A stretch of 64,000 bases of DNA from Clostridia bacterium (lineage in GTDB: Bacteria > Bacillota > Clostridia > TANB77 > CAG-465). The DNA is taken from NCBI GenBank assembly GCA_026415435.1, contig JAOAHC010000040.1, positions 263,456-327,455 on the forward strand, written 5' to 3'. Shown here piece by piece: positions 1 to 64,000 of the stretch. How positions within the stretch are numbered: position 1 is the stretch's first letter; each line of letters starts with the position of its first letter. The translations under genes were made by a program, and so were the position numbers. Below the pieces are notes generated by a model. That model had not been told where the DNA came from. It was given only the letters and a program-made list of their open reading frames with translations, and did not search any database.

Positions 1-377
1 CTGTAGTTGTTTTACCTTTTGTACCAGTTACACCTATAAGTTTTAATTTTCTTGCAGGAAAATCGTAGTACACTGCTGCAAGTTTAGCTAGTGCTATTCT
101 TGCATTTTCCACTTCAACAAAGGTTACTACATCAGAATATTCTTTTAATTCATCAATAATATATATATCTTCTTTTTCTAAAATTATAGCAATAGCACCT
201 GATAAAATAGCCTCTTTTATATATTCATTTCCGTCATTTTCATAACCTTTAATAGCTACAAAAATATCAGATTTTCCTATTTTCTTGGAATCATATTCTA
301 TCTTATTTACTTCAACGTTTGTATTTCCTATAACCTTAACACTATCTACATTTTCAACTAAATATTGTAAAAGCATA
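1..377 (-). CDS. murE: UDP-MurNAc-L-Ala-D-Glu:meso-DAP ligase MurE, N-terminal part, with apparent +1 frameshift
   Basis: MurE adds the third stem-peptide residue to the peptidoglycan precursor in the cytoplasm. The visible part encodes the N-terminal UDP-substrate domain (YDSKKIGKSDIFVAIKG) and reaches the ATP-binding loop VTGTKGKTTT at the window edge, so the rest lies outside. An ATG at 377 has a GGGGAG ribosome site, but its frame reads six codons, then AGT and TGA. The family frame resumes with GTT GAA, one base later, and has no start codon of its own. A +1 shift or an extra T in the run near 360-363 is needed. It follows the PBP gene in the dcw cluster. The family call is firm; the reason for the break is unknown. 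Confidence 0.85.
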
Positions 378-440
378 ATTTGCTCTCCCCTTCCAAAATT
401 AATATAATTATATCACATTTTAAACATTTGTAAACTATTT

Positions 441-2615
441 TTATGGTAAATCAATTGTGTCCACACATTTAATTGTTACAATTGATCCTTTTTCTATTAC
501 ACTACCAGGTGATGGATCTTGTGTAAGTACATATCCTGATCCAACTATCCTTATATTTAGATCATTTTTCTTAAGTGATGAAATAGCTTTTTCTGTTGTC
601 ATACTCCTTATATCTGGAACTGTAACTGTTTGTTTTGCTTCATCAGTTATGTATAACCTAACTGTTGATTCCTCCATAAGACTAGCTCCAACCTTAGGTA
701 TTTGATCTTTTACTATTTCGTCACCCTTATATTCTCCCTCAACTGACATTTTAAATCCTTGTTCAGAAAGTAGGGTATTTGCTTCATTTACTGTTTTCCC
801 AACAAGATTTGGTATTACTTTTTCCTTAATATTGTTAGTTTCTAAAGTATAGTCTGGTTGAATATCAAGATATCTCAATGTTTCATCCATTATTGAAGAA
901 ACAACGGGTGCACAAATTGTACTTCCTTGGTGACCTAGTGGCCCTTTTGGATCATATATTGTTACTAATACTACAAGCTCAGGATTATTAACTGGCGCAA
1001 TACCTGCAAATGATGCCATATATGTTGAAGCAGCTCCTCTTCCTTCTTCAGCAGTACCTGTTTTTCCTGCCACTCTGTATCCTTTTATTTGCGCTGCTTT
1101 ACCAGTACCGGTTTTTACTGTATCTTCTAAAGCACTAAGTATAGCATCAGCACTTGATTTAGACATTATTTGTTTTACAACTTGTGATTCTGTTGCTTTT
1201 TCAAAACTTCCATCTTCACTCTTTACTTCTTTTACAACATATGGTCTTATAAGGTAACCACCATTTGCAACAGCTGCATAATTTACAGCAGTTTGTAGTG
1301 CAGTTATCTGGAACGTTTGACCAAAAGATGTAGTGGCAAGATCAACTGCTGTCATTGATTTTTGACTATGCAATATACCTGTAGCTTCACCTGGCAAATC
1401 TATTCCAGTTTTAGAATTTAAATTAAATGCTTCTAAATATTTATAGTATTGATCTATTCCTACTCTTTGTGATACTTGCATGAATACAGGATTGCATGAA
1501 TTCATTATTCCATCTCTTAAAGATTCACTGCCGTGTGTTCTTGGATATCTCCAACATTTAATGGTCCATGTACCTATTTTCATACTTCCAGTACAACTAA
1601 ATTCTCCAGGTGTATCCATTTCTACTATATTTTCTTCAAGTGCAGCTGTAGCAGTTACTATCTTAAATGTAGATCCTGGTTCTGCTGTATTTGATATCGC
1701 TTTATTCCTCCACATATCTTGAAGTGCATTATTTTTTTCTTCCTTTGTCATTGTATCCCATTTTTGCTTTACCTCCTCAGATGTAGGCGTAAATGGACTA
1801 TTAGGATCAAAATTTGGCATTGTTGACATTGCAAGAACTTCACCAGTTTTTGGTCTTAAGACAATAGCTGTTGCATACTGGCATATATTTTCTTTGTATG
1901 CCTTCTTTAAATATTTTTCTGTTATACTTTGTATTGTAGCATCAATTGTTAAGACTACATCTTTTCCATCAATTGGTGCAACATATTGTTCATTTGTAAA
2001 CGGGGTCTCTCTTCCTTTAACATCTGTACTTCCAACTATTTTTCCAGCAACACCTTTTAATTCTTCATCATAATATGCTTCAATACCTGAAAGCCCTTGA
2101 TTATCTGTTCCAACAAAACCTAATACTTGTGCTAACAAATCTGAATACGGATATATTCTTTTAGTATCTTCATCTACTCTTATTCCTTTTATCTTAGCCT
2201 CACTTATATATTTAAGTACAAGAGCTGATTTTTCTTTATCAACTTTACTAGCAATTACTTCCATTGAAGAACTTCTATTCAATTTTGCTAATATATCATC
2301 TTTTGAAATTCCAAGTATTTCAGAAAGTTTAGTCGCTACCTCATCTTTTTTTTCAACATTCGATGGGACAGCATTTATTACACTTACCGATATACTTTGA
2401 GCTATAACTTTTTGTCCTGTAGCGTCATAAATAGTTCCTCTTTTTGGGGTTACTTTTCTTTCTCTTGTTTGTTGATCATAGGCCATTTGTATATAGTGAT
2501 CTGATTTTACAACTTGTATATATACTAATCGTGCTAACAAATATGTAACTAATATTAAACAACCTATTAAAGCCAACACTATCCTTTTTTTATTCTTTAA
2601 ATTCATATATGCCAT
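441..2615 (-). CDS. spoVD: Class B penicillin-binding protein with two PASTA domains (SpoVD/FtsI type)
   Basis: Membrane-anchored transpeptidase that cross-links peptidoglycan during division or spore cortex formation. One N-terminal membrane helix is followed by a dimerisation domain and the transpeptidase motifs STFK (Ser near residue 313), SCN (near 373) and KTG (near 517). Two PASTA repeats fill the last ~125 residues. I place the start at 2615 because GAGAGG lies 9 bases before that ATG; upstream in-frame ATGs lack a site. It is the only transpeptidase in this dcw cluster and lies between the ftsL-like gene and murE. Whether it serves division (FtsI) or sporulation (SpoVD) cannot be told from sequence; SpoVD proteins typically carry one PASTA domain, so two is slightly unusual. 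Confidence 0.9.
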   Translation of the reverse strand: MAYMNLKNKKRIVLALIGCLILVTYLLARLVYIQVVKSDHYIQMAYDQQTRERKVTPKRGTIYDATGQKVIAQSISVSVINAVPSNVEKKDEVATKLSEILGISKDDILAKLNRSSSMEVIASKVDKEKSALVLKYISEAKIKGIRVDEDTKRIYPYSDLLAQVLGFVGTDNQGLSGIEAYYDEELKGVAGKIVGSTDVKGRETPFTNEQYVAPIDGKDVVLTIDATIQSITEKYLKKAYKENICQYATAIVLRPKTGEVLAMSTMPNFDPNSPFTPTSEEVKQKWDTMTKEEKNNALQDMWRNKAISNTAEPGSTFKIVTATAALEENIVEMDTPGEFSCTGSMKIGTWTIKCWRYPRTHGSESLRDGIMNSCNPVFMQVSQRVGIDQYYKYLEAFNLNSKTGIDLPGEATGILHSQKSMTAVDLATTSFGQTFQITALQTAVNYAAVANGGYLIRPYVVKEVKSEDGSFEKATESQVVKQIMSKSSADAILSALEDTVKTGTGKAAQIKGYRVAGKTGTAEEGRGAASTYMASFAGIAPVNNPELVVLVTIYDPKGPLGHQGSTICAPVVSSIMDETLRYLDIQPDYTLETNNIKEKVIPNLVGKTVNEANTLLSEQGFKMSVEGEYKGDEIVKDQIPKVGASLMEESTVRLYITDEAKQTVTVPDIRSMTTEKAISSLKKNDLNIRIVGSGYVLTQDPSPGSVIEKGSIVTIKCVDTIDLP

Positions 2616-2696
2616 AAATTTCATCCTCTCAAGAAAAAATAACCACATCAAATTTTTAGTATACTACATCTTACTAACAATTTGGTTTGGTTATTC

Positions 2697-3188
2697 CTAA
2701 AATATTTGATTTATTACTTGTTTTATTTTATCTATAACTTTGTCTACTACTGTAGTACTTGCTTCATTTTGTACAATTTCACTATTTGAATTATCAACAT
2801 ATATTATTTGATTTTTATCTGGCTTTTGCATACCTAATTTTTGCTTTGCATAAGCTTCAACTTGATTTATATCTACACTTTGTTCAACTTCTATTTGTGA
2901 ACTTGCAAGTATAGATTGAGCAGAAGTTAAATCTTTTTTCAAATTTTGTACTTTAAGATTTTTTTCATTTATAAGGTTAAATCTATATGTTACTACTAAA
3001 AAAACGACAAACATAGATACAATCCATATAACTGTTTTTGCTTTAGTTTTTGTACTTATATGTTTTTTGGGAGTTTGAACTACAGTATAGTCTCTTCTTA
3101 AATTACTTTTTTTGTACTCAGGTTTAGCTTTACGAACTGCACTACCATTTTCATAATTATAGTCGTAATAATTTTTTTCAGCTACCAT
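2697..3188 (-). CDS. ftsL: FtsL-like septum protein
   Basis: Small bitopic membrane protein of about 163 residues: a basic, Tyr-rich cytoplasmic tail, one membrane helix (IWIVSMFVVFLVVTY, near residue 55) and an extracellular coiled-coil stretch rich in Lys, Gln and Ser. This architecture between rsmH and a class B PBP is that of FtsL, which works with DivIB and DivIC at the division site. Sequence similarity alone is weak, as is normal for FtsL, so the call rests on topology and position. The start at 3188 is chosen because GGAG is well spaced for it, whereas the ATG nine bases upstream nearly touches the ribosome site. Confidence 0.75.
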   Translation of the reverse strand: MVAEKNYYDYNYENGSAVRKAKPEYKKSNLRRDYTVVQTPKKHISTKTKAKTVIWIVSMFVVFLVVTYRFNLINEKNLKVQNLKKDLTSAQSILASSQIEVEQSVDINQVEAYAKQKLGMQKPDKNQIIYVDNSNSEIVQNEASTTVVDKVIDKIKQVINQIF

Positions 3189-3215
3189 TAAGTTCATACT
3201 CCTTTCTTTTCAATC

Positions 3216-4148
3216 TTAATTTTTCTCAAATATTCTTAATTTTGCACTTCTTGCTCTATGATTTTCACCTAATTCATTACTATTAGATATAATTGGTTTT
3301 TTAGTTAATATCTTTCCATAAGACATATAGTTACAAATACACACTGGAAAATCACTAGGACAAGTACATCTACCCTCCATCATTTCGTATGTATGTTTTA
3401 CTATTTTATCCTCTAAAGAATGGAACGTAATAATCAAGAGTCTTCCATCTTTATTAAGTGAATTTATTGAATCAATTATTGTTTGTTTTAATTTATTAAG
3501 TTCATCATTTACTTCTATTCTTATAGCTTGAAATACTCTTTTTGCTGGATGTTGTTTTTCTACAAGTGCTTTTCTCGGCATAGCACTTTTTATAATATCA
3601 ACTAATTCAAAAGTTGTATTAATTGCATAACTTTGTCTTTTTTGTACAATAGCTCTTGCAATTTGTCTTGAATATCTTTCTTCACCATATTCATAAAATA
3701 TATCTGCTAATTTTTCTTCACTATATTTATTTACTATATCAAAAGCACTAAAACTATCTTCTTGATTCATTCTCATATCTAATCTAGCATCATTCATATA
3801 GCTAAACCCTCTTTCAGGTTCATCCAATTGATATGAAGAAACACCTAAATCAAGAAGTATTCCATCAACTTTTGGTATATTCAATTTTTCTAATACTTTC
3901 AAAATATTACTATGATTATCATGTACCGCTACAAAGTTTTTAAATTGTTCTAATTTTTTAGTTGCAGCAGCTATTGCTTGCTTATCCCTATCAATACCTA
4001 TAAGTTTACCTGACTCATCTAATCTTTTTAAGATTTCAAGAGAATGACCACCACCACCAAGGGTACCGTCCACATAAACTTTATTAGGTAATATATTAAG
4101 TCCTTCTATACACTCATCTAGTAATACTGGTTTATGTTTAAATTCCAT
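3216..4148 (-). CDS. rsmH: 16S rRNA (cytosine1402-N4)-methyltransferase RsmH
   Basis: SAM-dependent methyltransferase that modifies C1402 in the 16S rRNA decoding centre together with RsmI. The 310 residues match the family length. The SAM loop VDGTLGGGGHS lies near residue 27, the GILLDLGVSS motif near 95, and the closing HRARSAKLR motif is at the C-terminus. It is the second gene of the dcw cluster, 28 bases before the ftsL-like gene. A 255-base AT-rich spacer separates it from mraZ. Its ribosome site is weak. Confidence 0.96.
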   Translation of the reverse strand: MEFKHKPVLLDECIEGLNILPNKVYVDGTLGGGGHSLEILKRLDESGKLIGIDRDKQAIAAATKKLEQFKNFVAVHDNHSNILKVLEKLNIPKVDGILLDLGVSSYQLDEPERGFSYMNDARLDMRMNQEDSFSAFDIVNKYSEEKLADIFYEYGEERYSRQIARAIVQKRQSYAINTTFELVDIIKSAMPRKALVEKQHPAKRVFQAIRIEVNDELNKLKQTIIDSINSLNKDGRLLIITFHSLEDKIVKHTYEMMEGRCTCPSDFPVCICNYMSYGKILTKKPIISNSNELGENHRARSAKLRIFEKN

Positions 4149-4184
4149 ATATACACCATAATTAAATTATTTTTTACTATTTTA

Positions 4185-4400
4185 TTTTATCTTTTGTTTA
4201 TTAAAAATTTTATCTTTTGTTTATTTAAAAATCTTTTGTTATTGTAATCTTTTATTCTTATGTATGGATTAATATCTTATTAATATTTATAACTTTTGTA
4301 TGCTTATAAATTTTCTTTTGTATTTCTTTTGTTATTTATAATTTTTATCTTTTGTTTATTTACTATTTATCATTAGTTTGCTTAAAAATCTTTTGTATTA
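4185..4400. repeat. Eight copies of CTTTTGT in the mraZ-rsmH spacer
   Basis: The non-coding spacer holds CTTTTGT (ACAAAAG on the coding strand) starting at 4191, 4214, 4233, 4293, 4315, 4326, 4349 and 4390. Several are extended to TATCTTTTGTTTATT. Spacing is irregular (roughly 11-60 bases) and the copies are degenerate outside the core. No hairpin or open frame explains them. This is a direct observation; function is unknown. Confidence 0.7.
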
Positions 4401-4403
4401 TAT

Positions 4404-4835
4404 CTAAATGCCTAAATTAGACATTTGACTAGCTATTTCGTCAACGTCCATATTATCTGGACCAGTATAGTTTTCCCACTTTTCCTTATCCCATATTTCA
4501 ACTCTTGTAGATACACCAATTATAGTTAAATCTTTTTTAAGTCCAGCGTATTCTCTTAAGTTTTGTGGTATGTTTATTCTTCCTTGTTTGTCTATTTCAC
4601 ATTCAGTAGCTCCTGCAAAGAAAAAACGAATAAAGTTACGTGCGTTTATATTAGTGAGTGGTAGGGCTTTTAGTTTTGTTTCAAATGTTTGCCATTCTTC
4701 TTTTGAGTAAGCAAATAGGCAATTGTCTAATCCTTTTGTTACTATAAATGAGGCTCCTAAATCATCTCTAAATTTAGAAGGTACACTAACTCTACCTTTT
4801 TCATCTAAGTTATGATTATATTCACCTAATAACAT
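4404..4835 (-). CDS. mraZ: Transcriptional regulator MraZ
   Basis: MraZ is a ring-forming AbrB-fold DNA-binding protein that controls the dcw operon, including its own gene. The 143 residues contain two copies of the fold, each with the family signature: [13 protein letters not shown] near residue 11 and [13 protein letters not shown] near residue 83. It heads the cluster and is preceded by a direct-repeat operator at 4848-4896, so autoregulation is expected. Ribosome site GGGGTGAG lies in front of the ATG at 4835. Confidence 0.96.
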
Positions 4836-4847
4836 TTAAAACTCACC

Positions 4848-4896
4848 CCATTTCTTTACCACTTTACTCCACTTTGTACCACTACGTTACCATTTT
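4848..4896 (-). promoter_or_regulatory. MraZ operator: phased GTGG-type direct repeats
   Basis: Read toward mraZ the sequence holds AATGGTAACG, TAGTGGTACA, AAGTGGAGTA and AAGTGGTAAA and ends in AAATGGGG. The TGG cores are 10-11 bases apart. Published MraZ boxes are direct repeats of TGGG or AAAGTG-type units with 10-base periodicity, so the match in sequence, spacing and position is good. The last copy overlaps the ribosome site. A -10-like TATACT lies just upstream. Confidence 0.8.
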
Positions 4897-5038
4897 AGTA
4901 TATAATTTTAAAAAATGCAATAGTTTTTATAAAAAAAGTTAAAATTTTTTAAAATTTCAATATAAAAAGAAACTGATATAAAGTAACATGTACTTTTCTA
5001 TCAGTTTCCTTAATTTTTTAATATAAAAATATGAACTA

Positions 5039-7441
5039 CTACTTTCTAAACACTACTTTAAACTCACTCTCAAGTTTTGAAACAATGCTATCCATTACAC
5101 TAACAATTTCAGCTTCTTCTAATGTTTTTTCTCTTAAACGAAGTTTTACTCTATATGCCATACTCTTTTTACCCTTTTCAATTTGTTCACCCTCATATAC
5201 GTCAAATAATTCAATTTTTTCAATTATATTTGGATTAACACTTTTGATTACTTTTTGTATATCATATGCTAAAACATCTTCATCTATTATAAAAGCTATA
5301 TCTCTATCAACTGCAGGATATTTAGGTAATTCTACGAATTTCACTTCCCCTTTTGCATATTTTACTATATTTTCAAAATATATTTCAGCAATGTATGTAT
5401 TTTCTGGTAATATATAGTTTTTAACAACTTTAGGAGATAATTTACCAAATAAAGCTATTACATCTTCACCTATTGTGATTTTAGCACTTGCGCCAGGATG
5501 ATATACAATGTTCTCAGTATATCTTTTAATATCATAGTCATTTTCTAGTACTTTAAAGTAGTTTAGTATGTTTTCTACAACTTCTTTAATACTATAAAAA
5601 TCTACATTGTCACTTGTATTATACATTCCTAATGTTAGTACTTGCTTTTCTGATCCTAAGTCACCTTTTTTTATATTATCATTTCCTAAAAAGATCTTAC
5701 CTAACTCAAATAGTTTTACATCTATATTTTTCTTAGTATAGTTTCTTTCCAATGCCTCTAACATAAGTGGCATAGTAGTTGTTCTCATATATTCAAACTC
5801 TTGACTTAACGGATTAGTTATTTTTATACAATCTCTTAAAGGACTATCCTTTGCTATTTCCATTCTGTCTAAAAGTTCCTTACTAAAGAATGTATATGTA
5901 TATATTTCACTATAACCATTTGCAAGCGATATTGTTTTAATTTTATCTTCCAATTTTTGCTCTTTATTTTTAGAACCAAAAGTAAGTGAAGTATCAGGAA
6001 GTTTAGAGTTTAACTTATCATAGCCATATATTCTCGCTATTTCTTCAGCTATATCATGTGCAATTTCAACATCTTGCCTATAATATGGAACATGGGCTAC
6101 ATCATTTTCTACTTTAATAGATAAATCTTCTAATATTTTTACTATACTTTGTTTATCTAATTCTTCACCTATTATATTATTTATTTTATTATAATCTAAA
6201 TTAATAGTATTTACACTTTGAACATTTGGATATACATCTACAATTTCTGCACTAGCATTTACACCCAAAATATCTCTAAGTAAACTATGTACTCTATTTA
6301 AAGCGTAAGCAGTAAGTTCAGGCGCTAAGCCCTTTTCATATTTAGCAGATGCATCTGTACGCACATACTGAGATCTAGAAGTATTTCTAATACTGCCTCT
6401 TACAAAATTTGCAGATTCAATTACTATTTTTGTAGTATTTTTAGTAATTGATGATTCTAGACCACCCATTACACCTGCTATTGCAATTGGTTTATCATAA
6501 TCTGCAATAACCAAGTTTTTATCAGTTAATTTTCTTGTTTGTGAATCTAGGGTTTCTATTACCTCACCTGATTTTGCTTCTCTTACAATTATGCCACCAT
6601 TTACTTTCGCATAATCAAATGCATGCATAGGCTGCCCTAGTTCTAGCATCACATAGTTAGTTATATCCACTATATTGTTTATTGGTTTTATTCCTGATTT
6701 TATTAGTTTAAGTTGAATTTCATAGGGAGACTCTTTAACCTCTATATTATCAACTACACTTAACATATATCTATTGCAATTTTTACTATCAATTTTAACA
6801 TCTAGAGTATCAACTTTATTAACATTTATAAATTCAGGCTTAATATCTTGAAACAGTTTTTTGCAAGGTTTATTAAATGTAACAGCTAATTCTCTTGCTA
6901 TTCCTTCAACAGATAAACAATCAGGTCTATTAGGAGTTATCTCAAATTCTATTATATAATCTCCTAAACCTAAAACCTCATTTATATCCTTACCAAGTCC
7001 TATATCTTTTGGAAAAGATATAAGTCCTGAAGGTTTTACCCATGGAAAATCTTTTTGACTTAGTCCAAGATCAAGAATATGGCATACCATACAACTTGAT
7101 TTTATTCCCTTTACTTCACCAACTTTTATTTCTTTTCCAATAACCTTTGCACCTGGAAGTGCTACTGGTATTATATCTCCTACTTCAATATCAGGAATTT
7201 TTGCAACCGCACTACATTTTGAATCTCCAAAACTAATATCAATTATGAATAATTTATTATCTTCTGAGTGAGGTGTTATTTTTTCTACTCTTGCTGTATA
7301 AACCTTTTCAGTCTTTTCTCCAAATTTTTCTATCTTTTCAACTTTACTACCAGTCATTGTAAGTCTATCTATAACCTCTTTAACTGATATATTTTCATCT
7401 AAATCAACGTATTCTTTCAACCAATTTAATGATACATTCAT
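5039..7441 (-). CDS. pheT: Phenylalanine-tRNA ligase beta subunit
   Basis: Beta subunit of the alpha2beta2 enzyme that charges tRNA-Phe, including the editing domain. Its 800 residues are full length. They contain an N-terminal tRNA-binding OB fold (residues ~40-150), B3/B4 editing region (~200-390), B5 domain, a catalytic-like core and a C-terminal anticodon-binding ferredoxin fold ending in LRLREKTLEEAEI. It follows pheS with a 13-base gap and is clearly cotranscribed. A hairpin-like stretch follows the stop near 4970-5020. Confidence 0.97.
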   Translation of the reverse strand: MNVSLNWLKEYVDLDENISVKEVIDRLTMTGSKVEKIEKFGEKTEKVYTARVEKITPHSEDNKLFIIDISFGDSKCSAVAKIPDIEVGDIIPVALPGAKVIGKEIKVGEVKGIKSSCMVCHILDLGLSQKDFPWVKPSGLISFPKDIGLGKDINEVLGLGDYIIEFEITPNRPDCLSVEGIARELAVTFNKPCKKLFQDIKPEFINVNKVDTLDVKIDSKNCNRYMLSVVDNIEVKESPYEIQLKLIKSGIKPINNIVDITNYVMLELGQPMHAFDYAKVNGGIIVREAKSGEVIETLDSQTRKLTDKNLVIADYDKPIAIAGVMGGLESSITKNTTKIVIESANFVRGSIRNTSRSQYVRTDASAKYEKGLAPELTAYALNRVHSLLRDILGVNASAEIVDVYPNVQSVNTINLDYNKINNIIGEELDKQSIVKILEDLSIKVENDVAHVPYYRQDVEIAHDIAEEIARIYGYDKLNSKLPDTSLTFGSKNKEQKLEDKIKTISLANGYSEIYTYTFFSKELLDRMEIAKDSPLRDCIKITNPLSQEFEYMRTTTMPLMLEALERNYTKKNIDVKLFELGKIFLGNDNIKKGDLGSEKQVLTLGMYNTSDNVDFYSIKEVVENILNYFKVLENDYDIKRYTENIVYHPGASAKITIGEDVIALFGKLSPKVVKNYILPENTYIAEIYFENIVKYAKGEVKFVELPKYPAVDRDIAFIIDEDVLAYDIQKVIKSVNPNIIEKIELFDVYEGEQIEKGKKSMAYRVKLRLREKTLEEAEIVSVMDSIVSKLESEFKVVFRK

Positions 7442-7454
7442 AAAATTACCCCAC

Positions 7455-8480
7455 TTAAAACTGCTCTAAAAATCTAATATCGTTTTCATATAAGTTTCTT
7501 AGATCGCTTATATCAAATTTTATCATAGCTATTCTTTCTAGTCCCATTCCAAAAGCAAAACCACTATATACTTCAGGGTCAATACCGCCAGCTTTAAGCA
7601 CATTAGGATGAACCATACCTGCTCCTAATATTTCGATATATCCTTCATTTTTACATACTCTACAACCGCTTCCACCACAAACAAAACAAGTAACATCAAC
7701 TTCTGCACTTGGTTCTGTAAATGGAAAATGATGTGGTCTTAGACGTATGTTAGTCTTTTCTCCAAAGTAGCTTCTAGCAAACATTTCTAATGTTCCTTTT
7801 AAATCTGCCATAGATATATTTTTATCTACAACTAACCCTTCTATTTGATGAAACATAGGTGAATGTGTAGCATCAACACTATCAGATCTATATACCTTAC
7901 CAGGAGCTATTATTTTAATTGGTGGTTTACCATTTAACATAGCTCTTACTTGCACTGGTGAAGTCTGAGTTCTTAAAATTATATCATCAGTTATGTATAG
8001 GGTATCTTGTAAATCTCTTGCAGGATGATCTGCAGGTGTATTTAACGCATCAAAATTAAACTTAGTATATTCAATTTCAGGACCTTCAGCAATAGAATAT
8101 CCCATACCCATAAATATTTCTTTAATATCATCCAATACAATAGTAAATGGATGACTATGTCCATATGCTTTTGAAATGTTTTTAGAAATTGAAATATCAA
8201 TCTTTTCATTTTTAAGCTTATTATCTATTTCAATATTTTTTAACATATGTCCTTTTTTTTCAATAAGGTCTTCTAACTTTTCTCTTAACTCATTTGCCAA
8301 ACTACCAACTACTGGTCTTTGCTCTTGCGATAGATTAGATAGAGATTTTAAAACATTTGTTAGTTCCCCTTTTTTTCCTAAGTATTTAACCCTTACTTGA
8401 TCTAACTCTTCCATATTTATAGATTCATTTATTTCTTTTGCACCACTAATTTCCAACAATTTAAGTGTTTCTTGTATCAT
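7455..8480 (-). CDS. pheS: Phenylalanine-tRNA ligase alpha subunit
   Basis: Catalytic subunit of phenylalanyl-tRNA synthetase. The 341 residues start with the coiled-coil arm that contacts tRNA. They continue with class II motif 2 (VYRSDSVDATHSPMFHQIEG), a CxxC/CxxC-like insertion (CFVCGGSGCRVC) typical of the family, and motif 3 GFAFGMGLERIAM. The 155 bases upstream show no T-box signature, although pheST operons of Firmicutes often have one, so regulation here is unresolved. Confidence 0.97.
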   Translation of the reverse strand: MIQETLKLLEISGAKEINESINMEELDQVRVKYLGKKGELTNVLKSLSNLSQEQRPVVGSLANELREKLEDLIEKKGHMLKNIEIDNKLKNEKIDISISKNISKAYGHSHPFTIVLDDIKEIFMGMGYSIAEGPEIEYTKFNFDALNTPADHPARDLQDTLYITDDIILRTQTSPVQVRAMLNGKPPIKIIAPGKVYRSDSVDATHSPMFHQIEGLVVDKNISMADLKGTLEMFARSYFGEKTNIRLRPHHFPFTEPSAEVDVTCFVCGGSGCRVCKNEGYIEILGAGMVHPNVLKAGGIDPEVYSGFAFGMGLERIAMIKFDISDLRNLYENDIRFLEQF

Positions 8481-8615
8481 ATATTATCCCGTCCTTATAT
8501 TATATATATTATTCTATTCATGCATAAAAAATTAGGCATTTTTCATAGTTTGCCATTAAAACCCAGATAGTATTCATAATTATATCTCAATGAGGTTTAA
8601 AAATCAACAAAATTA

Positions 8616-8644
8616 TTGCAATTTATCTAAAAAGTTTGTATAAT
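8616..8644 (+). promoter_or_regulatory. Sigma-A promoter placing transcription start on the rluA ATG
   Basis: TTGCAA at 8616-8621 and TATAAT at 8639-8644 are separated by exactly 17 bases. Transcription would start near 8650-8651. The ATG of the pseudouridine synthase is at 8651, and there is no ribosome site before it, so the mRNA is predicted to be leaderless. Confidence 0.75.
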
Positions 8645-8650
8645 ATATTT

Positions 8651-9589
8651 ATGAAGAAATTTGTCGTGAAAAATATAAAAAAGAATAATAATACTGTGAT
8701 TAAATATTTAACTTATGCTTTTAAAAGTCTATCTAATTCAACTGTGTACAAAGCTTTAAGAAATAAAGATATTCGTTTAAATGGTACTAAGATAAATAAA
8801 GATGTGGATATAAAAGAAGGAGATACTCTAGAAGTATATATATCTGATAATATCCTCTTTAAACTACCTAAAGTAGTACAGTATGAATATGAAGATGATA
8901 ATATAATTGTTGCATATAAACCGCAAGGAATATTGTCTAATAATGAACAATCAAGTGATGATTTAAATGAAATAGATATAATCGAACCAACTTTTGAAGA
9001 CTTAGTAATAAAAGATAAAGGATTAAATATTATTAATAGTATAAAGATATGTCATAGATTAGATCGCAATACTGCTGGACTAGTTATTTTTTCAAAAAAT
9101 AGTGATGCTCACCTAGAACTTTTAGAAGGCTTTAAGCAAAACTATATTTCAAAAGATTATATTGCGTACGTATCAAATACAAAGTTTGCTAAAAATAATG
9201 AGATATTAAAGGCATATATTTTAAAAGATAGCAAAACAGGAATTTCAAAGGTTTTTAATACTGAAATCAACGGTAGCAAAAATATAATTACTGAATATAC
9301 AGTCTTAAAGAAGGATTTAAAACTAGACATTGCTAAGTTAAATGTTAAAATCCATACCGGTAAGACTCATCAAATAAGAGCACATTTATCGTACATAGGT
9401 CATCCTATTATAGGTGATAGTAAATACGGAATAAACAGTATAAATGAAAAGTTTGGAATGTATAAACAAATGCTTTTTGCATACAAGTATACTTTCAATT
9501 TTCCTACCAATTATAAATTAAATTATTTAAATAAAATTATAGTATCAACTAGTATACCCGAATATTTTGACACAATTGAATGGAAGTGA
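8651..9589 (+). CDS. RluA-family RNA pseudouridine synthase
   Basis: Converts specific uridines in rRNA or tRNA to pseudouridine. An S4-like N-terminal domain (KALRNKDIRLNGTKI) is followed by the RluA catalytic motif HRLDRNTAGLVIFSK, whose Asp is the nucleophile, and by the GKTHQIRAHLSYIGHPIIGD motif. Length, 312 residues, fits the RluA/RluD class; the target site cannot be assigned. I choose the ATG at 8651, because the upstream TTG lies inside the -10 box. The stop is close to the next gene, which starts six bases later. Confidence 0.93.
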   Translation: MKKFVVKNIKKNNNTVIKYLTYAFKSLSNSTVYKALRNKDIRLNGTKINKDVDIKEGDTLEVYISDNILFKLPKVVQYEYEDDNIIVAYKPQGILSNNEQSSDDLNEIDIIEPTFEDLVIKDKGLNIINSIKICHRLDRNTAGLVIFSKNSDAHLELLEGFKQNYISKDYIAYVSNTKFAKNNEILKAYILKDSKTGISKVFNTEINGSKNIITEYTVLKKDLKLDIAKLNVKIHTGKTHQIRAHLSYIGHPIIGDSKYGINSINEKFGMYKQMLFAYKYTFNFPTNYKLNYLNKIIVSTSIPEYFDTIEWK

Positions 9590-9594
9590 AATAT

Positions 9595-10182
9595 ATGAAT
9601 GAGCTAGTTTTGTATAGGTATATAAAAAAAAGAAAAATAAATATTATTGATTCTATTTACATATTTATATTAGCTTCATTTTTAGGTTGGCTTATAGAAA
9701 TTGGATATGTCTACTCATTTACAGGAAAATTCGTAGATAGAGGCATGACTTATAGTCCTCTTTGCACAATATATGGAATAGGAGCCCTTCTTTTATATAT
9801 TATAGTTGGAATACCAAAGAGAAATAAATATGAAATTATTTATGTATTTATCTCCTCTTCTCTAGTTTTAGGCTGTTTTGAACTTTTATCAGGTCTATTT
9901 CTAAGATATATTTTTAATATGGAAATGTGGAATTATAACGGACAATTTTTAGAAGTACTTAACTATACTACTTTACCAATAGCTATGGGCTGGGGAGTAT
10001 TTGCTTGTATATATCTTTTTTTAATACAACCTATATTACTTAAAATCATACATATACTTCCTCAAAATTTTTCAAAAAAATTGGCACTTTTACTAATTGC
10101 TATATATTTTGTTGACTATTGTACTTCAATGTATTCAATAGGAAACAATCCAGATATACTTTATAAATTGGTACATCCATAA
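9595..10182 (+). CDS. Multi-pass membrane protein, CmpB-type putative ABC permease family
   Basis: The 195 residues have about five hydrophobic helices and the conserved N-terminal stretch FLGWLIEIGYVYSFTGKFVDRG and the pattern MEMWNYNGQFL. These match the family often labelled 'putative ABC transporter permease' (PF06541). No ATPase partner is encoded nearby, so transport is unproven. GGAAG eight bases before 9595 decides the start. It is probably cotranscribed with the pseudouridine synthase. Confidence 0.7.
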   Translation: MNELVLYRYIKKRKINIIDSIYIFILASFLGWLIEIGYVYSFTGKFVDRGMTYSPLCTIYGIGALLLYIIVGIPKRNKYEIIYVFISSSLVLGCFELLSGLFLRYIFNMEMWNYNGQFLEVLNYTTLPIAMGWGVFACIYLFLIQPILLKIIHILPQNFSKKLALLLIAIYFVDYCTSMYSIGNNPDILYKLVHP

Positions 10183-10225
10183 AAAAATATTTTTTTAAAA
10201 ACAACGTATAATATTTTTAAAAAAC

Positions 10226-10260
10226 CATATACTATTATCAATATAGTATATGATTTTTTA
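10226..10260 (+). terminator. Rho-independent terminator after the CmpB-like gene
   Basis: CATATACTAT, seven-base loop and ATAGTATATG form a perfect 10-bp stem followed by TTTTTT. Confidence 0.8.
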
Positions 10261-10344
10261 TTATTTTATTTTTTATTTTAATACATAGTGTCGTATATTA
10301 TATTAGGAAATTTTTATTTCTTTATGACTTACTTTAGGTGAGTG

Positions 10345-10376
10345 ATAGTAGCCTTTTTTCTGGCTACTATTTTTTT
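10345..10376 (+). terminator. Second terminator, abutting the dapF stop
   Basis: ATAGTAGCC, an eight-base loop, GGCTACTAT and a run of six T form a strong plus-strand terminator. No recognised plus-strand gene lies between it and the terminator at 10226-10260. The 85 bases in between could be an unannotated short transcript or simply a back-up terminator protecting dapF. Confidence 0.7.
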
Positions 10377-11223
10377 ATATCTCTATTTTACCTGTAAAAC
10401 AAACTCTTGCAGGTCCACTCATAATTACTTTTTCACTAGATAAATAAGTTATTTCTAATGTTCCTCCCTTCAATATTACTTTTATTTTCTGATCTTTTTT
10501 AAACACATCATTTAAAACAGCAGCTACTACACATGCACAGGCTCCTGTTCCACATGCAAGGGTTTCTCCACTTCCCCTTTCCCATACTCTCATTTTAATA
10601 CTCTTTTCATCTAAAAATTGAACAAATTCAGTATTAGTTCGCCTTGGAAATATACTATTTTTTTCAAATCTTGGTCCCAAACTTTCTATATCTATGTTAT
10701 CAACATTATCAACAAAGATAACAGCATGTGGATTTCCCATTGATACACATGTAACTCTATATTCCACCCCATCTAAATATATTGATTTATTTATAAAAGT
10801 AGGCTCATTTGAAATTACAGGTATTAACTCTGATTTGATTTCTGGATTTCCCATATCCACTAAAACATTAATTACTTCTTTATTTAAAACTTCAAGACTT
10901 ATATTTTTAGCACCACTTAAAGTTTCAATACTAAAATTTTCTTTATCTATATATTTATTTTCATATACATATTTTGCTACACATCTAATTGCATTTCCAC
11001 ACATACTTGCTTCACTAGCATCTGAATTAAACATACGCATTTTAAAGTCAGAAATATCTGATTTTAAAACAAATACTACTCCATCTGAACCTATTCCAAA
11101 ATGTCTATCACATAATTTTTCAATATTTTGAATAATAATATCTTCATTTGTATTATCAGCTATAAGGTTAAAATAAATATAGTCGTTCCCTGCTCCTTCC
11201 ATCTTTATAAAGTCAAGTAACAT
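10375..11223 (-). CDS. dapF: Diaminopimelate epimerase
   Basis: Interconverts LL- and meso-diaminopimelate, the last step before lysine and meso-DAP for the cell wall. The 282 residues carry the two catalytic cysteines of the cofactor-free racemase: ASMCGNAIRC near residue 74 and ACGTGACACV near residue 219. The N-terminal signature KMEGAGNDYIYFN is intact. GGAGG precedes the start. It is divergent from asd, an earlier enzyme of the same pathway. Confidence 0.97.
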   Translation of the reverse strand: MLLDFIKMEGAGNDYIYFNLIADNTNEDIIIQNIEKLCDRHFGIGSDGVVFVLKSDISDFKMRMFNSDASEASMCGNAIRCVAKYVYENKYIDKENFSIETLSGAKNISLEVLNKEVINVLVDMGNPEIKSELIPVISNEPTFINKSIYLDGVEYRVTCVSMGNPHAVIFVDNVDNIDIESLGPRFEKNSIFPRRTNTEFVQFLDEKSIKMRVWERGSGETLACGTGACACVVAAVLNDVFKKDQKIKVILKGGTLEITYLSSEKVIMSGPARVCFTGKIEI

Positions 11224-11318
11224 TATACACCTCCTATGAATTTACTCAATAAATTATATTCACAAAATGGTAATTTAATATTTTGTACAAATAATAATTT
11301 TATTTATTCTATTTTTTA

Positions 11319-11347
11319 TTGAAAAACATATTATGAATATATATAAG
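11319..11347 (+). promoter_or_regulatory. Promoter of asd
   Basis: TTGAAA (11319-11324), 17-base spacer, TATAAG (11342-11347). The predicted start near 11354 leaves a leader of only about 26 bases, so there is no room for a lysine riboswitch. Confidence 0.65.
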
Positions 11348-11379
11348 AATATATATTAATTTATTTTGAGGTGGTATTT

Positions 11380-12378
11380 ATGATTTCCTGTGCAATTGTT
11401 GGAGCTACTGGACTTGTTGGCAAAACTTTCTTAAAAGTTCTAGAAGAAAAAAATTTAAATATTGATGAATATGTGTTATTTGCTTCCGAAAGATCAAAAG
11501 GCAAAGAAATAACTTTTATGGAAAAAAATTATATAGTTCAGGAGCTTAATGAAGAATCCTTTACTAACCAGCATTTTGACTATGCTCTATTTTCCGCTGG
11601 TGCAAAAACAAGTGAAAAATTCGCTCCTATTGCTGCTAATGCTGGCACGATAGTTATTGATAATAGTAGTTGTTTTAGAATGAAAGATAACGTTCCTCTT
11701 GTTGTACCAGAAGTAAACTTAGATGATGCTTGGCAAAATGAAGGAATTATTGCAAATCCAAATTGTTCTACCATTCAAGCAGTAGTTGCTCTAAAACCTC
11801 TTCATGATAAATACCTCTTAAAACGAGTTATATATTCTACATATCAAGCGGTATCTGGAGCAGGACAAAAAGGCGTAAAAGATTTAGTGGAAACCGGTAA
11901 CGGTGGCGATCCAATTTATTTTCCATATGTAATATCTAATAATTGTCTTCCTCATATTGATATATTTTTAGAAAATGATTACACAAAAGAAGAAATGAAA
12001 ATGATTGAAGAAACCAGAAAAATAATGCATTTACCTAATCTAGCAATTACAGCTACCACAGTAAGAGTACCTGTACTCAATTGCCATAGTGAAAGTGTTA
12101 ATGTTGAATTTGAAAATGAGTATGATATTTTAGATTTAAAACAGAATTTATCAAATAGTGAATCTGTAGTGGTATTAGATGATCCTTCAAGAAAAATATA
12201 TCCGATTAATACGTTTGTCGATGGAAAAGATGAGGTTTTTGTTGGTAGAATTAGAAGAGACTATAGCGTTAAAAGTGGAGTTAATTTATGGATTGTAGCA
12301 GACAACATCAGAAAAGGAGCCGCCACTAATGCAGTACAAATTTTAGAAAAATTACTTGAGAAAAGACTTCAGGAATAA
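11380..12378 (+). CDS. asd: Aspartate-semialdehyde dehydrogenase
   Basis: Reduces aspartyl phosphate to the semialdehyde, the branch point to lysine/DAP, threonine and methionine. The 332 residues contain the NADP loop VGATGLVG at the N-terminus, the catalytic Cys in NPNCSTIQ near residue 127, and VSGAGQKGV. The start at 11380 follows GAGGTGG by six bases. It is divergently transcribed from dapF. Confidence 0.96.
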   Translation: MISCAIVGATGLVGKTFLKVLEEKNLNIDEYVLFASERSKGKEITFMEKNYIVQELNEESFTNQHFDYALFSAGAKTSEKFAPIAANAGTIVIDNSSCFRMKDNVPLVVPEVNLDDAWQNEGIIANPNCSTIQAVVALKPLHDKYLLKRVIYSTYQAVSGAGQKGVKDLVETGNGGDPIYFPYVISNNCLPHIDIFLENDYTKEEMKMIEETRKIMHLPNLAITATTVRVPVLNCHSESVNVEFENEYDILDLKQNLSNSESVVVLDDPSRKIYPINTFVDGKDEVFVGRIRRDYSVKSGVNLWIVADNIRKGAATNAVQILEKLLEKRLQE

Positions 12379-12393
12379 CCTGAAGTCTTTTTG
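12362..12393. terminator. Bidirectional terminator between asd and the 12.4-kb gene
   Basis: AAAGACTTCAGG, loop AATAA and CCTGAAGTCTTT form a perfect 12-bp stem followed by T residues on both strands. It includes the asd stop codon and lies just after the stop of the facing gene. Confidence 0.85.
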
Positions 12394-13848
12394 TTATATA
12401 ATCTTTGTACCTGTAAGAGAATAAAAAGTATTTAGCAAACTAACCAAATTAGGATATTTTTTATATATGTTATCAATTATTTTATCTGTATCATATTCAT
12501 CTAATTCACTAGCATTTACTATATATGAAAAACTTGGAGTTTCAGTAGATTTTCCTAACAAACCTAACTCACTACTTATGTTTAAAGTAAAAGATCCAAT
12601 ATATTTATTTGATATGCCAAATTCCAAATTATCTTTATATCTTTTATCTTTTTCTAAAACTTCGTAATTATGTTTATATGTACCTTCTATTTTACCACTA
12701 TCATAAACTAAAGCACTGTCTTGTGGTAGATAATATGTATACTTTATGTCAGTATTTTTATCTGATATAATACCATTTATATTTAATTTTGATCCTGAAA
12801 TACCAAAAACAACATCAATATTGTAATTATCCTTTTTTGTATTTTTCATTTTTATTTCTATAATTTTATTATTACTTTGTTCATAAGAAATATTTGAATC
12901 ATATTCATCTGATTTGACTTTAGAATATTCTATTTTATCAGTCTCTGAAAAATATAGTTCATACTTTAATATTTTATTAAATGCACCGCTAGTATAGACA
13001 GAGATTTTCTCATCAATTTTTGTGTTTTTTCTTACATTATCTATCATTTCAATTAAATAAGTATTTATTTCATCTTTTGTAGCATAGTCTGGATTGTTAA
13101 TCATATTTATAAGTATGTTTACACACTTACTATCTTTCATTATATCTCTTAAAATATATTCTAATAATCCATCATTAACCATTTGTCCTATTAGTAAAGA
13201 TGTTTTAGTTGTATTTATTTGTTTATTATAGTCATTCAACACTTCATTTTCAGATATAACATATTTTTTCTTATAGAATCTAGCAAATGACTTAGAAATA
13301 ACTTTTTGTATATAACTATAATCTTGCTTTAAAAATATATTAGTACTGGTATAATCAGAATTACCCTCTATATTATCTATAACAATATATTTTTCAAATA
13401 TATCTTTTAAATACAAATAATTTTTACCATAATTCGAATACACAGATACATCCATAGCTTTCTCATTATTATAATTATACACTAGATTAGAATGTGCATA
13501 ATCATTTTTTTGATCTATAACCATGTTTATATTTAGTTTTGAATTATTCAAAATATCTTTAATATTGTTTAATTCCTCTACCTCAGTATTTACAGGATTA
13601 AACTGCATTGATATTTGAGAGTTAATTTCAAAAGCATTTTTATTTGCAGAAGAAATAATTTTTCTTATTTCAGTGTTAGACTCAATGTTGTTTATTTCCC
13701 TAATTAATGACCCCATTGCAATATTAAACTTCATTTGAGGTGTATTTATATTATATATAACTAGTGCAGTCAAAAGTATTACAAATATTACCACTATCAA
13801 CATAATAGATATTAATGATAAGCCCTTTTTCAATATTATTCTTTTCAT
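12394..13848 (-). CDS. Uncharacterised membrane-anchored extracellular protein
   Basis: 484 residues I do not recognise. An N-terminal membrane helix (LSLISIMLIVVIFVILLTALVIY) is followed by a long hydrophilic domain rich in Asn, Lys, Asp and Tyr with alternating short beta-like strands. There is no lipobox and no catalytic motif, so an extracellular or periplasm-side binding or structural role is plausible but unproven. It is a single gene, separated from tcdA by 187 bases and from asd by a shared terminator. Confidence 0.6.
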   Translation of the reverse strand: MKRIILKKGLSLISIMLIVVIFVILLTALVIYNINTPQMKFNIAMGSLIREINNIESNTEIRKIISSANKNAFEINSQISMQFNPVNTEVEELNNIKDILNNSKLNINMVIDQKNDYAHSNLVYNYNNEKAMDVSVYSNYGKNYLYLKDIFEKYIVIDNIEGNSDYTSTNIFLKQDYSYIQKVISKSFARFYKKKYVISENEVLNDYNKQINTTKTSLLIGQMVNDGLLEYILRDIMKDSKCVNILINMINNPDYATKDEINTYLIEMIDNVRKNTKIDEKISVYTSGAFNKILKYELYFSETDKIEYSKVKSDEYDSNISYEQSNNKIIEIKMKNTKKDNYNIDVVFGISGSKLNINGIISDKNTDIKYTYYLPQDSALVYDSGKIEGTYKHNYEVLEKDKRYKDNLEFGISNKYIGSFTLNISSELGLLGKSTETPSFSYIVNASELDEYDTDKIIDNIYKKYPNLVSLLNTFYSLTGTKII

Positions 13849-13972
13849 AATAAATCCTCTCTTTTTTATTAAATAAATACCATATTTTGTGTATTGATTA
13901 TATCAATATTAATAACAATATTCAACATATATTACCAATTTTTTCAAATTTTATCTATGTTGCATTTCTATA

Positions 13973-14001
13973 TTGTTTTTTTGAAATTTTTATTGTATAA
14001 T
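13973..14001 (+). promoter_or_regulatory. Promoter of tcdA
   Basis: TTGTTT (13973-13978), 17 bases, TATAAT (13996-14001). The start would fall near 14008, giving a 28-base leader with AGGTGG before the ATG at 14036. Confidence 0.7.
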
Positions 14002-14035
14002 ATATATGTTTTTTAAAACAGTATAGGTGGTATAT

Positions 14036-14788
14036 ATGTTACATAAATTTTCAAGAACAGAATTATTAATAGGAAAAGATGCTTTACTTAATTTAAGTAA
14101 AGTTAAAGTTGCAATATTTGGTATAGGCGGAGTTGGATCATATACGGCAGAAGGTCTTGCTAGATCCGGTGTAGGGAAATTCGTGTTAATAGATGATGAT
14201 AAAATCTGTTTAACAAATATAAATAGACAAATTCATGCTACAACCAAAACAGTTGGAATAAAAAAAGTTGATGCAATGAAAGAAAGAATATTAGATATAA
14301 ATCCACAAGCAGAGGTAATTACGTTAGACAGCTTTTTAAGCAAAGAAAATGTTAATGATCTAATATTTGATGATTATGACTATATAGTAGATGCTATTGA
14401 CACTGTATCTTCAAAGTTAGTACTAATTGAAGAAGCTAAAAAAAGAAGCATACCTATTATTTCTAGTATGGGAGCAGGAAACAAACTTGATGCAACAATG
14501 TTTGAAGTTGCTGATATACGTTCAACTTCAATGTGCCCACTTGCAAGAGTAATGAGAAGAGAATTAAAAAAACGTAGTATTAATAGCTTAAAAATAGTAT
14601 ATTCTAAAGAAGAACCTTTAACACCAATTGAAGATGATAGTTCAAACTGCAAAAATTGTTGTGTATGTCCAAAAGGAACTGTTAGAAAATGTACTACAAG
14701 AAGACAGATACCTGGTAGTATTTCTTTTGTACCTTCTGTTGTTGGTATGATAATTGCAGGAGAAGTAATTAAAGATTTAATAAAATAA
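14036..14788 (+). CDS. tcdA: tRNA threonylcarbamoyladenosine dehydratase (TcdA/CsdL family)
   Basis: E1-like enzyme that uses ATP to cyclise t6A to ct6A at position 37 of ANN-decoding tRNAs. The nucleotide loop IFGIGGVGSYTAEGLARSG is near residue 28, and NINRQIHA follows. The C-terminal third has the Cys-rich motif NCKNCCVCPKG and the FVPSVVGMIIAGEVI end that separate this family from MoeB and ThiF. Its 250 residues are normal length. A long hairpin follows the stop. Confidence 0.9.
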   Translation: MLHKFSRTELLIGKDALLNLSKVKVAIFGIGGVGSYTAEGLARSGVGKFVLIDDDKICLTNINRQIHATTKTVGIKKVDAMKERILDINPQAEVITLDSFLSKENVNDLIFDDYDYIVDAIDTVSSKLVLIEEAKKRSIPIISSMGAGNKLDATMFEVADIRSTSMCPLARVMRRELKKRSINSLKIVYSKEEPLTPIEDDSSNCKNCCVCPKGTVRKCTTRRQIPGSISFVPSVVGMIIAGEVIKDLIK

Positions 14789-14806
14789 AAATACCATCAA
14801 CTAATT

Positions 14807-14865
14807 AAAATATATCCTTTGAACGGGACATGAAAGATGTGTTCCAAGTTCATAGGATATATTTT
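14807..14865 (+). terminator. Long imperfect hairpin after tcdA
   Basis: A 12-bp perfect base (AAAATATATCCT with AGGATATATTTT) encloses further pairing, GAAC with GTTC and GGA with TCC, around a short loop. It lies 18 bases past the tcdA stop and ends in TTTT. It probably terminates tcdA, though at 59 bases it is longer than the other terminators here. Confidence 0.6.
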
Positions 14866-14963
14866 GCTTATTACCTTTTTTCAGATAAACATGATATAAT
14901 TAAATAAATTATGCAACAAATTTTCAAAAAACATGATCTATATATATGAGAGGAGATTTACTT

Positions 14964-15486
14964 ATGGATGAAATAATAAAACGAGCTAAAGGACGGAAAT
15001 ATAGATGCTTTTACCGAAATAATAAAAATTACCGAACGAAAATTGTATATAATAGCTAAGTCTAGACTCTTTTTAGAAGATGATGTAAAAGATGCTGTTC
15101 AAGAAACATACTTACATGTGTATAAAAACTTATGGCAATTAAGAGAAATTGAAAAGTTCAACAGTTGGATAACAAGAATATTGATTAATAATTGTAATAA
15201 AATGTTAAGAAAAAAAGGAAACTACGTTTCCTCTTATGAGGAAATAGAAGTTGAAAATTTTATCAATGATGAAGATGTATTTATAGAAGTAGACTCAAAT
15301 ATAGATTTATTTAAATTACTAGAATGCCTAAATTATGATGATAGAATTTTAATAGCCATGTATTATTGTAATGAGTTTACTAGTAAAGAAATTAGTGAAA
15401 TATTGCATATTAATGATAATACAGTAAGAAGTAGAATTAATAGAGCAAAAAACATAATAAAAAGTAAATTATCTAAGGAGGTTTAA
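14964..15486 (+). CDS. ECF-type RNA polymerase sigma factor, split by a +1 frameshift
   Basis: Sigma-70 family factor of the extracytoplasmic-function type. AGGAG precedes ATG 14964, which reads MDEIIKRAKG and then CGG. That frame stops after 22 further codons, whereas the +1 frame continues GNIDAFTEIIKITERKLYIIAKSRL, the standard sigma region 2. It goes on through DVKDAVQETYLHVYKNL and region 4 (FTSKEISEILHINDNTVRSRINRA). Skipping one base restores a 173-residue protein of normal length. A TTG at 15043 could start a shortened product lacking part of region 2. It is followed two bases later by the anti-sigma-like gene. The break is either programmed or an error or mutation. Confidence 0.85.
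14991..14997 (+). other. +1 shift site, GGA CGG A, in the sigma factor
   Basis: In the zero frame the codons are AAA GGA CGG AAA. Dropping the C of CGG gives GGA GGA AAT ATA GAT (GGNID), which joins the two conserved halves perfectly. Confidence 0.75.
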
Positions 15487-15487
15487 C

Positions 15488-16294
15488 ATGAAAGTTAAAA
15501 TTGATAATTTTTTTAAAGAAGAATTTAATAAAATTAAATTACCTTATGATTTTTCAAATGAAATGACAGATATTTTTAAAAATAAAAAACATTCAAATAC
15601 ATTAAAATATAGATATTTTCAGATTGCTGCATGTATTTTCATATTATTAATTGGATTAAGTACATTTTATGTTATAACTAAACAGAAAAGAAGTATAGAT
15701 AATACATTAATCAATTCCAATATAGAAAAGAGTGTAAATAGTTCATACGAAAAATACAATAACAAACAACCTTATAGAGTTATTTCATTCAGCTCCAGTA
15801 GGGCTTATGATATTACTAATATTGAAAATCTTTATAAAAATGTTGATATAGTAGTTACAGGTAAAGTTATTGAAAAAAATGAAGCAAAAATAAGCAAAAC
15901 TATCCCTATCATCCATACACCGGGAAAATTAACTATATCTAATGTTATAAAAGGAAGCATAAAAAATAAAGATATTACGTTTATAGTTCCAGGCGGTAAA
16001 GTATCTTTAGAATATTATGAAAATTCTATTAAAGATATTTATTCAGATAACATTTTAAAAGAAGATTTTTCTAATTTAGATAATAACTTTAAGAAACAAA
16101 ATTATATATTATATAAAGATGAATATTCTAATAACTTTTTTAGCGAACAAGATTATGTAATGTTTTTAAATAAGATAGAAATCACAGATGAGTATGCTGT
16201 TATAAGTTATGCAGGCATGATACCAATCAACGATGCATCCAAGATAAGCTCTATTGATCAAGTATATAACTTAGAAAAGGTAAAAAAAGATTAA
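15488..16294 (+). CDS. Probable anti-sigma factor, single-pass membrane protein
   Basis: 268 residues: a ~45-residue cytoplasmic segment, one membrane helix (FQIAACIFILLIGLSTFYVIT) and a ~195-residue extracellular domain. The gene starts two bases after the ECF sigma factor stop with AAGGAGG in front, so the two are translationally linked. This topology beside an ECF gene is typical of anti-sigma factors that hold the sigma at the membrane. The extracellular domain contains a stretch like IVVTGKVIEKNEA that I cannot assign to a named family, and the signal it senses is unknown. Confidence 0.7.
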   Translation: MKVKIDNFFKEEFNKIKLPYDFSNEMTDIFKNKKHSNTLKYRYFQIAACIFILLIGLSTFYVITKQKRSIDNTLINSNIEKSVNSSYEKYNNKQPYRVISFSSSRAYDITNIENLYKNVDIVVTGKVIEKNEAKISKTIPIIHTPGKLTISNVIKGSIKNKDITFIVPGGKVSLEYYENSIKDIYSDNILKEDFSNLDNNFKKQNYILYKDEYSNNFFSEQDYVMFLNKIEITDEYAVISYAGMIPINDASKISSIDQVYNLEKVKKD

Positions 16295-16340
16295 AATTTC
16301 ATTAGTAATGTTTTGTACTAATCTATTATGACCTAAAGCA

Positions 16341-16370
16341 AATAGAGGCATTAAGCCTCTATTATTTTTT
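16341..16370. terminator. Bidirectional terminator after the anti-sigma gene
   Basis: AATAGAGGC, loop ATTAA, GCCTCTATT, then T residues. It serves the sigma operon and overlaps the stop of the facing membrane operon. Confidence 0.8.
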
Positions 16371-16709
16371 AAATATTTTTTGTGAAAGATCATATACAAT
16401 TGGTATCTCATAAAACTCATCATGTTTATATGCTCTTATAAGTGCAATTATAGAATAAGCAAATAAAGTTAAATTTATAAGAAATCCTATAAAACCTATA
16501 AAAGGTATTGCACCAGATAAAACTGATGTAATTATATTTGTAGCTGCCATCAAAATAAAAATTGTAGCAGACTGTTTATAGTGGACTACTTCTTCACTTT
16601 GTGCACTTTTATCGAAATATAAAAATATTAATCCAAATATAGAAATAATATACGAGATTACTATTTTTACTTTTGGTGTAACTGTTGAAAATTCATTATT
16701 TGTTTTCAC
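16362..16709 (-). CDS. Small DUF4870-like membrane protein
   Basis: 115 residues with three hydrophobic helices and the motif HYKQSATIFILMAATNI in the first half, resembling the DUF4870/Tic20-like family. Function is unknown. It overlaps the DUF2752 gene by 14 bases and is the last gene of a three-gene membrane operon. Confidence 0.65.
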   Translation of the reverse strand: MKTNNEFSTVTPKVKIVISYIISIFGLIFLYFDKSAQSEEVVHYKQSATIFILMAATNIITSVLSGAIPFIGFIGFLINLTLFAYSIIALIRAYKHDEFYEIPIVYDLSQKIFKK

Positions 16710-17013
16710 GTTTAAAAACTCCTTTTTTTACTATAGAATATATGTGTCTAAAATAAATTGTAAAAGTTAATGGAAATACAATTATTATAAGTGAATTATA
16801 CGCTATTCCCTTTATATAATTGAATGTCAGAAACGAATAAAACGCCCTTGTCATTCCACAACCCCAACACTTTATATGAAATATATTTGAAAAAATACAA
16901 AGTGGTGTATTTGTTTTAATAATAAAGCCTAATAATGGTATTAAGATAATATAGGTAGAAACGACAATAATAGTCGTTACTACACTATATTTTTTAAGAT
17001 TATCTTGATTCAA
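16696..17013 (-). CDS. DUF2752 membrane protein
   Basis: 105 residues. It has the DUF2752 signature PLCIFSNIFHIKCWGCGMTR followed by AFYSFLTFN, between hydrophobic helices. Its biochemical role is not known. It overlaps both neighbours (14 bases each side), so the three genes are one translational unit. Proteins of this family often occur beside TM2 and DUF4870 proteins, as here. Confidence 0.85.
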   Translation of the reverse strand: MNQDNLKKYSVVTTIIVVSTYIILIPLLGFIIKTNTPLCIFSNIFHIKCWGCGMTRAFYSFLTFNYIKGIAYNSLIIIVFPLTFTIYFRHIYSIVKKGVFKRENK

Positions 17014-17212
17014 TTAAGTTACCATTAGCATCTTTAAATTTTCCAACAATTATCATTATCAAATCAATTATTGTCCAAATTCCGCAACCACCTAAAGTAA
17101 TTAACATTAGTATACCAGTGCCAATTTTACCTACATAAAATCTATGTGCACCTAATGATCCTAAAAATATTACTAATAGTAATGTTACTAACCAATCTTT
17201 TTTATTTTCCAA
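17000..17212 (-). CDS. TM2 domain protein
   Basis: 70 residues, essentially one TM2 domain: KKDWLVTLLLVIFLGSLGAHRFYVGK, a turn, then a second helix TGILMLITLGGCGIWTIIDLIMI. The start is a TTG at 17212, because GGAGG lies eight bases before it. The ATG further upstream, at 17233, overlaps that ribosome site. It is the first gene of the DUF2752/DUF4870 operon. Confidence 0.85.
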   Translation of the reverse strand: MENKKDWLVTLLLVIFLGSLGAHRFYVGKIGTGILMLITLGGCGIWTIIDLIMIIVGKFKDANGNLIESR

Positions 17213-17269
17213 TATACCCACCTCCAAGATCATATATTAAGTTAATATTAACACATATATATGCCATTG

Positions 17270-17665
17270 TCAATTGATATTAAGAAATTCACTGTCCTTC
17301 AAATAACATTTTTTGACATATATATTATACCAGTTGATTTTTCTTTCAAACAATTGAATATGAGTAGAGCCAAGTACACACCCACATTTACTTATAACTA
17401 TTTTATAGCATCCACTTGGGATATTACAGATATAAAATTCTCCGTTTTTATCCGTTAATGTATCCATACATATACTACTATCACATATATTTGTAATACT
17501 AATTACTGCACATGGTACAGGATCTTTATTATTATAATAACTTAGAACACCCACTAATAATTTTGGTTCGTGATTTTCGCCAATGCTATCTATATTGTAT
17601 TCATTATTTGAAATCCATTCTTCATTAGTACTATTTAGTACGCTTAATAAAATGTTATCATCCAT
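17270..17665 (-). CDS. Small protein with a carboxypeptidase-regulatory-like beta domain
   Basis: 131 residues. From about residue 35 the pattern GVLSYYNNKDPVPCAVISI, DKNGEFYICNIPSGCYKIVIS and KCGCVLGS resembles the transthyretin-like CarboxypepD_reg fold. Eight or so cysteines are spread through it. There is no signal peptide, so it may be cytoplasmic or a spore component; I cannot assign a function. Terminators flank it and it appears monocistronic. Confidence 0.6.
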   Translation of the reverse strand: MDDNILLSVLNSTNEEWISNNEYNIDSIGENHEPKLLVGVLSYYNNKDPVPCAVISITNICDSSICMDTLTDKNGEFYICNIPSGCYKIVISKCGCVLGSTHIQLFERKINWYNIYVKKCYLKDSEFLNIN

Positions 17666-17726
17666 TACTTATCTCACCTTCTCATACTTTATTATATTGG
17701 ATAACTAAATCTTTTGTTAGTAAAAA

Positions 17727-17757
17727 ATAAAAACCAATTTAACTTGGTTTTTATTTT
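17727..17757. terminator. Terminator shared by the zinc operon and the 17.3-kb region
   Basis: AAAAACCAA, loop TTTAAC, TTGGTTTTT, with T residues on both strands. It lies directly after the permease stop on the minus strand. Confidence 0.7.
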
Positions 17758-17758
17758 A

Positions 17759-18595
17759 CTATTTTGATCTTTTCATTGCAACTGTTATAAAGTATATTAA
17801 AGCTGCTACAAGTACTATTGTAGGACCACTTGCCATCTTACTATAAAACGAGATAATTAGTCCTGATACTCCACTTATAACTGAAAATAATATTGAATAT
17901 AGACTATATTGTCTTATATTATTAGATATATTTTTACTTGCTGCTGCTGGAAGTATTAAAAGTGAATTCACTATTAAAATCCCCACCCATTTTATAGATA
18001 TCATTACAGTAATTGCAACTATTATTATAAATAAAGTTTCTACTACCTTTACATTTATACCTTTACTTTTTGCTAGTGCATTGTCTATACTTATAAGTAA
18101 AAGTTTATTTGATAGTAACATCCAGAAAGTTATAACTATTATAAATGCTATAAATATTAAAATCAAATCATTTGTACCTATATTTAAAATATCCCCTATT
18201 AGAAAATTAGAATATTTCGAAAAATTTCCACCTTTTGATAGTAAAGCAAGACCTAGTGCGATTGAAGTTGATGAAAATACACTTATTATTGTATCGTTTG
18301 ATGATATATCTTTATTTTTCAAACTATATATTATATACGCAAAAAGTATTCCAAATATTATCATTGATATAACTGGATCTTTAATTCCAATTATCGAACC
18401 TATTGCTATACCAGTAAGTGCCGAATGTCCCAATGCATCCGAAAAAAACGCCATTTTATTATTTACTATCATTGTACCTATAAGGGCAAATAAAGGTGCA
18501 ATTATAACAATAGCAAGTAAAGCGTTTTTCATAAAATCATAGTTACTCCATGAAAATGGGAAAATATATTCTATCACGTTATATATTGCTTGCAA
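17759..18595 (-). CDS. znuB: Zinc/manganese ABC transporter permease (ZnuB type)
   Basis: Inner-membrane channel of a metal importer. 278 residues with about eight helices and the family signatures GTMIVNNKMAFFSDALGHSALTGIAIG near residue 37 and KWVGILIVNSLLILPAAASKN. The start is a TTG at 18595, because GAGGTG is six bases in front; upstream ATGs have no such site. It overlaps the ATPase gene by 17 bases and ends the operon. Confidence 0.92.
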   Translation of the reverse strand: MQAIYNVIEYIFPFSWSNYDFMKNALLAIVIIAPLFALIGTMIVNNKMAFFSDALGHSALTGIAIGSIIGIKDPVISMIIFGILFAYIIYSLKNKDISSNDTIISVFSSTSIALGLALLSKGGNFSKYSNFLIGDILNIGTNDLILIFIAFIIVITFWMLLSNKLLLISIDNALAKSKGINVKVVETLFIIIVAITVMISIKWVGILIVNSLLILPAAASKNISNNIRQYSLYSILFSVISGVSGLIISFYSKMASGPTIVLVAALIYFITVAMKRSK

Positions 18596-19343
18596 ACTTA
18601 TCACCTCTTTCATATTCCGAAAAATATCTTTTAAATTGACTACTTTCAAATACTTTTTTTGCAGTACCCTCACATACAATCTCTTTATCTAGTAAAATCA
18701 CATTATCTGCATATTCTAAAATAGGATTAAAATCATGTGATACCAATATTATAGCAATATCTTGTTCTTTTTTTAATTTATCTATAAGCTTATAAAACAA
18801 AGCAGTTCCTTTATTATCTATTCCTGATACTGGTTCATCCAACACTAATAACTGAGGGTTAGATATAGTTGCAAAAGCAAGTAATACTCTTTGAAGCTCA
18901 CCTCCAGATAATTCTCCCAGCTTTTTATTTATTAGCTCTGATGCTTCAAATTTCTCTAACTGTTCAAACACTAAATTATATGCATCTTTGGATTTAAATA
19001 TTGATAGTGATTTATTTGTAATATTTGATAAAAACAGATCATACACACTTGTTGGATTATGTCTTTCTATTCCAAGCTTTTGTGGAACGTATCCTATCTT
19101 TATCTTTTTGTTTTTACCATCCTTTTCATCGATAAATTCAATTGATCCCTCATGATTTATCTCACCAATTAATGCCTTTAACAAAGTAGTCTTTCCAGCA
19201 CCATTTCTTCCAATTATTACTGTTAAATGTCCACAATGTATATGTATATTAATATTTTTGATAATATATTCATTGTTTATTTTAACACTAATATTATTTA
19301 TTTTTGTACAACATCTTCTATTACAACTTTTACAGTTTTCCAT
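18579..19343 (-). CDS. znuC: Zinc/manganese ABC transporter ATPase (ZnuC type) with Cys-rich N-terminus
   Basis: Drives metal uptake. Walker A IIGRNGAGKTTLLKAL is near residue 41, the signature LSGGELQRVLLAFA near 145, Walker B LLVLDEP follows, and the switch His is in LVSHDF. It starts two bases after the znuA stop, with AAGGAGG inside the znuA end. The first 12 residues, MENCKSCNRRCC, hold four cysteines in a CxxCxxxCC pattern before the usual ATPase start. No alternative start removes them. Confidence 0.93.
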   Translation of the reverse strand: MENCKSCNRRCCTKINNISVKINNEYIIKNINIHIHCGHLTVIIGRNGAGKTTLLKALIGEINHEGSIEFIDEKDGKNKKIKIGYVPQKLGIERHNPTSVYDLFLSNITNKSLSIFKSKDAYNLVFEQLEKFEASELINKKLGELSGGELQRVLLAFATISNPQLLVLDEPVSGIDNKGTALFYKLIDKLKKEQDIAIILVSHDFNPILEYADNVILLDKEIVCEGTAKKVFESSQFKRYFSEYERGDKFASNI

Positions 19344-19344
19344 A

Positions 19345-20250
19345 TTACTTTAGAGCCTCCTTAAGCACTTCTAAATTTTTGTACATAGTATCTATATATG
19401 CATCTTTTTTATATTCTCCTGTTACACATGGGTCTAGAATATATATTTTTGCACCTGTTTCATTTGATATAACTTGAGCTGCATTTGCAGAATATTGTGG
19501 TTCTGCAAATAGAGCTTTTACTGAAAGACCATTTACTATATTTACTGTTTCAGCTACTTCACTAGCGCTTGGTTCAGTTCCAGGCTCTCTTTCAATTACT
19601 TTAACTATATTAAGATTAAATTCTTGAGCAAAATATGGAAATGCCTCATGAAAAGTTATAATATCCTTATTTGATATATTGCTAAGCTCATTTTTCATTG
19701 TATCTCTTAATAATTCTAACTTTGATACATAAATATTTGTATTTTCTGAAATTTTATTTGCATATTCAGGTAAAAACTTTCTTAGTTCATAGGATATATT
19801 TTTTACTTGACTTATATATTTTGTAGTACTAACCCAAATATGAGCATTCTCTTCATCATTTTCGTCTTTTACTAGTTCTATATTTTCACTTGAATCAATT
19901 ATTTTTAAATTTGGCTTATTGCCTATTACTTTATCTAAAAAACTCTCCATTGAAGCACCATTTACAATAAAAATATCAGCACTTTCAGCTAAAATCATTT
20001 CTTGTGGAGAAAGTTGATAATCATGTAAACACCCAGTAGTAGGTTGAGTCAAATTATTTAATTCTAGGTTATCAATTCCATCAACTATATTTAAAGCTGC
20101 TATATACATAGGATAGAAAGATGTAACTACTTTGGTTTTTTTATCTGATTTAGTAGTTTCACCATCATTATTAATATTGATAAATATTATAAATACAATG
20201 TAAACAACTACAAGTATTAGGATAGAGTATAATAATATATTTTTTTTCAT
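19345..20250 (-). CDS. znuA: Zinc-binding transport protein (ZnuA/AdcA type)
   Basis: Extracellular metal-binding receptor of the importer. One N-terminal hydrophobic helix without a lipobox Cys suggests an uncleaved anchor or secreted form, which is unusual because Gram-positive ZnuA proteins are mostly lipoproteins. Expected metal ligands are visible: His in CLHDYQLSPQ, His in ENAHIWVST, His in TFHEAFPYFAQ and the C-terminal Asp in ILDPCVTGE. EPGTEPSASE is the family motif. It is the first gene of znuACB, behind a consensus promoter and operator. Confidence 0.92.
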   Translation of the reverse strand: MKKNILLYSILILVVVYIVFIIFININNDGETTKSDKKTKVVTSFYPMYIAALNIVDGIDNLELNNLTQPTTGCLHDYQLSPQEMILAESADIFIVNGASMESFLDKVIGNKPNLKIIDSSENIELVKDENDEENAHIWVSTTKYISQVKNISYELRKFLPEYANKISENTNIYVSKLELLRDTMKNELSNISNKDIITFHEAFPYFAQEFNLNIVKVIEREPGTEPSASEVAETVNIVNGLSVKALFAEPQYSANAAQVISNETGAKIYILDPCVTGEYKKDAYIDTMYKNLEVLKEALK

Positions 20251-20267
20251 TTTAACAACCTCTTTTC

Positions 20268-20288
20268 AAATGCAAATCATTTGCATTT
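20268..20288 (-). promoter_or_regulatory. Fur-family (Zur-like) operator of the zinc operon
   Basis: TGCAAAT-C-ATTTGCA is a perfect 7-1-7 inverted repeat, extended to 21 bases (AAATGCAAATCATTTGCATTT). The 7-1-7 form is the hallmark of Fur, Zur and PerR boxes, though the half-site differs from the B. subtilis Zur box (TCGTAAT). It covers the expected transcription start, so bound repressor would block initiation. Confidence 0.75.
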
Positions 20289-20290
20289 TG

Positions 20291-20319
20291 ATTATATACA
20301 ATATATTATATTTTGTCAA
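20291..20319 (-). promoter_or_regulatory. Consensus sigma-A promoter of znuACB
   Basis: On the minus strand TTGACA (20319-20314), 17 bases, TATAAT (20296-20291). Both boxes match the consensus exactly, so the operon should be strong when derepressed. Confidence 0.88.
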
Positions 20320-20356
20320 CATTTATGGTAAAATTTTATAAATATACTGATTTAAA

Positions 20357-20397
20357 ACTAAAAAACTAGCCTATGTAATCTAACATAAGCCAGTTTA
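20357..20397 (-). terminator. Terminator of gpr
   Basis: On the minus strand AAACTGGCTTATGT, loop TAGATT, ACATAGGCTAGTTT, then TTTTAG. The stem is 14 bp with two mismatches. Confidence 0.75.
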
Positions 20398-20408
20398 AGT
20401 ATATTCTA

Positions 20409-21377
20409 TTATCTTTGTAAAGCCACATTTAAGCTACTTGCAATTATTTCTGATACTTTATCAATTATATCATCAATTTCTTTTGGAGTTACGATATAGT
20501 TTTCTGTATTTAGTACATTTGCTATCATATTATATCTATTATCTTGCTCCAATATATTAAATACTTTATCAGTATTTTTATCCTTTATATTTTCATTTAC
20601 GAATTCATCTATCTCTGTCTTTGCATTATTTATCATCTTATCAATAGCTTCATTTGTTATAGTCGCCATATCAACAACGGTTGGAACACCCAACGCTATT
20701 ACTGGTATATTTAATGTATCTTCATTTATTCCTTCTCTTGCATTTTTTACTCCCGCTCCAGGTGTTATACCTGTATTACTAAGCTGAATTGTCGTACCAA
20801 CCCTATCTACACTTTGAGAAGCTAAGCTGTCTATAACTACAACTATATCAGGTCTAGTTTTTTGTACAATAGAAAAAATTATCTCTGAGGTTTCAATACC
20901 TGTTGTACCAAGTACTCCAGGCGATATTGCACTTATTTCTCTCGTACCATCATCTATTAAATCTTTTGCAAATTTCAAAAGATGACGCGTAAGATCTAAG
21001 TTTTGGACAACTTTTGGCCCTAAAGCATCTGGTGTAACATATATATTTCCAAGACCGACTATAAGTACAGACTTTTTTTTATCTGTACCAACAAGTTCCG
21101 ATATTTCTTGCGCTACTTGAGCTATTACATCTTGTTTATCAGCTTCTTCCATATACTTTATATCGTGTATTTTCATAGTAACATATTTACCTATTTTTTT
21201 TGATACGGCCGTTGAACCATTTTCATTTAAAACATTTACTGTTGTAGTCAAAACATTATTATTTGACTTACTCTTTACTTCAACTCCATCTATTTCACTT
21301 AAATTATGAACTCTTTTATATGTATCGACTCTTTCATCTGCCATATCTGTTCTAAAATTTAAATAGCATTTATTCAT
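20409..21377 (-). CDS. gpr: Spore germination protease GPR
   Basis: Aspartic-type protease (family A25) that degrades small acid-soluble spore proteins when spores germinate. It has 322 residues, somewhat shorter than the ~370 of Bacillus GPR. Family motifs include FRTDMADE at the N-terminus, LIVGLGNIYVTPDALGP, ISPGVLGTTGIETSEI, VVVIDSLASQSVDRVGTTIQLSNTGI and GAGVKNAREGI. The start at 21377 has GAGGTG in front; longer in-frame starts do not. It shows that the organism makes endospores. Confidence 0.95.
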   Translation of the reverse strand: MNKCYLNFRTDMADERVDTYKRVHNLSEIDGVEVKSKSNNNVLTTTVNVLNENGSTAVSKKIGKYVTMKIHDIKYMEEADKQDVIAQVAQEISELVGTDKKKSVLIVGLGNIYVTPDALGPKVVQNLDLTRHLLKFAKDLIDDGTREISAISPGVLGTTGIETSEIIFSIVQKTRPDIVVVIDSLASQSVDRVGTTIQLSNTGITPGAGVKNAREGINEDTLNIPVIALGVPTVVDMATITNEAIDKMINNAKTEIDEFVNENIKDKNTDKVFNILEQDNRYNMIANVLNTENYIVTPKEIDDIIDKVSEIIASSLNVALQR

Positions 21378-21394
21378 AATATACACCTCATATA

Positions 21395-21424
21395 TATTAT
21401 GGATAAATGCTACCAAATTATTAC
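21395..21424 (-). promoter_or_regulatory. Possible forespore (sigma F/G) promoter of gpr
   Basis: On the minus strand CATAATA at 21401-21395 matches the -10 pattern of sigma F/G promoters. A weaker GTAAT at 21424-21420 lies 18 bases upstream. Forespore expression is what gpr needs, but the -35 match is poor. Confidence 0.35.
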
Positions 21425-21436
21425 ATTTATTATATC

Positions 21437-22369
21437 TTACATTAAACAAATTATCTTTTTTAGTCCAACTTCAAAATCAATTTCACCTTTTTTAGATGCT
21501 TCATCGTACTCATCAAATATATATATTAATTTTTTTAATTCATCTAATGAATATTTGTCACAAGATATACTTAAATTTCTATATACAAATGGATGTATCT
21601 GTAATGCAGTTGCTATATCTTTATTCCCCATTTGTTTCAAATATTTAATCATATACATTTGCTTTATCTGCTTATATAGCATAATTGATATTTTAACAAT
21701 TGGTTCTTTTAGCATTAAAATTTGATCTAACTCATTTAAAGCCTGTTTTTTATCTTTATTTATAACTTTATTTAAAACATCAAATATTTTTGCATTTAAT
21801 GTTTTTACACAAACCTTATCTACTATATCTTTTGTAACTTCACCTGTTTTTGTATAAGCTACAATCTTTTTTAATTCATTAATATTGTTTGTTTTATCTG
21901 TACCACATATTTGTACCATATATTCTGCATTTTCGTAAGATATGTTCAAGTTATATTGCTTTAATACTTGTATAATATAGCTAGTCATGGTTTTACTATC
22001 TAATGCTTCAAACTCAGTAACCTGTGCAGTTTTAGCTAATTCTTTATACTCACTAGTACGCTTATCTACTTCATCTTCCACAATAACTACTATAGTAGAG
22101 TCATTTACATTACTAAGCATTTTTTTAACATCAAACTTTAAATTAGTATTTTTAATTATAACTAGTTTTTCTTCTCCAAAAAACGTTATACTATCACATA
22201 TACTAAAAAGTTCTTGTATGTTTTCTTTAGTGATATAAAATAGATTAACACCTAATGTTAAGTTTTCAAACTTTCCTTTTATTTTTTCAATACTTTTATT
22301 TAAATCATACTTTTCTTCACCGTAGAAAAGATATATATTACTCTTTACTCCATTATTGTTTTTATCCAT
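21437..22369 (-). CDS. holA: DNA polymerase III delta subunit
   Basis: Clamp-loader subunit that opens the beta clamp. 310 residues with an N-terminal AAA+ like domain (YLFYGEEKYDLNKSI), the STIVVIVEDEVDKRT region and a C-terminal collar helix domain (KIFDVLNKVINKDKKQAL). The start at 22369 has GGAAG eight bases before it. It slightly overlaps the coding end of the upstream gene. It often sits near sporulation and comEC genes in Clostridia; here it is next to gpr. Confidence 0.88.
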   Translation of the reverse strand: MDKNNNGVKSNIYLFYGEEKYDLNKSIEKIKGKFENLTLGVNLFYITKENIQELFSICDSITFFGEEKLVIIKNTNLKFDVKKMLSNVNDSTIVVIVEDEVDKRTSEYKELAKTAQVTEFEALDSKTMTSYIIQVLKQYNLNISYENAEYMVQICGTDKTNNINELKKIVAYTKTGEVTKDIVDKVCVKTLNAKIFDVLNKVINKDKKQALNELDQILMLKEPIVKISIMLYKQIKQMYMIKYLKQMGNKDIATALQIHPFVYRNLSISCDKYSLDELKKLIYIFDEYDEASKKGEIDFEVGLKKIICLM

Positions 22370-22370
22370 G

Positions 22371-22742
22371 TTATTCACTTCCTTTAGCTAAAATATTTAT
22401 ATATTTAGCAGATGCTTGTACAGGATAACTTTCTGCTACTGGACCTTTAAATTCTACTTCAACTTTATCTCCTACCGATATATCTTCATAGCTATACTTT
22501 TTTGAATTCATAACAACTTTAGTATTTGAATCTAATCTAATAGAAGCCTTATCCACCATAGTACCAGGTTCCAAATTTCCTTCTACTAATATTATTACTC
22601 CATTTGAAATTTGAGATACATTTGTAACTGTTCCACGTATATCTACCTTCATAGAATTAAAACCTACTGTGTCATATAAAAGATATCCAGCTACAAATAG
22701 GATAATTATTATTCCTACTATTATTATTGTTTTTCTCATCAT
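22371..22742 (-). CDS. Small membrane-anchored protein with a beta-rich domain
   Basis: 123 residues. A hydrophobic N-terminal helix (TIIIVGIIIILFVAGYLLY) is followed by a domain with the pattern DIRGTVTNVSQISNGVIILVEG, SIRLDSNTKVV and DISVGDKVEVEFKGPV. This resembles small OB-like folds of secreted DUF proteins, but I cannot name the family. GAGGTG six bases before 22742 decides the start. It is coupled to holA at its 3' end. Confidence 0.65.
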   Translation of the reverse strand: MMRKTIIIVGIIIILFVAGYLLYDTVGFNSMKVDIRGTVTNVSQISNGVIILVEGNLEPGTMVDKASIRLDSNTKVVMNSKKYSYEDISVGDKVEVEFKGPVAESYPVQASAKYINILAKGSE

Positions 22743-22752
22743 AAATTTCACC

Positions 22753-24081
22753 TCACTTTCTTATATTATTTTTAAAGTTCTCTATTTCTTTAAGTGCTCT
22801 ATCACTTAGCATTTCATATTTTAATTTTTTATCTTTAATATTATTATTTATTTCTAGTGGTAATATAATTCCAAAATTAGCATTCATAGGTTGAAAATTT
22901 TTGTTTTCACTTGATATATATTTTGCAAGACTTCCAAGCATTGTAGTATCAGGAAAAACTATATCTTCATTATTTAATCTTGAAAGTATACTATATGCAA
23001 CCATCATTCCAGAAGCTGCAGATTCAACGTATCCTTCAACACCTGATATCTGACCAGCAAAATATATATTATTATTTTGCTTTAAGCAAAAATTTTGATT
23101 AAGAACTTTGCTAGAATTTATATATGTATTTCTATGCATAACTCCGTATCTTACTATATTAACATTTTCTAAGCCAGGTATATATTTTAATATTCTTTCT
23201 TGTTCTTTAAATTTTAAACTTGTTTGAAAGCCAACTAAATTATATAATGTTCCCTCTTTATTTTCGGCTCGAAGCTGTACAACTGCATACATTCTTTGAC
23301 CAGTTTTAGGATCATTTAATCCTACTGGTTTTAATGGTCCAAATAATAGAGTTTTCTCGCCTCTTTTAGCCATATGCTCTATCGGCATACAGTTTTCAAA
23401 AAGTACAAGTTTATCAAATTCATGTCTCTCTGCTTGTTCAGCATTTATTAATTCATTATAGAAAACTTCATATTGAGTCTTATTCATTGGTAAATTTAAA
23501 TAGTCACCACTACCTTCTTCACCATATCTATCCATTCTATATGCAATTTTCATATTTATACTATCTGCTGATATAATTGGTGCTGCAGCATCATAGAAAT
23601 ATAGACTTTCTTCTCCTAATAATTTTTGTATACTGCTAGAAAGTTTATCACTTGTAAGTGGTCCAGTTGCAATAACTGTTATACCTTCAAGATCACTAAT
23701 ATCTTCTATCTCTTTATCAATTACCTCTATATTATCATTTTCATATATTTTTTCAGTAATATATTTTGAAAAAGCATCTCTATCAACAGCTAGTGCTTGT
23801 CCTGCTTCTACCTTTGTGGCATATGCAGCCTCAACAAATAGACTTCCTAATATTTGCATCTCTTTTTTAAGCAAACCACAAGCATTAGTGGCTCTCTCTG
23901 ATTTTAAAGAATTACTACACACCAATTCAGCCAAATCATCACTTTTATGTGCCTCAGTTTTCTTTATTTTCTTCATTTCATATAGTTTTACTTTTATTCC
24001 ATTAGTTGCAAGTATATATGCACATTCGCATCCTGCAAGACCTGCTCCTATAATATTTACTGTATTTTGTTCTTTTAGCAT
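22753..24081 (-). CDS. trmFO: Folate-dependent tRNA (uracil-54) methyltransferase TrmFO
   Basis: Flavoenzyme that makes m5U54 in tRNA using methylenetetrahydrofolate. 442 residues, normal length. The FAD loop IIGAGLAGCECAYILA is at the N-terminus, and LVCSNSLKSERATNACGLLKKEM is diagnostic. Later come GPLTSDKL and the FAGQISGVEGYVESAASG motif. It heads a short minus-strand operon with the small membrane gene and holA. Confidence 0.96.
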   Translation of the reverse strand: MLKEQNTVNIIGAGLAGCECAYILATNGIKVKLYEMKKIKKTEAHKSDDLAELVCSNSLKSERATNACGLLKKEMQILGSLFVEAAYATKVEAGQALAVDRDAFSKYITEKIYENDNIEVIDKEIEDISDLEGITVIATGPLTSDKLSSSIQKLLGEESLYFYDAAAPIISADSINMKIAYRMDRYGEEGSGDYLNLPMNKTQYEVFYNELINAEQAERHEFDKLVLFENCMPIEHMAKRGEKTLLFGPLKPVGLNDPKTGQRMYAVVQLRAENKEGTLYNLVGFQTSLKFKEQERILKYIPGLENVNIVRYGVMHRNTYINSSKVLNQNFCLKQNNNIYFAGQISGVEGYVESAASGMMVAYSILSRLNNEDIVFPDTTMLGSLAKYISSENKNFQPMNANFGIILPLEINNNIKDKKLKYEMLSDRALKEIENFKNNIRK

Positions 24082-24179
24082 ATTACCCTCTTCTATTTAT
24101 CTACATAAATTCATATATATTGTACTATATTTAAAATACTTTTGCAAGGTTTATGCAAGTTTAATATAAGGAGTGAGCT

Positions 24180-25322
24180 ATGTTTTTAAATGAATATATA
24201 TTTTCATATAACGAAGTTTACAACACACTAAATAAGCTTATATTTTCTAGTAAATATAATAATATTTTTAGGAAAAAGTCACCCATAGGATATACTACGT
24301 TTGGATACCCTATTGAATACTATACTCTTGGAAATGGCAAGAAAAATATATTACTTATTGCAGCTACTCACGGCACTGAAGTTATAACGGTAACATTTAT
24401 ACTGAACTTTATACTTTGTGTAGTAAACAACAAAGAATACTATTCATTATTGGAAGATTATACTTTTCATATAATACCTATACTTAATCCTGAAGGATAT
24501 ATAATATCTACAAGTAATGTTTTAAGAAACATAAAAGGAATGAATTTATATGAACTTGAGTGTTATTCTAAAAAATATTTAGATTTATATAATCAAGATG
24601 ATTACAATGCTGAGCATTTAGAAGAAAAGTGCGATAAATTATATAAAAATCTTATGACTACGTCAACAGAATTTATATTAAACCACTCACTTAGAAATAG
24701 TGTTGAAAGCATTTTGAAAAGTACAGATTTAGATAGTAAAGTTCTTCCTATTTGGTCTTCTAATGGTATGGGTGTTGATCCAAATGCTAATTCAATACAT
24801 CAATTTGAAAATATGCTGGCTTTTAGAAAAAATCAAAAATATGGCAAATTACGATACAACGATATACGTGTAGATATTCCAAGTCCACATGCCTATCCGG
24901 GAGAAAATGTTTTTGATAAAAATGTTCCAGAAAACATTGCACTATATAACTTAGTTAAAAATTTGTATGATCAAAATCTACTAGCTTTTTTTTCTTACCA
25001 TTCAACTGGTGGTGAAATTTATGGTTATCCTGATGAAAATTTTACTTCAAAAAAACAGGTAGAATATAACATAAAATATATGAATGAATATGCAAAATGC
25101 ACTGGATATTCTTGTATAGACGAAAAATATAAATATGGTGTTATGGATTACTATAGAACGAAATTAGAATGTACTGTTACTCTAACTATAGAGCTCTCAA
25201 AATTAAATGCAAATCCTATTGGTCCCTTTGCTGATATACAAAATAATGTGTGTAGAGAAATTGATAATAATATTAAGGCAATCTTTCATACATTACAATG
25301 TTTAAACAAAACAAATCCCTAA
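24180..25322 (+). CDS. M14-family zinc carboxypeptidase
   Basis: Metallopeptidase of the carboxypeptidase A type, probably acting on cell-wall peptides like gamma-D-glutamyl-diamino acid peptidases. The zinc motif HGTE (ATHGTEVIT) is near residue 66, a later zinc His is in FFSYHSTGGEIYGYP, and the catalytic Glu is in VTLTIELSK. An insertion of about 80 residues lies between the first and second motifs. There is no signal peptide, so it is cytoplasmic or exported by another route. AAGGAG precedes the start. Confidence 0.85.
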   Translation: MFLNEYIFSYNEVYNTLNKLIFSSKYNNIFRKKSPIGYTTFGYPIEYYTLGNGKKNILLIAATHGTEVITVTFILNFILCVVNNKEYYSLLEDYTFHIIPILNPEGYIISTSNVLRNIKGMNLYELECYSKKYLDLYNQDDYNAEHLEEKCDKLYKNLMTTSTEFILNHSLRNSVESILKSTDLDSKVLPIWSSNGMGVDPNANSIHQFENMLAFRKNQKYGKLRYNDIRVDIPSPHAYPGENVFDKNVPENIALYNLVKNLYDQNLLAFFSYHSTGGEIYGYPDENFTSKKQVEYNIKYMNEYAKCTGYSCIDEKYKYGVMDYYRTKLECTVTLTIELSKLNANPIGPFADIQNNVCREIDNNIKAIFHTLQCLNKTNP

Positions 25323-25347
25323 GCATTAGCTTAGAGATTTATCTTTT
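25313..25347 (+). terminator. Terminator of the M14 peptidase gene
   Basis: AAATC-C-CTAAGC, loop ATTA, GCTTAG-A-GATTT, then CTTTTT. It overlaps the stop codon. Confidence 0.75.
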
Positions 25348-25724
25348 TAAGATTCTTCTTTCAATTCTTTGTATTCATCAGGAATTCTTTCTGAAAACAC
25401 AATTGCCATTTTATTTTCCAACAGAGGATAGTATAAAATAATTAATTTTACATATTCTTCATCGAGAATTATTTCGCAATCAATTCCATTGTCTATATAT
25501 TTATTTATGGTATTTTCATTTACTATCTTGCAGATTATTGAATCCGGAAGCATATTAACCTCACCTATCAAACTTTCAATCTGATCATAAATTGCACTGG
25601 CAAGTCCTTTTATTTTTACATATAGTTTCGCTTTTTCAGGATCATCAGCTACTTCCCGGCCTAAAATATCTTCTAGTTTTGTAATCTTTCCCTTCAAGAT
25701 ATCAATAACTTCATTGTTTTTCAT
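25347..25724 (-). CDS. Hypothetical protein, possibly acquired
   Basis: 125 residues, soluble, largely helical at the N-terminus (VIDILKGKITKLEDILGREVADDPEKAKLYVKIKG) and beta-rich later. I do not recognise the family. The start at 25724 is favoured because AGGAGG abuts the earlier ATG. It contains an in-frame CGG (Arg of LGREVADD), a codon otherwise missing from the surrounding core genes. With the next gene it may be a small acquired pair. Confidence 0.6.
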   Translation of the reverse strand: MKNNEVIDILKGKITKLEDILGREVADDPEKAKLYVKIKGLASAIYDQIESLIGEVNMLPDSIICKIVNENTINKYIDNGIDCEIILDEEYVKLIILYYPLLENKMAIVFSERIPDEYKELKEES

Positions 25725-25861
25725 AAAAAACATCCTCCTAAAACAAAATTGTTTTAAATTTATAATTATACTTAAATATATTATATCACGTCCTCGATTT
25801 TATGTCAACAAATCAACTCTGATAGTTATAATAATTTAGAATTTTGTAGTAATTATATACA

Positions 25862-25892
25862 AAAAAGTCACCCTTAATTAGAGTGACTTTTT
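25862..25892. terminator. Bidirectional terminator
   Basis: AAAAAGTCAC and GTGACTTTTT form the stem, with T residues on both strands. It lies just past the stop of the 173-residue protein gene. Confidence 0.75.
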
Positions 25893-25895
25893 AAA

Positions 25896-26417
25896 TTATA
25901 TTTGCAATAACTGATTATTAAATCCAAAAGGATCTTTAATATATTGGTCATGATAATCTTTGAAAAATTCATATTTTGAAAAAAGCTCAGCACAATCAGA
26001 TGCTACCACTGAAATGATTGTATACCCTAACTTTTCACTCAAAGGAATCGGAATTGCTATCATTATGGTAGGGTCAATAATATATTTCTCATCAATTCGA
26101 ATGAACCTATATTTTCCTTCCCTGTAGCTCTTTGTACCTCTCATAAAGCTGCAGTCACCAATAATAAGCTCTGCATTTTTTCCTGCTTTCCTATACGCCC
26201 TAACTAGATATCTTGCCGTCAGATCAGATCTCCCGATGTTCAAACCAAGTGCAAATATATCATACATAGTAGTAGGTTCACTTATGAGATTTTCTTCATC
26301 AATGAGTATTTCTTTTAGATTTTCTACATTGTCATCTGTCCAGAAACAACATGATTGTAGTCCTTCCAATCTTCCATCTAAAATTAACTTTTCCCGCAAA
26401 TTTTCACTTGGAAACAT
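25896..26417 (-). CDS. Hypothetical protein, possibly acquired
   Basis: 173 residues, cytoplasmic, not recognised. Notable stretches are SCCFWTDDN near residue 22, TARYLVRAYRKAGKNAELIIGDCSFMRG in the middle and RFIRIDEKYIIDPTIMIA. A Cys and an Asp in such spacing recall transglutaminase-like folds, but the match is too loose to claim. It uses an in-frame CGG at codon 8 (NLREK), unlike the core genes around it, which suggests transfer. It has its own terminator. Confidence 0.6.
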   Translation of the reverse strand: MFPSENLREKLILDGRLEGLQSCCFWTDDNVENLKEILIDEENLISEPTTMYDIFALGLNIGRSDLTARYLVRAYRKAGKNAELIIGDCSFMRGTKSYREGKYRFIRIDEKYIIDPTIMIAIPIPLSEKLGYTIISVVASDCAELFSKYEFFKDYHDQYIKDPFGFNNQLLQI

Positions 26418-26531
26418 TATAATTACCCCCTAAAATTTTTTCGTAATACTAATTTATTTTGCTATATTATATCAAATTATTAGGTTTTTGTAAAGTACTA
26501 TGTTAAAACAAGTTTAATTTTACATAACAAA

Positions 26532-28514
26532 CTATTTCTTGTTTTCATTTTTAGGTTTAATCCATGATATATAGTCACATGTTTTTGGACTATTTTCACA
26601 CACATAAAATGTTTTTTTATTCTTTGTCTTTTTAACTAAAATTTTTCCTCCACATTTTGGACATGCTACATCAATTGAATTTACAATAGGTTTTGCGTTT
26701 TTGCATTCTGGATAACCGGGACACGCTAAGAATTTACCATATCTTCCTTGCTTTATTACCATGTTTTTTCCACAATACTCACAAACTTCTTCTGATATTT
26801 CTTCTGGAATTTTTACTTTTTCTTGATTTTTTTCAACTTCTGCAAGATTTGATATAAACGGAGTATAGAACTCTTTTAACATTTTAACATAATTTTCATT
26901 TCCATCAGCTATATTATCCAATTTATTTTCCATACCTGCAGTAAATGTAACGTCAACTATATCCTTGAAGTTTTTCTCCATCAACTCATTTACAATATTA
27001 CCTAAATCTGTAGGAATTAAATATTTTTTGTCTTTTTCTATATACATTCTATCTAGTATAGTTGATATTGTAGGAGCATATGTACTTGGTCTACCTATCC
27101 CCTTTTCTTCTAAAACTTTTACCAAACTTGCTTCAGTATATCTCGCAGGTGGCTCTGTAAATTTTTGTTCTGGTTTTAGATCTTTTTGCTCTAGAACATC
27201 TGATACTTTAAGGTCTGGAAGTAAATAATCATCTTCATCTAATTCTTCGTTATTATCTTTATTATTTGTCTCTTCATCCTTTGATTCTATGTACAGTTTC
27301 ATAAAACCATCAAATTTTAGAATACTACCATTTGCAACAAAAATATAGTCTTCAACTTGAATTACAACTTTGGTTGTATCATATACTGCTACTTCCATTT
27401 GACTTGCCAAAAATCTATTATATATTAACATATATAATTTCTTTTCATCATTTGTCAAACTTTCTACCATACCTCTGACATTATTTATGTGTGTAGGTCT
27501 AATTGCTTCGTGAGCATCTTGTGCGGTGTCTTTTGTTTTATATACTCTATTTAAGTAATATTTTTCACCAAAAGTAGAAACGATATATTCTCTTGCCATA
27601 CTTCGTGCTTCATCTGATATTCTGGTAGAATCTGTTCTCATATATGTTATATGCCCTGCTTCATAAAGTTTTTGAGCAACTGACATTGTCTTTTTAACAC
27701 TATATCCTAGTTTTCTTGAAGCCTCTTGTTGAATAGAAGATGTAGTAAATGGTGGTGGTGGATTTTTTTTACGTTCACTTTTTTTAATTTCTTTTACCAC
27801 ATACTGTTTATTATTTATTTTGTCGACTATTTGCTTAACTTGTTCACCATTTTTAAGTTCTATTTTCTTTTTAGTATCACCATAGAACTTAGCAATAATT
27901 AATGTCTTTTCCCCAGCTTTTTTTAATTTTACAGTCAAATTCCAATACTCTTCTGGTATAAAGTTCTTAATTAGTCTTTCTCTATCAATTATTATTTTTA
28001 AAGCAACGGACTGAACTCTACCTGCACTTAATCCTTTTTTTAGTTTCTTCCACAATATAGGACTTATCTTGTATCCAACTATTCTATCTAGTATTCTTCT
28101 TGCTTGTTGTGCATCAACTAAATTTTGATCTATTTTTCTTGCATTCTTAACTGCATTTTTAACTGCATTTTCAGTTATTTCATTAAACTCTATTCTACAC
28201 TTATCACTATCTTTTATTTTTAGTGTGTTTTTTAAATGCCATGCTATTGCTTCCCCTTCTCTATCAGGGTCGGTTGCAAGATATATAACTTTTTTATCTT
28301 TTGCTTCATCTTTTATTTGTTTTAATATCTTTGCCTTTCCCTTCATTGTTATATATTCAGGTTTAAAATCTTTTTCTACATCTACCCCAAATTTACTTGC
28401 AGGCAGGTCAATAATATGCCCCTGAGAAGCAATTACTTCAAAATCTTTACCTAAATATTTTTTTATTGTTTTTGCCTTAGAAGGAGATTCCACTATTACT
28501 AATTTATCCGACAC
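26532..28514 (-). CDS. topA: DNA topoisomerase I
   Basis: Type IA enzyme that relaxes negative supercoils. The Toprim domain opens with VIVESPSKAKTIKKYLG and has DPDREGEA. The catalytic Tyr is in HITYMRTDSTR near residue 293, and two zinc-ribbon units (CEYCGKNMVIKQGRYGKFLAC and CPKCGGKILV) close the protein. The 660 residues are complete. It starts with GTG, whose G is also the last base of the glyA stop, so translation is coupled. Confidence 0.97.
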   Translation of the reverse strand: MSDKLVIVESPSKAKTIKKYLGKDFEVIASQGHIIDLPASKFGVDVEKDFKPEYITMKGKAKILKQIKDEAKDKKVIYLATDPDREGEAIAWHLKNTLKIKDSDKCRIEFNEITENAVKNAVKNARKIDQNLVDAQQARRILDRIVGYKISPILWKKLKKGLSAGRVQSVALKIIIDRERLIKNFIPEEYWNLTVKLKKAGEKTLIIAKFYGDTKKKIELKNGEQVKQIVDKINNKQYVVKEIKKSERKKNPPPPFTTSSIQQEASRKLGYSVKKTMSVAQKLYEAGHITYMRTDSTRISDEARSMAREYIVSTFGEKYYLNRVYKTKDTAQDAHEAIRPTHINNVRGMVESLTNDEKKLYMLIYNRFLASQMEVAVYDTTKVVIQVEDYIFVANGSILKFDGFMKLYIESKDEETNNKDNNEELDEDDYLLPDLKVSDVLEQKDLKPEQKFTEPPARYTEASLVKVLEEKGIGRPSTYAPTISTILDRMYIEKDKKYLIPTDLGNIVNELMEKNFKDIVDVTFTAGMENKLDNIADGNENYVKMLKEFYTPFISNLAEVEKNQEKVKIPEEISEEVCEYCGKNMVIKQGRYGKFLACPGYPECKNAKPIVNSIDVACPKCGGKILVKKTKNKKTFYVCENSPKTCDYISWIKPKNENKK

Positions 28515-29755
28515 TATCTATCATACCTTTCAACTAGTGATTTTACAATTTGTTTTGATTTATTTATATTCAATTCATATTCTTCAATGCTTAAATTATT
28601 AATATTTTTTGATAAAACTAAGTCCATTGCTTCTGCAAGAGCAACCATATCATCTTCTTTTAGTCCTTTTGTTGTACATGCAGCAGTACCTACTCTAATA
28701 CCACTTGTAACAGTTGGCTTTTCTGGATCATTTGGTACTGAATTTTTATTTACAGTTATATTGACTTCTTCTAATAAATTTTCTGCCTCTTTACCAGTAA
28801 TCTTCTTATTTCTAAGATCAATAAGCATTAAATGATTATCTGTTCCACTTGACACAAGAGTGTATCCTCTTTTTACTAATTCTTCAGCTAAAGTTTTACA
28901 ATTTAGTAATACTTGTGCTATATAGTCTTTAAAATCTGGGTTTAAAGCTTCTTTAAAGCAAACAGCTTTTGCTGCTATTATATGTTCTAATGGACCACCT
29001 TGAATACCTGGAAATATAGTTTTATCTATTTTCGCAGCATACTCTGCTTTACATAAGATCAGTCCACCTCTTGGTCCTCTTAAAGTTTTATGGGTAGTAG
29101 AAGTTACAAAATCTGCATAAGGTACAGGCGACATATGAAGCCCTGCACATACAAGTCCTGCTATATGAGCCATATCTACCATAAAGTACGCACTTACTTC
29201 ATTTGCAATTTCTCTAAATTTTTCAAAATCAATTTTTCTTGGATACGCACTTGCACCAGCAACTATCATTTTTGGTTTAAATTCAAGTGCTTTATTTCTT
29301 ACATCTTCATAATCTATAAATCCGTTTTCATCAACACCATAAGAAACAAAGTTAAATAATTTACCAGAAAAATTTACACTACTACCATGAGTTAAATGTC
29401 CACCATTTGACAGGCTCATACCTAACACTGTATCTCCTGGTTCAAGCACTGACATATATACTGCCATATTAGCTTGTGAACCACTATGAGGTTGTACATT
29501 TGCATGTTCTGCATCAAATAATTTCTTTACTCTTTCAATTGCAATACTTTCTATTCCATCTACATTTACGCAACCGCCATAGTATCTTTTATTTGGATAT
29601 CCTTCTGCATATTTATTAGTAAGGATAGAACCTGCAGCTTCTAAAACATTCTCACTTACAAAATTTTCAGATGCTATAAGTTCAATGTTGTTATTTTGTC
29701 TTGATCTCTCTTTTTCTATTAAATCGTATATTTCTTCATCATATTCTTTTAACAT
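28514..29755 (-). CDS. glyA: Serine hydroxymethyltransferase
   Basis: PLP enzyme that interconverts serine and glycine while loading one-carbon units on tetrahydrofolate. 413 residues. The PLP lysine is in [14 protein letters not shown] near residue 225. [18 protein letters not shown] and [10 protein letters not shown] near the N-terminus are typical. It precedes topA with a one-base overlap, an uncommon pairing of one-carbon metabolism with topology. Confidence 0.97.
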
Positions 29756-29826
29756 ACTATTTCCCCCTTATTTTTTATCATTATATATTATTTATACTAC
29801 AATTGCAACTTTTTTTATTAACTCAC

Positions 29827-30381
29827 CTATTTATTTTTAATATTGACAATTATGTCCCTTAGTTCGTTATATCTATGATATATTTTCGGATTTACATACC
29901 TTTTCCAACTAGATTCATCTCCGTCAATTAACATCTTTCTTATATCCGTTGCAGATATTTCAAGTGATTTTCTATCAACATATATTTCTGTTATACTATT
30001 TGTATCTTCTTCTAAAAAACACTTTCTTATGTCCTTATCCTTACCATATATAATGCAATTAGGGGTACAATTTTGTATGCTTTCAAACTTTTTCAATACA
30101 TATTTTCCCCATTTTGGTGTTAGATCTTTTTCATTTGTCAAATCATCTAAAGTATATATAGCTACTTGACCATTTAAAACATATTCCTTTAATACTTCAT
30201 TTAAAATACTCATTCTAACATCTATATCAAATGGATTACGAATAGTATTTTCTTCTTGAGCAGATCCAACAAATATAACTAATTTTTCACATAGACTAAG
30301 TCCTATATTTATGAGTTTTTCATGACCTATGTGTATATGTTGAAATCTTCCTACTATAACACCACTTTTAAATACTTTCAT
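29827..30381 (-). CDS. NadM-like adenylyltransferase
   Basis: Nucleotidyltransferase of the HIGH superfamily, most like NMN adenylyltransferases of the NadM type. GVIVGRFQHIHIGHEKLI holds the (H/T)xGH motif, FVGSAQEENTIRNPF follows, and ISATDIRKML is the C-terminal motif. 184 residues, normal length. Two adjacent ATGs exist; I use the second, seven bases after GGAG. Substrate is inferred, since similar proteins also act on other nucleotides. Confidence 0.75.
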   Translation of the reverse strand: MKVFKSGVIVGRFQHIHIGHEKLINIGLSLCEKLVIFVGSAQEENTIRNPFDIDVRMSILNEVLKEYVLNGQVAIYTLDDLTNEKDLTPKWGKYVLKKFESIQNCTPNCIIYGKDKDIRKCFLEEDTNSITEIYVDRKSLEISATDIRKMLIDGDESSWKRYVNPKIYHRYNELRDIIVNIKNK

Positions 30382-30555
30382 CATTTCACTCCTATTAAAT
30401 TATTTTCTATCGGACATTATATCACTTTTATTTTTTATTTACAATTACTTAATAAAATAATTATAAATTGACTAAACTAGCAACCATCTAAATATATTGA
30501 CTTATTAACAGGCATATTATATAATTTAGGAGCTTACATTTTTAGGAGAAGTTTT

Positions 30556-32238
30556 ATGTTAGGGAAAGTAAATACCAATAAAATAAACAAATACTCGTTT
30601 TATATACTGTTAATAATTATGTCTATAATTATGATATTTTTTATATCTCAAAAGAAGGGGTTTCATTGTGATGAAATTTTTTCATATGGTTCATCAAGCT
30701 ATGAATACGAATCAATATTTCATCCATACGGACAACATGATCCTTTTTATTATGTATTAAAAAATGATATCTTTAATGACAACATTTTAACTACAGCAAA
30801 AAACATACTATATTATTTTAATAATCCAGATGCTTTTTCTGAAAAAACAAAGGAATATCAAAAAAATGAAAAACCTATATGGAGAACTGGTGAAGAAGCA
30901 AAACAGTATGTAACTGTTAGTCCAGATAATAGATTTAATTTTGTATCAGTGTATTACAATCAAGCAAGAGATGTACATCCACCTTTATTCTACATGCTAG
31001 TAAATATTGTATCCTCGATACTAGCCGGAACATTTTCAAAATATATTATATTTTCTATATCAATGATCTTCTTTATTGCATCATGTTTTGTTATAAAGAA
31101 AATAATGGAGAAATTGGAAATGCAGCATTTACTAATATTAGTAATTATTGCATATGGATTTAGCATGGGAGCTATATCTACAGTATTATTTCAAAGAATG
31201 TATATGATGCTTACTTTCTTTGTTCTATACTTTTTGTATTTAAATATTTGTATCAGGAAAAATGATTATAAGATAGATAAAAAAACAAAAATAAAATTAA
31301 TGGTAACAACAGTATTAGGATTTTTAACACAATACTATTTTTGTATATATGTTTTGTTTTTAGTTATAGTTATGATTATATTTATGTTAAAGAAAAAGAA
31401 ATATAGTAATATAAAAAAATATTTAACTACATTAATAATTTCAGCTGTAATAGGAGTTTCCATATTCCCTTCCTCTATATCCCATATGTTCTTTTCATAT
31501 AGGGGTGTTGGATCATTTAATAATACTGGATACCTTGAGAGAATATATGAATATGCACAATATGTGTTTTCAACACTCATTATAAATTCTAAGATTATAA
31601 TGTTTGGAGCTATAGTTTTAATAACTTTTATGATTATATTTAAATTGATTAAAGGACCAAATAAAGAGTTATTATTAATGTTAGGTATACCAGTTCTACT
31701 GTATACTCTAGTAATTGCTAAGATATCACCGTATATTGAGCTTAGATATGTAATGTGTATACTACCTATTAGCGTAATATTTTTAGTTTTGTTACTTACA
31801 GATATACCTAAAATATCAAAGAAATTATCAATATCTATATTACTTTTACTTATATTATCTGCATCTGTTTATCAACTGATGTTTCAAAAACCACTGTTTC
31901 TTTATGAGGAATATGCAACTAATATGAATATATCTGAAAAATATAGAGGTTATGATTATATTCTTATTACTGATAATACAGCATTTAATCAAATTCATTT
32001 TATACCAGAATGTATTAATTATAGGAAAATATTAATGTTAACAGATAAAGAAATATCACTATTAGAAAAAGATATTGTTGTAAAATATGATAAGGAATTT
32101 ATTGTTAATATTTATACAGAATTTAATGCTGAAGAAATACTAAATAAAATTTTGCAATATTCTGGACATACAAAAATTGAGCAACTCAGTACAAAAGATG
32201 ACAATAAATATAATGTTTTTTATAGAATATATGATTAA
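30556..32238 (+). CDS. GT-C fold membrane glycosyltransferase (PMT/ArnT-like)
   Basis: 560 residues with about ten membrane helices. Two features fit lipid-sugar dependent GT-C enzymes: an acidic pair in the first loop (FHCDEIFSYG near residue 36) and the DVHPPLFYMLVNI motif near residue 137. A hydrophilic C-terminal domain of ~110 residues follows the last helix. The acceptor could be a wall polymer or surface protein and is unknown. It is monocistronic with a strong terminator; GGAGAAG precedes the start. Confidence 0.75.
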   Translation: MLGKVNTNKINKYSFYILLIIMSIIMIFFISQKKGFHCDEIFSYGSSSYEYESIFHPYGQHDPFYYVLKNDIFNDNILTTAKNILYYFNNPDAFSEKTKEYQKNEKPIWRTGEEAKQYVTVSPDNRFNFVSVYYNQARDVHPPLFYMLVNIVSSILAGTFSKYIIFSISMIFFIASCFVIKKIMEKLEMQHLLILVIIAYGFSMGAISTVLFQRMYMMLTFFVLYFLYLNICIRKNDYKIDKKTKIKLMVTTVLGFLTQYYFCIYVLFLVIVMIIFMLKKKKYSNIKKYLTTLIISAVIGVSIFPSSISHMFFSYRGVGSFNNTGYLERIYEYAQYVFSTLIINSKIIMFGAIVLITFMIIFKLIKGPNKELLLMLGIPVLLYTLVIAKISPYIELRYVMCILPISVIFLVLLLTDIPKISKKLSISILLLLILSASVYQLMFQKPLFLYEEYATNMNISEKYRGYDYILITDNTAFNQIHFIPECINYRKILMLTDKEISLLEKDIVVKYDKEFIVNIYTEFNAEEILNKILQYSGHTKIEQLSTKDDNKYNVFYRIYD

Positions 32239-32245
32239 ATAAATT

Positions 32246-32288
32246 AATAAAACTTACTATTAAGTATATTTTAATAGTAAGTTTTATT
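32246..32288 (+). terminator. Terminator of the glycosyltransferase gene
   Basis: Perfect 18-bp stem (AATAAAACTTACTATTAA with its complement) around a seven-base loop. The T-run is contained in the descending arm. Confidence 0.75.
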
Positions 32289-32360
32289 ATATCAATTTTT
32301 TATTGTTATAGGCTAGATATATATTCTTTTTAAAAATAATTTTTATCCTTTTATTAATAT

Positions 32361-32952
32361 TTATATTTTATATACATTATTTCCATCGTAATATATTATT
32401 TCATTATCAGTAAGAGAATACACAGGATATTGACTTTTTAATTTTAAGTTTTCTAATATCTTTTTTCTACTTTCGTTAAAGTGACAGATAACTATACCAT
32501 TAATTAAATTAAGCCCATTAAAATTATTTATATTTACATCGTTATTATCAAAACTTAAAACATGCTCTATATTTGAAGTAGCAATATGTGTTCCAGCACT
32601 AGCTCCTAAATATATAACACCGATCTTTTATATATCTCTTTATTTCACTATCAAAACCACTTTCCAAGAGTGTTTTTTGAAGCAAAAATGTATTTCCTCC
32701 ACATACATAAATTATATCAATGTCTAAATTTTTGTACTTATCTGCTGTTTCATCATTAAACATTATTATATTATTTTTTTTAAAACCTAAATTCACATAA
32801 TCTAAAATGTACTTTTCTTCATTATATTCATTTTTTCTTGCTGTTGGAATAACGAGCATTTTCAAATCATAAAATTCTTTTTGAATCTTACTTTTTACTT
32901 TATTAATAACTTCCTCATATTCAAATCCACTAGATGTTAATATTATATTCAT
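32361..32952 (-). CDS. pepE: Peptidase E-like serine dipeptidase (S51), split by a +1 frameshift
   Basis: Serine peptidase of the S51 class, which releases N-terminal Asp dipeptides. The first part (MNIILTSSGFEYEE, DIIYVCGGNTFLLQ) ends in KDR and the stop codon six codons after a CGG at 32622. The second part continues in the +1 frame: GVIYLGASAGTHIATSN, whose Ser in GASAG is the nucleophile, then NGLNLINGIVICHFNE with the catalytic-triad His region, to a stop at 32361. The whole would be 196 residues. Without the shift the protein lacks its active site. It is either a recoded gene, a pseudogene, or a sequence error. Confidence 0.8.
32619..32625 (-). other. +1 shift site, GAT CGG T, in peptidase E
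   Basis: Zero frame on the minus strand is AAA GAT CGG TGT. Skipping the C gives GAT GGT GTT ATA TAT (DGVIY), which leads straight into the active-site motif. Confidence 0.75.
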
Positions 32953-33119
32953 ATCTTAACCACCTTCTCTTATTATTTATCATAAATAGTATATAATTTT
33001 AAATTATGCTTTTCAAGTATAAATATAATAGAAAGTTTTTAATATTAATAATTGTATTAAAATAAATTCTATAAATTATAAAAAAATGACCAGTATACAT
33101 ACTAGTCATATCAATATTT

Positions 33120-33195
33120 TGGTGCACCATCTGGGACTCGAACCCAGGACCAATTGCTTAAGAGGCAACTGCTCTACCGACTGAGCTAATGGTAC
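33120..33195 (-). tRNA. tRNA-Lys (anticodon CTT)
   Basis: A 76-base cloverleaf with encoded CCA. Acceptor arms GTACCAT and ATGGTGC pair with one G-T. The D arm is GCTC...GAGC, and the anticodon stem GTTGC/GCAAT encloses loop CTCTTAA with anticodon CTT. The T arm is CTGGG-TTCGAGT-CCCAG. It reads AAG codons. Confidence 0.95.
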
Positions 33196-33308
33196 ATATC
33201 TATCGACCAATAAATTATATCAAAAAATATCCTAGTTGTAAATATTTTTTCTAAAAATATAGCAATAAGATACAAAAAATAGTTGCCTAGATACTACTAG
33301 GCAACATA

Positions 33309-33827
33309 CTATCTTTCCATTTCTTCCTTTTTTTCAACTTGTGACTTAACTTTCTTTGATTTAGTTAATGTATCGATTTTTTGTTTTACTTTTGAAACTG
33401 CCTTTTTAGATTTTTCCTTCTGCTCTTCTTTTACCTCTGCTTTTGAAATCTTTTCTTTTAATTTCTCAATTTTCTTTTGTTCTATTAGTGGATTTAGGTA
33501 GTTTTGTATATAGTATTCAATATATATATCCCTTGCCTCTTTTTTAGTTTTCTTCTTTTTCTTACCATTTATATCCATTGTATCAGATATATAAAATTCT
33601 CCATCATTGTATACTAGTTCTGTATCACCAAGAGTACATATAACTCTATATTTATCCGCTGATAAATCAATGCTTTTAAGTAACTCTACAAAGTTTTCGC
33701 TTTCTTTTGCTTTTTTCATAAGAGAAGCTAATTCTTCTGGCTTTATCTCTTTTTTGCTTCTTATCGCACTTTTTATTAAGTCTATGGTTTCTTTACCAAA
33801 TTCAGACTCTAAATTTTTAATATCCAT
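33309..33827 (-). CDS. Hypothetical Lys-rich cytoplasmic protein
   Basis: 172 residues. The N-terminal half has a helical segment (TIDLIKSAIRSKKEIKPEELASLMKKAKES) and a short beta unit (YRVICTLGDTELVYNDGEFYISD). The C-terminal 60 residues are a highly charged Lys/Glu helix, likely coiled coil or nucleic-acid binding. It starts ten bases after the mini-RNase III gene and is probably cotranscribed, so an RNA-related role is possible but unproven. Confidence 0.65.
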   Translation of the reverse strand: MDIKNLESEFGKETIDLIKSAIRSKKEIKPEELASLMKKAKESENFVELLKSIDLSADKYRVICTLGDTELVYNDGEFYISDTMDINGKKKKKTKKEARDIYIEYYIQNYLNPLIEQKKIEKLKEKISKAEVKEEQKEKSKKAVSKVKQKIDTLTKSKKVKSQVEKKEEMER

Positions 33828-33836
33828 AGTTACCTC

Positions 33837-34244
33837 CTATTGTATTTCTTTTTCTATTACCTCTATACATTTTTTAACAAACTCATCTAATCTATTATGC
33901 TCACTATTTAAATATAAATAACCTATTAAAGTTTCAAATCCAGTCGCTTTTTTATAGTCTATAATATCTATATTTTTTGAAACTTTATCAATATTTGTAT
34001 TTCTTCCTCTTTTATATACAAGCTGTTCTGTCTCTGTAAGAAAGTCATGCAAATTATCTATAATTTTTGATTGTGCTTTTGCACTCACATACTTTATAGA
34101 TTCTTTATGTATTTTTCCTGTCTTAGAGTTACTTTTACTAACAAGATAGCATCGTATATACACGTTATATACTGCATCTCCTATAAAAGCTAGTGTTTGC
34201 ATTGATGTACTTTGTATATCTATTTTTTTAATATATTCTTCCAT
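33837..34244 (-). CDS. mrnC: Mini-ribonuclease III
   Basis: Dimeric RNase III without a dsRNA-binding domain, which matures 23S rRNA ends. 135 residues. LAFIGDAVYNVYIRCYLV near residue 18 holds the catalytic Asp, and ATGFETLIGYLYLNSEHNRLDE near residue 98 holds the second acidic cluster. The start at 34244 is chosen for AAGGTGG six bases before it. In many Clostridia it lies close to cysS; here cysS is absent. Confidence 0.93.
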   Translation of the reverse strand: MEEYIKKIDIQSTSMQTLAFIGDAVYNVYIRCYLVSKSNSKTGKIHKESIKYVSAKAQSKIIDNLHDFLTETEQLVYKRGRNTNIDKVSKNIDIIDYKKATGFETLIGYLYLNSEHNRLDEFVKKCIEVIEKEIQ

Positions 34245-34382
34245 TTTCCACCTTATTTTTTTGATATATAGATTATATATCATATACTTTGTTTTTTCAA
34301 TAATATCTATATAGAAATTTCATTTATATTGATTTTACTTGCATAATATTATATAATTTTATATAGTACTAAGGAGGACATA

Positions 34383-34955
34383 ATGAAAAAAGTTGCAAAA
34401 AAAAATAAAAATAAAGATATAAATAATAAGAAAAAAAGTAAAATATATTTCATATTGATAATTACTAGTGTTACACTAATTGCACTACTTTCGCTATCAT
34501 TTTACTTATATACAAAACTAACCTTTAACTCAAAATATGTAGATAGTTCTGATAGATCTTCTTTCATTTTATATGACGTAGATGAATCACTTCTAAAAGA
34601 TTACTATGAAAACAGAAAAATGCTTGTTATCTGCTGGGCATCTTGGTGTGAAAATTGTTTATCTGAAATAGATCAATTAAATAGATTTATTATTAATAAT
34701 TCTGATAAAGAAGTTATAATTGTATCTCATGATAACAACAAAGATGAACTAATTACTTTTTTAAGGCAAAATAACTTGAAATGGTTTGTTATATATGACA
34801 AAGATAAAACAATCAGAAAAAGCTTAGATCCAGAAAGCAGTAGTATTCCTCATTCTTTTTTAATTGATCAAAACAAAAAAATTATAAACTCATATAAAGG
34901 TACTATGAATTATGAACAGTTAAATAAATTTTACAATGGTGAAAGTATAAAATAA
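34383..34955 (+). CDS. Membrane-anchored thioredoxin-like protein (TlpA/ResA type)
   Basis: 190 residues. A Lys/Asn-rich cytoplasmic tail and one membrane helix (IYFILIITSVTLIALLSLSFYLY) precede an extracytoplasmic thioredoxin fold. The redox motif is WASWCENC near residue 87, and the cis-Pro region is SSIPHSFLIDQ near 155. It likely reduces or oxidises disulfides on exported proteins. It is monocistronic with AAGGAGG before the start and a strong terminator behind. Confidence 0.88.
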   Translation: MKKVAKKNKNKDINNKKKSKIYFILIITSVTLIALLSLSFYLYTKLTFNSKYVDSSDRSSFILYDVDESLLKDYYENRKMLVICWASWCENCLSEIDQLNRFIINNSDKEVIIVSHDNNKDELITFLRQNNLKWFVIYDKDKTIRKSLDPESSSIPHSFLIDQNKKIINSYKGTMNYEQLNKFYNGESIK

Positions 34956-34957
34956 AG

Positions 34958-34997
34958 AATAAATCCTAAGAAATTTTATTATTTCTTAGGATTTATT
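34958..34997. terminator. Terminator of the thioredoxin-like gene
   Basis: Perfect 17-bp stem, AATAAATCCTAAGAAAT and its complement, around loop TTTATT. It is followed by T residues on the plus strand and adjoins the stop of the facing gene. Confidence 0.85.
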
Positions 34998-34998
34998 T

Positions 34999-36534
34999 TT
35001 ACATTACACCATATTTTCTTGTTGTAGATTTAAATTTTTGATTACAAAGTTTACTCCAAAGTTTATATTCTTGCATATCTTGAGGTATTATCTCAATATG
35101 ATATATGTTACTTGATAACTTTATAATTCTAGCTATATCACTTGCATTAAACAGTATATCTTTTAATATCTCGGATTCAAAATATATAAACGACTGACCT
35201 TTCTTATGAGAAATTTTAGCTTTTCTATCAACATATTTACTATTGTTTTTTACATCAACTATTTCAATTTCTATATCCCTTTGTTTTATTTTTTGACCAT
35301 TTATTTCGATATTTTTACCTTTATCTATTAGTTCAAAAAAATTAGGTATTGTTTCTTGAATATAATTTGGTATTTTTATAATTGTTGTTTCTTGACCCTT
35401 TAATGCTTTTGCTTCTAACTCCATTATGAAATTAGATACATTGCTTAAGTCAATCTTTTTAATTTTTAACTTTTCTTCCTTATCTTCTACTTTTTCTACA
35501 TTCAAATCACTATTCTTATCTATAATTTTAGTTCTAGATTTATTTAATTTCACATCTGCTTTTGAAAACAGAAGATTTTCAATATCAAGAGTACTGCTTT
35601 CATCAAAGTCTATTTTTTCAAGTTCAGGATCATACATTTCGCTATCTTTATCAATATAATCATTTTTATTGTTATCCTTCATTGCTTCTGCTTGACTATA
35701 TTCATTATCTATATTTTCATTTATACTATCATCATAAACGATTTCTTCTTCTTGTTTTTTTCTACTTGTTTTTGGTTTCTCAACTTCAGTAATTTTGATA
35801 ACTTCATCAATAGATATTTCTGGTATTTCTATATCGAATTTTTCTTCCTCTAGATTTACTCTTGGTATAACTGCACTTCCATAATATACATCATCTAAAC
35901 TACCCCCATCATTTTCTTTTTTAGTAGTTTTCTCTTCTTCTAACTTATTTTTACCTAGTAACTCTGAAATACTTTTCACTGTGTGAACATACTGTTTAGT
36001 ACTAAATATTTCTTTATTACTAACTAATTTTTCTATATATTCCTTATTTAATTTAACAAATTTATCGCTTTCTAATTCAGAGCCTAATGCTTTTATATAT
36101 TTTTTGTATTCATCTTTATCTAATTGATTATTAAGATCAAATTCCAACATTGTATAATATGAGAAATTTTCTCTTATTCCACCTTCTGAAAGATTACCAC
36201 TTGCAAGTATAACAGTTGCTTTTTTTGAATATTCGAATACATAAATATTACTATCCATTTCCACAACCTGATTGTTATTATATACATATACATCTTTAGT
36301 ATATTTTAACATGCTATCAAGCAAATTTTTTGTTGTATTTTTTTTATCTATACCTATAACAAAAGTTATTTGAGATTTTAAATCTATTAAATATTCTTCA
36401 ATAATATTAAATCCTGCTTCTTTTAATATACCTGCATATATGTATATCTTTTTTGGTGATTCTTCAATGCTTTGACCTACAGCATTAACTATAGCATTTA
36501 ATCCATCTTTTTGTATTTTTAAACTTACTTGCAT
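34999..36534 (-). CDS. PLD-like nuclease-domain protein with acidic linker
   Basis: 511 residues. The N-terminal ~160 residues resemble a phospholipase D-like fold as in NgoFVII-type nucleases: FVIGIDKKNTTKNLLDSM, YVFEYSKKATVILASGNLSEGGIRENFSYYTMLEF. The HxK motif is not clear (position taken by VFEYSKK), so activity is doubtful. A charged, low-complexity linker (~205-350) follows, then a C-terminal domain of ~150 residues rich in Ile and Lys. I cannot assign a function. It is separated from topB by 184 bases. Confidence 0.6.
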   Translation of the reverse strand: MQVSLKIQKDGLNAIVNAVGQSIEESPKKIYIYAGILKEAGFNIIEEYLIDLKSQITFVIGIDKKNTTKNLLDSMLKYTKDVYVYNNNQVVEMDSNIYVFEYSKKATVILASGNLSEGGIRENFSYYTMLEFDLNNQLDKDEYKKYIKALGSELESDKFVKLNKEYIEKLVSNKEIFSTKQYVHTVKSISELLGKNKLEEEKTTKKENDGGSLDDVYYGSAVIPRVNLEEEKFDIEIPEISIDEVIKITEVEKPKTSRKKQEEEIVYDDSINENIDNEYSQAEAMKDNNKNDYIDKDSEMYDPELEKIDFDESSTLDIENLLFSKADVKLNKSRTKIIDKNSDLNVEKVEDKEEKLKIKKIDLSNVSNFIMELEAKALKGQETTIIKIPNYIQETIPNFFELIDKGKNIEINGQKIKQRDIEIEIVDVKNNSKYVDRKAKISHKKGQSFIYFESEILKDILFNASDIARIIKLSSNIYHIEIIPQDMQEYKLWSKLCNQKFKSTTRKYGVM

Positions 36535-36718
36535 CTAATCATTTCTCCTCACTAAAATTCTATAAGTGCTAAATTATATATATTACTATTTTATTTATAT
36601 AAATAATATATCAAAACATTTAAAAAGTAAATAGAAAACATAAAAAAATCTGAAATTTTGTCTGTACATATATTATTTGCATATAATTAAATTTAATTAA
36701 TTAAAGTAATCTTATAAA

Positions 36719-38701
36719 TTACCAATATTGAAATTTATCTTTTAACCTATTTACTTTATCCTTTATATACTTTTCTAGCTTATCCATAAATAAATCTGCT
36801 TTAATTTCATTTTTAGCTATCATACTTAAGCCTTTTTCCCAACTAGCTGTAAGCTCAGCATTAAGTAAGTCTGGCATTGATTTTTTTACTATATCATATA
36901 TTGACTCTCCTTTTATTGTTGGAGTAAGTATCTGTGTTTTCTCATTTAAAGCCATATATTGTATTCTAACCAACTTTTTTATAATTTCAGCACGTGTTGC
37001 ACTGGTTCCTATTCCACTACCTTTTATTTGTTCTCTTAATTCTTCATCTTCTATTAATTTACCCGCATTTTCCATAGCAAGTATTATAGATCCCGAAGTA
37101 AATCTATTCGGTGGACTTGTTTCCCCTTCTTTTAGTTTTACCTCAAACAACTCCAGTTGTTGACCCTTTTTTAGTTTCTTTAGTAGTTCAATATTATTAG
37201 TTTTATCATTTTCTATATTTTCATCATCATCTTTATTTTCAATAATATCTGCATTTTTTTCAACATCAATATTTTCAACATTTTTAACGACTTCTAAATA
37301 ACCTAAATCTATGCATATTTTACCGCTTGAAAAAAAGCTTTCTTCACCAATTTTTACTACTACTGATATTCTACTAAATTCTGCTGGCGGAAAAAATATA
37401 CTTAAGAATCTCTTTACAACTAGGTTAAAAACATCTTTTTGTAAAGGAGTCAACTTAGGATAATTTTCAAACCCTTGTCCTGTAGGTATTATGGCGTAGT
37501 GATCTGTTATTTTTGAATCATTTACATACTTTGTTTTTAATAAATCAGTGCTATATTTTTCCTTTATCATTTTTTCCAAAGACTCTTTTATTTTGGCGTC
37601 CGTATTACTCTTTACCAATCCATTAAGATTTTTGCTTATTTCTTTTGCAACAGCAGTAGATAATACTCTAGCATCTGTTCTTGGATATGTAACTAGTTTT
37701 TTCTCATACAATGTTTGCATAATCTCTAGTGTTTCATCAGGACTTATTTTAAATCTTTTTGTACAGTCATTTTGTAATTCTGCTAAGTTATATAACAAAG
37801 GGGCATTTTCTTTTTTGTTTTTTTTACTTATTTCTGTAACAGTTGGTATATTTTCATTTGTCTTTATTTCTTCAACAAATGTATTTGCCTCTTGTATATC
37901 TTTAAAACCTGTATCGTTATATAGTTTAGGCGACTCAAAGTATTTAGAGCCTTGAACTGCTTTCCATTCTCCATCAAATTTGCTATTTTCGTCTATTCCA
38001 AATTCACCTAATATTCTATAGAATTTTGTTTTTGTAAAATTTCTTATTTCTCTTTCTCTATCAACTATCATTCCAAGTACACATGTCATGACTCTACCTA
38101 TTGATATTACTGCCTTTTGCTCATCCAACGCTTTAGCTAATTCTTTAGAATAAATCACAGATAATAGTCTAGAAAAATTTATTCCAATTAAATAATCTTC
38201 TTTTGCTCTAAGATAAGCAGAATCCGCAAGTGAATCATACTCCGAAAGAAGTTTTGCATTTTTTATACCATCTAATATTGCTTCTTCTGTTTGAGAATCT
38301 ATCCATACACGCCTTTTTTCTTTTTGAGTTACATTTGCCATTTTATCTACTAATCTATATATGTATTCTCCTTCTCTCCCAGAGTCAGTGCATACATAAA
38401 TCATATCTACATCACTACGATTTAGTAACCCACTCACTATTTCAAATTGTTTGGATACTGAATCAATAACTTCATATTTATATTCTTCTGGCAAAAATGG
38501 TAGTGTATTTAGTGACCAGTACTTAAGTTTTTCCTCATATTTATCTGGATAACTCATAGTAACTAGATGTCCTACACACCAAGTAATTATATAGTCTTCT
38601 GATTCCATATATCCATTTTGTCTTCTAACACTTAATTTTAGTACCTTTGCAAATTCATTAGCTACACTAGGCTTTTCTGCTATTAATAATTTTTTGCCCA
38701 T
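36719..38701 (-). CDS. topB: DNA topoisomerase III (type IA)
   Basis: Type IA topoisomerase that decatenates single-stranded regions. Toprim opens with KKLLIAEKPSVANEFAKVL and has CTDSGREGEYIYR. The catalytic Tyr is in KLVTYPRTDARVLS near residue 316, and there is no C-terminal zinc ribbon, unlike topA at 26.5 kb. An acidic Asn/Asp stretch interrupts the chain near residue 500. The start at 38701 has GGAG before it. Such a second type IA enzyme is often plasmid- or island-linked, but base composition here matches the core. Confidence 0.93.
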   Translation of the reverse strand: MGKKLLIAEKPSVANEFAKVLKLSVRRQNGYMESEDYIITWCVGHLVTMSYPDKYEEKLKYWSLNTLPFLPEEYKYEVIDSVSKQFEIVSGLLNRSDVDMIYVCTDSGREGEYIYRLVDKMANVTQKEKRRVWIDSQTEEAILDGIKNAKLLSEYDSLADSAYLRAKEDYLIGINFSRLLSVIYSKELAKALDEQKAVISIGRVMTCVLGMIVDREREIRNFTKTKFYRILGEFGIDENSKFDGEWKAVQGSKYFESPKLYNDTGFKDIQEANTFVEEIKTNENIPTVTEISKKNKKENAPLLYNLAELQNDCTKRFKISPDETLEIMQTLYEKKLVTYPRTDARVLSTAVAKEISKNLNGLVKSNTDAKIKESLEKMIKEKYSTDLLKTKYVNDSKITDHYAIIPTGQGFENYPKLTPLQKDVFNLVVKRFLSIFFPPAEFSRISVVVKIGEESFFSSGKICIDLGYLEVVKNVENIDVEKNADIIENKDDDENIENDKTNNIELLKKLKKGQQLELFEVKLKEGETSPPNRFTSGSIILAMENAGKLIEDEELREQIKGSGIGTSATRAEIIKKLVRIQYMALNEKTQILTPTIKGESIYDIVKKSMPDLLNAELTASWEKGLSMIAKNEIKADLFMDKLEKYIKDKVNRLKDKFQYW

Positions 38702-38789
38702 AATTTCTCCTAAGCTTTTATATTTAAAAGTAACATGAAATAACAAAAACTAAGTATAATTTGATTCATACTCAGTATGTATGCTACAG

Positions 38790-39000
38790 TTACCTATTCT
38801 TTTTATTTAATTCTTCCAAAATAAGGTTTTGTTTTTCTTCAACATCTTCAATTTATTAAGTCTATTTAGAATTTCTTCTATTAATATTTCAGATTTTAAA
38901 TTAGTTTCAGAGTATGGAGCCTTACCACTTGTCCATATCCCAATCTTTTTGTTAGAACTATAAATATTTTCACTCTCATAAATAATATATTACTTAATTA
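38790..39000 (-). pseudogene. Remnant of a degraded gene
   Basis: The minus strand reads YESENIYSSNKKIGIWTSG then KAPYSETNLKSEILIEEILNRLNK, and after a frame change EDVEEKQNLILEELNKKNR and a stop at 38790. There is no start codon in the first frame, which is closed upstream by a stop. The change is not +1 and not at a CGG. It looks like the end of a lost gene. It accounts for the otherwise empty 515 bases between topB and the next gene. Confidence 0.45.
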
Positions 39001-39216
39001 CAATATTCTACCACGTAATACTATACTTTTCAATAGTCTATTATACGGTTATTTAATAAAATTAAGATTTTCAAAGGAAAATGATATAGTTTTAATATTA
39101 TCTTAAGCACAATACATAAGTTGACATAACTCAAGAAATATGTTATACTATTGTTATAATTTTAAATTTTTGTATAGGTTGAAATTAATATGTTTAACCA
39201 GAAAGGAATAAAAAAT

Positions 39217-39432
39217 ATGCTAGATAACCATGAAGAAAAAAAAGAATTTATTGCAGAACTTAGGAAATTAAATCCCAAAGTTAATATTGATACCAATCTT
39301 TTGCTGAATATTATTGTGTATAGTATTGCATTGGAAGAACTAGTTCTTCCTGAAGGTACAAAACTTAATGGTAATCATATTTATTACAAAAACTCAACAC
39401 TTGTTATATCTTCTGATATAACAAAAAAATAA
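39217..39432 (+). CDS. Small hypothetical protein
   Basis: 71 residues, cytoplasmic: LDNHEEKKEFIAELRKLNPKV, a hydrophobic helix-like stretch (LLLNIIVYSIALEELVLPEG) and NGNHIYYKNSTLVISSD. It is not recognised. The start at 39217 follows AAGGA by nine bases; an earlier ATG at 39190 has a weaker site. A long terminator hairpin follows directly, so it is a separate transcription unit. Confidence 0.55.
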   Translation: MLDNHEEKKEFIAELRKLNPKVNIDTNLLLNIIVYSIALEELVLPEGTKLNGNHIYYKNSTLVISSDITKK

Positions 39433-39449
39433 TTAACCACAAAAAAACA

Positions 39450-39506
39450 ACACCTTATAAATAATTTCACTATAATTTAGTGTATCTTATTTATAAGGTG
39501 TATTTT
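39450..39506. terminator. Large hairpin after the small protein gene
   Basis: ACACCTTATAAATAA pairs perfectly over 15 bp with 39487-39501. The 22-base loop contains a further CACTA/TAGTG pair. ATTTTA follows. The remaining ~230 bases to gerAA show only AT-rich sequence without a clear promoter. Confidence 0.7.
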
Positions 39507-39736
39507 ATATCCATATTTAGTTATTATTTACGTATTTAAAAACAAACTCTCTATACCTATTTTTAGGCGTTCATTTCAAACAAATACTACCATTTTTTTA
39601 ATCTATTTCTTCACATATATAGAAATACTTAACAGTATTTTCGTATATTTAATCACACAAACAACAATAATATATTTAATAGCTTTATATTTAATACTAA
39701 ATTACATAATTAAATTAGATTTTAGAGGACAATATT

Positions 39737-41237
39737 ATGATAAATAATACTTCAAACATATATGATTCACTAGATCAAAATATAAAATACTTAAGAGAAG
39801 CTTATTCAGCAGATATAAATAAAGATATTGTCTTTAGAGATTTCGTTATATGTAGTAAATTCAAGGCCTGCCTTATTTTTATTGATGGATTAGTAGATAG
39901 AGATTTAGTCACCAACACCATATTAAAACAACTTATGACCCCTTTATATTTTAGTGATTTTGATGAAACAATTGAAAAATTAATATATAACTCTCTACTT
40001 CCTCAAATGCAAATAAAGAAAGTTTCTTCTCAAAAAGAAGTTATTAGCAGTATAAATGCTGGAGATTGTGCTATATTTATTGATGAATTAAATGTTGTTT
40101 TTATATGTGACGTAAAAAAATGGGAACATAGATCAGTTAGTGAAACAAAATCAGAAATTTCACTAAGGGGTCCTCAAGAAGGATTTATTGAGATACTAAA
40201 AAACAATGTAGCACTTATAAGAAAAATAATAAGAAAAGAAGATTTAATAGTTGAATATATACAAATCGGTACTAAATATAAGACTGAGTGCGCCTTAATA
40301 TATATAAAAGATGTAGCAAACTCTGATCTTATAGATGAAATAAAGAAAAGATTATCAGCAATACAGGCAGAATATATTTCTCGGTACTGGAGATCTAGAA
40401 CAGCTTATTGAAGATAAGCATTACTACCCTTTTCCTCAGACACTTTCAACAGAAAGACCAGATAGAGTGGCGGGGTCACTTGTTGAAGGTAGAATTTCTT
40501 TAATGGTAAATGGAAACCCTTACGCTTTGATATTACCTGTCTCAATATTAGACACAATTTATTCAAATGATGATGATATAACCAGGGCACCATATAAGAT
40601 ATTTATTAAACTAGTAAGAGTACTATCACTCCTTATTACTGTCTTTTTACCATGTGTATTTATATCAGCTATAAATTTTCACAATGACTTAATACCCACA
40701 AATCTTTTACTAACAATGTCTTCATTAAAAGAAAAAGTTCCATTTCCATTTTCTATTGAAATAATATTTATGATACTTGTCTATGAAATTGCACAAGAAT
40801 CAAGATTAAGAATTCCTTCGCAGCTTGGTTCTGTAGTTGGTCTTGTTGGTTCTCTTATACTAGGACAATCCGCAGTAACTGCAAATATAATAAGTCCTAT
40901 AACTATAATTATAACCTCTGTATCAATACTTACTTCACTTACAATACCTGATTATTATATTTCATCTGGATTTAGAATGATAAGATTATTTTTTATGGTA
41001 GGAGCTATGCTCTTTGGATTTTTAGGAATATCACTTGTTTTATATTCATTCTTATTATATACATTTCACTTAAAACCTTTTAAAGTACCTCTTATCCAGC
41101 CATTTTATATAGATAAAAATAATAACGTCATTAAAAGATTTTTTGGTGTCCCATTAAAAAACCTAAATCTTAAGCCTTACTTTATTCCTCAGCCTAAACA
41201 AAATAAGAAGAAAGCAAGAACTAAACAACCTACCTAA
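39737..41237 (+). CDS. gerAA: Spore germination receptor subunit A (GerAA/GerKA family), split by a +1 frameshift
   Basis: Germinant receptor A subunit in the spore inner membrane. The first part (39737-40411) encodes the soluble N-terminal domain and ends SRYWRSRTAY with TGA. In the +1 frame after the CGG at 40382 the family sequence continues GTGDLEQLIEDKHYYPFPQTLSTERPDRVAGSLVEGR, a highly conserved GerA stretch, and then four to five membrane helices to 41237. The joined product is 499 residues, the expected length. The zero-frame part alone would lack the membrane domain. The start is preceded by AGAGGA. It heads an A-C-B operon. Confidence 0.88.
40379..40385 (+). other. +1 shift site, TCT CGG T, in gerAA
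   Basis: Zero frame reads ATT TCT CGG TAC TGG. Skipping the C gives TCT GGT ACT GGA GAT (SGTGD). Removing a T instead would give CTC GGT (LG), closer to the family's usual Leu, so the exact residue is uncertain. Confidence 0.75.
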
Positions 41238-41251
41238 GAGGTGAACATGAT

Positions 41252-42562
41252 ATGAAAATTTTAAAATATACTTCTATATCATTTTTATTGATTATACTTT
41301 TAATTGTACTATATGTTACAGGAAAATATGATTTTAAAGAAATTGAAAAAGCAAGTTACATATTAGCAATTGCAATTGATAAAGGAGAAATATCTGACTA
41401 TAAATATACTTTCTATATTGGAAACTATACAAAAAAATCTACTGAAAATGGTGAATCCAAGTCATCTTTAGATTCTGTTCTAACTACTGTGGAAGCTCAA
41501 ACAGTACCAGAAGCAATCAACATATTGAATAGTACTCTAAATAAAGCCTCAAATACTAAACAACTTAAAATTATTCTTATATCAAAAGAAGTTGCTCAAG
41601 ATAATGTATATTCGCCAATAAAAGAAATTTTTACAAACTCAAATTTTAATTGCACTGCCTATCTTGCAATAACAAATAGTAATGCATATAATGCTCTAAA
41701 AACTCCAGAATCTAGTAGTGATGAACAAGTACAACTTTTTTATGATGTTATTCATAACTCATATAAAAATTCTGGTTATACATGTGATACAAGACTTGAA
41801 GATTACTATGTAAAATCTGAGGAAAAACTCACCCTTCCAACTATTGCTTACTTAGGTTACACTACCGAAACTACAAAGGAATTAGAGAAAAAAGACTTAA
41901 ATTCATCAGATAATTCTAAAACCGAAGATAAGAAAAAGGAAAATGAAGCTGGAAAAGATGAGAGTAAAGATAAAAACAAAAAAGAAACTGAAACAAATCC
42001 CAGTTATACTCCAGATAATGCTCCCATAAAATATCAGACACATACAAGTGTAATAGGACTTGCAGTCTTCAATGACTCGAAAATGATTGGGTTACTGGAC
42101 AGTAAATCAACCCCATATTATTTAATGCTTTCTAATAGACTAGTTAATACTACTATTACGCTTCCATCAAAAACTGATAATAATAGAAAAATATCCTTTA
42201 CTTTATATCCTATAAAAAATACAAAGATAAAGGTAAATACTAATTCTGAAACTCCACATATAGATATTAAATTAAATCTCACTGCAAATGTATCGTATGA
42301 CTTAGGTGATGCTTTTCCAAAAGATGAAAAACAGTGGAAAGAGTTATCTGATTATATGTCTAGATATATAGCTCATGAAACATATAAATTTCTTAAGGAG
42401 ACAAAAACTACACTAAAAGGAGATATAGTAGGATTTTCAGAATATGCACAAATAAATTTTTTGACAGTTAAAGATTTTGAAAAATATAACTGGAGTGAAA
42501 AATATAAAAATTCTAATTTTAAAGTAACAGTAAATATATCCTTTAGAAGGATTGTTCCATAA
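41252..42562 (+). CDS. gerAC: Spore germination receptor subunit C (GerAC family), no lipobox
   Basis: 436 residues with one N-terminal helix (ISFLLIILLIVLYVTG) and the GerAC fold: ASYILAIAIDKGEISDYKYTFYIGN, TVPEAINILNSTLNKASNTKQLKIILISKEVA and the C-terminal KTTLKGDIVGFSEYAQ. GerAC proteins are normally lipoproteins with a Cys in TGCWD-like context; here the same place reads TGKYDFKEIEK, so the Cys is missing and the helix should stay as anchor. A Lys/Glu/Ser-rich linker lies at ~215-255. It follows gerAA by 14 bases. Confidence 0.88.
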   Translation: MKILKYTSISFLLIILLIVLYVTGKYDFKEIEKASYILAIAIDKGEISDYKYTFYIGNYTKKSTENGESKSSLDSVLTTVEAQTVPEAINILNSTLNKASNTKQLKIILISKEVAQDNVYSPIKEIFTNSNFNCTAYLAITNSNAYNALKTPESSSDEQVQLFYDVIHNSYKNSGYTCDTRLEDYYVKSEEKLTLPTIAYLGYTTETTKELEKKDLNSSDNSKTEDKKKENEAGKDESKDKNKKETETNPSYTPDNAPIKYQTHTSVIGLAVFNDSKMIGLLDSKSTPYYLMLSNRLVNTTITLPSKTDNNRKISFTLYPIKNTKIKVNTNSETPHIDIKLNLTANVSYDLGDAFPKDEKQWKELSDYMSRYIAHETYKFLKETKTTLKGDIVGFSEYAQINFLTVKDFEKYNWSEKYKNSNFKVTVNISFRRIVP

Positions 42563-42590
42563 AATACTTGAACTACAAGGAGGAGGTTCT

Positions 42591-43694
42591 TTGGAAAAGA
42601 AAATTAATTTTACTAAATGGGATTTAGCTGGCGGAGTAATTACCACAAATGCTATGCAAATATTTTTAGATTGGCCTTATGAAATTCTTTCTAATTCAGG
42701 AAATTCATTTTGGATAACTTCAATATTAATAACAATTATTGCCTCGACAATTTACGGTATATTACTATTTCTGTATAAAAAGAATAATTGTGTAGGATTA
42801 AGCCTTTTTGAAATAAGCAATAATTTAGGTGGTGTTATTTTAAAAAAGATAGTTGCCTTCATATGTTTCACTATATTTGCTATGCTTATATCTTCAAGAT
42901 TACAACATTATGCAGGTTTATTAAATGTATCTGCATACAATAACACACCTATATATTTATTAATGCTTATACTTGTAGTTTTTATAGTTATTTCAATAAT
43001 AGCTGGTGTAGAAGTATTATTTAAACTTATGGGATATCTTTTCCCTATATTTGTAATGTATACAATATTCATATTTGTACTATCATTAGACCCTCTTAAT
43101 TTAAATCATTTTACGCCAATATTTGGTAATGGAGTAGTCTCTACATTTACAAATGCTTTTATATTTTTACCTACCTTCTCCTCCCTATTCATATTATTAT
43201 TTTTTAGTAATAGTAATTTTAAATATAAAGATTTAAAATTTTCTTTAATTACATCAATTAGTATAGTAACATTTGTAGTCTTATTAATAACTACAAGTAT
43301 TATGGTTATGATTTCTGCTGATAAAATACATTCATATAAATATCCATTATATGAAACAATTCGTACTATGGCTATTAACTCACCATTTACTGGGCTTGAA
43401 ACACAATTTACTTTCATTATGTACTTTGTCACAATACCATACTTAGGACTCATATCAACAATGGCATGTCATTGTGCAAGTGTTTTGTTTCCAAAGGTAA
43501 ATTATAGATTAATTAGTATGATAATAATAGCTATAGCATATTTTATGGCAACATTTACTATGAAACCGGATGCTATCGCCAGTCCAACCGGTATAGTATC
43601 ATTATATATAACATTCGTAGCATTTATCCTCCCTATGGGGTTATTAGTTGGAACAAATATAAAAAATTCCATTCTCAGAAAGAAAAAAGCTTAA
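42591..43694 (+). CDS. gerAB: Spore germination receptor subunit B (GerAB family)
   Basis: Permease-like subunit of the APC superfamily that binds the germinant, usually an amino acid or sugar. 367 residues with about ten helices, including IIAGVEVLFKLMGYLFPIFVMYTIFIFVL and LDPLNLNHFTPIFGNG, the latter typical of the family. The start is a TTG at 42591, because AAGGAGGAGG is well placed for it. An ATG at 42552 overlaps the gerAC end but has no site. Gene order A-C-B matches the gerK operon. Confidence 0.9.
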   Translation: MEKKINFTKWDLAGGVITTNAMQIFLDWPYEILSNSGNSFWITSILITIIASTIYGILLFLYKKNNCVGLSLFEISNNLGGVILKKIVAFICFTIFAMLISSRLQHYAGLLNVSAYNNTPIYLLMLILVVFIVISIIAGVEVLFKLMGYLFPIFVMYTIFIFVLSLDPLNLNHFTPIFGNGVVSTFTNAFIFLPTFSSLFILLFFSNSNFKYKDLKFSLITSISIVTFVVLLITTSIMVMISADKIHSYKYPLYETIRTMAINSPFTGLETQFTFIMYFVTIPYLGLISTMACHCASVLFPKVNYRLISMIIIAIAYFMATFTMKPDAIASPTGIVSLYITFVAFILPMGLLVGTNIKNSILRKKKA

Positions 43695-43729
43695 TATAGT
43701 TTGATAAAAATATTTATGAGAAGATAATT

Positions 43730-43775
43730 ATGAGCCTAAATGTTTATTTAAAACATTTTAGGCTCATTGTATACT
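43730..43775 (+). terminator. Terminator of the ger operon
   Basis: ATGAGCCTAAATGTTT and AAACATTTTAGGCTCAT pair with one bulged T; TTGTATACTTTT follows. Confidence 0.75.
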
Positions 43776-43783
43776 TTTAAAAA

Positions 43784-45370
<1,587 letters not shown>

Positions 45371-45391
45371 CTACCTTTCAATTTATATATA

Positions 45392-45721
45392 TTATCTTAC
45401 AACAACTGCTGTTCCAGAAGCAGTAACCATAAGCATACTTCCATTTTGTCCTAAAGTTTCATAGTCAACTTTAACACCAACTATTGCATTTGCACCAATT
45501 TTTAAAGCTCTTTGTTTTAATTCAATTAGAGCATTTTCTCTTGCAGTTACTAATTCATTTTCATATGAACCAGAACGTCCACCAAAAATATTTGTAAGTC
45601 CAGCTGCAAAGTCTTTTATAAAGTCCACCCCACTTACTATTTCACCAAATATAATACCTTTATATTCAATTATTGTTTTTGATTCAATTGTATTTGTTGT
45701 GGTAACTATAATTTCATCCAT
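45392..45721 (-). CDS. YbjQ family (UPF0145) protein
   Basis: 109 residues that match the pentamer-forming YbjQ family: [49 protein letters not shown] and [13 protein letters not shown]. The molecular role is unknown, despite a 'heavy-metal binding' label in databases. The start at 45721 has GGGAGG before it; the frame is open slightly further upstream. Confidence 0.92.
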
Positions 45722-45739
45722 ATAAAATCCTCCCAAAAA

Positions 45740-45937
45740 TTAATTTTCTAATATTTGTTGAACTCTTCCTACTAATCCACTACTAAGTCTAACTTTTATG
45801 CCTCTTGGATGTATAGGACTATTTGTTAATATATCCTGAACTATTCCTTCAGTTAATTTTCCTGTTCTTTGATCTTGTTTTTGAACTATCATAACCCTTG
45901 TTCCCGCTTTTATATTAGCTCTATTAGTTCCATCCAT
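45740..45937 (-). CDS. ywbE: YwbE family protein
   Basis: 65 residues, the whole of a YwbE-type beta-barrel domain: GTNRANIKAGTRVMIVQKQDQRTGKLTEG and SPIHPRGIKVRLSSGLVGRVQ. Function is not known. It lies just upstream of the YbjQ-like gene and probably shares its transcript. Confidence 0.9.
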   Translation of the reverse strand: MDGTNRANIKAGTRVMIVQKQDQRTGKLTEGIVQDILTNSPIHPRGIKVRLSSGLVGRVQQILEN

Positions 45938-46085
45938 TCTAACACTTCCTTAACACGCCATACATTATATCATCTTTACTTACTAATGTCAAAAAGTATT
46001 TAATTTAAACTTAATTTTAGTTAAAATATATTATTTATTTTATAATTGCACAGAATATTTAAGTATTTTAAAGGAGGTTATTTAA

Positions 46086-46967
46086 ATGAATTCAAATAAT
46101 ATTAATAATTCAAATCAATTTCCAAAGACATTTCCAGAACAACAGCAAGATGTAAATCCTGGTAAAGAAAGTATAATGGAGCCAAAACCTATATTTGATA
46201 GTCCAGAATATGTTGGAACAGGAAAATTGAAAAATAAAGTAGCAATAATTACGGGAGGAGACAGCGGTATAGGTAAGGCTGTAGCTGTATTTTTTGCAAA
46301 AGAAGGTGCTGATATAGTTATAGCATATCTAAATGAAAATAACGATGCAAATGAGACTAAAAATTATATAGAAAATTTAGGAGCAAAATGTACAATAATT
46401 GCAGGTGATTTAAAAGATGAAAATTTCTGTAAAAAAGTAGTAGATACCACCATTAGTACATATGGTCATCTAGATATTTTAGTTAATAATGCAGCTATTT
46501 TATATAATAAAAATTCGATTGAAGATATTACAAGTGAACAATTAGAGAATACATTTAAAACAAATATTTTCTCGTTTTTCTACATTACAAAGGCTGCTCT
46601 TAAACATTTAAAAAACGGCAGTTCAATAATAAATACCTCATCTGTAACTGCATTTAAAGGTAGTAAAACACTAATAGATTATGCCTCAACAAAAGGCGCT
46701 ATTATATCTTTTACTCGCTCACTTGCTATTTCACTTGTAGATATGGGAATTAGAGTCAATGCTGTATCCCCAGGCCCTATTTGGACACCTCTTCAACCAT
46801 CTAGTATGAAGGCAGAAGATATAAAAACATTTGGTAGTGATACCTTAATAAAAAGAGCTGGTCAACCAGTAGAACTTGCACCTACTTACGTATATCTTGC
46901 ATCAGATGATTCCACATATGTAACGGGTCAAACATTACATGTAAATGGCGGAGAATATTTTGGATAA
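46086..46967 (+). CDS. SDR-family oxidoreductase
   Basis: NAD(P)-dependent short-chain dehydrogenase. A 40-residue N-terminal extension (FPEQQQDVNPGKESIMEPKPIF) is typical of the YhdF/YhxC group linked to general stress. The nucleotide loop is TGGDSGIGKAVAVFFAKEGA near residue 58, NNAA near 140, and catalytic Ser and YxxxK are in INTSSVTAFKG and DYASTKGA near residue 199. Substrate is unknown. AAGGAGG precedes the start. Confidence 0.92.
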   Translation: MNSNNINNSNQFPKTFPEQQQDVNPGKESIMEPKPIFDSPEYVGTGKLKNKVAIITGGDSGIGKAVAVFFAKEGADIVIAYLNENNDANETKNYIENLGAKCTIIAGDLKDENFCKKVVDTTISTYGHLDILVNNAAILYNKNSIEDITSEQLENTFKTNIFSFFYITKAALKHLKNGSSIINTSSVTAFKGSKTLIDYASTKGAIISFTRSLAISLVDMGIRVNAVSPGPIWTPLQPSSMKAEDIKTFGSDTLIKRAGQPVELAPTYVYLASDDSTYVTGQTLHVNGGEYFG

Positions 46968-46980
46968 TATATTACAATAG

Positions 46981-47004
46981 AAAAAAGACCAGATGGTCTT
47001 TTTT
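46981..47004. terminator. Terminator of the SDR gene
   Basis: AAAAAAGACC, loop AGAT, GGTCTTTTTT; T-rich on both strands, so it may also end the facing DUF2207 transcript. Confidence 0.8.
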
Positions 47005-47033
47005 CTATTTATATATTTTAAAAATGTAGTTTT

Positions 47034-49244
47034 CTAGAAAGCACCTCTTCCGCCCCCAAAACCACCGCCTCCAGAAAATCCTCCACCTCCAAAAGATGAA
47101 TGTCCACCAGATCCACTTGATGAACTTTTTAACACACTATTCATAAAACTATTAAATTCATTAATCCTATGAATAGTCAAATATTTTCTATCAACATTGT
47201 ATAAACTATAATAATTTCCTGTATTTTCTTCGCATAGTCTAACAAAATCAGGTATATTTATAATGTCTGTATAATTACTTAATTTACTAGAATATTCAGA
47301 TATATCTGTGTTTCCCAGAGCAATTGAAAAAGCTAAGTATTTTCCCCACAACACCTCATCTTTAATTTCCTTTTCATTTAAAAGACTACCCTTTTCTACC
47401 TTATCTTCCAGAACCTTAATTGTATAATATTTTTTAAGTATTTTTGTACTATGATTTGACATTAAATTATCAGTAAGAATTATTGTCAGAGCTATAGTAA
47501 ATAATATAACATCATTTATTATGTATTTCGAGTTAGTTAAAAGTGTAAGTACCACAGTTAATATAGAAGCAATTAATATTATTGTAATAGTTGTTTTAAA
47601 AACTTTCTTAATACTTATCTTGAACAATATTTCGTCAACTCTTCTTCCTAAGACATTTATTAAATTAACTATTAATTTAAGTATAACCAAAATTAAAGGG
47701 AACATTGTTAATATAAATGTAAAGATAGTAATTATATTATATGATATTGCTCTTGTAGACATGGTCTTATCAGAAACCTGATTTAATGTTAGAGAATCTA
47801 TTGTAATGTAAGATACTGCTTGTAATAGTATTATTAGACATATTATTATAAATATAATATTATTAATTATAAGTATTGGTTTAGGAATTCTTTTGCTATT
47901 AGCACCAATATTATATAATTTATCTGTAACTGTCTCATCTAATTTTTTTATTATATCTATAAATTCTTTTCTTTCTCCTATATTCTTTAACCTAGTTTCA
48001 AGCTCTACCTCATTATTTCCATCTGTTTTTTTGGTAAATATTTCAAATACTAACTTTTCTATTTCATCTAATTTTTCATAGTTTTTACTATCTTCAAAAA
48101 ATGTATAGTTTTTCTTTATGCTATACTTTGTTACCTCTTTATCATTTACATAACCATTTCTAGATATTATATATATCGCGTTTTTACTAGCCAAATTAAC
48201 TAAAGTGGCTATAATATCCCTTGGGTGCATATCTCTACTTTGGGCAATACATGCAAGTATTATAGGATTATCCTCATCTATTATATCGTAGATATTTTCC
48301 GGATATATTTTTATATCTTTTTCAAATTCATATTTTATTAACAATATTATCCAATATATAGCAAGTACAATATATGCAAAAATTATAACCATATTAAAGT
48401 TTTCTTTTTTATTTATTACATTTTCTAATTTTTTTTCACTATCTTTTATAATAGGAACAGCTTCTTTATATGAGATTTTTGTTGAATTTGAAATACTAGT
48501 GTTATCAAAAACAAGTCTCAAAGCCACAAACTGATATGGTTTTATATTCTTGTAACTTACACTTACCAAATCGTTACTACTTGATAATATTTTACCCTTA
48601 CCTACTTGTCCATGAGTATACGAAATTATTTTACTATTATTTTGTGGTATATTTACATTTATTTTTAAATTATCTATCTTACTTTCTACTCTTCCGCCAA
48701 TAAAATTCCAATATAGTTCTGCAGAATCTAAATGCTTAACTGCAACATTTTTCAAAGTATATTTTATAAAAAACGTTTTATTTTCACTACTTGTTGGTGA
48801 ATATATTTTATATGTTTCATAACCATCTAAATTTTCTACAGTATATACATTACTATTTCCATTAATAGCCCTTGTAGTTTTAATATATCTTACTAATTCC
48901 CCATCACTTAATTTTTCATATATCTGTACATCTGTAAGATCAGTATTATTGTACAATCTATCTGGTAATTCAGAATCATTTATACTCTTTACATTATTAA
49001 AATAACTACTATTATTTATATTCTTAGGTAATGTTATTGTTATGCCATTATATGCTCCTTTAAATTCGTAATCTGTTAACTCTTCCACATACATATCACC
49101 ATTACTATTTACAGTCGCATTTATTTCAAAATTCTTTATTTTATAGTTTCTTATAACACCATTATTATATAATACCAACACCAATACAATTGCTATTGCA
49201 ATAAATAAGATGAATAAAATGCTTTTTAAATTGTTTTTTTTCAT
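47034..49244 (-). CDS. DUF2207 membrane protein with Gly-rich tail
   Basis: 736 residues. The order is an N-terminal membrane helix, an extracellular DUF2207 domain (YKIKNFEINATVNSNGDMYVEELTDYEFKGAYNG), one helix near residue 300, a cytoplasmic segment and three to four further helices. A C-terminal tail rich in Gly, Ser and Phe (GGHSSFGGGGFSGGGGFGGG) follows. This is the complete family layout; the function is unknown. The start at 49244 is favoured because GAGGTTG lies in front of it. Confidence 0.88.
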   Translation of the reverse strand: MKKNNLKSILFILFIAIAIVLVLVLYNNGVIRNYKIKNFEINATVNSNGDMYVEELTDYEFKGAYNGITITLPKNINNSSYFNNVKSINDSELPDRLYNNTDLTDVQIYEKLSDGELVRYIKTTRAINGNSNVYTVENLDGYETYKIYSPTSSENKTFFIKYTLKNVAVKHLDSAELYWNFIGGRVESKIDNLKINVNIPQNNSKIISYTHGQVGKGKILSSSNDLVSVSYKNIKPYQFVALRLVFDNTSISNSTKISYKEAVPIIKDSEKKLENVINKKENFNMVIIFAYIVLAIYWIILLIKYEFEKDIKIYPENIYDIIDEDNPIILACIAQSRDMHPRDIIATLVNLASKNAIYIISRNGYVNDKEVTKYSIKKNYTFFEDSKNYEKLDEIEKLVFEIFTKKTDGNNEVELETRLKNIGERKEFIDIIKKLDETVTDKLYNIGANSKRIPKPILIINNIIFIIICLIILLQAVSYITIDSLTLNQVSDKTMSTRAISYNIITIFTFILTMFPLILVILKLIVNLINVLGRRVDEILFKISIKKVFKTTITIILIASILTVVLTLLTNSKYIINDVILFTIALTIILTDNLMSNHSTKILKKYYTIKVLEDKVEKGSLLNEKEIKDEVLWGKYLAFSIALGNTDISEYSSKLSNYTDIINIPDFVRLCEENTGNYYSLYNVDRKYLTIHRINEFNSFMNSVLKSSSSGSGGHSSFGGGGFSGGGGFGGGRGAF

Positions 49245-49313
49245 AATTTCAACCTCAAAGAAATTATACATATATTAATAACTTTTTTCAAGTGGTTATA
49301 TACTTATTTAAAC

Positions 49314-49342
49314 TTGTTTTATATACCAAAATATGGTATAAT
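49314..49342 (+). promoter_or_regulatory. Promoter of the 49.4-kb gene
   Basis: TTGTTT (49314-49319), 17 bases, TATAAT (49337-49342). The predicted leader is about 90 bases, with GGAGG before the ATG at 49439. Confidence 0.7.
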
Positions 49343-49438
49343 TACGAATATTAGTAAATATAGTCTGAAATTATTATTTAAGACATATGGCTACAAATAT
49401 ATTATTTTGGATATATAAAATTATTGGAGGATTAACTT

Positions 49439-50185
49439 ATGGAAAAAGAAGCTTTTATAAGAGATTTTTTTAAAAAAGGATGTATAGTAGGACTCAAAAA
49501 TTCTGTTATCAAAGATAACAAACGGCAAAAGGAAAACTCATATGACTGTGTGGAGATTTTCCTTGACAAAAGGCAGTCTCCAATTCCCAATATAGATTCA
49601 CAAAACTTAAACATTATTCTTAATTGTAAGGATGTGAATCTCTTGGAAGTACATATTAACATACTAAATTACGTACCAACTATAATAGTTCCTATTTTGA
49701 ACTTTAAAAAGAAAGCATTGAAAATAAACAGAGATCACAACAAATATGAAGTTGTAACTTTTAAATGGCTATCCAGATTTACCAGACATAATGGTTTAAT
49801 TAAAAAAATTGAAAACTCAAAACTTGTTTTAGAATATGATCCATTCTCTATCCGGGTTGGACTAAACCCAATTATTAGAAGTAGTGAACTCATCAGAGAA
49901 TATTTTAGAAATATGACAAATTATATTGATATGTTATATATCGAGATAGCTCCTGGACTATATGCATTTGCAAAAAATTATAGTAGCGATGAATGTCTTA
50001 TAGTTAATGCTTCAGGAGAATGGAGTATAGTCACCTTACAAAAGATTTTCGACTATTATTTAGAAAGTATGATACAGCCATTACATGAGCAGGCAAAAAG
50101 TAGTACTATGGCATTAAAAATAGCTACTGAAAATTTTAAACAATATGATAGTTCTAATTCCATATTTGATAATTACATTTTATAA
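49439..50185 (+). CDS. Hypothetical cytoplasmic protein, probably accessory
   Basis: 248 residues, not recognised. It is a soluble alpha/beta protein without membrane helices; the middle (FKWLSRFTRHNGLIKKIENSKLVLEYDPFSIRVGLNPII) is basic and the end is a helix (MIQPLHEQAKSSTMALKIATENFKQYD). It contains two in-frame CGG codons (at 49523 and 49853) read as Arg, unlike the core genes to the left, so I regard it as acquired. It lies between the DUF2207 gene and the tRNA-Gln remnant. Confidence 0.6.
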   Translation: MEKEAFIRDFFKKGCIVGLKNSVIKDNKRQKENSYDCVEIFLDKRQSPIPNIDSQNLNIILNCKDVNLLEVHINILNYVPTIIVPILNFKKKALKINRDHNKYEVVTFKWLSRFTRHNGLIKKIENSKLVLEYDPFSIRVGLNPIIRSSELIREYFRNMTNYIDMLYIEIAPGLYAFAKNYSSDECLIVNASGEWSIVTLQKIFDYYLESMIQPLHEQAKSSTMALKIATENFKQYDSSNSIFDNYIL

Positions 50186-50194
50186 GATGTACAG

Positions 50195-50238
50195 CCTATT
50201 AATCTTTTTGTTAAGAAGATTAATGGGTTTGTTTTTAT
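50195..50238 (+). terminator. Terminator of the 49.4-kb gene
   Basis: CCTATTAATCTT and AAGATTAATGGG pair with one mismatch; TTTGTTTTTATT follows. Confidence 0.7.
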
Positions 50239-50263
50239 TATCAAACACCACTTCGCCACCTTT

Positions 50264-50304
50264 TTTCAAAAAACTAAGCGGCTTTGAACTTAATCAAAAC
50301 CGCT
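50264..50304 (-). terminator. Terminator of the former tRNA-Gln gene
   Basis: On the minus strand AGCGGTTTTG, short loop, CAAAGCCGCT, then TAGTTTTTTG. It lies just past the CCA end of the tRNA remnant, which shows that this side is the original chromosome. Confidence 0.75.
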
Positions 50305-50311
50305 ATTTTTC

Positions 50312-50357
50312 TGGCTGGGATGGCTGGATTCGAACCAACGAAATGCCAGAGTCAAAG
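50312..50357 (-). pseudogene. 3' half of tRNA-Gln(TTG): attachment-site remnant
   Basis: From the anticodon loop on, the minus strand is a good tRNA-Gln: CTTTGAC loop, TCTGG stem arm, variable loop, T arm GTTGG-TTCGAAT-CCAGC, acceptor CATCCCA and GCCA. The 5' half is missing; upstream of GACTTTGAC the sequence is unrelated. Loss at the anticodon loop is typical of integrase attachment sites in tRNA genes. Confidence 0.85.
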
Positions 50358-50704
50358 TCAAAATATTTTGTGTACAACCTTGGAGAGCTTTAAATTAGAG
50401 AGCTTACGACAGATTATCATATAAATAGTATGTTAGATTTGATTTTTTATAAGTCATATTTTTATGCTATATATGGTATATTACATTTATTGTAAAAAGT
50501 CAATATGTTATCCCTTAATTCGTAAATAAAATGCGGGAGTACAGTATTGAATACGATAAATTATGAATCCAGTCATTACTGTTAAATTTGTATTTTCGTA
50601 AATACTTTAATTTATATTTTGAATGAAATTTAGATTAGTTTAATGAAAATTATTGATTTGGATTTACAATTATTGTATAATAAGCACGTATTTGGGAGGC
50701 TAAT
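50358..50704. other. Non-coding left end of the integrated element
   Basis: No gene is supported here. The only clear signal is the promoter at 50653-50681. An open frame across the tRNA remnant is an artefact of the T arm. Confidence 0.5.
50653..50681 (+). promoter_or_regulatory. Promoter of the 50.7-kb gene
   Basis: TTGATT (50653-50658), 17 bases, TATAAT (50676-50681), then GGGAGG before the ATG at 50705. The leader would be under 20 bases. Confidence 0.7.
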
Positions 50705-51136
50705 ATGAAAAATAAGAAAACTATCATTTCAATTATTGTTATTTTTCTACTAATTATAATTGGAATCATTTCACTAAATCAATATAAATTACAACAAAAT
50801 TCAGGTTCAATATTTAAAGCTTCAAAGGAACATAAGAACTATAAAATAGTATGTTTGTCTGGAAATATTGATAACTTAACACTAGAGAAATATTTTATTA
50901 TTGATTCTAATAGAAAAGTAGTAGAGGAAAGAAGAATTACAGCAGGATATACAGATGAAGAACTAAAATATCTTTATAACCAGATCAATGTAAATGATGA
51001 TCTATTTTCTTTTAATGCCGAAATTAAAGGCAAATCAATAGTATATAGTTCAATTGTGCTTAGAGATCAAAACATTGATAAAATTATTGAAGGATTCAAA
51101 TTAACCTATACTAATGTAACAGTAAAAGAAATATAA
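50705..51136 (+). CDS. Small membrane-anchored extracellular protein
   Basis: 143 residues. One N-terminal helix (TIISIIVIFLLIIIGIISL) precedes a ~110-residue extracellular domain with patterns such as YKIVCLSGNIDNLTLEKYFIID and VEERRITAGYTDEELKYLYNQI. There is no lipobox. The family is not recognised. It has its own promoter and terminator and is the first gene inside the element. Confidence 0.6.
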   Translation: MKNKKTIISIIVIFLLIIIGIISLNQYKLQQNSGSIFKASKEHKNYKIVCLSGNIDNLTLEKYFIIDSNRKVVEERRITAGYTDEELKYLYNQINVNDDLFSFNAEIKGKSIVYSSIVLRDQNIDKIIEGFKLTYTNVTVKEI

Positions 51137-51152
51137 ATTTTTATGAATTTAT

Positions 51153-51193
51153 AAAAAATATCGAAATTAATATATTAATTTCGATATTTTTTT
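51153..51193 (+). terminator. Terminator of the 50.7-kb gene
   Basis: AAATATCGAAATTAA and TTAATTTCGATATTT flank the loop TATA; TTTT follows. Perfect stem of about 15 bp. Confidence 0.8.
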
Positions 51194-51369
51194 CATAGCA
51201 CAGGGTGCATTTTTCTAATCTTACCCATGATATTCAAATTGCTATACACCTATAGCAGAAATATCGTTGAATTTTGTAATTTTTTATGTTACAATTTTTT
51301 TATGATATTTACTTAATTTGGTTATTACTTAACTGCATGGATAATTTTAAGAGAATCGGGGGTAATTAC

Positions 51370-51774
51370 ATGATTAATAAAAATTTCATAAGAACAATTA
51401 TAATTTTGTTTACTACCTTAATATTCTGTTTATCAACAAATATTTCAGTATTTGCATCTAGTGGTAATGCCTCACTTACCGCAAATAAAGGCGCCACTTT
51501 TTATGTTAATGTTACGGGCAATACTAGTTTAATGGCACATCTAAAAATTATTTCAATGGATTTTAAATCAAATCAAAATGTTGCAATACAAGTAACAAAT
51601 CCTAAAGGGAAAGCAGTAAATGTCGAGGGTTGGATACTATATAAAAATGGAACTACATGGTTTAATTTTATGAATGCTATACCTGGAAAATATAAGGTTG
51701 TAGTGTTACCTTCAGATGATTCTTGGTTTTCTGTTGTAGTTGCTATTGAAAATGGCTTTTACAAAAAAAAGTAA
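51370..51774 (+). CDS. Small secreted protein
   Basis: 134 residues. A classical signal peptide (FIRTIIILFTTLIFCLSTNISVFA, cleavage after FAS/SG) is followed by a ~105-residue beta-rich domain: ASLTANKGATFYVNVTG, VAIQVTNPKGKAVNVEGWILYKNGTTW and GKYKVVVLPSDDSWFSVVVAIE. The pattern suggests a small Ig- or C2-like fold. The family is not recognised. GGGGG lies before 51370. Its role in the element is unknown. Confidence 0.65.
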   Translation: MINKNFIRTIIILFTTLIFCLSTNISVFASSGNASLTANKGATFYVNVTGNTSLMAHLKIISMDFKSNQNVAIQVTNPKGKAVNVEGWILYKNGTTWFNFMNAIPGKYKVVVLPSDDSWFSVVVAIENGFYKKK

Positions 51775-51912
51775 TCTCATAACCCTCAAACTTTATAAAT
51801 ATAATTCATAAAGTAATAATTTGATTAATTCCTACAATGATTTAGATTATTATACTTATTTATATTCTTTTGTTTACCACCCGTAAACGGGTCAATATAT
51901 TCTTTTAGACCT

Positions 51913-51943
51913 AAAACTCCCTGCATAGCTGGAGTTTTTCTTT
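51913..51943 (+). terminator. Terminator after the small secreted protein gene
   Basis: AAAACTCC and GGAGTTTTT with an internal loop; TTTCTTTA follows. In the rest of the 315-base gap (51775-52090) I see only a short ACCCGT/ACGGGT hairpin near 51880 and a TATAAT near 52056. Confidence 0.7.
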
Positions 51944-52090
51944 ACGTCCAATTTAAGAGCAAATCTTAGAATGTTTTTTATATTTATATACTTTATTTTT
52001 ATCCAATTTTACACATATTTAATAAACATATGTAGATTTTTACATGTGATTGTTGTATAATAAAAAAAACGAAATGGGGGAATTAGAATT

Positions 52091-52327
52091 ATGAGTCAAA
52101 TAATTAAAAGGTTAGGCAAAGGCGGAAACGATAATAGTTCTGGAAAAAGCTCTTGCCCAGATATTCTTGAAATTGACACAGGTGATTTCATTATTATTGG
52201 TACTGATGTAACTGAAAAAATGAAAAACTCTTTACCACAAGATGCTTCTTGTGCTGATTATGAAAAAATTGTTTTAATTCCTAGAAAACTTCTTTTAAGT
52301 GCAAAGGAGGATATTCCAAATTGTTAA
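52091..52327 (+). CDS. Small DUF6879-associated protein
   Basis: 78 residues: a Gly/Ser-rich start (LGKGGNDNSSGKSSCPDILE) and a short beta domain DTGDFIIIGTDVTEKMKNSLP, KIVLIPRKLLLSAKEDIP. Very similar small proteins occur beside DUF6879 genes in actinomycetes, where they read like 'CPDVxELxxGDxxVIGxD'. I recall this from family patterns, not from a search. GGGGGAATTAGAATT precedes the ATG. Its stop overlaps the start of the next gene. Confidence 0.6.
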   Translation: MSQIIKRLGKGGNDNSSGKSSCPDILEIDTGDFIIIGTDVTEKMKNSLPQDASCADYEKIVLIPRKLLLSAKEDIPNC

Positions 52328-52923
52328 GAATAGATTTTTACAAACAAAATTCCAAGTACATATCTACTAGTGAATTTTTTAAGGTCTTTGATGAATACTG
52401 GTATGGTATTAAAAAAAGTTTTAAAAAATTTGAATGTTTGCAATATTATGATGAATCTGAAGATTGTGCCTTAAAGCATCTTTTAAATAATGACTTAAAT
52501 GCTTTTGCAAATAAACTACATAGCACCAAGGTTTCAGAAAAAAAAGATTATATAGAAGCTTTATCTAAAGGTATTGTTTTACAAAGACTACATTTTGTTG
52601 AATTTCCTATTTCATCATACATTGAATTTGAATATTATTCGTACTATATAACAAGCTCATTAGGAGAAAATATATTTTTTGATGATATCTCTAAGCACAA
52701 AGATATATATCCATTGAATGATTTTATGATATTTGATAACAGTAACTTATTAATGAATCATTATGATTCCAATGGAAAATTAGTAGGAGCATGGAATTTG
52801 ACAGATAACAAAGAATTAATTATTAAAGAGATTACAGATTGGTATGATATATCAATTTCTAAGTCATCAGATTATAAACAAATATGTACTCCTAAAAAAG
52901 AGATTTTGGAGCTGATAATTTAA
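52321..52923 (+). CDS. DUF6879 family protein
   Basis: 200 residues. The C-terminal half fits DUF6879: GIVLQRLHFVEFPISSYIEFEYYSYYITSSLGENIFFDD, PLNDFMIFDNSNLLMNHYDSNGKLVGAW. The family is common in actinobacteria, where it often sits beside HTH and DUF397 genes, and is rare in Clostridia. Its biochemical role is unknown. It starts with TTG at 52321 behind AAAGGAGG, overlapping the previous stop by seven bases, and its stop overlaps the next ATG by one base. The three genes are translationally coupled. Confidence 0.65.
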   Translation: MLRIDFYKQNSKYISTSEFFKVFDEYWYGIKKSFKKFECLQYYDESEDCALKHLLNNDLNAFANKLHSTKVSEKKDYIEALSKGIVLQRLHFVEFPISSYIEFEYYSYYITSSLGENIFFDDISKHKDIYPLNDFMIFDNSNLLMNHYDSNGKLVGAWNLTDNKELIIKEITDWYDISISKSSDYKQICTPKKEILELII

Positions 52924-53357
52924 TGGATATAAAAGAATTAATTTTTCAAACTATCCAAAGTGCAGGTATAGTTGCTTCATTTATAATTACAATTTATACT
53001 TTAAGAAAAAATAACAGAACAATAAAAGCTTCTAACTCCTTGCTTATTACTCAACATCATAGGGAAATTTGGACAACCATTTATCAAACAGATAGTTTAA
53101 AAAGAGTATTTGATAAAAACGCAGACATTACTAAAGAACCTGTGACAGATGAAGAATTTTGTTTTGTTAATTTAATTTTTCTACATATGAGCTCATGCTT
53201 AAAACTTTCTAATGCAGATGCTTGCTATAAAATACAGGGAATGGAGAAAGACATACAAGATATTTTATCTTATCCTATTCCTAAATATGTATGGTTAAAT
53301 GTTTATAAGTTTCATGACAAAGTATATGCTGATTTTGTTATGAGAAATATAAATTGA
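52923..53357 (+). CDS. Membrane-anchored cassette protein (DUF4760/DUF6082-like)
   Basis: 144 residues. One N-terminal helix (TIQSAGIVASFIITIYTL) precedes a helical cytoplasmic domain: NNRTIKASNSLLITQHHREIWTTIYQTDSLKRVF, then FCFVNLIFLHMSSCLKLSNADACYKI. The layout resembles DUF4760- and DUF6082-type proteins (helix plus 'R...L' helical bundle). It is the last gene of the coupled trio. A membrane effector paired with cytosolic partners is conceivable but not shown. Confidence 0.55.
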   Translation: MDIKELIFQTIQSAGIVASFIITIYTLRKNNRTIKASNSLLITQHHREIWTTIYQTDSLKRVFDKNADITKEPVTDEEFCFVNLIFLHMSSCLKLSNADACYKIQGMEKDIQDILSYPIPKYVWLNVYKFHDKVYADFVMRNIN

Positions 53358-53519
53358 AGTTATCATACATCGTCAGATATATTCTCTAAAATTAATATAA
53401 AGAGTAATTTAAAACATCTCGTATCCTTTTCATTCCAAATAAAAAAGAGGAATATAGATGGGACAATTTATTCTTTACAATTATGGTTACGGAATTAGTG
53501 AAAGGATAGGTGGCTGTTA

Positions 53520-53708
53520 GTGTCAACTTACGACTTTGTCTCTCGGTCAATTGAAAAAGATAAGTCAATTCCATCGGAAGAAATAACTACTTTTTATGAA
53601 AATTATTATCATGAGATTAAGGAAAATAATACTCAAATAAATGATAATAATAATTCATCAGAAGATTATAGTACATATACACTTAAAACTACATATGAAT
53701 ATTTATGA
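53520..53708 (+). CDS. Small hypothetical protein
   Basis: 62 residues starting with GTG behind AGGTGG: MSTYDFVSRSIEKDKSIPSE, then EITTFYENYYHEIKENN and an Asn/Ser-rich tail. It is not recognised. It contains TCT CGG TCA in frame, read as Arg. A tiny open frame from an ATG at 53459 ends at the TAG that overlaps this GTG, so a coupled leader peptide is possible. The tail is of low complexity. Confidence 0.45.
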   Translation: MSTYDFVSRSIEKDKSIPSEEITTFYENYYHEIKENNTQINDNNNSSEDYSTYTLKTTYEYL

Positions 53709-53724
53709 TTTTATGCAATATAGG

Positions 53725-53780
53725 AGCTGTGTACAAATTTCTTGTATTTTTAAGAAATTCACACAGCTCTTATTATTTTA
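53725..53780 (+). terminator. Long terminator hairpin before the recombinase unit
   Basis: AGCTGTGT pairs with ACACAGCT and AATTTCTT with AAGAAATT around an eight-base loop; TCTTATTATTTTA follows and runs into the left inverted repeat. Confidence 0.7.
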
Positions 53781-53792
53781 GGCAGGTAGTTA
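53778..53792 (+). repeat. Left 15-bp inverted repeat of the recombinase unit
   Basis: TTAGGCAGGTAGTTA, identical in reverse complement to 55460-55474. The pair frames the large serine recombinase gene and nothing else. Confidence 0.8.
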
Positions 53793-53811
53793 TATTGTTA
53801 TATTTTGTTCC

Positions 53812-53843
53812 AAAACGTGTATACCCTAGGGTATACATGTTTT
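53812..53843. repeat. Near-perfect palindrome beside the recombinase stop
   Basis: TGTATACCCTAGGGTATACA (53818-53837) is a perfect 20-base palindrome, extended by AAAAC/GTTTT on the flanks with one mismatch. It lies between the left repeat and the recombinase stop. It could be a recombinase or repressor site. Confidence 0.75.
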
Positions 53844-53851
53844 GCACCATT

Positions 53852-55423
53852 TTAAAATGGATTTTTAAATCTAAAATGAATTTCTATCCGGTTTTTATCA
53901 AAAATGATAATTTTGTCTATGAGTCTTGCCAAAACTGACTTATCTACATTTTCAAAATTTAATATGCTTTGTACCAGTTTTAGTAATTCGTCTGAATCTT
54001 TTTCCTCCACCTTTTCTTGTTGTAGTTTCTCTAACTTTATTAAAAACTGCTCTTTTTCTTTGTTATATACCCCTGAATATTCTATAAAGTCAGCTTGGCT
54101 TAATACCCCTTTTATTTTGTCTTCATAAAGCCCCATTGTAATTTTTTTAAGCTCGGATATTCTATTTTCTATAATAGATATTTCTTTATTACACTTATCT
54201 AGCTTTGAAACCTTTGGTTTTTGTTCTACAGACTTCAAAAGATTTCTTTGGTTAACGGAATATTCAGAAATTTTTTTAAGCTCTGATAATACATAGTCTT
54301 CAAGGTATTTTTCTTTTATAGAATGTCTTGTACATGAGCGAAACCTTTTATATTTAGAGCATAATGTGTAAACAGTATTTGAACTGTGAGTAAATGTTAT
54401 ACGTTCTCCACAATCTCCACAAAACAACAGTCCTGCTAATAGATGGGGTGTACCTTTGCTATAATCTTTACCAATTTTTCTTGTAACAATTTCTTCCGCT
54501 ATTTTGAAAGTATCCATATCAATTATTGCTTCATGAGTATTATTTACAGTTACCCAAGCCTCCTTAGGCACCCGCTTTAACTTTTTGCTTTTGTAATTTA
54601 CTTTTACAACTTTGTTTTGTGTTACATTGCCAGTATAAGTAGGATTTTTTATTATGTCTTTTACAGTTGCATCAGCCCATAATTTCATACTTTTTGGTCT
54701 TTTATAGTTTGATGTTTCCATCTTGTATGCTCCTGGACTTGGTATACCCTCACTGTTCAGTGTCCTTGCTATTTTTGCAAAACCCATACCAGTTACAAAC
54801 ATATTAAAGATTCTTTTGACAATATCTGATGTCTTCTCATCTATGACTAGCTTATTCTTGTTTTTTGGGTCTTTTAAATAGCCATATGGGGTAAATCCTC
54901 CAATATAATCTCCCTTTGACCTTTTAGTATTCATTGCAGTTCTGACCTTTTTAGATATATCTTTTGCATACATATCATTCATTACTGATTTAAACGGACT
55001 CATATCATTATTGCTGTTATTGCTTGCAAATGTATCAATACCGTCATTTATAGCAATATATCTTACATCATGTTCAGGAAAATATCTTTCGAGGTAATAT
55101 CCTGTATCGATATAGTCTCTTCCAAGTCTTGATAAGTCTTTCGTAATGACAAGATTTATTTTCTTTAACTCAATATCTTTTATCATTCTTTTAAAATCTG
55201 GTCTGTTATAATTTGTACCTGTGTATCCATCATCAATATATATATCAACTAAATTCCAACCTTGTGCTATAACATAGGAATGCAGGAATTCTTTCTGATT
55301 TATTATACTTTCTGATTGACCGGTATTTTCATCTTCTCTTGATAGTCTTAGATAAATCGCCACATTATATATTTTAGTGTCTATAATCTTTTTATTGTAG
55401 TTATTCTCAATACTTGCATACAT
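53852..55423 (-). CDS. Large serine recombinase
   Basis: Site-specific recombinase of the TnpX/TndX type that integrates, excises or inverts DNA. 523 residues: resolvase domain with catalytic Ser in IYLRLSREDENTG near residue 27 and DDGYTGTNYNRPDFKRM and DLSRLGRDYIDTG; the recombinase domain (MNTKRSKGDYIGGFTPYGYLKDP and onward); a zinc ribbon (GLLFCGDCGERI ... CSKYKRFRSCTRH); and a coiled coil (~395-470). It uses in-frame CGG for Arg (54574, 53890). It is framed by a 15-bp inverted repeat and preceded by two very small genes. Confidence 0.93.
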   Translation of the reverse strand: MYASIENNYNKKIIDTKIYNVAIYLRLSREDENTGQSESIINQKEFLHSYVIAQGWNLVDIYIDDGYTGTNYNRPDFKRMIKDIELKKINLVITKDLSRLGRDYIDTGYYLERYFPEHDVRYIAINDGIDTFASNNSNNDMSPFKSVMNDMYAKDISKKVRTAMNTKRSKGDYIGGFTPYGYLKDPKNKNKLVIDEKTSDIVKRIFNMFVTGMGFAKIARTLNSEGIPSPGAYKMETSNYKRPKSMKLWADATVKDIIKNPTYTGNVTQNKVVKVNYKSKKLKRVPKEAWVTVNNTHEAIIDMDTFKIAEEIVTRKIGKDYSKGTPHLLAGLLFCGDCGERITFTHSSNTVYTLCSKYKRFRSCTRHSIKEKYLEDYVLSELKKISEYSVNQRNLLKSVEQKPKVSKLDKCNKEISIIENRISELKKITMGLYEDKIKGVLSQADFIEYSGVYNKEKEQFLIKLEKLQQEKVEEKDSDELLKLVQSILNFENVDKSVLARLIDKIIIFDKNRIEIHFRFKNPF

Positions 55424-55459
55424 GCAATTAGCCCCCCTTTTTTGCTCTTGTTTATTGAG

Positions 55460-55474
55460 TAACTACCTGCCTAA
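55460..55474 (-). repeat. Right 15-bp inverted repeat of the recombinase unit
   Basis: TAACTACCTGCCTAA, complement of the left repeat. It covers the last codons and stop (LLGR-TAG) of the small gene at 55463-55597. Confidence 0.8.
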
Positions 55475-55597
55475 TAATTGATTTATTATTTTAATCATAA
55501 GTTCTTCATACGTTTCTCCATTTTCAGCATATATGACAGAAATCTGAATTAAATTATGATTTTCTTTTGAACTTGTTTTCTTGTCCGTTTTCGACAT
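55463..55597 (-). CDS. 44-residue protein upstream of the recombinase
   Basis: MSKTDKKTSSKENHNLIQIS then VIYAENGETYEELMIKIINQLLGR and TAG. GGTGG six bases before the ATG is a good ribosome site, so the gene is probably real. The short polar start and 'ENGETYEELMIKII' helix recall the TnpW-like mini-proteins found beside clostridial transposon recombinases, but I cannot prove membership. Its end lies within the right inverted repeat. Confidence 0.6.
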   Translation of the reverse strand: MSKTDKKTSSKENHNLIQISVIYAENGETYEELMIKIINQLLGR

Positions 55598-55801
55598 AAA
55601 TACCACCACTAAATCAATTAATGATAATACTTATTCGGCGTAGATGTTGTCCTATTCTTGTATATAACTATCTTTTACATAAGATTTCGCCACCCATTAA
55701 ATCCGGATTTTTCGCCACACCAAACATTGCATATGCTTTTTTATCTTATATATCCTGCACATAACGTTACTGTACAGTTTTTCAAATAGTTATATTTATA
55801 C
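55598..55801. other. Non-coding stretch between the two mini-genes
   Basis: No open frame with a ribosome site is seen. TTTCGCCAC occurs twice, in the 55685-55725 region, as a short direct repeat of unknown meaning. Confidence 0.4.
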
Positions 55802-55936
55802 TTATCCGCTCTCCTTGAATTTAGGTATCAAATAAATTATTGATTTGATACTATCTACCAGTATAAAAGTAGATTTTGATGAATTACTTTTTCTGCTTAT
55901 AGTTTTTAATTTATTTTTTGTTACTTTTTCATTCAT
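55802..55936 (-). CDS. Second 44-residue mini-protein
   Basis: MNEKVTKNKLKTISRKSNSS then KSTFILVDSIKSIIYLIPKFKESG and TAA. The start has a perfect GGAGG eight bases before it. A basic polar head with a hydrophobic strand-helix tail resembles small TnpW-type elements in layout only. It lies between the M48 gene and the recombinase unit and reads in the same direction. Confidence 0.55.
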   Translation of the reverse strand: MNEKVTKNKLKTISRKSNSSKSTFILVDSIKSIIYLIPKFKESG

Positions 55937-56044
55937 AACTTCATCCTCCATTTTTTAGATGTTTCTACAGTTTTCATTTGCATAACTGCTTGTCTTAAAT
56001 TTAGACAACAAAATATTATATGCGTGAATCTGATTTTTGTGACA

Positions 56045-56078
56045 AAAAAAGAAGCCTTGATAATCAAAGCTCCTAATT
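56045..56078 (-). terminator. Terminator of the M48/VirD4 operon
   Basis: On the minus strand AGCTTTGA, loop TTA, TCAAGGCT, then TCTTTTTTTG directly after the M48 stop. Confidence 0.75.
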
Positions 56079-56083
56079 TTATA

Positions 56084-56962
56084 TCAATCTTTCATTGTTT
56101 CTAATCTCTCTATCCGATATGCAATCCTGGGGTGGTCTTCCTGATATCTTTTAATTAAGCTCATTTTGTCGGATATCTGTATATCATACAAAACATATAG
56201 CGCCTGTATAAGTTCAGCTTTATAGCCTAAATATGCTGCATATTCATCTGCCCTATACTCGGACTGGCGATATTCATAATTTAAAATTATTGTTGCAATA
56301 AAGGTCACTATATTTATTATTAAATCAAGTATCTTAACGATTAATCCCAGAAATAGGCTTGCTATATTGGGTCCATTTGTTACCATGTTTGTAATTTTTT
56401 GAATTATCATTATTATACATTTTACTATAAATATCACCCATAAATATACTAAGCTACACATATTTATGAGAATTTGCAATTGAGGGTCACTATTTTCTAA
56501 ATGCCCCAACTCATGAGCAATTATGCCTTTTATTTCATCATCATTCATAGTAGCCATAAGACCTCTGCTTACAGCAATTGTATTTTGTCCTAGCGAAAAA
56601 GCATTTATTGCCATTTCATCAACTATAAACAAACGAATATGTTTACTTATATACGGCGACTTTTGTTTTGCTACTTCGTAAACTTCATTAAACAAAACAA
56701 GTAACCGTTCCTTTTCTGTACTTGTAGCTACTTCTCGTATGTCTTCCACAGCCCTTAGTGTATACTCTACAAAAGGAGATAATGCCAATGTTATTGTAAA
56801 ACAATACACAAGAATGCTTATAATAAACCAAGACATTCTATCAAAATCGGCAAAATTGAAGTGATTAAAAATCATCATATAGACTATTAACCATATAAAT
56901 AGTATCGGTTTATCAAAAAAAATCCTATATATATCTACTACTTCATCAAGAACTTTACCCAT
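56084..56962 (-). CDS. M48-family membrane metalloprotease (HtpX-like)
   Basis: 292 residues with the zinc motif IIAHELGHLENSDP near residue 140 and helices on both sides, two before and two to three after. The third zinc ligand lies in the conserved YRQSEYRADEYAA stretch. INAFSLGQNTIAVSRGLMATM matches HtpX. These proteases degrade damaged membrane proteins; an element-encoded copy next to a coupling ATPase is unusual and may serve transfer-complex control. CGG codons (56116, 56707) are read as Arg, the first in the family motif HPRIAYRIERL. Confidence 0.88.
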   Translation of the reverse strand: MGKVLDEVVDIYRIFFDKPILFIWLIVYMMIFNHFNFADFDRMSWFIISILVYCFTITLALSPFVEYTLRAVEDIREVATSTEKERLLVLFNEVYEVAKQKSPYISKHIRLFIVDEMAINAFSLGQNTIAVSRGLMATMNDDEIKGIIAHELGHLENSDPQLQILINMCSLVYLWVIFIVKCIIMIIQKITNMVTNGPNIASLFLGLIVKILDLIINIVTFIATIILNYEYRQSEYRADEYAAYLGYKAELIQALYVLYDIQISDKMSLIKRYQEDHPRIAYRIERLETMKD

Positions 56963-56981
56963 ACAGTTTCCCCCTCACATA

Positions 56982-58625
56982 TTAAAATGGCTTTCTTACT
57001 TTTATTCGTTCACATTTTCCTATGTCTCTTGATAAGAATATTCCTTTTCCCGTTTGTAGTGATTTTATTTCATCAGGGTGTACAATGAATTCTCTTGTTC
57101 TTCTAGCAGATCCCACCTCCGGCGTTTTAGATTTATCAATTTGAAATGTGACTTGCATTGTCTCCCTAGTACCCAGTGTTTTAGCCCATTCTTCAGCACT
57201 TTTTGAGCTATTTTGCCTTAGTACCACATAGTTATTACAATTTTCAATTATCTGTTGTTTAAATGGTTCTCCAGCCACAGCTTCAAGGTCAGCAAGGCTT
57301 TGAGTGGCAGGTATAGCTGTTACTCCTGCGCTTCTTGATTTGTTTATTAAATCGATTAAAACTGTTGAAGCATATACGTTTATTTCATCGAATATGAAGA
57401 ACTTTCTTTTGTTATACTGTCCAAACATTTTGCTGATTGTTTTTTTAGCGTCAATTAATATGAGTCTTCCCATTGTGTTTGATAACTCAGGATATATCAG
57501 GGGATTTAACACAAATAGTATTATTGAATTTTGGCTTAAAGCTGTGTATATATCTATACCGGTTTTATCAAATATTTCACCTACATCACTTTCAGCAATT
57601 GTCGAGAAACGTGCTGAAGCATTTTCAGCTATTTTTGAGCTTGATTTTATAAGCTCCAGGTTAAGCAAGTGTTCTTCCTTAGATATCTTTTGTTCTTTTA
57701 CAAGTGTAGCTGATATTTCCTCAAACTTTGAAGCACTTATATTGGATATGATATGATTAAATGAGAACTCATTTTTTTGCATTTTTAAAAGCTTCAAAAG
57801 TTTTTGAATATATCTTTCAGTATTTACCTTGTAATGCTCCTCACTCCAGTCAGTCATGTTTATCAGCATGTCCTTGCAAATTGTTTCACTGCAATTCATA
57901 AACGGATTGTATTTGATGGATAGCTCAGGATTATTCAAATCTACAATGTACAGCTTTTTACCGTGCTTAGTTGCAAACTTTTTTGTAATATACATAAGTG
58001 AGCCGTCATCAATATCGCCTTTTCCGTCTACAATAAGCATTCCATAATCTTTTGATATTCCGCTTTCAATAAAGTTTGAAAGTAAGACAGTTTTACCACT
58101 TCCAGTAGTACCGCATACGAATATATGCTTAGCCCTGTCATCGCAAAAAACTGCTTTTCCACCTTTATTTGTACCTATTAAGGTTTTATCTTCTGACTCT
58201 TTTTGTGGTCTTTCATTCATGCTATCGTTCATTTTTGATATACTCCCATCAAAAGAATTAATCCCAACATTTTTGTATAGCTTTCTTTTGTACATCACAT
58301 TCGCAAAATACCCAGCGAAAATAAAGGAGAAAGCTGAAAGTATAAACCAACTTATATAACAAAATCTCCCATATAATCCTATGATTTGATAATAGCTTTT
58401 AGAATTAATGCAAATAAATAAATTTTTCGACATATTTCCTATATCTTGAATTAGAAGAATTAATGCATTATTTTGAAATATGCAGATTAAAAGCAGAAGT
58501 GTAATTCCAGAAATGATGAAAACTGTTCCTTTTTTATTTGCTCTATATAGAAGTAGTGCAAAAACTGTTGACATTAGTATTGACGGTAAAATAGCAATAA
58601 AAATTATGCCGTATAATAACGGCAC
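56982..58625 (-). CDS. VirD4-type conjugative coupling ATPase
   Basis: 547 residues. The first ~115 hold several hydrophobic helices for membrane anchoring. The motor domain has Walker A VCGTTGSGKTVLLSNF near residue 170, DGKGDIDDGS, and Walker B FFIFDEINVYAST near residue 405, followed by RSAGVTAIPATQSLADLEA. Such proteins bring relaxase-bound DNA to a type IV channel. The start is a GTG six bases after the previous stop, without a strong ribosome site, so translation is coupled. Other channel genes (VirB4 and VirB6) are not in this window. Confidence 0.88.
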   Translation of the reverse strand: MPLLYGIIFIAILPSILMSTVFALLLYRANKKGTVFIISGITLLLLICIFQNNALILLIQDIGNMSKNLFICINSKSYYQIIGLYGRFCYISWFILSAFSFIFAGYFANVMYKRKLYKNVGINSFDGSISKMNDSMNERPQKESEDKTLIGTNKGGKAVFCDDRAKHIFVCGTTGSGKTVLLSNFIESGISKDYGMLIVDGKGDIDDGSLMYITKKFATKHGKKLYIVDLNNPELSIKYNPFMNCSETICKDMLINMTDWSEEHYKVNTERYIQKLLKLLKMQKNEFSFNHIISNISASKFEEISATLVKEQKISKEEHLLNLELIKSSSKIAENASARFSTIAESDVGEIFDKTGIDIYTALSQNSIILFVLNPLIYPELSNTMGRLILIDAKKTISKMFGQYNKRKFFIFDEINVYASTVLIDLINKSRSAGVTAIPATQSLADLEAVAGEPFKQQIIENCNNYVVLRQNSSKSAEEWAKTLGTRETMQVTFQIDKSKTPEVGSARRTREFIVHPDEIKSLQTGKGIFLSRDIGKCERIKVRKPF

Positions 58626-58630
58626 ATATG

Positions 58631-59269
58631 CTATTTATCTTTGAACTTTTGTGCATATTCTTGTATCACCTCTAACGACAATATTTCAATATTGTTGTAT
58701 TTTAATTTTGCCTGTGACAAAAACTGTTTTATAGCTACTTTGTTATCCGGCACAATCCAGTATTGAGTTTCATATTTTAAATAGTTGTCTTTTATATTTT
58801 TCTCAAATCTAACTTTAGCTTTCATACTTGTTTCAATCTCAACACAGTATTTCTTTAAATCTTGAGTATACACAAAGTCGGGGACATGAGTCCTTGGGTT
58901 AAAGCCCATTTTATGCCTTAGCTCTTTTTCACTTTCAATTTTTAAAATATCTACAGCCATATTTTTTATAAAATATATGACTGTATCAATGACCGCTATA
59001 TCATGATATATTTGGTCTAGCCTTACTTTGCTTTTGGATAAATCCATATTAAAGAACTCAGTAGCTTTATCAGTTACAAAATACAGTCCAGGCAATCCAT
59101 ATAGGATATGCCTACGTTCTAAAAATTGTTCGCTTATAAGCTTTTGAAGTCTCCTATCTGTTGCACGTTGACCTTCAAAATCACATAAAATTTTAATTTG
59201 CCTGCCAAGGCAATACCTCCACCTTGCTACCTGCTCCACTATCACTCTATCCCTTTCTACTATCCTCAT
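58631..59269 (-). CDS. Replication-relaxation family protein
   Basis: 212 residues. The N-terminal winged-helix region (RDRVIVEQVARWRYCLGRQIKILCDF ... RATDRRLQKLISEQFLERRHIL) and GLPGLYFVTDKATEFF match the Replic_Relax family (PF13814), known from plasmids and conjugative elements. A nuclease-like middle contains MGFNPRTHVPDFVYT and KKYCVEIETSMK, reminiscent of a PD-(D/E)xK core (D...ExE). If so, it could itself nick at the adjacent inverted repeat. It heads the minus-strand operon with VirD4 and M48. Confidence 0.8.
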   Translation of the reverse strand: MRIVERDRVIVEQVARWRYCLGRQIKILCDFEGQRATDRRLQKLISEQFLERRHILYGLPGLYFVTDKATEFFNMDLSKSKVRLDQIYHDIAVIDTVIYFIKNMAVDILKIESEKELRHKMGFNPRTHVPDFVYTQDLKKYCVEIETSMKAKVRFEKNIKDNYLKYETQYWIVPDNKVAIKQFLSQAKLKYNNIEILSLEVIQEYAQKFKDK

Positions 59270-59290
59270 TCACACACACCTTACCTTAAG

Positions 59291-59429
59291 ACACACAAAA
59301 AACACACGCTTAATATATAAATATCATAAGTATTTCACGTTGCAATAGTGGGGTCTCGGGGAAAAATTCGCCGAGACCCCACTATTGCAACTCTTATGTA
59401 CTGGATATATAGCGTGTGTTTTTATGTGT
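59291..59429. repeat. Nested ~140-bp inverted repeat, candidate oriT or replication origin
   Basis: The centre is a perfect 21-bp inverted repeat (59339-59359 with 59371-59391, GTTGCAATAGTGGGGTCTCGG) around the 11-base loop GGAAAAATTCG. Outside it CATAAG/CTTATG and AAAAACACACGC/GCGTGTGTTTTT also pair, so the symmetry extends over nearly 140 bases. It is locally richer in G+C and sits 22 bases upstream of the replication-relaxation gene, where an oriT or double-strand origin is expected. No T-run follows, so it is not a simple terminator. Confidence 0.85.
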
Positions 59430-59503
59430 TATATTCCTATTATATGGTATGACTATTCGTATGTGATTAGAACATGTAAAAGAACACCCTTTAAGAACAC
59501 TTT

Positions 59504-60259
59504 TTACTTGGCAAGTCTTGCTTCTGCAAATAGTATCATACGATTTGCTCCACCATAATCAATAAATTTATTATTTGTTTCTATTTTCAAAATATTTACA
59601 CCTTTTAAATCAATATTAATATCAAGAGGAGTCATACCTCCAGCTATTTGCGGAGTAGTATATATTAAATTATCATCACCATAAAATTTGATTATGGTAG
59701 GTTGCATAATATCCGCCCATTTTTCACTTTCAACGATCAATGTACCAAGAAACTTACTGTATTGTTTATTAAGTAGATATTCTGTAGTAATTCCCACTGC
59801 ACCAGTTTTTTCATCCTTATTGTTAAAGAACAGTTTATATCTCAAACCTCTAGTATAATTGACTTTATCGTACTCGATATTTTTAAATGGTTCAAAATAG
59901 TTTGTTGCTCCTGTAGATTCAAAACTAAGATAAGCCATCTGATCTAAATACTTTACGCCTGTATCTCCAATAGTAACAGTATTTGCTTTGGTATCCCATT
60001 TTGCAGTTTTTCCAAGGCTACTAGCTACTGAACTTATTGGAAGATATGGAACACCGTTATAAATAAACGGCTCTACAGCATTACCCTTACTATCCTTTGC
60101 CTGAACAACTTTTCCATCAACAACTACCTTTATATTGTTATATATTACTTTTATCGATTGTTGAACTTGCTTAGCATATACCGCAACCCCTGAGATAATA
60201 ACAGTTGCCACGATTATAGCTATAGTCAAAGCCAATTTTTTGTATACTCTTTTATTCAT
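59504..60259 (-). CDS. Secreted stalk-domain protein with NPCBM-like domain
   Basis: 251 residues: a signal helix (LALTIAIIVATVIISGVAVYA), a copper-amine-oxidase N-terminal 'stalk' domain (IKVVVDGKVVQAKDSKGNAVEPFIYNGVPYLPISSVASSLGKTAKWD) and a C-terminal NPCBM-like lectin domain (LGTLIVESEKWADIMQPTIIKFYGDD ... LKIETNN). Both domains bind wall or surface sugars in related proteins. GGAGG eight bases before 60259 sets the start. It follows the CHAP-protein gene by 20 bases on the same strand. Confidence 0.85.
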   Translation of the reverse strand: MNKRVYKKLALTIAIIVATVIISGVAVYAKQVQQSIKVIYNNIKVVVDGKVVQAKDSKGNAVEPFIYNGVPYLPISSVASSLGKTAKWDTKANTVTIGDTGVKYLDQMAYLSFESTGATNYFEPFKNIEYDKVNYTRGLRYKLFFNNKDEKTGAVGITTEYLLNKQYSKFLGTLIVESEKWADIMQPTIIKFYGDDNLIYTTPQIAGGMTPLDINIDLKGVNILKIETNNKFIDYGGANRMILFAEARLAK

Positions 60260-60279
60260 ATGAATATCCTCCAATTATT

Positions 60280-61296
60280 TTAATTTAAATATATATATCC
60301 ATTACATACCTTGGCAAAATTAGATTTAGACATTGATTGTAAAATCCCATCGTTATTATCAATTACAGCATTAAAATCAAAATTTGCCTGAGTATAATAA
60401 ACAGTATCTCCTATTACATCTTCTACATATAGAACATGTCCATCAGCTCCTGCAGTAGCAACGGCTATAGAATTTGCCCGAGGTTGGTTACTGTCCCGTA
60501 CAGCCTTTGCACCAGCTGTATTTAATCTATCTAGCCACGTTTTGGCGGGTCCGATAGTATTCAAACGTATTCCTGTCTTTTCATATGCTCGTCCCCAACA
60601 ATACCATGTACATTGAGCTTTAAATTTAGCTGCAAATGGGTTATCCAAATTGTATGCACTTGAACTGAAATTAGCAAGCCTTTTGCCCAACATTGAACGC
60701 AAATCATTTGTTGGAGTTACAGTCTGCACATTGCTTTTAGGTTTGTCCACTCTTTGCAAATACCATAACTGATTATTTGAGTCGTTATATGCTTGCAAGC
60801 TCACCCCACCATTATTAATTCTAGGATTTATTGCCGTTATAACTGAGTCTTTAAGCACTGCAAGTTCTATGGTATATTTGCCGTCACCCCGGTTGGTAAT
60901 ATACCACTCCTGGGCAGGGGAGTCGCTTGGCATCCATATATCAATTGTATTTCCATTTTTTAATGGATTTTTATATGAGTTCCCCCTGTATGTATCAAGA
61001 ACACGTCCTTTGCTTGAAGATTGAGGGGATAGAGCATACTTTCCGCCACCTCGATTTATAAGCTTAAAATTTTGTTCCTTTGAACCATCTTTAACCCATA
61101 CACATACTCTTGCACCGTCTTTGTCTTGCCCTGCATAAACATTTAGGTATCTTCCACCATCTACACAAATAAGGTTATACACACCCTCGTCCAGTTGGTC
61201 TGCTTCTACTCCTAAAGTAAAAGAAAACATGGTAATCATAAAAGACATTAGCATGAAAAATATAAGTGACCTACTTTTTAATCTCTGTTTTGACAT
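60280..61296 (-). CDS. Secreted ricin-lectin/CHAP amidase
   Basis: 338 residues: a signal peptide ending in GVEA, ricin-type beta-trefoil repeats (YNLICVDGGRYLNVYAGQDKDGARVCVW ... NQLWYLQRV) to about residue 185, then a CHAP domain with catalytic Cys in KAQCTWYCWGRAYEKTG near residue 230 and His in GHVLYVEDV near 290. It likely cuts peptidoglycan peptide bonds, as hydrolases of conjugation systems do, with the lectin part for targeting. It precedes the stalk-domain gene in one operon. Confidence 0.9.
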   Translation of the reverse strand: MSKQRLKSRSLIFFMLMSFMITMFSFTLGVEADQLDEGVYNLICVDGGRYLNVYAGQDKDGARVCVWVKDGSKEQNFKLINRGGGKYALSPQSSSKGRVLDTYRGNSYKNPLKNGNTIDIWMPSDSPAQEWYITNRGDGKYTIELAVLKDSVITAINPRINNGGVSLQAYNDSNNQLWYLQRVDKPKSNVQTVTPTNDLRSMLGKRLANFSSSAYNLDNPFAAKFKAQCTWYCWGRAYEKTGIRLNTIGPAKTWLDRLNTAGAKAVRDSNQPRANSIAVATAGADGHVLYVEDVIGDTVYYTQANFDFNAVIDNNDGILQSMSKSNFAKVCNGYIYLN

Positions 61297-61387
61297 AAAA
61301 AAGCCCCCTTTATTTTTTAATATTAGCCTATTTGACTAATTAAATTTGAAACAACGCTTTTAGACAACATGATAACAAAAATTTTTA

Positions 61388-62533
61388 TCATTCTAAACTG
61401 ATTACTTTTGATGTAGTGTAAGCATTCCACAAATCTATTGTTAATTCTTTGTAGTCCATGACCCGCCCGAATAAATCATCTATATACTTTGCTTCTCCTG
61501 TATCCAAATCAATAAGTAAATATGTAAGCCCTGAATAACCCTTTTGACCAACTAAAAAGAAAAGATATTTACTGGTTATATACTCGCACTCTAATTTTCC
61601 AAACTGCGATACTCCAATTTGAGCTACGTTCCTTTTATTATTTCCGTCTACTTCATATACAATTTGCTTAAAATATTTATCACCTGTTAATTCATCTGTT
61701 TCATCAACTTTTTCAGAGATATACATTGCTTTACTTGGCAAAAAGTTAAAATATGAATTATTCCCAAATATACTTTTACTATCAACTATATAATCATTTT
61801 TCTTAATATTTCCTGTGGTAATATCTACATTATATGAACCGTGGGAATCACTAACCATGAAAGTTCCGTCAGCTTGTAATATCCAACCTTTTACATTATC
61901 TATATATATTTTATCATTTGGTATTTTACATGATAATGAATCTTGACCATCAGCAGTGATTGCCACCACATTTGTCCAGCTATTTGCCTTATATAGAAGA
62001 TAAATATTTTTTCCATCTGAAATTAAGCTACGAAATATTCCGTACTTTTTTAAATACTCTCGACTTTGTAATTTAGTGTATGTATCTGTTTTTATATCAT
62101 AGATATATAAAGAACTAATTGTTTCATTTGAACGTGGTTTTAAATTTTCATCATCCCTATCAGTTGCAAAAAAGCATACTCTGTAGTCATCAAGAGCAAC
62201 TATATTACTAAAAATTTCATATCTTCCGCTTATTGTACCAACTTCTTGACCTAAATAATATATTATTATGTCTCTGACTCCATTATAGGCATTTTCAGAA
62301 TATATGAAAGTCCATCCGTATCCATAATAGGGAAGTAGGGCTTTTTCTTCATCTGACAAAGTCTTACTGACAGGTTTAAAAGCTTCAATTTCAGAGTTCA
62401 CATTTGTACTAATTTGAGATGAATTATAAGGTTTAAATGGTTCAGATAATTTATCCGCCAGTTTACTGTCTGAACATGAAGTAAGTGTGATTAAAAAAGG
62501 TATTATCGCAAACATTAGTAGCCTACGCCTCAT
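61388..62533 (-). CDS. Lipoprotein, probably beta-propeller
   Basis: 381 residues with a lipobox LTSC and Cys at residue 20 (FAIIPFLITLTSCSDSK). The remainder shows repeated units like ISSLYIYDIKTDTYTKLQS, LLYKANSWTNVVAIT and FMVSDSHGSYNVDITTGNI, compatible with a beta-propeller. It would lie on the outer face of the membrane. No enzyme motif is visible. It is separated from the CHAP gene by 91 bases and probably has its own promoter in the gap to the XRE gene. Confidence 0.7.
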   Translation of the reverse strand: MRRRLLMFAIIPFLITLTSCSDSKLADKLSEPFKPYNSSQISTNVNSEIEAFKPVSKTLSDEEKALLPYYGYGWTFIYSENAYNGVRDIIIYYLGQEVGTISGRYEIFSNIVALDDYRVCFFATDRDDENLKPRSNETISSLYIYDIKTDTYTKLQSREYLKKYGIFRSLISDGKNIYLLYKANSWTNVVAITADGQDSLSCKIPNDKIYIDNVKGWILQADGTFMVSDSHGSYNVDITTGNIKKNDYIVDSKSIFGNNSYFNFLPSKAMYISEKVDETDELTGDKYFKQIVYEVDGNNKRNVAQIGVSQFGKLECEYITSKYLFFLVGQKGYSGLTYLLIDLDTGEAKYIDDLFGRVMDYKELTIDLWNAYTTSKVISLE

Positions 62534-62666
62534 AGTATCCTCCTGTATACTTTTTATTCCATATTATAGTCATTTCGACAAAATGTCAATGAATTTTCAT
62601 CATTTTGACTAATTAATCCATATACAGACAATTACTTTATTATAATAATTTCGAGGTGCTTAAACT

Positions 62667-63029
62667 ATGAGACTCCTTATTGGTGACAAACTTCGTGAAT
62701 TACGTGAAGAACTGAATTTGACACAAAATGAAGTGGGTGAAAAAACCGGTTGCACTGTCAGTATGATTTCAAGCTATGAAATAAACAGACGTGAACCGGA
62801 TTTAGATACTTTAAAAAGGCTTTGCAATTTTTTTGATGTATCTGCTGACTACTTACTTGGGAGAACTGCCGATGCCAAAAGTTATAACCCAAACAACTTG
62901 CCTGTAAAGCAAAGAGAACTTTTAAAATATTTCAATAAATTACCTTTAAACTATCAAGATGATGTAATCCGCATTGCTAGACTAAATTTACTTGATTATG
63001 AGAACGCCCTTACAAATAAGGGAAAGTGA
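62667..63029 (+). CDS. XRE-family transcriptional regulator
   Basis: 120 residues. An N-terminal helix-turn-helix, IGDKLRELREELNLTQNEVGEKTGCTVSMISSYEINRREPDLDTLKRLCNFFDVSADYLLG, is a classical phage/element repressor type. The C-terminal half is helical, perhaps for dimerisation. It is divergent from the lipoprotein gene and is the likely control gene of the element. GAGG precedes the start. Confidence 0.93.
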   Translation: MRLLIGDKLRELREELNLTQNEVGEKTGCTVSMISSYEINRREPDLDTLKRLCNFFDVSADYLLGRTADAKSYNPNNLPVKQRELLKYFNKLPLNYQDDVIRIARLNLLDYENALTNKGK

Positions 63030-63105
63030 TTTTTCTTGATACTTTTAAAAATACAAAAGAAGACACTAACTAAGTTATCCTAACCTTATTGCGTTACATT
63101 TTTAA

Positions 63106-64000
63106 TTATCTTTTCATCGGCATATATTTTTTCACCGTTGTAAACTGTTCAAGTGGATTGAACTCATTAAAATTCTGATGTAAGTCTTCTGAAAACATAT
63201 TCACATACTCTTTTACCATATCAAGACTGCTATGTCCCAATATTTTTTGCAATCTAAAAATATCTCCGCCATTTAGAATCCACTTTTTAGCGAAAGTATG
63301 TCTAAATAAATGTAATGACGTTTTCAATACTCCTTTTGATTTATTATACAGATATATAGTATGTTGCAGTGCATATACTGTAAGTCTGTTGCCATATGTA
63401 TTACAAAATAAATAGTCGTCATTACTTCCTTTTCTATATTTTAAATAGTCCCTTAATATTTGTACAAGTGAGCGGGAAAGCGGAATTATCTGTTGTTTTC
63501 TGTTTTTGGTCTTGGTAAGTATAATTGTTTCATTAGAAAAATCTATATTTTCAATTTTTAGATTTGATACTGTTGAAGCTCTGTTTCCAGTGGCTAGTAA
63601 ATAATTTACAATTACCCAGTTTCTATACTCTGAAAAATTACATTTATTCAAATCAGGCTTTTTCAAAAGTAGCTGAAGTTCATAATCGGTGTATGTTGGC
63701 TTTATTGTTTTTTCAGTTTTTATTAAAGTTATTTTAAAAGGTTTTGTATATCCCATTTCCATAAAATATGAAAAAATTACTCTTGTTCCTCTTAAATAAC
63801 TATTAATTGTGACCTCTTTTACGTTTCTTTCTTTCAAAAAGCTTATATAGCCCATGATTGCTTCTTGATTTAAAGTATTGCACTTTTTAGCTGTGTCATA
63901 GTACTGTCCGGAAATACTTAAAACAATCATCATAATATCGGATTGTTTTCTCAGATAAGTTTTTTGACTTGTTAAATTTTTGAAATGCATCGAAAGCACT
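63106..64000 (-). CDS. Tyrosine recombinase/integrase, 5' end outside the window
   Basis: At least 297 residues. Catalytic residues are visible: Arg in TGNRASTVSNL near residue 140, HLFRHTFAKKW with the second Arg and His near 230, LGHSS and the nucleophile Tyr in MVKEYVNMF near 268. The N-terminal core-binding domain includes FLKERNVKEVTINSYLRGTRVIFSYF. The frame runs to the window edge, and the GTG at 63999 may not be the true start. It is the natural candidate for integration at the tRNA-Gln site at 50.3 kb. Confidence 0.9.
   Translation of the reverse strand, partial: VLSMHFKNLTSQKTYLRKQSDIMMIVLSISGQYYDTAKKCNTLNQEAIMGYISFLKERNVKEVTINSYLRGTRVIFSYFMEMGYTKPFKITLIKTEKTIKPTYTDYELQLLLKKPDLNKCNFSEYRNWVIVNYLLATGNRASTVSNLKIENIDFSNETIILTKTKNRKQQIIPLSRSLVQILRDYLKYRKGSNDDYLFCNTYGNRLTVYALQHTIYLYNKSKGVLKTSLHLFRHTFAKKWILNGGDIFRLQKILGHSSLDMVKEYVNMFSEDLHQNFNEFNPLEQFTTVKKYMPMKR

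Follow-up and report, generated by a model that had tools for sequence, protein, structure and literature searches.

A Nested Inverted Repeat beside a Divergent MOBC Relaxase Gene as the Probable Transfer Origin of a tRNA-Gln-Integrated Mobilizable Element in a Clostridia Bacterium

Introduction

What is the role of a nested inverted repeat of nearly 140 bases that stands directly in front of genes for a putative relaxase and a VirD4-type coupling protein? The question arises from a locus in a Clostridia bacterium, analyzed here within a 64-kb stretch of DNA (64,000 nt, hereafter the window), for which a preliminary description had suggested a new relaxase/oriT pair. One relaxase family, MOBC, has long been recognized to carry a restriction-endonuclease-type active site (PMC12857230; PMC5714925). 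The restriction-endonuclease-like character of its relaxases has mutational support in TraX, and a covalent DNA intermediate has not been found (PMC12857230); with such an intermediate never seen and few transfer origins mapped, MOBC is among the least understood relaxase families.

The Integrated Element

The locus lies within an integrated element of ∼13.9 kb, bounded by 51-nt direct repeats of the 3′ end of tRNA-Gln(TTG) that are spaced 13,921 bp apart and are identical at 50 of 51 positions. Its boundaries and the genes outside the transfer module are as follows.

50310–50360, no strand: left attachment repeat, a truncated copy of the tRNA-Gln(TTG) 3′ end
53852–55423, minus: large serine recombinase with resolvase, recombinase, and zinc-ribbon domains; relatives in the G011, G527, and UBA8386 loci
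59504–60274: cargo neighbor, a Cu_amine_oxidN1 plus NPCBM protein
60280–61296, minus: cargo, a RicinB-lectin plus CHAP amidase protein
61388–62533: cargo neighbor, a protein without a family match
62667–63029, plus: Xre-type regulator, with a relative in the G527 element
63106–63999, minus: tyrosine integrase, whose full open reading frame runs to about 64020, just inside the right repeat
Equivalent of 64230–64280, beyond the window (L043 16686–16736): right attachment repeat, adjoining the tyrosine integrase

No VirB4 family match was found inside the element, and the combination of an integrase, attachment repeats, and a relaxase without internal T4SS genes is that of an integrative mobilizable element. 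The tRNA-Gln(TTG) insertion site adjoins tRNA-His.

A Divergent MOBC Relaxase

Three consecutive genes on the minus strand make up the transfer module and its immediate neighbor.

58631–59269, minus: divergent MOBC relaxase by profile comparison, 212 aa, with a winged-HTH-like N-terminus and a PD-(D/E)xK-like motif
56982–58625, minus: VirD4/TraD-type coupling protein, 547 aa, initiated at GTG and separated by 5 nt from the relaxase gene before it
56084–56962, minus: M48 peptidase-like membrane protein, which adjoins VirD4 also in G011 and is present in G527

The position of a "replication-relaxation" gene and virD4 beside the repeat was described correctly at the outset, whereas the family label does not hold as a Pfam match: the 212-aa protein stays below the PF13814 gathering score, and its kinship emerged solely from profile comparison. 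Several relatives typed as MOBC likewise fall under the PF13814 cut-off, so the miss reflects one model's threshold and says nothing about what defines the family. Against NF041423 ("MobC family") the protein obtained an E-value of 4.6e-5, compared with 2.6e-5 for pTEF1 TraX itself, both under the cut-off. A profile of three close relatives aligned by hhalign with a set of twelve MOBC proteins (TraX, Klebsiella MobC, and Bacillus, Paenibacillus, and Lactobacillaceae proteins among them) at 98.9% probability, with an E-value of 1.1e-17 over 198 columns. Residues D152, E170, E172, and K176 (TraX numbering) are invariant in the MOBC set and correspond to D131, E144, E146, and K150 of the window protein; both glutamates and the lysine were also invariant in 9 diverse MOBC members. 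The D...ExE residues at first likened to those of a PD-(D/E)xK nuclease are thus the family's own invariant motif. Identity to enterococcal TraX is about 15%.

Judged by these profile and residue comparisons, the gene product is a divergent member of the MOBC relaxase family. It does not represent a new relaxase class, because MOBC, which includes CloDF13 MobC and pAD1 TraX, is the known nuclease-fold relaxase family, and the earlier statement that the window holds no classical relaxase is not supported either. A profile search of the PDB matched the N-terminal HTH part to MarR-type structures and returned only HTH proteins. An AlphaFold model computed without an alignment had a pLDDT of 38.5, too low for use, and searches of viral contigs with six proteins gave one relative, which matched TraX only. 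An M48-type membrane peptidase accompanies the MOBC–VirD4 module in three related elements, namely that of the window and those at L045 17373–18239 and L062 15462–16259.

Structure of the Nested Inverted Repeat

59291–59429, no strand: nested inverted repeat, the predicted oriT, from repeat search, folding, recurrence, and compensatory changes
59339–59363 and 59367–59391: inner arms, 25 nt, 96% match
59339–59359 and 59371–59391: perfect 21-bp inner stem, GTTGCAATAGTGGGGTCTCGG and CCGAGACCCCACTATTGCAAC, with an 11-nt loop
59298–59316 and 59405–59423: outer arms, 19 nt, 89% match, the first letters being AAAAACACACGCT

Both inner and outer arms are present, in agreement with the perfect 21-bp hairpin inside about 140 bases of broken symmetry that first drew attention to the site. 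Folded as DNA on either strand, positions 59285–59435 reached about −47 to −49 kcal/mol vs. −11 for shuffled sequences (z = −14), and 0 of 200 shuffles folded equally well. When nested inverted repeats were ranked over 158 tiles of 800 nt, this one scored highest in the 64-kb window, at 35 compared with 28 for the next independent repeat, and a whole-genome search found it as a single copy. Weaker nested inverted repeats lie at about 31600–32800 (score 28), 53200–54400 (score 23), and 17200–18400 (score 23).

Recurrence beside Other MOBC Genes

The preliminary description had recommended a search for similar repeats near PF13814 genes. Such repeats do recur: about 20 MOBC genes of Gram-positive elements are preceded by a nested repeat. 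In a convenience sample of loci, 23 relaxase-gene starts were searched over the 800 nt in front of each, and most Gram-positive cases had nested repeats, with scores of 23–43 against shuffle maxima of 14; the repeats span about 90–195 bp. A wider search added two (Bacillus subtilis and Paenibacillus xylanexedens), and G527, a fourth close relative, also carries one. By this method only the inner stem was scored in Carboxydocella, L017, L018, and L021, and the Carboxydocella repeat also has a 14-nt outer arm. No clear repeat was seen at L019 or L020, and loci L022–L028 are distant matches, mostly lacking the relaxase–VirD4 module. The MOBC–VirD4 gene order is common to Carboxydocella, pDC09, Paenibacillus, Lactobacillaceae, and Bacillus plasmids, many of which are typed MOBC by PLSDB.

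Among five members of the same polarity, 12 of 19 inner-stem pairs had changed on both sides while 96.8% remained paired (40–45% in slid controls), which indicates that pairing is kept as the sequence drifts. In our literature search, we found no published description of the nested repeat and 25-nt core recurring at Gram-positive MOBC genes. The UBA8386 relaxase gene (L006 7964–8580) is split by a frameshift, and its oriT-like repeat is intact.

A Conserved Core and a Predicted Nick

59334–59358, minus: conserved core of the predicted oriT, CGAGACCCCACTATTGCAACGTGAA (CNWGACY-N9-CWWCRT, 25 nt), located with a matrix from 16 other elements

When the stems and their flanks were aligned, each of the 20 listed elements showed, on the relaxase-sense strand, GACY (AACY in three), nine bases, and then CWWC or CCAC. 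The core falls mostly in the left arm and loop in Bacilli, in the right arm and 3′ flank in the window's group, and within the right arm in G527. That its strand and spacing stay fixed despite this changing palindrome geometry argues for a protein–DNA site. A scan of the 64-kb window, with a matrix built from 16 elements outside the window's clade, placed 59334–59358 (minus) first at 25.0 bits; the runner-up was the core's palindromic partner, the next independent site reached 15.0 bits, and maxima in six shuffled windows were 11.0–19.4 bits. Of the 16 non-clade loci that have a defined site, leave-group-out scans put this site in first place in 15 and in second place in one. Because the initial choice of motif sites was made by eye on all elements, the window included, the matrix test is only partly independent and not blind.

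The 11-mer GGGTGGTCGGG, which we take to be the nic region of CloDF13, occurs once in that plasmid, some 500 bp ahead of mobB. Read as its reverse complement, CCCGACCACCC, it is similar to the core and on this analogy suggests a nick on the plus strand between 59352 and 59353 (GTGGG/GTCTCG). The earlier failure to recognize a standard oriT nick motif is explained by a core that is specific to MOBC. The nested-repeat layout and 25-nt core offer a sequence-based route to MOBC origins, applied so far at about 20 genes; they also predict the nick and allow mobilizable elements to be recognized in uncultured Clostridia.

Relation to Known Systems

Elements that pair MOBC with VirD4 and are mobilizable have already been published, and the module in the window is of this known family. 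The enterococcal plasmids pAD1, pAM373, and pTEF1 share with it the D..ExExxxK motif, N-terminal HTH, and VirD4/TraG-type partner of TraX, as well as, at oriT2, an inverted repeat that is likewise nested and about 140 bp long, with a GACC-N9-CAACGT core on the same strand. They differ in encoding their own T4SS, in the placement of the core (left arm and loop, rather than right arm and 3′ flank), and in a repeat-to-gene gap of 600 nt, compared with about 22 nt in the window. The pAD1 oriT has been mapped between ORF53 and ORF57 (PMC3084688). In pTEF1 and pAM373 we found a 142-bp repeat, with identical arms of 25 nt and 18 nt, that separates traX from the coupling-protein gene and so occupies the interval where the pAD1 oriT was mapped. 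Francia and Clewell reportedly noted in 2002 that this pAD1 interval contains a large inverted repeat some 140 bp in length. The pAD1 relaxase binds short direct repeats about 70–120 bp from nic. Just outside the window's repeat, at about 59479–59501, two copies of AAGAACAC form a weak pair, spotted by eye, that is possibly a remnant of such relaxase-binding repeats.

The MobB/MobC system of CloDF13 likewise combines a MOBC relaxase with its own VirD4 on a mobilizable element, and the sequence we assume to be its nic resembles the GACC core; in contrast, its gene order is reversed, and neither the 800-nt nor the wider search found a nested repeat in two CloDF13-type plasmids. Class 8 streptococcal IMEs comprise a PF13814 relaxase, VirD4, and a serine integrase (PMC5357655, PMC7563491). 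The window element resembles them in relaxase family, coupling protein, and serine recombinase, and no T4SS genes were found in it; unlike them, it adds a tyrosine integrase at a tRNA-Gln attachment repeat and belongs to a different host lineage.

The Repeat as a Probable Transfer Origin

Repeat recurrence, covariation, the core motif, relaxase homology with its catalytic residues, operon order, and the attachment repeats together make it very likely that 59291–59429 is the oriT of the ∼13.9-kb integrative mobilizable element in tRNA-Gln, and that the adjoining gene encodes its MOBC relaxase; the element, with its own VirD4, would be mobilized by a helper T4SS. The proposed relaxase/oriT pair is thus strongly supported by comparison, whereas its novelty is not supported, MOBC being already known. 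We infer nicking, the nick position, excision, transfer, and the use of a helper in the following scheme. The tyrosine integrase would excise the element, and the winged-HTH part of the relaxase would recognize oriT. The conserved GACC core would then be nicked in one strand by the relaxase's PD-(D/E)xK-like domain (predicted plus strand, 59352/59353), and the element's VirD4 would couple the nicked strand to a putative helper conjugative pore. Recognition, strand opening, or termination may depend on the extrudable hairpin.

Alternative Roles of the Repeat

Replication deserves first consideration. The best PHROG match of the 212-aa protein is "replication initiation protein," and in S. mutans plasmids of 5.6 kb the gene and hairpin homologous to those of the window have been proposed as Rep and DSO, respectively (PMC3547324). 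These cryptic plasmids (pUA140, pDC09, pNC101) share with the window a MOBC-like ORF1, a VirD4 ORF2, and a GACC-core hairpin just upstream, but they replicate as plasmids, have no other annotated Rep, and were published as having an RCR Rep and a pT181-like origin. Since their "Rep" is MOBC-like and their proposed origin has the same hairpin and core, a second, replicative role is possible. The repeat could then be a rolling-circle double-strand origin at which the MOBC-like protein starts replication of the excised circle, instead of or besides transfer. We are inclined to doubt this, as the neighboring gene nearly always encodes VirD4, the pAD1-type counterpart serves as an oriT, the window's element is an integrated one, and separate replication genes are present on several of the homologous plasmids; the two roles are not exclusive, however. 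More speculatively, and with somewhat less conviction still, MOBC proteins of this branch might be both relaxase and rolling-circle initiator at one hairpin, in which case plasmid replication would be started by an enzyme of the restriction-nuclease type that forms no covalent tyrosine link, and Gram-positive MOBC elements would have GACC-N9-CWWC as their common nic/origin signal. The published Rep/DSO assignment of the S. mutans 5.6-kb plasmid may need revision. In pDC09 (L007), ORF1 (397–1173) is MOBC-like by hhalign (95.9%) and has no Pfam match, and the published pT181-like DSO hairpin (255–311) carries the MOBC GACC core.

A sigma-70-like promoter at 59467–59439 (minus) lies on the far side of the repeat from the relaxase gene, whose start codon on the minus strand is about 22 nt from the repeat, so that the hairpin would fall in the leader and could control the mobC–virD4 operon at the level of transcription or of the mRNA leader, as an attenuator or operator. 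This is improbable as the main function, given that relatives differ widely in the gap to the gene (about 20 nt to about 1.1 kb), that the core stays on one strand even as its location within the palindrome shifts, and that the repeat contains no T-tract and was negative in terminator scoring. A terminator was rejected. A regulatory role in addition to that of oriT is possible.

It is more improbable again that the repeat is a recombination or resolution site. The element does encode both a serine recombinase and a tyrosine integrase that could use one, but the integrase has its attachment repeats at tRNA-Gln, away from this site, and the nested repeat accompanies MOBC genes in plasmids whose examined loci show no serine recombinase nearby. 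A chance palindrome or decayed insertion sequence end, in favor of which we found no point, can be practically dismissed in view of the z of −14, the top rank in 64 kb, the recurrence, and the covariation.

Other Relaxases and a Possible Helper

A standard relaxase with its own oriT elsewhere in the element had been named at the outset as evidence against a new relaxase/oriT pair. Genome-wide, there were zero matches to MOBP (PF03432), MOBQ (PF03389), and Rep_trans/MOBT (PF02486), as well as to MOBV (PF01076), for which the search's control gave no signal and the result is uninformative. VirB4-like genes are present on other contigs of the genome. One VirB4-like gene cluster (L064, G000:C9:14000–33900), in which no oriT-like site was found, also encodes a protein of 340 aa that matches PF13814 weakly and lacks the ExE motif; this cluster is a possible T4SS or helper.
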